Shown one piece after another: positions 1 to 37,888 of a stretch of DNA of 37,888 nt; within the stretch, counting starts at the first letter, position 1, and every line of letters starts with the position of its first letter. This DNA is from an uncultured beta proteobacterium (GTDB lineage Bacteria; Pseudomonadota; Gammaproteobacteria; Burkholderiales; Burkholderiaceae_C), in NCBI GenBank assembly GCA_903876715.1, contig CAIRBF010000059.1, forward strand, positions 1 through 37,888, read 5' to 3'. The notes under the pieces were generated by a model, which made no database searches, had not been told where the DNA came from, and was given only the letters and a program-made list of their open reading frames with translations. The position numbers and the translations under genes were made by a program.

Positions 1-823
1 CACATCGATCCCCGCTTCCAAGATCTACAGTGACGCGGGCATCCCGCAGATTTCGCCATCGGCGACCAACCCGAAGTTCACGCGCAACGGCTACAAGACC
101 ACCTTCCGCGTCGTGGCCGATGACGTTCATCTGGGCGGCACCCTGGGCCGTTACGCGATTGACTCGCTCAAGGGCAAGAGCATTGCCGTGATCGACGACC
201 GCACCGCCTACGGACAGGGCGTGGCCGACGAGTTCGAGAAGGGCGTCAAGGCCAAGGGCGGCCGCATCGTCGGGCGCGAGTTCACGAACGACAAGGCCAC
301 GGACTTCACCGCCATCTTGACCAGCCTGAAGGCCAAGAACCCTGACGTGGTCTTTTTTGGCGGCATGGACGCCGTAGCCGGTCCGATGCTGCGCCAGATG
401 AAGCAACTCGGGATCAACGCCAAGTTCATGGGCGGCGACGGCATCTGCTCCGGCGAACTGCCCAAGCTGGCGGCTGGCACGATGGCTGACAGCCAGGTCT
501 ACTGCGCCGAGGCTGGTGGTGTTGAAGGCGCGGGCAAGAAGTCCATGGACGACTTCAATGCCGCTTTCAAGAAGAAGTTCAACGCCGATGTCCAGATCTA
601 CGCACCCTACGTGTATGACGCCGTCAACGTGATGGTGTCGGCGATGGTCAAGGCTGGATCGGCCGATCCGGCGAGGTACCTGCCCGTGCTGGCCAAGACC
701 GAAGGCTACAAGGGCGTGACCGGGACGATCGCCTTCGACGACAAGGGCGACATCAAGAACGGTGCACTGACCCTCTACACCTACAAGGGTGGCAAGCGCG
801 AAGAGTTGGCGGTGATCCGCTGA
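1..823 (+). CDS. Branched-chain amino-acid ABC transporter substrate-binding protein (5' truncated)
   Basis: This is the 3' part of a periplasmic type-1 binding protein of the LivJ/LivK family, which delivers branched-chain amino acids or similar ligands to a membrane ABC permease. The frame is open from base 2 to the TGA at 821-823, giving 273 visible residues. The signal peptide and first lobe start lie outside the window. Family features include the SIPASKIYSDAGIP stretch at the very start, the segment SPSATNPKF next to the ligand pocket, VVFFGGMDAV in the middle, and a C-terminal VTGTIAFDDKGD, all typical of LivK-like proteins. The next feature is a strong terminator, so this gene ends its transcription unit. 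Ligand specificity cannot be read from the sequence. Confidence 0.93.
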   Translation, partial: TSIPASKIYSDAGIPQISPSATNPKFTRNGYKTTFRVVADDVHLGGTLGRYAIDSLKGKSIAVIDDRTAYGQGVADEFEKGVKAKGGRIVGREFTNDKATDFTAILTSLKAKNPDVVFFGGMDAVAGPMLRQMKQLGINAKFMGGDGICSGELPKLAAGTMADSQVYCAEAGGVEGAGKKSMDDFNAAFKKKFNADVQIYAPYVYDAVNVMVSAMVKAGSADPARYLPVLAKTEGYKGVTGTIAFDDKGDIKNGALTLYTYKGGKREELAVIR

Positions 824-850
824 ATCCGCGGCGAGCCTTGACGCTCATAG

Positions 851-880
851 AGGCGCCCCGCTGGGGCGCCTTTTGTTTTC
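851..880 (+). terminator. Rho-independent terminator after the LivK-like gene
   Basis: A perfect stem AGGCGCCCC / GGGGCGCCT with a 3-nt loop GCT is followed directly by TTTTGTTTT. It lies 28 bases after the stop codon of the binding-protein gene and separates it from phaR. Confidence 0.9.
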
Positions 881-987
881 TCGTCCCGGGGCCGTCGGGC
901 AGGAAGCTCCTGCTCCGGCCGCGCAGCACCGGCGTAGGCCGCTCACGCTCCTAGAATCGTGCCCTTGGCCCCACCCGGAGACCCCGC

Positions 988-1575
988 ATGCCCCGATCTC
1001 GACGCGCCAATCCCGCGCCAGCGCCCGAAGAGCGGCCGGCGGGCCCGCGCGTGTTGAAGAAGTACCCCAACCGCCGCCTGTACGATACCCGAACCAGCAG
1101 TTACATCACGCTGGCCGAGGTCAAGCACATGGTGCTGGACGCGGAGCCTTTCGAGGTCCGCGACGCCAAGACCGGTGACGATCTGACGCGCAGCATCCTT
1201 CTGCAGATCATCCTCGAGGAGGAGACTGGTGGCGCGCCCATCTTCTCGAGCCAGATGCTGTCGCAGCTCATCCGTTTGTACGGGCACGCGATGCAGGGCG
1301 TCATGGGGGCCTACCTCGAGAAGAACCTGCAGACCTTTGTAGAACTGCAGGCCCGCATGATGGAGCCAGCCAAGAGCCTCTACGGTGCGCCCGCGGCCAG
1401 CGCCGAGGCCTGGACCCAGTGGCTGCAGGGGCAGAGCCCGGCCTTGATGCAGAACCTGATGGGCGTCTACGTCGACCAGTCCAAGCAGCTCTTCGCGCAA
1501 ATGCAGGAGCAGTTGCAGAAAAACTCGGCCGGCTTGTTCGGCGCCGTTCCCGGATTCCCGCCAAAGCATGATTGA
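988..1575 (+). CDS. phaR: Polyhydroxyalkanoate synthesis regulator PhaR
   Basis: PhaR is a DNA-binding repressor that senses PHA granules and controls phasin and PHA-synthesis genes in the cytoplasm. The protein has 195 aa. The N-terminal PHB/PHA accumulation regulator DNA-binding domain covers about residues 22-82, beginning [13 protein letters not shown] and including SYITL and the [10 protein letters not shown] stretch. It is followed by the PHB_acc repeat region around residues 85-130 ([14 protein letters not shown]). The tail is rich in Gln and Ala, as usual. An ATG at 988 sits behind a GGAG at about 977. The gene overlaps rimO by 8 bases, so the two are probably translationally coupled. 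PHA synthesis genes themselves are not in this window. Confidence 0.95.
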
Positions 1576-2977
1576 ATCCACTCAAGCAGCGCCGGGCGCC
1601 GCGCCGACCATCGGTTTTGTGTCGCTTGGTTGTCCCAAGGCGCTCACCGACTCGGAGCTCATCCTCACCCAGCTCAGTGCCGAGGGCTACGCCACCAGCA
1701 AGAGCTACACCGGGGCCGACCTGGTGATCGTCAACACTTGCGGCTTCATCGACGACGCGGTGCGCGAGAGCCTGGACACCATCGGCGAGGCGCTGGCGGC
1801 GAACGGTCGCGTCATCGTCACCGGCTGCCTGGGCGCCAAGAGTGGCGCTGACGGGGGCAACCTTGTGCGGCAGGCGCACCCCAAAGTGCTGGCCGTCACG
1901 GGGCCGCACGCGACACAGGAGGTGCTGGATGCTGTGCACCAGCACCTGCCCAAGCCGCACGACCCTTTCGTCGACCTTGTACCTGAGGCTCGCGAGCAGT
2001 TCCTGGGCGCGGCCGGCATCAAACTGACGCCGAGGCACTACGCCTACCTGAAGATCAGTGAGGGTTGCAACCACCGTTGCACCTTCTGCATCATTCCGTC
2101 GATGCGTGGCGATCTCGAGTCTCGCCCTGTGGGCGATGTGCTGAATGAGGCTCGCGCGCTGTTCGAGTCGGGCGTGAAGGAACTGCTGGTGATCAGTCAG
2201 GACACCAGCGCCTATGGTGTCGACCTGAAGTACCGCACCGGCTTCTGGGACGGCAAACCAGTAAAGACCCGGCTGACCGATTTGTGCGAGAAGCTCGGCG
2301 AACTTGCCGAGCCGCATGGGGCCTGGGTGCGCCTGCACTATGTCTACCCCTATCCTCACGTCGACGAGTTGCTGCCGCTGATGGGCGCAGGGCGCATCCT
2401 GCCCTACCTCGACGTTCCCTTCCAGCACGCCCACCCCGACGTGCTGCGGCGTATGAAGCGGCCCGCGAGTGGTGAGCGCAACCTGGAGCGCCTGGCACGC
2501 TGGCGAGAGGCATGCCCGCAGGTCGTCGTGCGCTCCACCTTCATCGCCGGGTTTCCCGGCGAGACGGACGCCGAGTTCGAGGCCCTGCTGGAGTTCGTGC
2601 GTGAGGCTGGCATCGATCGTGCCGGCTGCTTTGCCTATTCGCCTGTGGAGGGTGCGGCGGCCAACGAGCTGCCGGGCATGCTGCCCCGTGCGGTGCGCGA
2701 AGAGCGCCGCGCGCACTTCATGGCCGTGGCCGAGGCCGTGTCGACGCAGAGGCTACAGCGGCGCATCGGGAGCACGCTGCAGGTGCTGGTGGACCATGCA
2801 CCGGCGCTCGGACGGCGCGGCGGGCGTGGTCGGTCTTATGCCGACGCGCCCGAGATCGACGGCCAGGTCCGACTGCTGCCGCCCGCCAAGGCTTCGGTGA
2901 CGCTGAAGGTGGGCGATTTCGTGCGCGCGCGGGTGGTCGACACTGAGGGCCATGACCTCGTCGCGCAGCCGCTCTGA
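1568..2977 (+). CDS. rimO: Ribosomal protein S12 methylthiotransferase RimO
   Basis: RimO is a radical-SAM enzyme that adds a methylthio group to the conserved aspartate of ribosomal protein S12. The 469-aa protein shows the complete family layout. The N-terminal UPF0004 domain has three cluster cysteines (C22 in SLGCPKA, C58 in NTCGF, C87 in TGCLGA). The radical-SAM motif is CNHRCTFC (C167, C171, C174), and a C-terminal TRAM domain occupies about the last 65 residues. The SLGCPKA and [12 protein letters not shown] signatures point to RimO rather than the tRNA enzyme MiaB. The ATG at 1568 lies inside the end of phaR. A 28-nt N-terminal extension before the conserved core is unremarkable. Confidence 0.96.
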
Positions 2978-3009
2978 CGCCCCCGATCCAGACCCGCAAG
3001 AGGGCTGAC

Positions 3010-4218
3010 ATGAACCGTCCCGACAAGAGGCCCGGCGCAGGCGAGACCGCGCTGGATGCAGCGACGCTGCAGATTCATCATCCCTACGAGCCGCCACCCG
3101 GCTTTGCCGCCGTCGTGCCGGCGGTGCACAAGGCGTCGACGGTGCTGTTCCGCAATGCGGCCGCGCTGAGGGCGCGTTCGTGGAAGGCACGCGACGGGTA
3201 TTCATACGGCCTGCTGGGCACGCCGACAACCTACACCCTGGAGGAGCGCATCGCTACCCTGGAGGGCGGCAAGCACTGTGCGCTCACCCCCAGCGGCCTG
3301 AGCGCGATCTCGCTCGTGAACCTGGCCTTGCTACAGGCCGGTGACGAGGTCCTGCTCCCCGACAATGTCTACGGACCATCGCGTGACCAGGCGCAGAAGC
3401 TGCTGGCCGGCTTCGGCATCAGCCACGCGCTGTACGACCCGCTGCAGCCACAGACCCTGCGCACGGCGCTTTCGCCGCGCACACGCTTGGTCTGGATCGA
3501 GCCACCGGGCTCAGTGACGATGGAGTTTCCGGACATCCGGGCACTGGTCGAGGCGGCACACTCGGCGGGTACGCTCTGCGCGCTGGACAACACCTGGGGA
3601 GCCGGGGTGGCCTTCGCGCCCTTCGAGCTGGGCGTGGACGTCTCGATTCATGCCCTGACCAAGTACCCGTCGGGGGGCGGCGATGTCCTGATGGGCGCGG
3701 TAGTCACGCGGGACGCGTCGTTGGGCGAACGCATCCTGCACGTCCACTCGATGCTGGGTCTGGGCGTGGCGGCGAACGACTGTGAAATCGTGCTGCGCTC
3801 GCTACCGACGATGCGTATGCGTTACGAGGCGCATGACCGCGCAGCGCGCGACCTCGCCACCTGGCTGACAACCCACCCCGCAGTGCGGCACGTGCTGCAT
3901 CCGGCCTTGCCGGGTGCCCCGGGGCACGAGAACTGGCGCAGCCACTGCAGCGCGGCGGCGGGCTTGTTTTCGTTGCAGTTCGACCTGCAGTTCGGGCACG
4001 CTGAGGTGGACCGTTTCGTTGATGCGCTGCAGCTGTTCGGTCTAGGCGTTTCCTGGGGCGGGCCCATGAGCCTGGCTGTCCCCTATGACCTGACAGCAAT
4101 GCGTGGACCCAAAGCGGCATTACAAGGGCCGTTGGTGCGTCTTTCCATCGGGCTGGAGGCTGTGGACGACCTGCGCGCCGATCTCGCACAAGCATTGAGC
4201 GCTGCTTTTGGGTCTTGA
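3010..4218 (+). CDS. metC: Cystathionine beta-lyase (PLP-dependent, Cys/Met metabolism family)
   Basis: The predicted reaction is cleavage of cystathionine to homocysteine, pyruvate and ammonia in methionine synthesis. The 402-aa protein is a fold-type I PLP enzyme of the Cys/Met metabolism family. The PLP-binding lysine is K218 in HALTKYPSGGGDV. The cofactor-ring Asp is D193 in ALDNTWGAG, and the YSYGLLGTPTTYTLE and TPSGLSAI segments are typical of MetC-type members. It follows rimO after 32 bases on the same strand and converges on smpB with only 15 bases between the stops. Related cystathionine gamma-synthases and lyases share this fold. The YGLLGTPT and WGGPMSL segments favour the beta-lyase assignment, but substrate choice remains an inference. 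Confidence 0.88.
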   Translation: MNRPDKRPGAGETALDAATLQIHHPYEPPPGFAAVVPAVHKASTVLFRNAAALRARSWKARDGYSYGLLGTPTTYTLEERIATLEGGKHCALTPSGLSAISLVNLALLQAGDEVLLPDNVYGPSRDQAQKLLAGFGISHALYDPLQPQTLRTALSPRTRLVWIEPPGSVTMEFPDIRALVEAAHSAGTLCALDNTWGAGVAFAPFELGVDVSIHALTKYPSGGGDVLMGAVVTRDASLGERILHVHSMLGLGVAANDCEIVLRSLPTMRMRYEAHDRAARDLATWLTTHPAVRHVLHPALPGAPGHENWRSHCSAAAGLFSLQFDLQFGHAEVDRFVDALQLFGLGVSWGGPMSLAVPYDLTAMRGPKAALQGPLVRLSIGLEAVDDLRADLAQALSAAFGS

Positions 4219-4233
4219 AGGATTCGACGAGCC

Positions 4234-4710
4234 TCAGCCCGCCGCCGGCGACGACACCTTGTGGCGCATCAGGCGTTGCTTTTCGCGATCCCAGTCGCGC
4301 TGCTTCTCGGTCTCCCGCTTGTCGTGTTGGGCCTTGCCCTTGGCCAGTGCGATCTCGGCCTTCACGCGCCCGCCCTTGTAATGCAGGTTCAGAGGCACCA
4401 GCGTGTGGCCCTTCTGCTCGACCTTGCCGATCAGGCGCCGTATCTGGTCCTTGTGCATCAGCAGCTTGCGGCTGCGATCGGCTTGCGGGTTGACGTGCGT
4501 CGAGGCCTCGCGCAGCGCGTTGACGCGGCAACCGATCAGGAAAAGCTCGCCGTCGCGGATGAGCACATAGCCGTCGGTCAGTTGCACCTGGCCGGCTCGA
4601 ATGGCCTTGACCTCCCAGCCCTCAAGAACGATGCCGGCCTCGAAGGTCTCGTCGATGTGGTACTCGAAACGCGCGCGGCGGTTTTCGGCAATGTGGGAAG
4701 TGGTGGCCAT
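4234..4710 (-). CDS. smpB: SsrA-binding protein SmpB
   Basis: SmpB binds tmRNA and brings it to stalled ribosomes for trans-translation. From the ATG at 4710 the product is 158 aa, the usual size. Family features are [11 protein letters not shown] near the N-terminus, [13 protein letters not shown], the segment [13 protein letters not shown] (family form HxPxxxxRxRKLL), and the basic C-terminal tail [16 protein letters not shown] that enters the decoding centre. The frame stays open upstream for 18 codons, but [13 protein letters not shown] matches the conserved start. The gene is transcribed away from ratA, with 40 bases between the start codons, an arrangement widespread in proteobacteria. 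tmRNA (ssrA) itself is not in the window. Confidence 0.97.
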
Positions 4711-4733
4711 CGAACCCCGGGGAACCCGGTCTC

Positions 4734-4751
4734 TACAATCGCAGCATTGTA
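4734..4751. promoter_or_regulatory. Candidate back-to-back -10 elements between smpB and ratA
   Basis: The hexamer TACAAT occurs on the + strand at 4734-4739 and on the - strand at 4751-4746, forming an inverted repeat with a 6-bp spacer. Each is a good sigma-70 -10 match for one of the two divergent genes. No convincing -35 box was found on either strand, and the + strand element would give an almost leaderless ratA mRNA, so this remains a suggestion. Confidence 0.3.
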
Positions 4752-5203
4752 TGAAGCACGTCAAGCGGTCCGTTCTGCTGTGGTACTCGCCGCGGGAGAT
4801 GTACGACCTCGTGACGGCCGTCGAGAGCTACCCTCGCTTCCTGCCCTGGTGTGACCGTGCCGAAGTGCTCGAGCGCACTGCGGATGGCCTGACGGCGCGC
4901 CTGGGCCTGGCCTACGCGGGCGTGCGTCACGCGTTCACGACGCGCAACAAACACAAGCCGGGTGAGGAGGTGCTCGTTCGTCTGGTCGACGGGCCGTTCT
5001 CTGTACTCGACGGCATCTGGTCATTCCGCCCGATCGGCACCCCGGGCGCTGACAAATCCGCCTGCAAGGTGGACTTGGACCTGCGCTATGCGTTCTCCAG
5101 CAAGGCACTGGAGTTGGTCGTCAGCCCTGTGTTCGACCGCGTGGCCAACACGCTGGTGGACTGCTTCGTCGAGCGCGCAGAGCAGGTATACGGCGCCCGA
5201 TGA
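4751..5203 (+). CDS. ratA: RatA-family START-like / ubiquinone-binding protein (Coq10 family)
   Basis: This is a 150-aa polyketide cyclase/START-like protein of the RatA (PasT, YfjG) family. Family members include mitochondrial Coq10, which binds ubiquinone. In E. coli RatA was described as inhibiting 70S assembly and PasT as a stress-tolerance factor. The sequence shows the conserved start [29 protein letters not shown], and the C-terminal [19 protein letters not shown] helix. The ATG at 4751 was chosen because it matches the family start; the frame runs open upstream without homology. The stop overlaps the next gene's ATG (ATGA), so RatA and the RnfH-family protein are coupled, as in many proteobacteria. 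The toxin label is inherited naming; the true role here may be quinone-related. Confidence 0.9.
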
Positions 5204-5505
5204 TACGCGTCGAGATCGCCTACAGCCCGACGCCGAGAGAGGTCGATGTCGTCGAACTGTCCCTGCCCCCCGGATCCACGCTCCAGCAGGCGCTGCGGGC
5301 CAGCGGCTTGCTGGAGCGTCACGGGCTCGCTTCGGAGCATGATCTGGTAGGCATCTGGGGCCGTCGCCAGCCGGGGCACACGCTGTTGCGTGACCGCGAT
5401 CGCGTGGAAATCTACCGGCCGTTGCGCTGCGACCCCAAGGAGGCACGGCGCCAGCGCTACCGAGAGCGGCCGCCACTGCGCAAGTTGGCGTCCACGCGTG
5501 CCTGA
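5200..5505 (+). CDS. RnfH family protein (ubiquitin-like fold, UPF0125)
   Basis: This is a 101-aa protein of the RnfH/YfjF family, a beta-grasp (ubiquitin-like) fold of unclear biochemical function. It starts with [13 protein letters not shown]. It has a central [17 protein letters not shown] and the family end [23 protein letters not shown]. The ATG overlaps the stop of ratA by four bases, which supports co-translation; RatA-RnfH pairs are a recurrent arrangement. The historic name comes from rnf clusters in Rhodobacter, but no rnf genes are present here. The C-terminal 20 residues are basic and poorly conserved. Confidence 0.88.
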
Positions 5506-8332
<2,827 letters not shown>

Positions 8333-8336
<4 letters not shown>

Positions 8337-9940
8337 ACCACGACAAGATCCTGATCCTCGACTTCGGCTCACAGGTCACGCAGCTGATCGCGCGTCGCGT
8401 GCGCGAGGCACACGTCTATTGCGAGATCCATCCGAACGACGTCTCGGATGCCTTCGTCCGTGAGTTCGCGCCGAAGGGGATCATCCTCTCGGGCAGCCAC
8501 GCCAGCACCTACGAGGACCACCAGCTGCGCGCGCCGCAGGCGGTGTGGGAGCTGGGCGTGCCAGTGCTCGGCATCTGCTACGGTATGCAGACGATGGCTG
8601 TGCAGCTCGGTGGCAACGTCGAGTGGAGCGACCGGCGCGAGTTCGGCTACGCCGAGGTGCGCGCGCGCGGGCACACGCGGTTGTTCGACAGCATCGAGGA
8701 CTTCCGCACGTCCGAAGGCCACGGCATGCTGAAAGTGTGGATGAGCCACGGCGACAAAGTCACCGTGCTGCCGTCCGGCTTCAAGCTGATGGCAAGCACA
8801 CCCAGCTGCCCTATCGCCGGCATGGCCGATGAGGCGCGCGGCTACTACGCGGTGCAGTTCCACCCCGAGGTCACGCACACGGTGCAGGGCAGGGCGATGC
8901 TCGAGCGCTTCGTGCTCGGCATCTGCGACGCCCGGCCCGACTGGGTGATGCGCGACCACATCGCTGAGGCCGTGGCGGCTATCCGCGCCCAGGTTGGCGA
9001 CGAGGAGGTCATCCTCGGGCTGTCTGGCGGCGTGGATTCCAGCGTCGCCGCGGCGCTGATCCACCGCGCCATCGGCGAGCAGCTCACCTGCGTCTTCGTC
9101 GATCACGGCCTGCTGCGCCTGGACGAAGGCGACATGGTGATGGAAATGTTTGCGGGCCGTCTGCACGCGCACGTTGTGCGCGTCGACGCCAGCGAGCTGT
9201 TCATGCGCGAGCTCACCGGCGTGGCCGACCCCGAGGCCAAGCGCAAGATCATCGGCCGCTTGTTCGTGGAAGTGTTCAAGGCCGAGGCCGCGAAGCTGAA
9301 GGCCGGCGGCGCGGGCCACCTGGGCGTGACCTTTCTCGCCCAGGGCACGATCTATCCTGATGTCATCGAATCCGGCGGCGCCAAGACGAAGAAGGCGACA
9401 ACGATCAAGAGCCATCACAACGTCGGCGGCCTGCCCGAACAACTGGGGCTGAAGCTGCTGGAGCCGCTGCGCGACCTCTTCAAGGACGAGGTGCGCGAGC
9501 TCGGCGTCGCGCTCGGCCTGCCGCCCGAAATGGTCTACCGCCACCCCTTCCCCGGCCCCGGGCTGGGCGTGCGCATCCTGGGTGCGGTCAAGAAGGAATA
9601 CGCCGACCTGCTGCGCCGTGCCGACGCCATCTTCATCGACGAGCTGCGCCGCACCATCGACCCCGTGACGGGCAAGAGCTGGTACGACCTGACCAGCCAG
9701 GCCTTTGCCGTGTTCCTGCCGGTCAAGAGCGTGGGCGTGATGGGCGACGGCCGCACCTACGACCACGTGGTCGCCCTGCGCGCCGTCCAGACCAGCGACT
9801 TCATGACCGCCGACTGGGCGGAGCTGCCCTACGCGTTATTGAAGAAGGTGTCGAGCCGCATCATCAACGAGGTTCGTGGGATCAACCGGGTGGTGTACGA
9901 CGTGAGCTCGAAGCCGCCGGCGACGATTGAGTGGGAATGA
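8333..9940 (+). CDS. guaA: GMP synthase (glutamine-hydrolysing)
   Basis: GuaA converts XMP to GMP using ATP and glutamine ammonia. The 535-aa protein has all domains in order. The class I glutamine amidotransferase carries the triad Cys C82 (GICYGMQ), H177 and E179 (QFHPEV). The ATP-pyrophosphatase has the P-loop SGGVDSS at 231-237, followed by the C-terminal dimerisation domain ending in the family signature [17 protein letters not shown]. The ATG at 8333 overlaps the MFS stop by four bases. The open frame continues upstream to 8159 only through the MFS gene and is not used. This completes the guaB-MFS-guaA unit. Confidence 0.98.
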
Positions 9941-10132
9941 TTCGACGTCTTTCGGGGACTATCGAAGACGGGGCGGCGGCGTCAGGGGGAACGGGGCTTG
10001 GGGGAGGGAATCGGGGGGTGATTGGGGCGGGCCGAGGCGAAGGGGTGGGGTTGGCCTGCTGGCGTCACGGTCCGGGGCTGGCGCGACGGCAGCTATGCAG
10101 CGATTGCAGTCGCTAGCACAGCGCTGGCGGGT

Positions 10133-10221
10133 GCCCGCTCTCGACCCGAAGGAGCCGGTCGCCTCTACAAATAGCGGTCACTCACGCGCAGCGCCCGCTC
10201 TACGTCCCGCAGGGACCGGTC
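10133..10221. repeat. Pair of degenerate direct repeats, 60-bp spacing
   Basis: Copy 1 (10133-10160) and copy 2 (10193-10221) both begin GCCCGCTCT and end CCGGTC. By eye 24 of 29 aligned positions match, with one single-base gap. Between them lies AAATAGCGGTCACTC, which resembles ends of the second degenerate repeat block at 10807-10923. Confidence 0.5.
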
Positions 10222-10339
10222 ACAGGTGTGGGCAAGTAGCGTTCTCGCTTGGCCAGCCGACAATGCGGACCGCGCCGAGGCGATCCGCCGCCCTCACTTC
10301 CGGCCAGCACGATCGGCCCCCACCCCCTAAGCCCGAAGA

Positions 10340-10379
10340 ACTCGCCTTGCGTGGCGAGTCTCAAACCTGCACGCAAGGC
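10340..10379 (+). promoter_or_regulatory. Nested inverted repeats upstream of the gene at 10406 (possible RNA switch or operator)
   Basis: A hairpin ACTCGCC / GGCGAGT (10340-10346 and 10353-10359) has the loop TTGCGT. A second, mutually exclusive perfect 10-bp inverted repeat, GCCTTGCGTG (10344-10353) and CACGCAAGGC (10370-10379), uses that loop and part of the first stem. The loop could also pair with ACGCAA at 10371-10376 as a pseudoknot. The element ends 26 bases before the ATG at 10406. Whether it acts as RNA or as a protein-binding site is unknown. Confidence 0.4.
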
Positions 10380-10405
10380 CTTGGCCCCACACGCCCGAGA
10401 TCCAT

Positions 10406-10732
10406 ATGAACCTGAAGCTGCCCATCACTGTCGTCGATGAACTCGCCGATCACGAGATCCGAGCCGTTGGCGAGCTCGACCTTGCCAGCGGCGACATCAG
10501 GATCGTGCGCTACGAGGATTACGACATCGCCACCCAAGGCCTACCAGCGCGTCACAAGGACTACGAATTCACCGTTGGCGTTCTCTCCAGCGGCGGCCGC
10601 GACGTCGAGTTCGGCGTGCGCGTGGACCGCACGTCCGGCCAGTACAGCGTGACCCCGGACGAGCTGCTCGAGATCAAGGGTCGCGCGGCCAAGTTGTTCT
10701 CGCAGCCGCCAGGCGGGGCGATGATGCACTGA
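10406..10732 (+). CDS. Unknown protein, 108 aa
   Basis: I do not recognise this family. The frame starts at an ATG at 10406 with only a weak purine-rich stretch (CGAGA) before it, and ends at 10732. The product is acidic and soluble-looking, with no signal peptide, no membrane segment and no cysteines. It reads like a small beta-rich domain (alternating DIRIVRYEDYD, EFGVRVDRTSGQYSV) followed by a helix (DELLEIKGRAAKLF) and a Gly/Met tail. Codon use, with mostly G or C in third position, matches the neighbours, which supports it being real. It stands alone between repeat-bearing non-coding stretches, with nested inverted repeats just upstream. Confidence 0.6.
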   Translation: MNLKLPITVVDELADHEIRAVGELDLASGDIRIVRYEDYDIATQGLPARHKDYEFTVGVLSSGGRDVEFGVRVDRTSGQYSVTPDELLEIKGRAAKLFSQPPGGAMMH

Positions 10733-10806
10733 AGGACGGTGAGCACGGCGGTGCGCTGATGGCCAGTCCGCACGAGCGTGCGCGGGCTTCGTGTGGAGGC
10801 GCCCAG

Positions 10807-10923
10807 TGACTGTTACTGGCCGGGAGCGGTCATCTCAGGCTGTATATCCGAATGACCGAGATCTGTCCTGAGCAGACATTGGGCGTGTTCTGGGCCATGC
10901 CTACATTGGGTCGATTGCGGTCC
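10807..10923. repeat. Cluster of degenerate imperfect palindromic units
   Basis: Three units of roughly 20-31 bp share ends related to AATGACCG and CGGTCATT: TGACTG...GCGGTCAT at 10807-10832, AATGACCG...CAGACATT at 10851-10880, and ACATTGGG...GCGGTC at 10903-10922. They resemble eroded copies of a dispersed intergenic repeat. They lie in the 279-bp gap between the unknown gene and the end of the first SF1 helicase. Confidence 0.35.
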
Positions 10924-11011
10924 GTCGCGGGTAGCGGCTCGACGCCCGGTCACTGGCGGTAAGTTGTCGTCGTCGTTGGCGCTGGCGAAGGTGCGTCCGA
11001 TTGAGAAGCGA

Positions 11012-13042
11012 TCAACACTGATCAACGATTTCCCAGGCTGTGCGGTAGCCGCCGACGTGCTCCACAAAGGCCAGAAGCTCCTTGAAGAACGGATGGACGC
11101 TGAGCGTGGACGAGTCCCCGACGAGAAGCAGCTTGCGGCGGGCGCGGGTCATGCCCACGTTCATGCGCCGGATGTCAGAGAGGAAGCCGATGTCGCCTGA
11201 GTGGTTGCTGCGGGTGAGTGAGATCGCAATGATGTCCCGCTCCTGGCCCTGGAACGAATCGACGGTTCCCACGCTGAGCAAGCGCTGCTGCAACAGGCGA
11301 CCCAGGTGTTCGCTGACTTCGATGGCGTCCTTCAAGCAGTTGATCTGGGCGCGGTAGGGCGCGATCACGCCAATGGTGAGCGGGGCTTCCTGATGCGCGG
11401 CCGGGTCGCAGGGCTTGAGCAACTGGACAAGGCGCTGGAGCATCAAATCCGCTTCTTCGGGGTTGGCCGTGGAGCGGCTTTCGGGGATGGTGACTTCCAG
11501 AAAGCCGAGACCGGCCGTGTCGAGGAACTCCACAGGCAGGTCGGGCGCAAAGCAGGGGTCGTAGGCCTCCAGGCCAGCGTCGCGCACGCTGGCATGCGCT
11601 TGCAGTTGTCCGCCGTAGAAGCGCTCGGAACTGAAGGCCATGATCTGCTGGTGCATGCGGTACTGCAGGTTCAGCATGCAGGCCGTACCGGGTTGCCGCT
11701 GGATGCACTTCTCGAACAGGGTTTCGCGCAGGCCCTCGCGGGCGGCCCTTTCGCTCTTCACGGTGGGCGGTAGCTGGTGGTGATCGCCCGCCAGAACAAC
11801 GCGCTGGCTCCTGGCAATCGGGATCCAGCAGCCCGGCTCCAGCGCTTGTGCAGCTTCGTCGATGAAGACGGTGTCGAAGCTCAGGTGACGGATGCTCCGG
11901 TTGCTGGTGCCCACCAGGGTGCAGGTGATGATCTGCACCGACTCCAGCACCTGCTCGGTGATGTAGCGCTCCAGGTCGTCGGCCTGCAAGAACAGCTGTC
12001 GGGCTTCGTCCCTGAACTGCTGGCGCTGCTGTCGCGCCTCGAACCCCAGGTTGCGGACGTTCTGGCGGGCGAGCTCGTTGGCCTTGTCGCGGTACTGATC
12101 GGCGGTTTGGCGGATCGCGCGCATCTGGCTGTAGCTGGGATGCGCCATCACCCGGGCATCCAGGGTGTGCGCCAGCAGGAGATCCGACACGCGGCTCGGG
12201 TTGCCCATGCGAATGACGTTGACGCCGCGCTCGGCCAGCTTCTCTGTCAGCAGGTCCACCGCAGTGGTCGACGGCGCGCCCACGAGAACGCGTCGCTCGC
12301 GTCGGACGGTTTCCAGGATGGCCTGTACCAGCGTCGTGGTCTTGCCCGTCCCAGGCGGGCCGTGGATGATGCCGACGTCCTGGGCCGTGATCACATGGCG
12401 CACGGCAGCCAGCTGCGAATCGTTGAGCGGGCTGGGATAGAACAGGTCGTCGACCTGGGGCGCGCGAAAGCGGGCTGGCTGGGCGCCCAGCAGCACGTCG
12501 CGCAGCTCGGCCAAGCGGTTGCCGCGAGCGCCGATGACCTCGCCCATGGCCTGGTCCATCTCGCGGTAGCTCACCTCGTCGAAGGTGAGATCGATGCCCA
12601 ATCGGCCGCCTTCCAGCACCCAGTCCGGAAGGTCCTCCTTGGTTGTGGTCAGCTGCAGTTGGTTGCGCCGCACACGGGTCACGACGCCGTGGAGCGTGGG
12701 CAGATCCCCCGATTGAGCAGGCGCTGAACCAAACAGCGAGGCGTTCCTGCCAACCTGAAACAGATGCAGGCCCTGCTGGCTTGCCGGGCGTTCCAGCTCC
12801 AGCACCCGCTTGCCGCCAAAACCGATGTCTTCCTGGGTGATGGTGACGGGGTACCAGGTCAGGCCGCGGCGCTGCCGCTCCGGAATGCTGGCCTTGGCGT
12901 TCTTGAGCTTGAACTGCGCCTGGTCCTCCTGTTGCTCCAGTTGCATCAGGGCGTGCACGCGACGCAACTCTTCCGTGACACGGGTGGTGCTGGGTCTGAA
13001 ATCGAAGTCGGCCAAGGCAGTCAAGGTGGAACGGCCGCGCAC
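11012..13042 (-). CDS. SF1 (Upf1/IGHMBP2-like) DNA/RNA helicase
   Basis: This is a 676-aa ATP-dependent superfamily 1B helicase of the Upf1/IGHMBP2 type (AAA_11 plus AAA_12). Motifs in order are Walker A GPPGTGKTTT at 228-237, motif Ia around GAPSTTAVD, Walker B DEAA at 395-398, motif III LAGDHHQLPPTV around 418, motif IV around IAPYRAQI (560), motif V TVDSFQGQERD around 593, and motif VI NVGMTRARRKL around 628. A helical insertion rich in Gln and Arg (about 310-365) sits between Ia and II. The N-terminal 200 residues contain a beta-barrel-like region as in IGHMBP2. A GTG at 13042 is the first start after a stop; ATG at residue 33 is possible. Substrate and role are unknown. Confidence 0.9.
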   Translation of the reverse strand: MRGRSTLTALADFDFRPSTTRVTEELRRVHALMQLEQQEDQAQFKLKNAKASIPERQRRGLTWYPVTITQEDIGFGGKRVLELERPASQQGLHLFQVGRNASLFGSAPAQSGDLPTLHGVVTRVRRNQLQLTTTKEDLPDWVLEGGRLGIDLTFDEVSYREMDQAMGEVIGARGNRLAELRDVLLGAQPARFRAPQVDDLFYPSPLNDSQLAAVRHVITAQDVGIIHGPPGTGKTTTLVQAILETVRRERRVLVGAPSTTAVDLLTEKLAERGVNVIRMGNPSRVSDLLLAHTLDARVMAHPSYSQMRAIRQTADQYRDKANELARQNVRNLGFEARQQRQQFRDEARQLFLQADDLERYITEQVLESVQIITCTLVGTSNRSIRHLSFDTVFIDEAAQALEPGCWIPIARSQRVVLAGDHHQLPPTVKSERAAREGLRETLFEKCIQRQPGTACMLNLQYRMHQQIMAFSSERFYGGQLQAHASVRDAGLEAYDPCFAPDLPVEFLDTAGLGFLEVTIPESRSTANPEEADLMLQRLVQLLKPCDPAAHQEAPLTIGVIAPYRAQINCLKDAIEVSEHLGRLLQQRLLSVGTVDSFQGQERDIIAISLTRSNHSGDIGFLSDIRRMNVGMTRARRKLLLVGDSSTLSVHPFFKELLAFVEHVGGYRTAWEIVDQC

Positions 13043-13190
13043 CAGGCGGCGTCAGATTGTTGGGATCGATCCGGCTGTCAAGCGCTGACCCGACACCGGC
13101 CGAACGATGGCGCCTCAGCCTGGACCGAAGTGGACTCCGCGAAAAGCGAGGTGCCGCTGATCCGCGAAGAGCCCGCGGGGTAAGGGTTGC

Positions 13191-13379
13191 TCAGTGTCGT
13201 TTGTCAGCCTTCCACGTGCCACCGTACCGATACAGCGGCCGAGTCTCCACTCTCGCCCTGCAATCCGCGCAGATCAGCATCCAGCGGTTGGGGGCGTCGT
13301 GCACCACCCGGAACAGTGTCGTGCTGACCACGTGACACTGTGCACAAGCCTTGATGCGGGTTCGCGCGGGCTTGGGCAT
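13191..13379 (-). CDS. Small zinc-ribbon-like protein (two CxxC pairs)
   Basis: This is a 62-aa basic protein with two CxxC pairs, C12-C15 (CAQC) and C37-C40 (CADC), spaced as in a small zinc ribbon, and ending in YRYGGTWKADKR. I recall similar short proteins with a YGGTWK ending in other proteobacteria, annotated as hypothetical, but give no named family. It lies 148 bases upstream of the SF1 helicase on the same strand and could be co-transcribed with it. The other side faces the second helicase gene, transcribed the opposite way. Nucleic-acid binding is only an inference from the zinc-ribbon pattern and basic charge. Confidence 0.6.
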   Translation of the reverse strand: MPKPARTRIKACAQCHVVSTTLFRVVHDAPNRWMLICADCRARVETRPLYRYGGTWKADKRH

Positions 13380-13504
13380 CCGCTGAGTTTCTCAGACGTC
13401 AGCGACAGCCATCGGTCGCTGATGCGCTTCGAGAAGCCAGCCGCGGATTGACACGGCTGCCACCGTTACAGTCCGCCGCCCACCCCTGCCGCGCCTCCAT
13501 CCCG

Positions 13505-15682
13505 ATGAGCCTCGTCGATATTCGCTTGGCCCTCAGCGCCGAGCTGGCGGCCACGCCCGAGTACTACGACTTCAAGGTCCTGCGCACCGACCGCGAGGGC
13601 GTGCTCTGGCGTGTGACCCTGCAGCCTGGCTATGTCTATGCCGAAGGCCAACGGCCGGGCATGGCCTCGGCCCAAGCGTTGCTGGACGACAGCCTGGACG
13701 GTGCGGCGGCCTGGTGGGGTGCGCCAGTGAAGGGCGGGGCCAGCGTGCTGGCCGTGTTGGCGGAGGACGACCAGTTGGTGCTGCAGAACGCCAGTAGCCC
13801 GCCACCGGGGCCGGACGGGCTGATCCGCCTGTACCCAGCGCGCTTTCTGAACGCGCTGGCCGATGCGTGGTGGGACACGTCCTGGGCCGAACGCGCACTG
13901 GCCTGCCTGCCCGACCTGGCCCAGCCGCGGGCGGTGGACCACGGCCCGCTGCTCACGGGTGCGCCGTTCCGCTGGCTGCGGCCCGCCCAGCGGCAGGCGC
14001 TGGCCCTGGTGCGACACAGCAGCGCCTTCCTGTGGGGGCCGCCCGGCACCGGCAAGACCACCACCCTGGGCGTGCTGCTGGCAGAGTACCTGGACGGCCG
14101 GCCCGAGGCCCGCGTGCTGCTGCTGTCCACCACCAACCAGGCGGTGGACCTGGCGACCCTCGCGATCGACAAGGCGCTGGAAAAGGGTCGGCGCGAGCAT
14201 TCCCGCGCGCGTGTGCAGCGCCTGGGCACCCGCTTCGATGCGGCCGCCTATGCCGGCCGCGAGCACCTGATCCCGACCCGGGACCGCGATCTGATCGCCC
14301 GGCTGGCGCGGGCCGAGGCCGCGCGACCGGCCGCCTCATCGCGGGACGCCTCGGCTCTCAAGGCGTGGTCCGACCGCGTGGCCGCGTTGCGTGCCGAGTT
14401 GCGTGCCTCATCGCAGCAGCTGCTGCAGCACTGTCGGCTGGCCAGCATGACCACCACGCGCGCTGCCCTCACGCTGAAGACCTTGCGCGAGCTGGCCCCG
14501 GACGGCGAGCCGCCGTTCGACCTGCTGGTCTTCGACGAAGCCAGCCAGGTGAGCCTGGCGCATGCGCTGGCCCTGATGCCGCTGGGCCGTGCGCGGCTGT
14601 TCGCCGGCGATCCGCAGCAGCTCTCGCCGGTGCTGCGCAGTAACGACCGCAGCGCACGGCGCTGGCTGGGCCGCTCGGCCTTTGCCGAGAAGCCGCGCGC
14701 CGGCCCGTCGGTCACGCTGCTGGACGAGCAGTCGCGCATGGCCGGGCCGATCAGCGCGCTGGTCAGCGACATGTTCTACAGCGGCGTGCTGCGCGTGGCT
14801 GCCGATGCGGCGGCCCTGCCTGGCTGGCAGGCCGCACGTGGCCGGGCCCTGGGCGACATTGCTGCCGACACGCATGTGCATGTGCACCGACTGAAGACCG
14901 ATGGCGCCTGGTCCGCCGCCGAGCGCGGCCCGGTGCGTGCCGAATCGGCCGCGGTGATTGCCGGCCTGGTCGCGGCGGCGCTGGTCGCTGGCGATTGGCA
15001 GCCGCACGAGCTGATCGTGCTGACGCCATTCCGTGCCCAGCGCGCGCTGATCCGCCAGCACCTGCGCGCCTGCGGTGTGCCGGAGTCGCTGAGGGTCAGC
15101 ACCGTCCACCGCGCCCAGGGCAGCGAGGCCGCCGTGGTGCTGTTCGACCCCGCCGACGGCAGCCAGCCGTTCCTGCAGACGGAGGAGGCGCAGCGCCTAT
15201 TGAACGTGGCGCTGAGCCGGGCGCAGGCCAAGGTGCTGGTGTTCCTGTCGGCGGCCGATGCGGCCAACCCGCTCCTCGCACCCATCGTGCAACGGCTGCG
15301 TTTGGCGGGCGATCGCCGCGAGGCCGCGCCCCTGCTGGCGCTGGCCCGCCAGGCCGGCTTTCCCGCCAACACGCTGGGACGCCGCGTCACGGCCGGCCGC
15401 CACACCGGCGAGGTGGTCAGGCTCAGCCCGGACGGGCGGCAGTTCTGGCTGGTCAATGAACGAACCGGTGCCGAGCTATTGATCGACGCCGGGTTTTGGC
15501 AGTCGCGGGCAGGTGAGGCGCGTCAGCCCGCGGATCCGCCCAAGACAGATCCTGATGAGCCAAGAAGCTCAGCAGGATCCGCACGACAGGCAGCGCGCCC
15601 TCGTGCTGATGGTCGACCACCTGTACCCGCAGGGCACGGCGCAATAGATCACGGCGACGTCAGTGATTGCCATGTACGTTGA
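13505..15682 (+). CDS. Second SF1 (Upf1-like) helicase, unusual C-terminal tail
   Basis: From the ATG at 13505 this encodes a 725-aa SF1 helicase, distinct from the one at 11012-13042. Motifs are Walker A GPPGTGKTTT at 178-187, Walker B DEAS at 344-347, motif III GDPQQLSPV at 368-376, motif IV around LTPFRAQRALI (506), motif V TVHRAQGSEAAV around 533, and motif VI NVALSRAQAKV around 567. A long helical insert (about 225-305) precedes motif II. The frame is open 19 codons upstream (to 13448), but 13505 gives the more natural start MSLVDIRLAL. The last 45 residues are Pro/Arg/Asp-rich and lie over an out-of-frame decayed coding frame (15555-15977), so the original stop may have been earlier. 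Confidence 0.88.
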   Translation: MSLVDIRLALSAELAATPEYYDFKVLRTDREGVLWRVTLQPGYVYAEGQRPGMASAQALLDDSLDGAAAWWGAPVKGGASVLAVLAEDDQLVLQNASSPPPGPDGLIRLYPARFLNALADAWWDTSWAERALACLPDLAQPRAVDHGPLLTGAPFRWLRPAQRQALALVRHSSAFLWGPPGTGKTTTLGVLLAEYLDGRPEARVLLLSTTNQAVDLATLAIDKALEKGRREHSRARVQRLGTRFDAAAYAGREHLIPTRDRDLIARLARAEAARPAASSRDASALKAWSDRVAALRAELRASSQQLLQHCRLASMTTTRAALTLKTLRELAPDGEPPFDLLVFDEASQVSLAHALALMPLGRARLFAGDPQQLSPVLRSNDRSARRWLGRSAFAEKPRAGPSVTLLDEQSRMAGPISALVSDMFYSGVLRVAADAAALPGWQAARGRALGDIAADTHVHVHRLKTDGAWSAAERGPVRAESAAVIAGLVAAALVAGDWQPHELIVLTPFRAQRALIRQHLRACGVPESLRVSTVHRAQGSEAAVVLFDPADGSQPFLQTEEAQRLLNVALSRAQAKVLVFLSAADAANPLLAPIVQRLRLAGDRREAAPLLALARQAGFPANTLGRRVTAGRHTGEVVRLSPDGRQFWLVNERTGAELLIDAGFWQSRAGEARQPADPPKTDPDEPRSSAGSARQAARPRADGRPPVPAGHGAIDHGDVSDCHVR

Positions 15683-15977
15683 GCGTGCTTCGGCCAAGAT
15701 TCGCTAGGGGGGCGTAGCAGATGACGACGAGGACGACGCCTCGCCTGTCTACGCCGAGCGCATTCCTGTGCCTACTGGCGGCCGACAATTATCTTGAGCG
15801 CAGCTCAGGATAGTTGACGCCGGGCAGCCTACGGTGCTTGGCCCGCCCGAGCCTGGCACGCGCCTTGTCGACGGTGTTCAGCACCCGGTCGCGCTCGCCG
15901 GCTACAGCGCAGGACGATTGTTGCAGGACGCGCTGGCCGAAGCTTATGTCACCGCCTTTGGGGATGCGCAACGCTGA
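15555..15977 (+). pseudogene. Decayed reading frame with three in-frame stops
   Basis: One frame runs 141 codons from an ATG at 15555 to a TGA at 15975-15977 and stays protein-like throughout, but carries TAG at 15645-15647, TAG at 15705-15707 and TGA at 15795-15797. Segments include RQRALVLMVDHLYPQGTAQ, an acidic DDDEDDASPVYAERIPVP stretch, and AGYSAGRLLQDALAEAYVTA at the end. The family is not recognised. The first 128 bases overlap the helicase gene in another frame. Nonsense decay is the simplest reading; coincidence of an open frame in GC-rich DNA is the alternative. Confidence 0.35.
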
Positions 15978-16234
15978 TCCGTGCAGAGACCTCCCTTAAT
16001 GCGAGACCAATCAAGCGCGGCAGCCCGAGACGAGTGGGATCGTGCCGTGGATGGTCGTGCCATCTCCTCACGACCACGCGCAACCGAAGAGGGCGCCTAC
16101 GATGCCGAGTCCAGACTGTCCCAAACAAGGGTGTTGACAGGTTGCCGGGCTGGGCCAGGGCGGGGTGCAGGCCTTGTGACATGGAGATTGATGGAGCACC
16201 TTGGCGGATGGCGAGTGGCAGAGCCATGGGCGGG
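15683..16234. other. Gene-poor stretch between the second SF1 helicase and the DTW gene
   Basis: No intact gene is supported. The left half holds the decayed frame ending at 15977 and a strong hairpin at 15786-15816. The right half (about 15980-16234) has short frames on both strands with no recognisable motif and no convincing ribosome binding site, and I see nothing further in it. Confidence 0.55.
15786..15816. repeat. 14-bp hairpin inside the decayed frame
   Basis: The arms CAATTATCTTGAGC and GCTCAGGATAGTTG pair over 14 positions (12 Watson-Crick, 2 G-T) around a 3-base loop GCA. No T-tract follows on either strand, so it is not a typical terminator. The TGA at 15795-15797 lies in its left arm. 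Confidence 0.55.
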
Positions 16235-16957
16235 CTACCCCTTGCCGACCATCCCCTGAGGCCGATGCCGTCCAGCCAGGACTGCGACGAAGCAGCCGAA
16301 GGCGTCCAGCAGTGGCGCTGCGTCGAAGGTCGGCCCCTCCAGCATCACCAGCGCCTGCACGGTGGCTTCCAGTGTCGACACCTGGTCGTCCCTACGCGCG
16401 GCGCGGATCGCGCGGTAACGAGTGGGCGCCGGTGCGTCGAGCGACAGCCGCGGAAGCGCGGCCAGGGCCGGATGCTCCAGGAGCATCCTCAGGCTCTTGC
16501 GCCATGTCGCGTCGAGAACCACTAGCCGCTGCGGACGCGCACCCGCTGACGTGTCCGCGGTCGTCTGCACGGGCGACGCAGGAACGTCAGGGTAAAGCAG
16601 ACATGTGTCCCGCCCAGGACGGTGCAGCAGTGCCGCCAGCGCCTCAGGCGCAAACCTCTCGCCAACCACCACTTCGCAATGGGCCAGACTAAGGCGCAGC
16701 ATTGACACACTGTTCTTCGCCTGGCGCCGCTCGTGCGGATGCTGCAGCACCAGAACCTCGGTGCGATGGGCAGTCGGTCGCGCCAGCGCGCACAGGCAGG
16801 TTGTCTGCAGGCGCAGGCAGCGCGCGCAGGTTGCGCGGCCAGTGGGAGACGGACCGTTCACGCTGCGATGGTCGCACACCAGTGCCGCAGATCGGTGGCG
16901 TGGGCAATGGTCTGCGCGGGTGGCCGGTACGACTCGCTCGGCGGGTGCTTTCGACAC
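16235..16957 (-). CDS. DTW-domain tRNA-uridine aminocarboxypropyltransferase (TapT/YfiP-like)
   Basis: The DTW-domain family includes E. coli TapT (YfiP), which uses SAM to put the 3-amino-3-carboxypropyl group on U47 of tRNA (acp3U). The sequence shows an N-terminal cysteine cluster (CARCLRLQTTCLC), the HPHERRQAKNS segment, the signature LDATWRKSLRML (the family DTW appears here as DATW), and the C-terminal STLEA following a conserved RYRAIRAA. The frame gives 240 aa from a GTG at 16957. The first 30 residues are poorly conserved and translation may begin later, for example at the GTG for VNGPSPTGRA. No close partner gene is evident. Confidence 0.85.
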   Translation of the reverse strand: MSKAPAERVVPATRADHCPRHRSAALVCDHRSVNGPSPTGRATCARCLRLQTTCLCALARPTAHRTEVLVLQHPHERRQAKNSVSMLRLSLAHCEVVVGERFAPEALAALLHRPGRDTCLLYPDVPASPVQTTADTSAGARPQRLVVLDATWRKSLRMLLEHPALAALPRLSLDAPAPTRYRAIRAARRDDQVSTLEATVQALVMLEGPTFDAAPLLDAFGCFVAVLAGRHRPQGMVGKG

Positions 16958-17155
16958 GCCATCGGAACGAATGGGCGACCCTCATCCATGTGCGCGTGAC
17001 AACGAGCCGGCAGCCAGCACGAACCGCGGGCATTCGCAGCACCTCGAGCCACGGAGTCACCTCGGCGACAGGGCAGCGGCTCGATGCCTGCCACCCCATT
17101 CCCGTGACCGCTGGGGCTGGCAGGGAGGGACGCAGGTCAGGCGGTACGATGACGC

Positions 17156-17644
17156 ATGATGAATGAAGCCCCTGACGACGACGCCCACGACATCCACGAA
17201 CCACGACTGTGGCAGGACAAGGGCTGGACCGCACGCGTGATCAAGAACAATGACGATGACGGCTGGGCGGTGGAGATGGTCAGGCGGGGTGAGCCCGAGC
17301 CAGCGCTGGTCGGTCCCTGGACCATGGGGCGCGACAAGAAGAACCCGAAGCCGTTGGACACCGCTGCCTTCAACACCTTGGTGAAGACCGCGTCGGAGGT
17401 CGTCCGCCGGCATGAGCAGCATCTGCATGCGCGACTGCACAAGCAGTTCGAGGTCGATACTGCCGGCGGCCGTGTGACCGTCACGCTGGATATCGTGCCT
17501 GACGACGACGATCCGCACGCCTGGCTGGCAGCCGTGGACGCGTTTGGTGCCGAGCTGGCCAGCCAGCGCGTGGCGCCGACCTTCAAGCTCAGTGCCGCGC
17601 TTGCCGCCGCCTGGGTCGAAGGCAACTTCGCCCGTTCAGGTTGA
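17156..17644 (+). CDS. Conserved hypothetical protein, 162 aa
   Basis: This is a soluble, acidic protein of unknown function. It starts with a run of Asp/Glu/His, then GWTARVIKNNDDDGWAVEM and LVGPWTMGRDKKNPKPLD, a pattern I associate with hypothetical proteins of Burkholderiales, and a C-terminal half of helix and strand segments ending in AALAAAWVEGNFARSG. There is no signal peptide, transmembrane segment or cysteine. An ATG pair occurs at 17156 and 17159; 17156 is used here. The stop abuts the stop of the convergent metallopeptidase gene with no spacer, so neither gene has an obvious private terminator. Confidence 0.78.
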   Translation: MMNEAPDDDAHDIHEPRLWQDKGWTARVIKNNDDDGWAVEMVRRGEPEPALVGPWTMGRDKKNPKPLDTAAFNTLVKTASEVVRRHEQHLHARLHKQFEVDTAGGRVTVTLDIVPDDDDPHAWLAAVDAFGAELASQRVAPTFKLSAALAAAWVEGNFARSG

Positions 17645-18145
17645 TCAGCGCGGGCATTCGAGTTCGCGCGCCGTCAGCCACAGCCGGGTGTCGAACTCCA
17701 GTTGGTGGTAGTCGGCCTCCATGTGCGTGCACAGCGCGTAGAAGGCCTTGTCGTGCGCCGGTTCCTTCAGATGGGCCAGCTCGTGCACGACGATCATCCG
17801 CAGGAACGCTGCCGGCGCGTCGCGGAAGAGGGCAGCCACTCGGATCTCCCGCTTGGCCTTCAAACGGCCGCCCTGGACCCGCGACACCCGTGCGTGCTCG
17901 CCCAAGGCCTGGCGCATCACCTGCAGCTGGCTGTCGAAGGTCACGCGGTGCAAGGGCGGTGCGCTGCGCAGATAGCGCGCCTTCAGGGCATTCGTGTAGT
18001 CTTCCAGCGCCCGGTCGGTCCGCACCTCGTGGCGCTCGCCGTGGCGGCGCGATATCGATTCTCCGAGCCGGCCTTCGGTGAGGAGCGGCCGCACCTGCTG
18101 CAACAGGTGCGGTGGATAGCCTGCCAGGTAGCGTAGCGTCTCCAT
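17645..18145 (-). CDS. YgjP-like zinc metallopeptidase (M48-type, DUF45)
   Basis: This is a 166-aa cytosolic protein of the YgjP/DUF45 metallopeptidase-like family. The zinc-binding motif is HELAHL (H121, E122, H125), with a further histidine in EPAHDKAFY (H131), the classical arrangement of this group. Upstream lies a conserved RLKAKREIRVAALFRDAP region. The length is shorter than many family members (about 230 aa), with a reduced N-terminal part. It lies three bases after the RIO kinase stop on the same strand, so the two are probably co-transcribed, the kinase first. The natural substrate is not known. Confidence 0.85.
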   Translation of the reverse strand: METLRYLAGYPPHLLQQVRPLLTEGRLGESISRRHGERHEVRTDRALEDYTNALKARYLRSAPPLHRVTFDSQLQVMRQALGEHARVSRVQGGRLKAKREIRVAALFRDAPAAFLRMIVVHELAHLKEPAHDKAFYALCTHMEADYHQLEFDTRLWLTARELECPR

Positions 18146-18148
18146 GGC

Positions 18149-18994
18149 TCACAGAGCATGGCGCCGCAGGCGCAGGGCTGCTTCCTCGGCCCGCGCATCG
18201 TCGATCTCTCGCATCACCGCGCCAAGGTCCACCGTACCAGCCTGGCGCACATAGTGTCCGGTCAGCGGGATGTCCACGCGCAGCAGGCCGCGCTGGTACA
18301 GGTCCCAGATCTCTGGGCCGTAGGCCGTGCCCAGCAGGGCGGGCGCAAACTGGCCGAAAAAGCGTCGCAAGTTGTCGACGTCGCGCAGCAGCATGCGTGG
18401 CGCGTGATTGTTGCCGGCGGCGTCCACCGCCTGCGGCAGGTCGATGATGACCGGGCTCTCGGCATCGAGCAGGATGTTGAATTCCGACAAGTCGCCGTGC
18501 ACGACGCCGGCGCACAGCATGCGTACCACCTCCTGCAAAAGCGTGGCGTGGTGGCGCAGTGCGTCGTCGCGCGAGAAGACGATATCGTTCAGCCGCGGGG
18601 CTGCATCTCCGTCAGCGTCAGTGACCAGCTCCATCAGCAGCACGCCGTCGTGAAAGTTGTACGGACGCGGTACGCGCACACCAGCCGCCGCCAGCCGGTA
18701 CAAGGCATCGACCTCGGCGCTCTGCCAGGCCTCTTCCTGGGCCTGCTTGCCAAAGCGCGTGCCCTTGGCCATGGCGCGCGCCATTCGGCTGTTCTTGACC
18801 TTGCGGTTTTCGGTGTAGTCCACGGCCTGGCGGAAGCTGCGGTGCGTGGCTTCTTTGTAGACCTTGGCGCAGCGCGTCTCGTCGCCGCAGCGCACGACGA
18901 AGACCGACGCTTCCTTGCCACTCATCAGTTGGCGCTGGACGGAGTCGATCAGGCCTTCGGCGATCAGCGCCTGCAGGCGAGGGGGAGCTTTCAT
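18149..18994 (-). CDS. RIO-type serine/threonine protein kinase
   Basis: This is a 281-aa RIO1-like kinase of the bacterial type. Features are an N-terminal winged-helix-like segment (LQALIAEGLIDSVQRQL), the RIO nucleotide loop MSGKEASVFVV, the lysine in CAKVYK, the catalytic loop VHGDLSEFNILL and the metal-binding IIDLPQAVD. In eukaryotes and archaea, RIO kinases act in small-subunit ribosome maturation; bacterial members are poorly studied. The ATG at 18994 has a purine-rich stretch before it. The gene is first in a two-gene unit with the YgjP-like protein. The target in this organism is unknown. Confidence 0.9.
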   Translation of the reverse strand: MKAPPRLQALIAEGLIDSVQRQLMSGKEASVFVVRCGDETRCAKVYKEATHRSFRQAVDYTENRKVKNSRMARAMAKGTRFGKQAQEEAWQSAEVDALYRLAAAGVRVPRPYNFHDGVLLMELVTDADGDAAPRLNDIVFSRDDALRHHATLLQEVVRMLCAGVVHGDLSEFNILLDAESPVIIDLPQAVDAAGNNHAPRMLLRDVDNLRRFFGQFAPALLGTAYGPEIWDLYQRGLLRVDIPLTGHYVRQAGTVDLGAVMREIDDARAEEAALRLRRHAL

Positions 18995-19088
18995 CGCCGT
19001 ATTGTGTCGAGTACCGGCGCGGGCTGCCGGCGCCGCCTACCGACCCCGGCTTGAGGCGCGGCGCCTGACGGCGGGCAGCACTCGGATC

Positions 19089-21389
19089 TCAACCCTGCCC
19101 GCGGCCGCGCCTCTGCGCCAATGGGCGCTTGCCCTTGAGCTGGCGTTCGATGCCGTCATTGAGGGTCTGGCGCAGCGCCCCGACGTCGTCGACATACCCG
19201 TAAACGCCGGGGAAGCGCAGGTCCAGCCACAGCCACAGGGTGCAAGCGCGCAGCGCCTCTTCCATGCGGTCGAGCCGGCTGTGCCCATCGACCGAATCCA
19301 GGAACCAAGGACGCCCTGCGCGCCCGGTCTGGGCATGCCTGGCGCTCCAGTCCAGGAATTCCTGCACCTGGTTCGTGCTGCGCGTGTCCACCGGAGCCTG
19401 GGCGTAGGTGAAGCGCTCTCGCAGCGTCAGCCGGGAGGCGCTTCGGTCAAGCTGATCCGCCAGATCCAGCATCTGCTCCAGTTCGGCAACGGCGAAGTGG
19501 GCATCGTCCAGGCGCAACTGTTCGACGAACACGCCCAGCACCTCGCGCAGCTTGTTGTGCTGCAGATGGGCCGCGATCGTATCCACGTGCCAGCCGTTGG
19601 GGGCCACCGGAGCCTTGAAGTCACGCGGTGCACGGGGCGACCTGGGCAGCAAGTCCCGCAACACGCGCAGGGCCGTGGGCTCGGCATCGTCGAGCACGCC
19701 GACGAAGCCTTCCTCGTGGATACCATAGCGGCCGGCCCGCCCGGCGATCTGGTGTACTTCCGATTCGGTCAGCGTGCGGTCGCCCTGGCCGTCGAACTTG
19801 CTCATCGTGCTGAAGAGCACACGGCGGATCGGCAGGTTCAGCCCCATGCCGATGGCGTCGGTGGCCACAAGGATGTGGCTTTCGCCGGTGGCAAAACGTT
19901 CAGCTTCGCGCCTGCGCACCTCGGGCGGTAGCGCGCCGTAGATCACCGACACCACCTGGCCGCTGGCCGCGATGCGGTCACGCATCATCAACACGTCGCG
20001 CCGACTGAAGGCCACCACCGCATCGCCCAGCTTCAGTTGCGAGATCGGCACCGGGCGCGGCAGCAACGCCACATGCTGCTTGCGCTCGAAGCGACGCACC
20101 GTGCAGCGCTCGCCACACAGGCCCAGCAGGTTTTCGATCGCTGCGACGGCGTACTCGCTGCAGATGATGATCACCTCGTTCGCCGGCACCGCCACGATGG
20201 CCTGCGTCCAGGCCCATCCGCGCGAGTTGTCGAAGATCATCTGCGCCTCGTCGATGACGGCCACGTCGATGGCCTGGCGCGTGTTGACCATCTCGATGGT
20301 GCTCGACACCACCCGGGCCTCGGGCGCCGGTACGTTTTCTTCGCCGGTCAACAAGGAGCAGGGCACGCCACGCGCGACGAGACGGTCCCGACCCTCCAAG
20401 GCCAGCAGGCGCAGGGGCGCCAGGTAGGCGCCATCCAGCGCTTGGCTCAGCCGCTCGAAGGCGGCGTGCGTCTTGCCGCTATTGGGCGGGCCGACGTACA
20501 GCGTGACGCTGCGTTGCAGCCGGCGGGCGGTCTCGAAGGTGTCGGGATACCCCTGAAAGGCCAGCTCCTGGTTCAGGCGAACCAGTGTGTCGAGTTCTGC
20601 AACGAGATGTTCCCAGCGGTCCTGGGCGCGGCTGCAGCCCTGCTTCAGCTCCGTCAGCGCTCGCGGCGTAGCGCACTCTGCCTGCAGTCGTGGCAACAGC
20701 GAAGGCAGGTGGTGCGGCTTGTACTCGCGGCTGCGCTCGACCAGGCCGTCAAGATGGGTGATGAGCTGATCCGCATGCGGCCAGGTCGGCACCGGTCCCA
20801 GTGCCGACATCAGTGCTGCCGCATCGCCGTCGCGGTAGTAGGCCCAGATCGGTGCCTCATCGGCAGGCAGACGGAATACCACCGGAACTTGCCAGCCCGG
20901 CTCAGCCAAGTTGAGAACCTGGGTTGCCTGCCGTGTCCAGGTCCCGGAATGGCGCGTCAGGCCCAGGCCTTCAAGTGTGGCGCTGCGCTGCAGCAGCTGC
21001 GCTCGCGCATCCGGCCCGGTGCCCACCACCTCGAGGTGGGCTAGCGCGGCATCCATCGCTGCGGGGTGTATCCAGCGGCTGGGTCGAGATCCCTGCACAG
21101 CCTTCTGCAACTGCACCAGGCCGAGCAGGTCCAGCCGGGCGTCGGGACGCGGATCGTCTTCGAGATCGAGGTCGGCCGGTCTCAGCACCTGCGGCAGCAA
21201 GTGGGCTGCCTGTCGGATGCGGGCCACCTGTTCCTTGCCAAGGTGGGCGGGGATGCGGTCGGCATGACGCGGGTTGGGCAGGGACGGCGAGGAGAAGGAG
21301 GAAGGGGAGGGGGGTGCGTATTGAGGCATGAGCAAGGAAGATGGCGCGCCACCAGTCGGGGCTGTACGCCAGTCCCGATAATCGCTCAT
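19089..21389 (-). CDS. Suv3-like ATP-dependent RNA helicase (Ski2-like SF2)
   Basis: From the ATG at 21389 this is a 766-aa SF2 helicase resembling mitochondrial Suv3, an RNA-unwinding partner of a degradosome. Motifs are Walker A GPPNSGKT at 300-307, Walker B DEAQ at 380-383, a motif-III-like SEY region around 411, motif IV around FSRRDVLMMR, motif V ATDAIGMGLNLP around 509-520 and motif VI HQIAGRAGRYG around 546. The first 290 residues form a largely helical domain without recognisable motifs. A GGAAGG ribosome binding site 7 bases before 21389 favours that start over the extended frame to 21464 or the internal ATG at 21329. The start codon overlaps the dbpA start codon. Confidence 0.88.
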   Translation of the reverse strand: MSDYRDWRTAPTGGAPSSLLMPQYAPPSPSSFSSPSLPNPRHADRIPAHLGKEQVARIRQAAHLLPQVLRPADLDLEDDPRPDARLDLLGLVQLQKAVQGSRPSRWIHPAAMDAALAHLEVVGTGPDARAQLLQRSATLEGLGLTRHSGTWTRQATQVLNLAEPGWQVPVVFRLPADEAPIWAYYRDGDAAALMSALGPVPTWPHADQLITHLDGLVERSREYKPHHLPSLLPRLQAECATPRALTELKQGCSRAQDRWEHLVAELDTLVRLNQELAFQGYPDTFETARRLQRSVTLYVGPPNSGKTHAAFERLSQALDGAYLAPLRLLALEGRDRLVARGVPCSLLTGEENVPAPEARVVSSTIEMVNTRQAIDVAVIDEAQMIFDNSRGWAWTQAIVAVPANEVIIICSEYAVAAIENLLGLCGERCTVRRFERKQHVALLPRPVPISQLKLGDAVVAFSRRDVLMMRDRIAASGQVVSVIYGALPPEVRRREAERFATGESHILVATDAIGMGLNLPIRRVLFSTMSKFDGQGDRTLTESEVHQIAGRAGRYGIHEEGFVGVLDDAEPTALRVLRDLLPRSPRAPRDFKAPVAPNGWHVDTIAAHLQHNKLREVLGVFVEQLRLDDAHFAVAELEQMLDLADQLDRSASRLTLRERFTYAQAPVDTRSTNQVQEFLDWSARHAQTGRAGRPWFLDSVDGHSRLDRMEEALRACTLWLWLDLRFPGVYGYVDDVGALRQTLNDGIERQLKGKRPLAQRRGRGQG

Positions 21390-22821
21390 GATCGACCCTT
21401 CCACGGCATCTTCCTCTTCGACGTCCTTCGGCACCTTGCCCCTGCCTGCGGCCACGCTGGGCAACCTGCAGCGCTTGGGCTACACGTCCATGACGCCGAT
21501 CCAGGCGGCCACCTTACCGCTGGCCTTAGCCGGTCATGACCTGATCGCCCAGGGGCAGACAGGCAGCGGCAAGACCGTGGCGTTCGCGCTGGCCCTGCTG
21601 GCGAACCTGAACCCGCGGCGTTTCGCGGTGCAGGCATTGGTCTTGTGTCCAACGCGTGAACTCGCCGACCAGGTGACGCAGGAGCTTCGCCGGCTGGCCC
21701 GGGCCGAGGACAACCTGAAGGTCCTGACCTTGTGCGGCGGCGCCACGATGCGCCCGCAGTTGGCGAGCCTGGAGCACGGCGCCCACATCGTGGTGGGAAC
21801 GCCTGGACGGCTCCTGGACCATCTGGAGCGTGGCAGTCTGCGGCTGGACGCGCTGAACACTCTGGTGCTGGACGAGGCCGACCGGATGCTCGACATGGGC
21901 TTCTTCGATGGCATCGCCGCCATTGCCGCGCAGTGCCCGAAGGAGCGTCAGACACTGTTGTTCTCGGCCACCTATCCCGACAGCATCGCCAAGTTGGGCG
22001 CCGCCTTCATGCGCACACCTCGGCAGGTGAGGTTGCAGACGGTGCCCGCGGCCACGCAGATCCGCCAACGCTTTTACGAGGTGACTGAGGACCAGCGGCT
22101 GCATGCGGTCTCACAGCTGCTGGAGCACTACCGGCCGGTCAGCACCCTGGCCTTCTGCAACACGCGGCGCCAATGCCGGGACCTGGTGCAGGTACTGCGG
22201 GCGCAGGGTTTCGTCGCACTCGAACTGCACGGTGATCTGGACCAGCGTGAACGCGACCAGGTGATGGTGCGCTTTGCCAACCGCAGTTGCAGCGTTCTGG
22301 TGGCCACCGACATCGCCGCTCGCGGGCTGGACATCCAGCAGCTGGAAGCCGTGATCAACGTCGACATCACACCCGATGTGGCCACGCACACGCACCGCAT
22401 CGGTCGAACAGGACGGGCCGATCAGGCGGGCTGGGCGCTGAGCCTGGCGAGCCTGGACGAAATGGGGCGCGTGGGCGATATCGAGCATGCCGGTGGATTC
22501 ACTTCACAGTGGCATCCTCTGAGCACGCTGACAACCACCGGCACCGGACCATTGCGCCCGCCGATGACCACGCTGCAGATCCTGGGCGGGCGCAAGGAGA
22601 AGATCCGCGCCGGCGACGTGCTGGGCGCACTGACCAAGGATCTGGGATTCGCGGCGGTGCAGGTCGGCAAGATCAACGTCAACGAGTTCTCCACCTACGT
22701 GGCGGTGGAGCGCGACATTGCGCCGCAGGTGTTGCGGCGGCTGTCCGGCAGCAAGATCAAGGGGCGCAGCGTCAAGCTGCGTCTGCTGGAGAGCGACTCC
22801 TCCGCCGGCGCCGAGCGATGA
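21388..22821 (+). CDS. dbpA: DEAD-box RNA helicase DbpA
   Basis: DbpA unwinds 23S rRNA helix 92 during late 50S assembly. The 477-aa protein has the DEAD-box motifs: Q motif around MTPIQAATLPL, GQTGSGKT at 56-63, PTRELA, DEAD at 162-165, SAT at 193-195 and HRIGRTGR. A C-terminal DbpA/CsdA RNA-binding domain follows at about 390-470 (TLQILGGRKEKIRAGDVLGAL, then INVNEFSTYVAVE). The only plausible start is the ATG at 21388, with no clear Shine-Dalgarno sequence, and it shares two bases with the opposite gene's start. It converges on minE. Confidence 0.95.
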   Translation: MIDPSTASSSSTSFGTLPLPAATLGNLQRLGYTSMTPIQAATLPLALAGHDLIAQGQTGSGKTVAFALALLANLNPRRFAVQALVLCPTRELADQVTQELRRLARAEDNLKVLTLCGGATMRPQLASLEHGAHIVVGTPGRLLDHLERGSLRLDALNTLVLDEADRMLDMGFFDGIAAIAAQCPKERQTLLFSATYPDSIAKLGAAFMRTPRQVRLQTVPAATQIRQRFYEVTEDQRLHAVSQLLEHYRPVSTLAFCNTRRQCRDLVQVLRAQGFVALELHGDLDQRERDQVMVRFANRSCSVLVATDIAARGLDIQQLEAVINVDITPDVATHTHRIGRTGRADQAGWALSLASLDEMGRVGDIEHAGGFTSQWHPLSTLTTTGTGPLRPPMTTLQILGGRKEKIRAGDVLGALTKDLGFAAVQVGKINVNEFSTYVAVERDIAPQVLRRLSGSKIKGRSVKLRLLESDSSAGAER

Positions 22822-22892
22822 ACGCGCAAGCCACGTTGGCAGCTTCGATGATGCAGCCGGCAGGGCCGGTGCAAATCGCTGCGGCCGGCGGC

Positions 22893-23156
22893 CTACCGCA
22901 CGCTGTCGGGGAGTTCGATCTTCACCTCGAGGACTTCGAAGTCATCCTGCTTCTCGAGGTTGATCTTCACGTCCTCGGGCGCGACCTTCACGTATTTGGC
23001 GATGACGGCCATCAGTTCCTGCTGCATCTGCGGCAGGTAGTCGGCGCGCGACAGCCCGCGGCCCGAGCGCTCGTGCGCGAGGATGATCTGAAGCCGCTCC
23101 TTCGCCACCGAGGCGGTGTTTTCCTTCCGACCGAGGAAGAACGACAGAAGGGACAT
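22893..23156 (-). CDS. minE: Cell division topological specificity factor MinE
   Basis: MinE stimulates the MinD ATPase and drives the Min oscillation that places the division site at mid-cell. From the ATG at 23156 it has 87 aa, the usual size. It shows the N-terminal membrane-targeting stretch [12 protein letters not shown], the MinD-binding region [14 protein letters not shown], and the C-terminal dimerisation part ([18 protein letters not shown]). An earlier ATG at 23165 would add three residues and overlap the minD stop. It is the last gene of minC-minD-minE. Confidence 0.97.
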
Positions 23157-23161
23157 GCCAG

Positions 23162-23977
23162 TCACCTCCCGCCGAACAGGCGTTTGAAGAAGCTGGGCTT
23201 CTCAGCCGAGGTGAAGCGCATCGACACCTGCTCACCGAGAAAGCGGCTGATCACGTCCTTGTAAGCCTCGCTGACGTCAGTGCCCTTGAGGTGGACCGCC
23301 GGCATGCCCTGGTTGCTGGCGTCGAGCACGGTTTCACTCTCGGGGATGACGCCGATCAGCGGGATGCGCAGGATCTCCTGGATGTCCTCGAGCGAGAGCA
23401 TCTGCCCGCCCACCACGCGTGTCGGGTTGTAGCGGGTGATTAGCAGGTGCTCCTTCACCGGCTCGAGGCCTTCGATCGCACGGCGAGTCTTGGAGGCGAG
23501 CATGCCCAGAATGCGGTCCGAGTCGCGCACCGAGGAGACCTCCGGGTTTGTCACGACCAGTGCCTCGTCGGCGTAGTGCATCGCCATCAGAGCACCGGTC
23601 TCGATCCCGGCGGGGGAGTCGCAGACGATGTACTCGAAACCCATCTCAGCCAGATCGTGCAACACGCGCTCGACGCCTTCCTGCGTCAACGATTCCTTGT
23701 CACGCGTCTGGCTGGCGGCCAGGACGTAGAGGTTGTCGCACTGCTTGTCCTTGATCAAGGCCTGGTTCAGGTTCGCCTCGCCGTGAATCACATTGATGAG
23801 GTCGTAGACGACGCGCCGCTCGCACCCCATGATCAGGTCGAGGTTGCGCAGGCCGACGTCGAAATCGATGACGGCTGTCTTGTGGCCCCGCAGCGCCAGG
23901 CCGGAGGAGAAGCTCGCACTGGTAGTGGTCTTGCCGACCCCGCCCTTGCCGGAGGTGACGACGATGATCCTGGCCAT
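23162..23977 (-). CDS. minD: Septum site-determining ATPase MinD
   Basis: MinD is a deviant Walker A ATPase that binds the membrane as a dimer, recruits MinC and is released by MinE. The 271-aa protein has the deviant P-loop KGGVGKTTT (K11 to T19), the switch [13 protein letters not shown], the switch [10 protein letters not shown] and a C-terminal amphipathic membrane-targeting helix (SFFKRLFGG). The ATG at 23977 follows a GAGG-like stretch. It lies 75 bases after minC and just before minE on the - strand. Confidence 0.98.
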
Positions 23978-24052
23978 CGGGTTGGTTGTCCTTGTGAGGG
24001 GTTCTAGAAAGGGTGTGCGAAGAATTGCTGGCGCCGTGTGACTTGGGCGCGC

Positions 24053-24784
24053 TCAGGCGCCCAGGCGCTCGAGCAGCAGTTTCTCGCCTTCGAGCCGTAC
24101 CTGCGCGGCCTGTCCATGGACAGCAGCGGGCAGCGGTGTCTCGGTCGTGCGGTAGATGCCCGCCACCGAGACCAGCTGGGCTTCCAGGCAGGTGGTGTAG
24201 ATGCGCGCAGTCGTGTCACCACGAGCACCGGCCATGGCGCGCCCGCGCAGGGGTGCGTAGACGTGGATGTTGCCATCGGCGATCACCTCAGCGCCGAAGC
24301 TGACGACGTCCAGGACCACCAGGTCACCGCCGCGCGCATAGACGCGCTGGCCAGAGCGCAGCGGCTTGTCGATGACCAGGGCCGCCTTGTAGACGGGGTC
24401 CGTCCGGGCTGCCACCTCAGGTGCCGGGGGCGGAGGGACTGCCGGCGCCGAATGCAAGGGCGCCGCGTCCAGGGCCTCTGCCAGCCCGGCTGCCCGTGCA
24501 GCGGCGGTTTGCGCACTGCTGCCGCCCTGCACGGCAACCGGCCAGATGTGGTGCGCGCGCAATTGTTCGAGCAGGGAGCAGAAATCGACGGCCGCTTCGG
24601 CCTCACGCAGCGGGCTCAAGTCGATGACGACCGGGTCGCCGTCAAAGAGCCCGCCTTGACCGAAGCGCTGCGCAAGGGCAGTTTCCAGTACGCCGATATC
24701 TGCCGTCTGCAAGCGCAGCGCGGGCAAGGTCCATGCGGTGCTCTTCAGGTCGAAGGCGGTCTTGCTGGCGGATGGGGAAGACAT
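24053..24784 (-). CDS. minC: Septum site-determining protein MinC
   Basis: MinC inhibits FtsZ ring assembly away from mid-cell, acting with MinD at the membrane. From the ATG at 24784 it has 243 aa. The N-terminal MinC_N domain (about 8-105, FDLKSTAWTLPALRL) is followed by an Ala/Pro-rich linker and the C-terminal beta-helix domain (LRSGQRVYARGGDLVVLD, then VIADGNIHVYAPLRGRAMAG), which binds MinD. The frame runs open upstream to 24979 without homology, so the internal ATG is used. It is the first gene of minCDE and divergent from tadA. Confidence 0.96.
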   Translation of the reverse strand: MSSPSASKTAFDLKSTAWTLPALRLQTADIGVLETALAQRFGQGGLFDGDPVVIDLSPLREAEAAVDFCSLLEQLRAHHIWPVAVQGGSSAQTAAARAAGLAEALDAAPLHSAPAVPPPPAPEVAARTDPVYKAALVIDKPLRSGQRVYARGGDLVVLDVVSFGAEVIADGNIHVYAPLRGRAMAGARGDTTARIYTTCLEAQLVSVAGIYRTTETPLPAAVHGQAAQVRLEGEKLLLERLGA

Positions 24785-24906
24785 GCGGATCGATGCGTGC
24801 GCGGGATGGCGACCGGGCGGCCGTGGAGAGCATCGGGGTGCAGTGTAATGTCCACGGCGGTCGCCACCCGCTGGTTCGCCGCGGCCTTGCCGCGTTCGTG
24901 GGCTGA

Positions 24907-26417
<1,511 letters not shown>

Positions 26418-26471
26418 GGCGTCGCCCTCACCCCGGCGCGCCAAGAACCGACCGGCCCGGGCGGGAGCAGC

Positions 26472-27230
26472 TCACTTGGGCGGCAGTCGCACGGCTCCGT
26501 CCAGGCGAATGACCTCACCGTTGAGCATGTCGTTCTCGATGATGTGGCGCACCAGCTTGGCGTAGTCCTGCGGCGTACCCAGACGGCTGGGGAACGGCAC
26601 GCTCGCTGCCAGCGCGTCGCGCACCTCCTGCGGCATGCTGAACAGCATCGGGGTGCCGAAGAGGCCCGGGGCAATGGTCATGTTGCGAATGCCGTTGCGA
26701 GCCAGATCCCGCGCGATCGGCAGCGTCATGCCCACGACGCCGCCCTTGCTGGCAGAGTAGGCCGCCTGCCCGATCTGGCCGTCGTAGGCGGCCACGCTGG
26801 CGGTGGAGATCAGCACTCCGCGCTCGCCCGTGGGCTCGGGCGCATTGCCACACATGGCCTCGGCAGCCAGCCGGATCATGTTGAAGGTGCCGATCAGGTT
26901 GACTGCGATCGTCTTCTCGAATCCCGCCAGCGGATGCGCGCCCTCCCGACCGACGGTCTTGATCGCCAGCGCGATGCCGGCGCAGTTGACCAGACCGACA
27001 AGCTTGCCCAGGCCGAGCGCCGCCGACACGGCAGCACGGCCGTCGGCCTCCTGACTGACGTCGCAGCGCACAAAGGCGCCGCCGATCTCGGTGGCAATGG
27101 CCTGGCCCCTGTCGACCTGGAGGTCGGCCACCACGACCTTGCCGCCACAGGCGGCCAGCATGCGAGCCGCCCCTTCGCCGAGGCCCGAGGCTGCGCCGGT
27201 CACGATGAATGCCTTGCCTGCGATGTCCAT
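26472..27230 (-). CDS. SDR oxidoreductase, 3-hydroxyacyl-CoA dehydrogenase type II-like
   Basis: This is a 252-aa classical short-chain dehydrogenase, closest in pattern to the HSD17B10/type II 3-hydroxyacyl-CoA dehydrogenase group, which oxidises short branched 3-hydroxyacyl-CoAs with NAD. The nucleotide motif is [10 protein letters not shown] (11-20), with NCAG at 82-85, N111, a serine at 143-145, and Y158/K162 in YSASKGG. The C-terminal part includes the APGLFGTPM and [13 protein letters not shown] segments common in this group. The ATG at 27230 was chosen as the family start over a longer upstream frame. It lies 29 bases after adk on the same strand. Exact substrate is inferred, not shown. 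Confidence 0.88.
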
Positions 27231-27259
27231 GCGTCGCCTCTGTGGTCCTGCGTGCGGAT

Positions 27260-28042
<783 letters not shown>

Positions 28043-28810
28043 TCAGCGCTGGGGCGCAGTGGACGCGGCGATGAAGGCACGCACGCGGGCAAGGTCTTCG
28101 GGTGTGTCGACGCCAGTCGCAGGCGCTTCGTCCGTCACATGGACGGCGATCCGGTGCCCGTGCCAGAGGACGCGCAGCTGTTCCAGGGCCTCGGTCTTCT
28201 CCAGCGGCGCGGGCATCAGCGTCGGGAAGTCGCGCAGGAAGGCAGCGCGGTAAGCGTAAAGGCCCAGATGGCGCAGCGCGGCCGGAGCCGTCGGCAGCAC
28301 GCCGGGGAAGCCATCGCGCCAATAAGGGACCGGTGCGCGGGTGAAGTAAAGCGCGCGAGAGGCTGCGTCCAGAACCACCTTCACGACGTTGGGGTTGCGC
28401 CATTCAGCAGCGTCGCTGATGGGATGCGCGACCGTCGCCACGACGCATTCGCTGCGCTCGACCAGCAAGTCGGCGCAACGGCTCACCAGACCCGGAGGCA
28501 CCAGAGGTTCGTCGCCCTGGACGTTCACCACGACGTCGTCACCTTCCAACCCCAGAAGTCCGCAGGCCTCGGCCAGGCGATCGCTGCCGCTGGGATGGTC
28601 TTCTCGCGTCAGCAGCGCCTGGACACCGTGCGCCTCGCACGCCCGAATGATGCGTTGATCATCCGCAGCCACGACTACCCTCACCGCACCGGACAGTGCT
28701 GCCTGGCGCGCAACGCGCACCACCATGGGCAGGCCGCCGATGTCGGCCAGGGGCTTGTCGGGCAACCTGCTGGAGGCCAGGCGAGCCGGAATCAGAACCG
28801 TGAACGGCAT
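28043..28810 (-). CDS. kdsB: 3-deoxy-manno-octulosonate cytidylyltransferase
   Basis: KdsB activates KDO as CMP-KDO for lipopolysaccharide inner-core synthesis in the cytosol. The 255-aa protein starts [21 protein letters not shown], with the family nucleotide-binding arginine and lysine residues, and has [11 protein letters not shown] and the [16 protein letters not shown] segments that define the family. The C-terminal part includes [16 protein letters not shown] and [14 protein letters not shown]. It lies 59 bases after the Trm112-like gene and before adk, in an operon that also contains lpxK, so two steps of lipopolysaccharide synthesis are clustered. Confidence 0.97.
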
Positions 28811-28869
28811 GAGGAAAGCGGAACCATCGAGATCAACGCGGTCCGGCGCGCGCGACCCGCAACCCGAGT

Positions 28870-29076
28870 TCAGCCCGACACGGCCCGGTCCGAGACCGGA
28901 GCGTCGAGGCTGCGCGCCTCGGACTCGAGCATCACTGGAATGCCATCCCGGATCGGGTAGCCGAGGCGGTCGGCGGCGCAGCGCAACTCGACGGGCCGGG
29001 ATTCATCGTCACGAGCGAGTTCCAGCGGCCCCTTGCAGATCGGGCAGACCAGGAGATCGATCAAGCGGTGGTCCAT
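28870..29076 (-). CDS. Trm112-family small zinc-ribbon protein (YcaR-like)
   Basis: This is a 68-aa protein of the Trm112/YcaR (UPF0434) family, found next to lpxK and kdsB in most proteobacteria. It begins [18 protein letters not shown] with one CxxC, and the middle contains [19 protein letters not shown]. The second cysteine pair of eukaryotic Trm112 is reduced to a single cysteine, as is usual for the bacterial form. In eukaryotes and archaea, Trm112 activates methyltransferases; the bacterial role is not settled. The first 68 bases overlap the 3' end of lpxK in another frame. Confidence 0.93.
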
Positions 29077-30124
29077 GGGGTTGCGTGCCGGGGGAGGGGA
29101 GAGCAGCAAGAGCCGCCTCGATGACTGAAGCTGGCAGGTCGAAGTCTAGCGCGGCGACACGTACCCGGCCGGCGTCAGCCGCGGCAGGATTCAGCTTGAC
29201 TGCATCCTTCTCCGTGACGATGACGGGCCGGCTGTCGTTCGCCCATGGGCTGGGGATCAGGGGCGCATGGTCCGGCAAGGGAAGGCGCTCGATGCGCAGC
29301 CCCGCGGCCTCCAGCATCGAGAAGAAGCGCTCGGGATGAGCGATGCCCGCTGCAGCGATGGCAGGGCGCTGCTGCAACTGTTTGAGGGCGGCGGGCGAGG
29401 CTGGCAGGCCTTGCCACCAGTCGCGCAGCGAATACAGCCCGCCCAGTCGGGCGTAACAGCAGGCACCAGGCAAGGCGGTGCTGGGGCCGGCCGCGTTGTA
29501 GACGACGGCGGTATGTGGAGGCAGTCGATGGGGCAGGGGTTCACGCAGGGGGCCAGCGGGCAGCAGGCGCGCATTGCCTACGCCACGGGCATCGAAGACC
29601 ATGATCTGGAAGTCGCGCGGAAGCGCCAGATGCTGCAGCCCGTCATCGCTGACGACCACATCGACTTCGGGGTGTAACTTCAATAGCGCGCGGGCCACCT
29701 CGGCACGGCGCTTCCCGACCCAGACCGGGACGCCGGCGCGCCGGCGCAGCAGCAGCGGCTCGTCGCCGCAGTCGGCGGCATGGCTGTCGGGTTCGACGGC
29801 CAGAGGGATCTCGCGAGCGCGCAGTCCCGGGCGATAGCCCCGAGACACGATCCCGGGGCGGAATCCTGCTCGCTGGAGCGCCTTCACCATGGCCAGCACG
29901 ACCGGCGTCTTACCTACGCCGCCAACCACCAGGTTGCCGATCACGACCACGGGCGCGCGCAGCGATTGCGGGCGACGCCAGCCCAGGCGCCAGGGAAGCC
30001 GGGTCGCCAGCAGCGCGGTGCCATAGGCAACGGCCATCGGGCTCAACACGACGGTAAGGGCCAGCCGCTCCAGGCCCTGCGCCTGGTTCCACCAGACGCG
30101 CTGCACGGCATCGCGCCACGCCAT
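29009..30124 (-). CDS. lpxK: Tetraacyldisaccharide 4'-kinase LpxK
   Basis: LpxK phosphorylates the 4' position of the lipid A precursor DS-1-P at the inner membrane. The 371-aa frame has an N-terminal hydrophobic membrane-association segment (residues 20-45), the P-loop [13 protein letters not shown] around 62-74, SRGYRPGLR, the [17 protein letters not shown] stretch, and [16 protein letters not shown], all diagnostic. The EKDAVKL motif near residue 305 is also conserved. The C-terminal approximately 23 residues (after about 349) are encoded within the Trm112-like gene in another frame. ATG at 30124, 19 bases after exbD. Confidence 0.96.
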
Positions 30125-30143
30125 CGCAAGCGACCGACGGCGC

Positions 30144-30569
30144 TCAGCGCCCGGCGGCCGAGCCCTGTGCGGCGAAGGTCAGCCGCGAGAGCTCGGCGCG
30201 ACGCGCCGCATCGAGCACGTTCACCACCGCCTGATGTGGGGCGAGCGCATCGGCAGACACGATGACCACCGTGTCCAGACGCCCGCCCGCAGCCTCACGC
30301 AGCCGACCTGCCAGCACCACCACGTTACGTCCATCCACCGGCTGGCGGTCTACGGTGTAGTGGCCGTCGGCACTGATCGCTACGACGAGTTCCGGCGGCC
30401 GCACCTGCAGCGGGGTCGCGTCGGCATGCGGTAGTCGCACCTGCAGTTCCGTGTAGCGAGAGTAGGTCGTAGACAACACCAGGAAGATCAAAACCACCAG
30501 CAGGACGTCGATGAAGGGGATCAGGTTGATCTCGGGCTCGTCAGCCGAGTGGGCGGGTCCGAAGTTCAT
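30144..30569 (-). CDS. exbD: Biopolymer transporter ExbD
   Basis: ExbD, with ExbB, uses the proton gradient to energise TonB-type or other outer-membrane transport. The 141-aa protein has one N-terminal transmembrane helix (about 15-35, INLIPFIDVLLVVLIFLVLS) with the essential aspartate D20 in the helix, then a periplasmic domain ending in a Ser/Thr-rich tail. It starts two bases after exbB stops, so the pair is tightly coupled. No tonB gene is in the window; in some Burkholderiales ExbBD also sits ahead of lpxK, as here. Confidence 0.95.
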   Translation of the reverse strand: MNFGPAHSADEPEINLIPFIDVLLVVLIFLVLSTTYSRYTELQVRLPHADATPLQVRPPELVVAISADGHYTVDRQPVDGRNVVVLAGRLREAAGGRLDTVVIVSADALAPHQAVVNVLDAARRAELSRLTFAAQGSAAGR

Positions 30570-30571
30570 GG

Positions 30572-31213
30572 TCAGGGCGTCGGGCGCAAGGTCTGGCCCA
30601 GGCGCAGCAGGTGTGGCAACACACGCTCGGCTTCGTTCTCGAGCCTCAGTCGGAAGGTCTCGACGCGGTTGCGGAAGTGGCGATGGAACATCAGCGCGGG
30701 GATCGCGATGATGAGCCCGAAGGCCGTGTTGTACAAGGCCACGGAGATGCCGTGCGCCAGTTGTTGCGGATTGCCGCCGACGCTGCTGGGCGCCTGGGAG
30801 GCGAAGATCTCGATCATGCCGATCACGGTGCCCAGCAGCCCAAGCAGCGGCGCGGCGCTGGCGATCGTGCCCAAGGCGTTGAGGTAACGCTGTAACTGGT
30901 GCAGGCTCTGTCGCCCTGCGCTTTCCAGCGCCTGCCGCAGGGCAACCTCATTGAGGCGAGGTTGCGCGGACACCGCACGCAGACCCGCAGCCAGCACCGC
31001 CCCGAGCGCCGAATCGGCTGCCAGCCGTTCCAGCGCCTCATCGCTGGGTACTCCCTGGCGCACGCCGGCGATGACCTCATCGGTCATGCCGGGAGGATGT
31101 ACCCTTGCTGCCCGCAGGCTGTAGAGACGCTCGATGACCAGAGCCAAAGTCAAGACGGAGCAGATCATCAGAGGCCAGATCGGCCAGCCTGCGGCTTGTA
31201 TGATGCTGATCAA
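30572..31213 (-). CDS. exbB: MotA/TolQ/ExbB proton channel protein ExbB
   Basis: ExbB is the multi-pass inner-membrane partner of ExbD. The 213-aa protein has a first membrane helix near the N-terminus (WPIWPLMICSVLTLALVIERLYSLR) and two further helices, around 113-135 (IASAAPLLGLLGTVIGMIEIF) and 150-175 (GISVALYNTAFGLIIAIPALM), with the TolQ-family GLLGTVIGM signature and a central TxAFGLI region. Translation starts at TTG at 31213, preceded by an AGGA ribosome binding site, which is a rarer start. It is the first gene of the lpxK operon and divergent from xseA. Confidence 0.93.
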   Translation of the reverse strand: MISIIQAAGWPIWPLMICSVLTLALVIERLYSLRAARVHPPGMTDEVIAGVRQGVPSDEALERLAADSALGAVLAAGLRAVSAQPRLNEVALRQALESAGRQSLHQLQRYLNALGTIASAAPLLGLLGTVIGMIEIFASQAPSSVGGNPQQLAHGISVALYNTAFGLIIAIPALMFHRHFRNRVETFRLRLENEAERVLPHLLRLGQTLRPTP

Positions 31214-31420
31214 GGTCCTATCCGTAAGTGTTGATTCGCGCGCACGGATTATTGCGGAAGCAGCCGACCCGGTTTGACTCGCTGCGCCAGCGTGGCCTCA
31301 GCCCCTCAGGCAGCGTGAGCGGCACCTCGAAGGCTGCTCTTGAGGTCCGTCACGGGCCTTGTGCCCTGCCAGCGGGCTGCGCCGCAGGCAGCGGCGCGGA
31401 GTCTCGTTGCCCTCTTCCCC

Positions 31421-32758
31421 ATGCCTGAAAACGACGAAGTCACCCGGGGCGAGGGCCCCAGCAGCCTGGCCTGGAGCGTGGCCGCCCTGCTGCTCGCACT
31501 CACGGACGCGTTGGCAGCGCGGTTCGGTTCCGTGACGGTCCACGGCGAGCTCTCGGGTTGGTCGCGAGCGGCCAGCGGACACGCCTATTTCAACCTGAAG
31601 GACGCCGACGGCGCTGCCGCCTCCTTGCGCTGCGTGCTGTTTCGGCGCGCTGCGACCTTGGTCGATTTCGCGCCGGCTGACGGGCAGCGGGTGGAGTTGC
31701 GTGGCCGGCTCGCGCTCTATGAGCCTCGAGGTGACCTGCAGTTCGTCGTCGAGTCCATGCGTCGTCAGGGCGCCGGATCCCTCTATGAACAGTTCCTGCG
31801 CCTGCGTGCCCGCCTGGAGGCGGCAGGCCTTTTCGACCCGTCGCGCCGGCGTTTGCTGCAGCCCCATCCGCGCGCCCTGGGTGTTATTACGTCGGCTGGC
31901 GCTGCGGCCTTGCGTGACGTGGTCACGGCATTGCAACGGCGCTCGGCACATGTTCCCGTGGTGATCTACCCTTGTCTGGTGCAGGGCGCCGAAGCGCCTG
32001 CGTCCATCGTTCGCGCGATACAGCAGGCCGGCGCGCGGGCCGAAGTGGACGTTCTGCTGCTCGTGCGTGGCGGCGGGTCGCTCGAGGATCTATGGGCCTT
32101 CAACGACGAGCGGGTCGTCCGGGCGATCGCCTCCTCGCCCATCCCGGTGGTCTGCGGGGTCGGTCACGAAACGGATGTGACGCTCTCGGATCTGGCCGCC
32201 GACCTACGAGCGCCGACGCCGACCGCTGCGGCGGAACTGGCTGCGCCCCTTCGCGATGAGTTGCTGCACCGGCTGGCGACCGTGCAGGCACGCATGGGCC
32301 AGGGTGTGCACAGGGGGATCGAGCGGCAATCGCAACGCCTGGATCTGCTCGCGCGACGAGCTGGTCAACCGGGTGGAAGGCTGGCAGCTCAGGCCGAAAG
32401 AATGTCGTCGCTCGGACAAAGATTGCAGCGGGCCGTGGGTACCCACGCGCTGCTCGACCGGCAGCGCCACTCCTCGCAGGAGCGGGCACTGGCGCGGGCC
32501 GTGGGGCGAATTCTCTCGACCCAGGAGTACCGTCTGAACGCCCTCGGGCTGCGCCTGCAGGCTGTGCATCCGCAGCATGTGCTGCAACGCGGCTACGCCT
32601 GGGTGAGCGACGAAGCCGGCAGCCCAGTGCCCGGTGTCGGCGCCTTGCGCCCCGGCATGACCGTCTACGCCGTCATGCACGACGGCCGGGCGCGGGCCTG
32701 CGTGACGGGGACCGAAGCAGACACGCCGGGCGGACCGCGCGACCTCCCGCCTGCTTGA
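31421..32758 (+). CDS. xseA: Exodeoxyribonuclease VII large subunit
   Basis: XseA is the catalytic subunit of exonuclease VII, which degrades single-stranded DNA from both ends together with the small subunit XseB (not in the window). The protein from the ATG at 31421 has 445 aa, with an N-terminal OB fold ([22 protein letters not shown]), the central catalytic domain ([24 protein letters not shown] and [16 protein letters not shown], then [16 protein letters not shown] with APTPTAAAE), and a long coiled region at the C-terminal side. The frame runs open upstream to 31340, but the ATG at 31421 is the natural start. It precedes sodB by 124 bases. Confidence 0.96.
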
Positions 32759-32830
32759 CGCTCGTCACCGCGGTGATCGCGAGCAGGTCCAGACAAGGGC
32801 ACGCACTCTGTCGGTCGATGGGCTCCTGCC

Positions 32831-32878
32831 TACAATCAGTGGCCATTGTGTCGGCACCATTCACTGTTTCGACAGGAG
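32831..32878 (+). promoter_or_regulatory. Candidate -10 box and ribosome binding site of sodB
   Basis: TACAAT at 32831-32836 is a near-consensus -10 box, leaving a leader of about 40 bases. A strong AGGAG lies just before the ATG at 32883. The -35 region at the right distance (CTGTCG) is a weak match. Confidence 0.4.
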
Positions 32879-32882
32879 TCCC

Positions 32883-33464
32883 ATGGAACACGTCCTTCCC
32901 CCTCTGCCGTACCCCATCGACGCGCTCGCGCCCCACTACAGCCGCGAGACGCTCGAGTTCCACCACGGCAAGCACCACAATGCCTACGTCGTCAACCTGA
33001 ACAACCTGCAGAAGGGCACGGATTTTGAGTCCATGACCCTCGAGGACATCGTCAAGAAGTCCTCCGGCGGCGTCTACAACAATGCCGCGCAGATCTGGAA
33101 CCACACCTTTTTCTGGAACTGCATGAAGCCCGCTGGTGGCGGTGAGCCCACGGGCTCGCTGGCTGCGGCCATCCAGGCGAAGTGGGGTTCGTACAGCGCC
33201 TTCCGCGAGGCCTTCGTCAAGTCGGCCGTGGGCAACTTCGGTTCGGGCTGGACCTGGCTGGTCAGGAAGGCCGACGGCAGCGTCGACATCGTCAACACCG
33301 GCGCCGCCGGCACACCGCTGACCACCGCGGACAAGGCTCTGCTGACGGTCGATGTGTGGGAGCACGCCTACTACATCGACTACCGCAACCTGCGCCAGAA
33401 GTTCGTCGAGACCTTCCTCGACAAGCTGGTCAACTGGGACTTCGCGGCGCGCAACTACGGTTGA
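32883..33464 (+). CDS. sodB: Superoxide dismutase, iron type
   Basis: SodB dismutates superoxide to peroxide and oxygen in the cytoplasm. The 193-aa protein has the four metal ligands H27 (EFHHGKHH), H74 (IWNHTFFW), D157 and H161 ([11 protein letters not shown]). The glutamine Q70 before the second ligand is the iron-type pattern; manganese enzymes usually carry this glutamine elsewhere. The C-terminus is the regular [12 protein letters not shown]. The ATG has a good ribosome binding site. It has a TACAAT -10 candidate of its own and is closed by a strong terminator, so it is probably a separate transcript from xseA. Confidence 0.98.
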
Positions 33465-33510
33465 GGCCGCTGTCCAGGACGCCGCGGCGAAGCAGCGTTG
33501 CCTGGAGTGA

Positions 33511-33539
33511 AAGGGCTGGCATCCGCCAGCCCTTTTTCC
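33511..33539 (+). terminator. Rho-independent terminator of sodB
   Basis: A perfect 10-bp stem AAGGGCTGGC / GCCAGCCCTT with a 4-base loop ATCC is followed by a T-tract (TTTTT shared with the stem end). It lies 47 bases after the sodB stop and in front of the convergent DUF192 gene, whose intact frame would end at 33562. Confidence 0.92.
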
Positions 33540-33561
33540 TTACCCCGCGTCCCTCGGGCGG

Positions 33562-34041
33562 TCAGGGGCTGAAGGGCCCGCCCTTGAGCCGGTAGCCGGC
33601 CTGGATGCCACGCTTGCCGAACCAGCCCTGATTCATCTAGAGCGCAAACCGCACGGGCTTGGTCGAGCAGTGCGAGGCCTCGGATCGCGCTTGCATGTCG
33701 GCCAGATTGACGATGGTTCCGTCGTCAGCGATGAAGGCGATGGACAGCGGCAGCAGCGTGTTCTTCATCCAGAAGCAGCGCGGGGAGACGTCGTCGAAGA
33801 CGAACAGCATGCCCTCGTGCTGTGCCATCTGGGTGCGCATCATCATGCCGATCTGCTGCTGCTGGGGCGTGCGCGCCAACTCGGCCGTGATCTGGTGCAG
33901 GCCGGCCTGAAGCACGACGGTGGGCAGGCGGGCCTGGGGCATCTCCTGGGCCAATGCGTGCCCGGCCGACAGCAGCTCGCTGACCACTGTGAAGATGGCG
34001 ACAAGCACGAATGAAAACGGTCGTTGGCGGTGATTCAGCAT
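33562..34041 (-). pseudogene. DUF192 family exported protein, interrupted by an in-frame amber codon
   Basis: This is a DUF192 (UPF0127) protein with a signal peptide (hydrophobic FVLVAIFTVV, AHALA cleavage region). The frame from the ATG at 34041 (an earlier ATG at 34086 is possible) stops at TAG 33639-33637 after 134 codons. Reading on in the same frame gives 24 more residues, MNQGWFGKRGIQAGYRLKGG..., ending at TGA 33564-33562, which is exactly the normal DUF192 C-terminus. The family usually has Glu where the stop is (ALEMNQGWF), so one G to T change explains it. The conserved core (EGMLFVFDDV, FWMKNTLLPLSIAFI, SHCSTKPVRFAL) is intact. A truncated protein might still be made; function is unknown. 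Confidence 0.8.
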
Positions 34042-34054
34042 AGGAACGCGGTGT

Positions 34055-34068
34055 TTGACACAGGTCAT
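34055..34068 (+). promoter_or_regulatory. Possible FNR/ANR-like site upstream of ccoI
   Basis: TTGACACAGGTCAT contains a perfect TGAC-N4-GTCA palindrome, related to the FNR/ANR consensus TTGAT-N4-ATCAA (7 of 10 key positions by eye). Oxygen-responsive control of cbb3 genes by FNR-type regulators is well known. The site is centred only 36 bases before the ccoI ATG, which is close for a class II activator. TTGACA may instead be a -35 box. Confidence 0.25.
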
Positions 34069-34097
34069 GGGCTGGGCGTGCTGCATGAGGAATCATT

Positions 34098-36440
34098 ATG
34101 AGTTCTGACGCAGTCCCCATGACCGTAGCCGCTCCCACCCTCAGCGTGGCCGTCTCCGCTGAGGCATTCACAGGCATCGACGAACCCGAAGAGGTCGCGC
34201 GCTACACCCGCTGGGAAAGCGGTGCCGATGGCCGCAGACGTGGCGTTTCCGCCTTCCAGCTATCGGGCTTGCACTGCGCCGCCTGCGCCGGGCTCATCGA
34301 GGACGCGCTCGAGCGGGTTGCGGGCGTGGAGGCCGCTCGAGTCAGCGCAGGTGCGCGCCGGGCCCTGGTGCGCTGGGATCCCGAGCGCGTTCGTCCTTCG
34401 GACCTGCTGACGGCCGTGAGCCGGGCCGGCTACAGCGCCGCGCCCGACGTGGCGGCCGCCGCACGTGACTTGCGGCGCGACGAGCACCGTGCTGCACTGT
34501 GGCGGCTGTTCGTCGCAAGCTTTCTCGCGATGCAGGTGATGATGCTGGCCACGCCCTCGTACGTGGCCGCCGACGGCGACCTGTCAGACGACCTTCGCAA
34601 CCTTCTGAACTGGGGCAGCTGGGTGCTGAGCGTGCCCGTGCTGTGGTTCTCCGGGATGCCCTTCCTGCAAGGTGCCTGGCGTTCGCTGCGCTCGCGCCGG
34701 ATCGGCATGGACGTGCCCGTGGCCTTGGGCCTCACCGCTGCCTTCGTTGCCAGTTCGGCCGCCACGTTCGACCCCTCGGGAATCTGGGGTCGCGAGGTCT
34801 ACTTCGATTCGTTGACGATGTTCCTGGCCTTCCTTTGGCTCGGCCGCTACCTGGACATCCGGGCGCGACACCGTGCCGCGCTGGCGCTGGAGTCGGCGCT
34901 CGACGCCCTGCCGCAGACCGCATGGCGCGTGCGGGTTGATGGTGGCATCGACGTGGTCAGCGTGCACCGGCTTCAACCAGGTGACCGGGTGCGGGTGCCT
35001 GCAGGAGGGGCCGTGCCGGCCGACGGCGCCCTGCTGAGCGCCGGAGCCGACGTCTCCGAAGCCCTGGTGACGGGCGAATCTGCTGCCGTGGCGCGCCGTA
35101 CAGGCGAGCCGCTGCTTGCCGGCAGCTTCAACGCCGGCGCTCCCTTCGAGTTCCGGGTGGAGCGCGTGGGCGCCGACACACGCCACGAGGCCATTCTGGC
35201 CCTGATGCGCGAGGCCCTGACCCAGCGCCCGGCGGCTGCGGCGCTGGCTGACCGCTGGGCTGGGCCCTTCCTGTGGGCCGTGCTCGTGCTGGCTGCCGCA
35301 AGCGCTGCGGCATGGAGCCTGTTCGACCCCACGCGCGCGGTCGCGGTCGCGGTGGCCGTGCTGATCGTCACGTGCCCCTGCGCACTGTGGCTGGCCACGC
35401 CCGCAGCGCTGGTGGCTGCGGCGGGTGGCCTGGCGCGCCGCGGCGTTCTGTTGCGTCGTCTCGACGCGCTGGAGGCCATGGCCAACATCGGACAAGTGTT
35501 CGTCGACAAGACAGGCACGCTGACCGAGGACCGATTGCGCGTGGCCGGTACGCGGCTGCTGCACACCGCCACTGAATTTGGCGTGGGCGACGCAGACCAG
35601 GCCCTGGCGTTGGGCGCGAAACTTGCGCAGTGGTCGACCCATCCGGCTTCACGGGCTCTGGTCGACGCCGCTGCTGCGCTGACTGACACAGCCCCCGTGG
35701 CCTGGCCGTGGGTCGACGTGGTCGAGGTGCCGGGTTGCGGCCTGGAGGCGCGCGATCCCAAGGGGCAGTGCTGGCGCCTCGGGCGCCCTGAGTGGGTAAG
35801 GGAAGGGCGCCGCAGCCCGCAGACGAGCACCGCGGCGGACCGCGCCGAGCCCACCGAGCATCTGGTGCTTGCGTGCGAAGGGCAGCTTGTGGCCGACATC
35901 ACGCTCACCGAGGTGCTGCGCGACGACGCCCGCTCCACCGTGCAGGGATTGCGCGACCTGGGCATGCGCGTGGTGCTGTTGTCCGGGGACGCACCACATC
36001 GGACGCAGGCGCTGGCAAGCACGATCGGCTGCGACGCGGTGCGGGCCGGCGTCGATCCTGAGGGCAAGCTGCAGACACTGCGCGAGGCGCGCGCTGCCGG
36101 CCGGCCCGTGGCGATGGTCGGCGATGGCTTGAACGACGCGCCAGTGCTGGCGGCCGCCGATGTCTCGATAGCAATGGGCCATGGCGCGCTCGCCGCGCGC
36201 GAGGCGGCAGACGCCGTCGTCGTCAGCGGTCGGCCATCCGGTGTCCTTGACCTGGCGCGGGTAGCGCGTCGAACACGCGCGATCATGAGCCAGAACATGA
36301 CCTGGGCCGTGGCCTACAACGCAGCCAGCATCCCATTGGCGATTGCCGGATGGATGCCTCCATGGGCGGCGGGTCTGGGCATGGCGGGCAGTTCCTTGCT
36401 GGTGATCCTGAACGCCCAACGGGCGGGCGGCCGCTGCTGA
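34098..36440 (+). CDS. ccoI: Copper-transporting P-type ATPase for cbb3 oxidase (CcoI/FixI)
   Basis: CcoI is a P1B ATPase that supplies copper for the CuB centre of cbb3 oxidase, moving it across the inner membrane. The 780-aa protein has one N-terminal heavy-metal domain (LSGLHCAACAG, C60 and C63), then membrane helices, TGES at 325-328 of the actuator domain, the CPC metal motif TCPCALWLATP at 425-435, the phosphorylation site DKTGT at 470-474, STHPAS (the HP motif of P1B pumps), LSGD and GDGLNDAP. The cysteine-rich N-terminal segment seen in some family members is absent. It is followed by ccoS after 6 bases and by ccoN, supporting this assignment over a general copper exporter. Confidence 0.93.
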   Translation: MSSDAVPMTVAAPTLSVAVSAEAFTGIDEPEEVARYTRWESGADGRRRGVSAFQLSGLHCAACAGLIEDALERVAGVEAARVSAGARRALVRWDPERVRPSDLLTAVSRAGYSAAPDVAAAARDLRRDEHRAALWRLFVASFLAMQVMMLATPSYVAADGDLSDDLRNLLNWGSWVLSVPVLWFSGMPFLQGAWRSLRSRRIGMDVPVALGLTAAFVASSAATFDPSGIWGREVYFDSLTMFLAFLWLGRYLDIRARHRAALALESALDALPQTAWRVRVDGGIDVVSVHRLQPGDRVRVPAGGAVPADGALLSAGADVSEALVTGESAAVARRTGEPLLAGSFNAGAPFEFRVERVGADTRHEAILALMREALTQRPAAAALADRWAGPFLWAVLVLAAASAAAWSLFDPTRAVAVAVAVLIVTCPCALWLATPAALVAAAGGLARRGVLLRRLDALEAMANIGQVFVDKTGTLTEDRLRVAGTRLLHTATEFGVGDADQALALGAKLAQWSTHPASRALVDAAAALTDTAPVAWPWVDVVEVPGCGLEARDPKGQCWRLGRPEWVREGRRSPQTSTAADRAEPTEHLVLACEGQLVADITLTEVLRDDARSTVQGLRDLGMRVVLLSGDAPHRTQALASTIGCDAVRAGVDPEGKLQTLREARAAGRPVAMVGDGLNDAPVLAAADVSIAMGHGALAAREAADAVVVSGRPSGVLDLARVARRTRAIMSQNMTWAVAYNAASIPLAIAGWMPPWAAGLGMAGSSLLVILNAQRAGGRC

Positions 36441-36446
36441 GCGTCG

Positions 36447-36629
36447 ATGGACATCCTCTACCTGCTGATTCCGCTGTCCGCGGTGCTCGTACTCGCCATC
36501 GTCGCCATCTTTGGCTGGGCTGTCCACAGCGGTCAGTTCGATGACCTGGAGAGCGAGGGCGAGCGCGCGCTCCAAGCGCAGGACGAGCCCGAGGAGCTTG
36601 ACCGAGGTCAAGGCCAAAACGGGGGGTAG
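36447..36629 (+). CDS. ccoS: cbb3-type cytochrome oxidase assembly protein CcoS
   Basis: CcoS is a small single-span membrane protein needed for cofactor insertion into cbb3 oxidase. The 60-aa product begins MDILYLLIPLSAVLVLAIVA, one transmembrane helix, followed by the family signature FGWAVHSGQFDDLESEGERAL. The C-terminal tail is short and hydrophilic. It sits 6 bases after ccoI, with 126 bases to ccoN. The family is known for very short proteins, and this length is normal. Confidence 0.95.
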   Translation: MDILYLLIPLSAVLVLAIVAIFGWAVHSGQFDDLESEGERALQAQDEPEELDRGQGQNGG

Positions 36630-36744
36630 CCGCAAGAATCTCCGTGCAAACCCTGCCCGGGAGCTGCGGGAGCTTCCCAAGTCTCCTGGAACCCGCGCAG
36701 GGGCAGGTCGGGTGCAGCCCCCTCGTGAGGATGCCCACACAGCT

Positions 36745-36755
36745 GGAGGTTCTTG
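36745..36755 (+). promoter_or_regulatory. Strong ribosome binding site of ccoN
   Basis: GGAGGT at 36745-36750 lies five bases before the ATG at 36756 and fixes the ccoN start. No promoter was recognised in the 126 bases after ccoS. Confidence 0.75.
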
Positions 36756-37888
36756 ATGGCAGAGCAGAGGCAGGGCGGCATGGCCGCCTATTTCGATACA
36801 CCCGTGCGCTGGTTTGCGTTGGCCGCAGTGTTGTGGGGCGTGGTGGGGATGCTGGTGGGCGTGATCATCGCCGCCCAGCTTGCGTGGCCGGAGCTCAACC
36901 TGGGCATTCCCTGGCTGAGCTACGGGCGGCTGCGGCCGCTGCACACGAATGCAGTGATCTTCGCTTTCGGCGGAAGTGTCCTGTTCGCCACCGCTTATCA
37001 CGTGGTGCAGCGGACCTCCCAAACCCGGCTGTTCGCGCCGAGCCTTGCCTTGTTCACGTTCTTTGGCTGGCAGTTGGTCATCCTCCTGGCAGCGCTCACG
37101 CTGCCGCTGGGCATCACCTCGGGCAAGGAGTATGCCGAGCTCGAGTGGCCGATCGATCTGCTGATCGCGGTGGTATGGGTGGCGTTTGCCGTTGTGTTCT
37201 TCGGCACCGTGGGCACCCGCAAGGTACGCCACATCTACGTTGCAAACTGGTTCTTCGGCGCGTTCATCATCGCGGTGGCGCTGCTGCACATCGTCAACAG
37301 CGCGGCGATCCCGGTGACCTTGACGAAGAGTTATTCGGCATACGCCGGCGTGCAGGACGCGATGGTGCAGTGGTGGTACGGGCACAACGCGGTGGGTTTC
37401 TTCCTCACCGGTCACGGAGATATTCCGACCACCGTGCAGGCGAGCTTCTTCGAGGCCAAGAGCTACTCCATCTATTCCGGCGTGCAGAACGCGCTGGTGC
37501 AGTGGTGGTACGGGCATAACGCCGTCGGCTTCTTCCTGACCGCGGCGTTCCTGGGAATGATGTACTACTTCATCCCGAAGCAGGCCGGCCGGCCGGTGTA
37601 TTCCTACCGCCTGTCGGTGGTGCACTTCTGGTCGCTGATCTTCATGTATATCTGGGCCGGCCCGCACCACCTGCACTACACGGCGCTGCCCGACTGGTCG
37701 CAGACGCTGGGCATGGTGTTCTCCGTGATCCTGTGGATGCCCAGCTGGGGCGGCATGATCAACGGGCTGATGACCCTGTCGGGCGCGTGGGACAAGCTGC
37801 GCACCGATCCCGGGCTGCGCTTCTCCGTCACCGCCGTGGGCTTCTACGGCATGAGCACCTTCGAGGGACCGATGATGTCCATCAAGGA
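36756..37888 (+). CDS. ccoN: cbb3-type cytochrome c oxidase subunit I, with internal duplication (3' truncated by window)
   Basis: CcoN is the catalytic haem-copper subunit of cbb3 oxidase, the high-affinity terminal oxidase. The frame stays open from the ATG at 36756 to the window end (377 codons seen). Early family features include [14 protein letters not shown] and the low-spin haem histidine in [12 protein letters not shown]. The [12 protein letters not shown] pair (CuB ligands) and [11 protein letters not shown] follow later. Residues 191-218 and 235-262 are near-identical copies (24 of 28 residues) of the segment KSYS...[13 protein letters not shown], which carries another CuB-ligand histidine, separated by 16 residues unrelated to the usual protein. 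Normal CcoN has this segment once, so topology and function of this allele are doubtful. Confidence 0.9.
37326..37541 (+). repeat. Diverged in-frame duplication inside ccoN
   Basis: Bases 37326-37409 and 37458-37541 (84 nt each, offset 132) match at 69 positions by hand count (82%), and the encoded peptides at 24 of 28. Most differences are in third codon positions. The 48-nt linker 37410-37457 encodes [16 protein letters not shown]. Confidence 0.9.

Follow-up and report, generated by a model that had tools for sequence, protein, structure and literature searches.

A doubled ccoN segment at a contig end, best explained as an assembly chimera

We take one histidine of the conserved CcoN segment studied here to be a ligand of CuB, in line with the metal ligand roles that we assume for this protein. 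The solved CcoN 3mk7 (chain A) has the segment once, and each of the 240 proteins listed in our searches likewise holds a single copy, in agreement with an earlier note on this DNA, according to which known CcoN proteins carry the segment once. Chimeric contigs of metagenome assemblies have been benchmarked as well. In one benchmark, MEGAHIT is reported to give 22.15 chimeric contigs per genome versus 2.63 for SPAdes (PMC11261854). In another, misassemblies were much rarer with MEGAHIT than with IDBA-UD (PMC7881036), which counts against the explanation favoured below.

The stretch of DNA analysed here, hereafter the window (37,888 nucleotides), is an entire contig, C59. The draft genome to which it belongs comprises 505 contigs and 5.58 Mb, with a completeness of 98.2% and a contamination of 4.3%. 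Positions 1–141 of the window are identical to positions 7634–7774 of contig C275, over exactly 141 bases; the two contigs are neighbours in a single assembly graph. The opposite end of C59 holds a ccoN gene in which the conserved segment is present twice. This doubled segment is very probably an assembly chimera at the contig end, and not a new kind of protein.

The doubled segment and its surroundings

The ccoN gene of the window occupies a single open frame, which begins close to 36756 and is still open at the window end; the contig stops in the middle of the gene at 37888, 478 bases past the junction. Both copies of the segment lie within this frame (Table 1). Each is 85 nt long, their spacing is 132 bases and their identity is 82%. 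When the 28 codons of the two copies were compared, 15 were identical, nine differed synonymously and four changed the residue, with 15 of 84 bases differing, and the linker between the copies measured 16 residues. Recomputation on the window therefore bore out the description in the earlier note of two diverged 28-codon copies in one frame, with their spacing, identity and linker. An alignment of copy 1 to the tail covered 66 bases at 89% (E = 5.3e-18), far above chance.

The window protein matched 3mk7 chain A (E = 5.8e-173) as two pieces. Query residues 10–218 followed chain residues 7–215, and query residues 235–377 followed chain residues 188–330. The window differs from the solved protein in that both alignments overlap at chain residues 188–215, that is, on a segment which the solved protein possesses only once.

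Table 1. Features of the window at and near the ccoN gene
Feature	Positions	Strand	Basis
P-type ATPase gene, presumably of ccoI/copA type given its position beside ccoS; native neighbour of ccoN	34098..36440	+	Open reading frame; gene order in relatives
ccoS (presumed)	36447..36629	+	Translated; precedes ccoN in relatives
Native 5' part of ccoN (head and copy 1)	36756..37410	+	91% to L005; tree; C364 overlap
Copy 1	37326..37410	+	37344-37410 identical to start of contig C364
Junction stretch, 34 bases	37411..37444	+	Alignment starts in other genomes
Foreign tail, alphaproteobacterial-type ccoN fragment cut by contig end	37445..37888	+	97.2% to P0002; tree; best DNA 86%
Copy 2	37458..37542	+	Belongs to foreign tail; protein identities and tree

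The two-copy form among relatives

The nearest named relatives of the window CcoN query were mostly Burkholderiales, and on this basis we assign the genome to that order. Among 170 fetched related loci, which include four pairs of the same or near-identical sequence and some gene fragments at contig ends, none had two copies of the motif in one frame. The distance from the end of the head to the start of the copy was determined for the 80 related loci of named genomes: it was 0 in 75 of them and 6, 15 or 30 bases in the other five, and 132 bases in none. A few related loci (L087, L104, L110, L111 and L129) show additional residues immediately ahead of the KSYS segment, so that length varies naturally at the position of the window's linker.

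A pseudogene, or a duplicated ligand helix inherited in the group as a genuine lineage feature, would be another reading, for which the open frame is all that speaks. In the search of relatives, 33 of 40 genomes matched, and among the matches listed only the window's own spans both copies. A junction-centred protein search (residues 180–262) gave matches that, among the best 120 of 8000, covered at most 48% of the query, i.e., one copy. Together with the counts of zero in 170 loci and in 240 listed proteins, and with a tail that derives from another class (see below), these results make a pseudogene or lineage feature exceedingly improbable. The inherited two-copy CcoN was accordingly rejected as a natural lineage variant, and the earlier note's concern that many related species might share the form did not materialize in any of the 170 loci.

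Some other irregularities of ccoN came to light in these comparisons. Protein P0001, a partial CcoN from an Alphaproteobacteria MAG at NCBI (3006-base contig), has an apparent internal duplication at residues 278–308 and 396–426; this resembles another chimeric join, independent of the one in the window, in a conserved part of ccoN. Three genomes of the same genus carry an additional, diverged ccoN (G001:C80, G005:C26 and G013:C136; 64–66% to the window head) beside the usual one. Locus L060 (CALPYQ020000188.1) lies on a contig titled Singulisphaera, presumably a planctomycete label, and its ccoN resembles those of Comamonadaceae; the bin is probably mislabelled or contaminated.

Ancestry of the two sides of the junction

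Head and tail have different closest relatives. The head, taken as the 190 residues that precede copy 1, shares 91% identity with the same-genus locus L005, while the window tail from copy 2 on is only 78% identical to it. Over 143 residues, this same tail has 97.2% protein identity to P0002, and it is 93–97% identical to P0003–P0011. The window head shares 51–57% identity with P0002–P0011 (55% with P0002). Eight of the 120 tail-type protein matches listed have an organism name, and all eight are alphaproteobacterial (Alphaproteobacteria, Stellaceae, Rhodospirillales, Elstera, Rhodovastum); the class of the remaining rows, P0002 to P0008 included, was assigned from these named ones. GC3 was 0.858 for the head, 0.937 for the tail and 0.902 for contig C364 (described below), and did not tell the parts apart.

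Separate trees of the two halves, a check proposed in the earlier note, were built by maximum likelihood from 45 rows for the head and 46 rows for the tail. The rows were chosen from fetched sequences and comprised 20 of Burkholderiales type and related and 24 of alphaproteobacterial type, the class of some again being assigned. Support for the split between the Burkholderiales-type and alphaproteobacterial sets was 100/100 in the head tree and 100/99 in the tail tree. The window head grouped with L005 and L006 (100/96), and C364 fell inside the Burkholderiales-type set. The window tail fell inside the alphaproteobacterial set, where its place beside P0002 and P0003 was poorly supported (86/80). 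By these identities and trees, in which the class of some rows is assigned from named ones, the sides of the junction come from different organisms, and sequence comparison places the tail in another class than the head.

Since the tail is from another class, a recent tandem slip was rejected, as the synonymous divergence of the copies had already suggested in the earlier note. The same note had proposed a chimera between two ccoN lineages or paralogues. The identities and trees uphold the two lineages; paralogues are contradicted by the different classes and by the presence of one head in the genome.

An exact donor of the tail was not found among the genomes searched, and the best DNA match reached 86% (genome G800). 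The DNA searches covered 399 genomes of the window's order, 398 of the phylum (E <= 1e-120) and 17 of the order of G430 (E <= 1e-125); the protein searches took in the orders of G612 (397 genomes) and G438 (61 genomes), at E <= 1e-84. In alphaproteobacterial-type genomes the alignments to the tail begin at tail base 35 or later, and in three genomes from the order of the window they begin at tail base 24 or 25, with gaps. The linker words tested were present in none of the 240 listed proteins. Across these DNA alignments and listed proteins, the 34 junction bases had no clear match to either lineage; they may be donor-specific or part of the faulty join.

The partner contig and the origin of the join

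The earlier note had also suggested a search of the genome for a second ccoN. Run with the window CcoN, this search returned a single head and two tails, that of the window itself and a second on contig C364. The latter contig begins inside ccoN at its own end. Read in the direction of ccoN, its first 67 bases are the last 67 of copy 1, and the next base differs. Past the overlap, C364 continues with the remainder of an ordinary single-copy ccoN (AGFLGMMYYYIPKQAERP...), followed by ccoO, ccoP and ccoG, and it is 95% identical to L005. In four related loci (L005 and L006, both of the same genus, L068 and L056), the C59 head and C364 adjoin with an overlap of exactly 67 bases and no gap; in L005 the C59 head ends at 2146 and C364 starts at 2080. 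In the same four loci, the window tail maps back onto copy 1 at 79–81%, and therefore the second copy appears. The gene order that C59 and C364 would give together, ATPase-ccoS-ccoN-ccoO-ccoP-ccoG, all names at these loci being our presumption, is complete in 47 of 80 related loci; in the others, outer genes are missing or the ATPase is located elsewhere. By these alignments, the C59 head and C364 belong together, and C364 is the proper continuation of copy 1 elsewhere in the assembly. A CcoN truly bearing a second CuB-ligand segment, as the earlier note had envisaged, is not supported, given this continuation and the lack of two copies in all relatives examined.

A second ccoN of the same genome was considered as the source of the tail and rejected, the only other long match to the tail being C364, at 79% DNA identity. 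A 26-base match to contig C18 falls where the CcoN motif is absent and was taken as chance.

Could the fused gene nevertheless be real? Part of the living population might have joined a Burkholderiales-type ccoN head in frame to an alphaproteobacterial tail, thereby doubling the CuB-ligand helix, with C364 stemming from normal cells. The frame is indeed open across the junction, an outcome with a chance of about one in three. However, the genome has one head, so that C364 would be left without its own; the contig ends 478 bases past the junction; the fusion was seen in none of the 170 related loci; and the donor would be from another class. We regard a real recombinant as very unlikely. Template switching during library preparation, with chimeric molecules made at the bench and faithfully followed by the assembler, appears highly improbable too. 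The junction does follow a stretch that ranks among the most conserved in the gene, with 13 residues unchanged between both sets, yet a switch at homology would continue past the shared segment instead of repeating it, and a rare molecule would need to outcompete the true path. The earlier note had left open a real recombinant gene, a pseudogene or an assembly join; C364, the trees and the absence in relatives favour the assembly join by far, at the expense of the other two.

Under an assembly chimera, the native ccoN of the Burkholderiales-type genome would run from 36756 to 37410 of the window and continue on C364. C59 would have been wrongly extended, at the highly conserved CuB-ligand helix, by about 478 bases of an alphaproteobacterial ccoN whose source was presumably in the same sample. 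This extension would begin upstream of the shared segment, and the segment would therefore be present twice. Points that weigh against this explanation, besides the second benchmark, are the size of the C59/C364 overlap, the 34 junction bases with no clear match, the frame that is open across the junction, the GC3 values and a best DNA match of 86% for the tail.

A fixed end overlap is typical of de Bruijn graph assembly, and MEGAHIT has a default largest k of 141 and a local-assembly step. From the 141-base overlap of C59 with C275 we infer that the assembly was made with MEGAHIT. The overlap of C59 with C364 is 67 bases and not 141, and the join is therefore not accounted for by simple branching of the graph at the last k. 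An ordinary branch of this kind was thus rejected, which argues against one joining mechanism only. End overlaps were compared among 27 sequences, namely C59, C364 and 25 more of the 505 contigs (15 of 41 fetched were left out for masked letters, and six of those kept were compared by one end); the only pair found was C59/C364. The join would then have been made by the assembly software at a step earlier than the last k, probably during contig-end extension with reads recruited at the conserved helix.

As biology, the doubled ccoN segment is probably of no importance. It does call for caution, in that pieces of a conserved gene that are wrongly joined can mimic an in-frame duplication with synonymous divergence. 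Even without reads, such joins can be recognized once the partner contig is located and the relatives of each side are compared, and genes cut by contig ends are worth the same check before they are named as new variants. C59 resembles the inter-species chimeric contigs that arise when metagenomes are assembled from short reads (PMC11261854, PMC7881036) in its flanks of different taxa, the nearby contig end and the partner contig in the same bin. It differs from them in that its join steps back over a conserved segment, and so takes on the appearance of a duplication within one frame whose copies have diverged synonymously.
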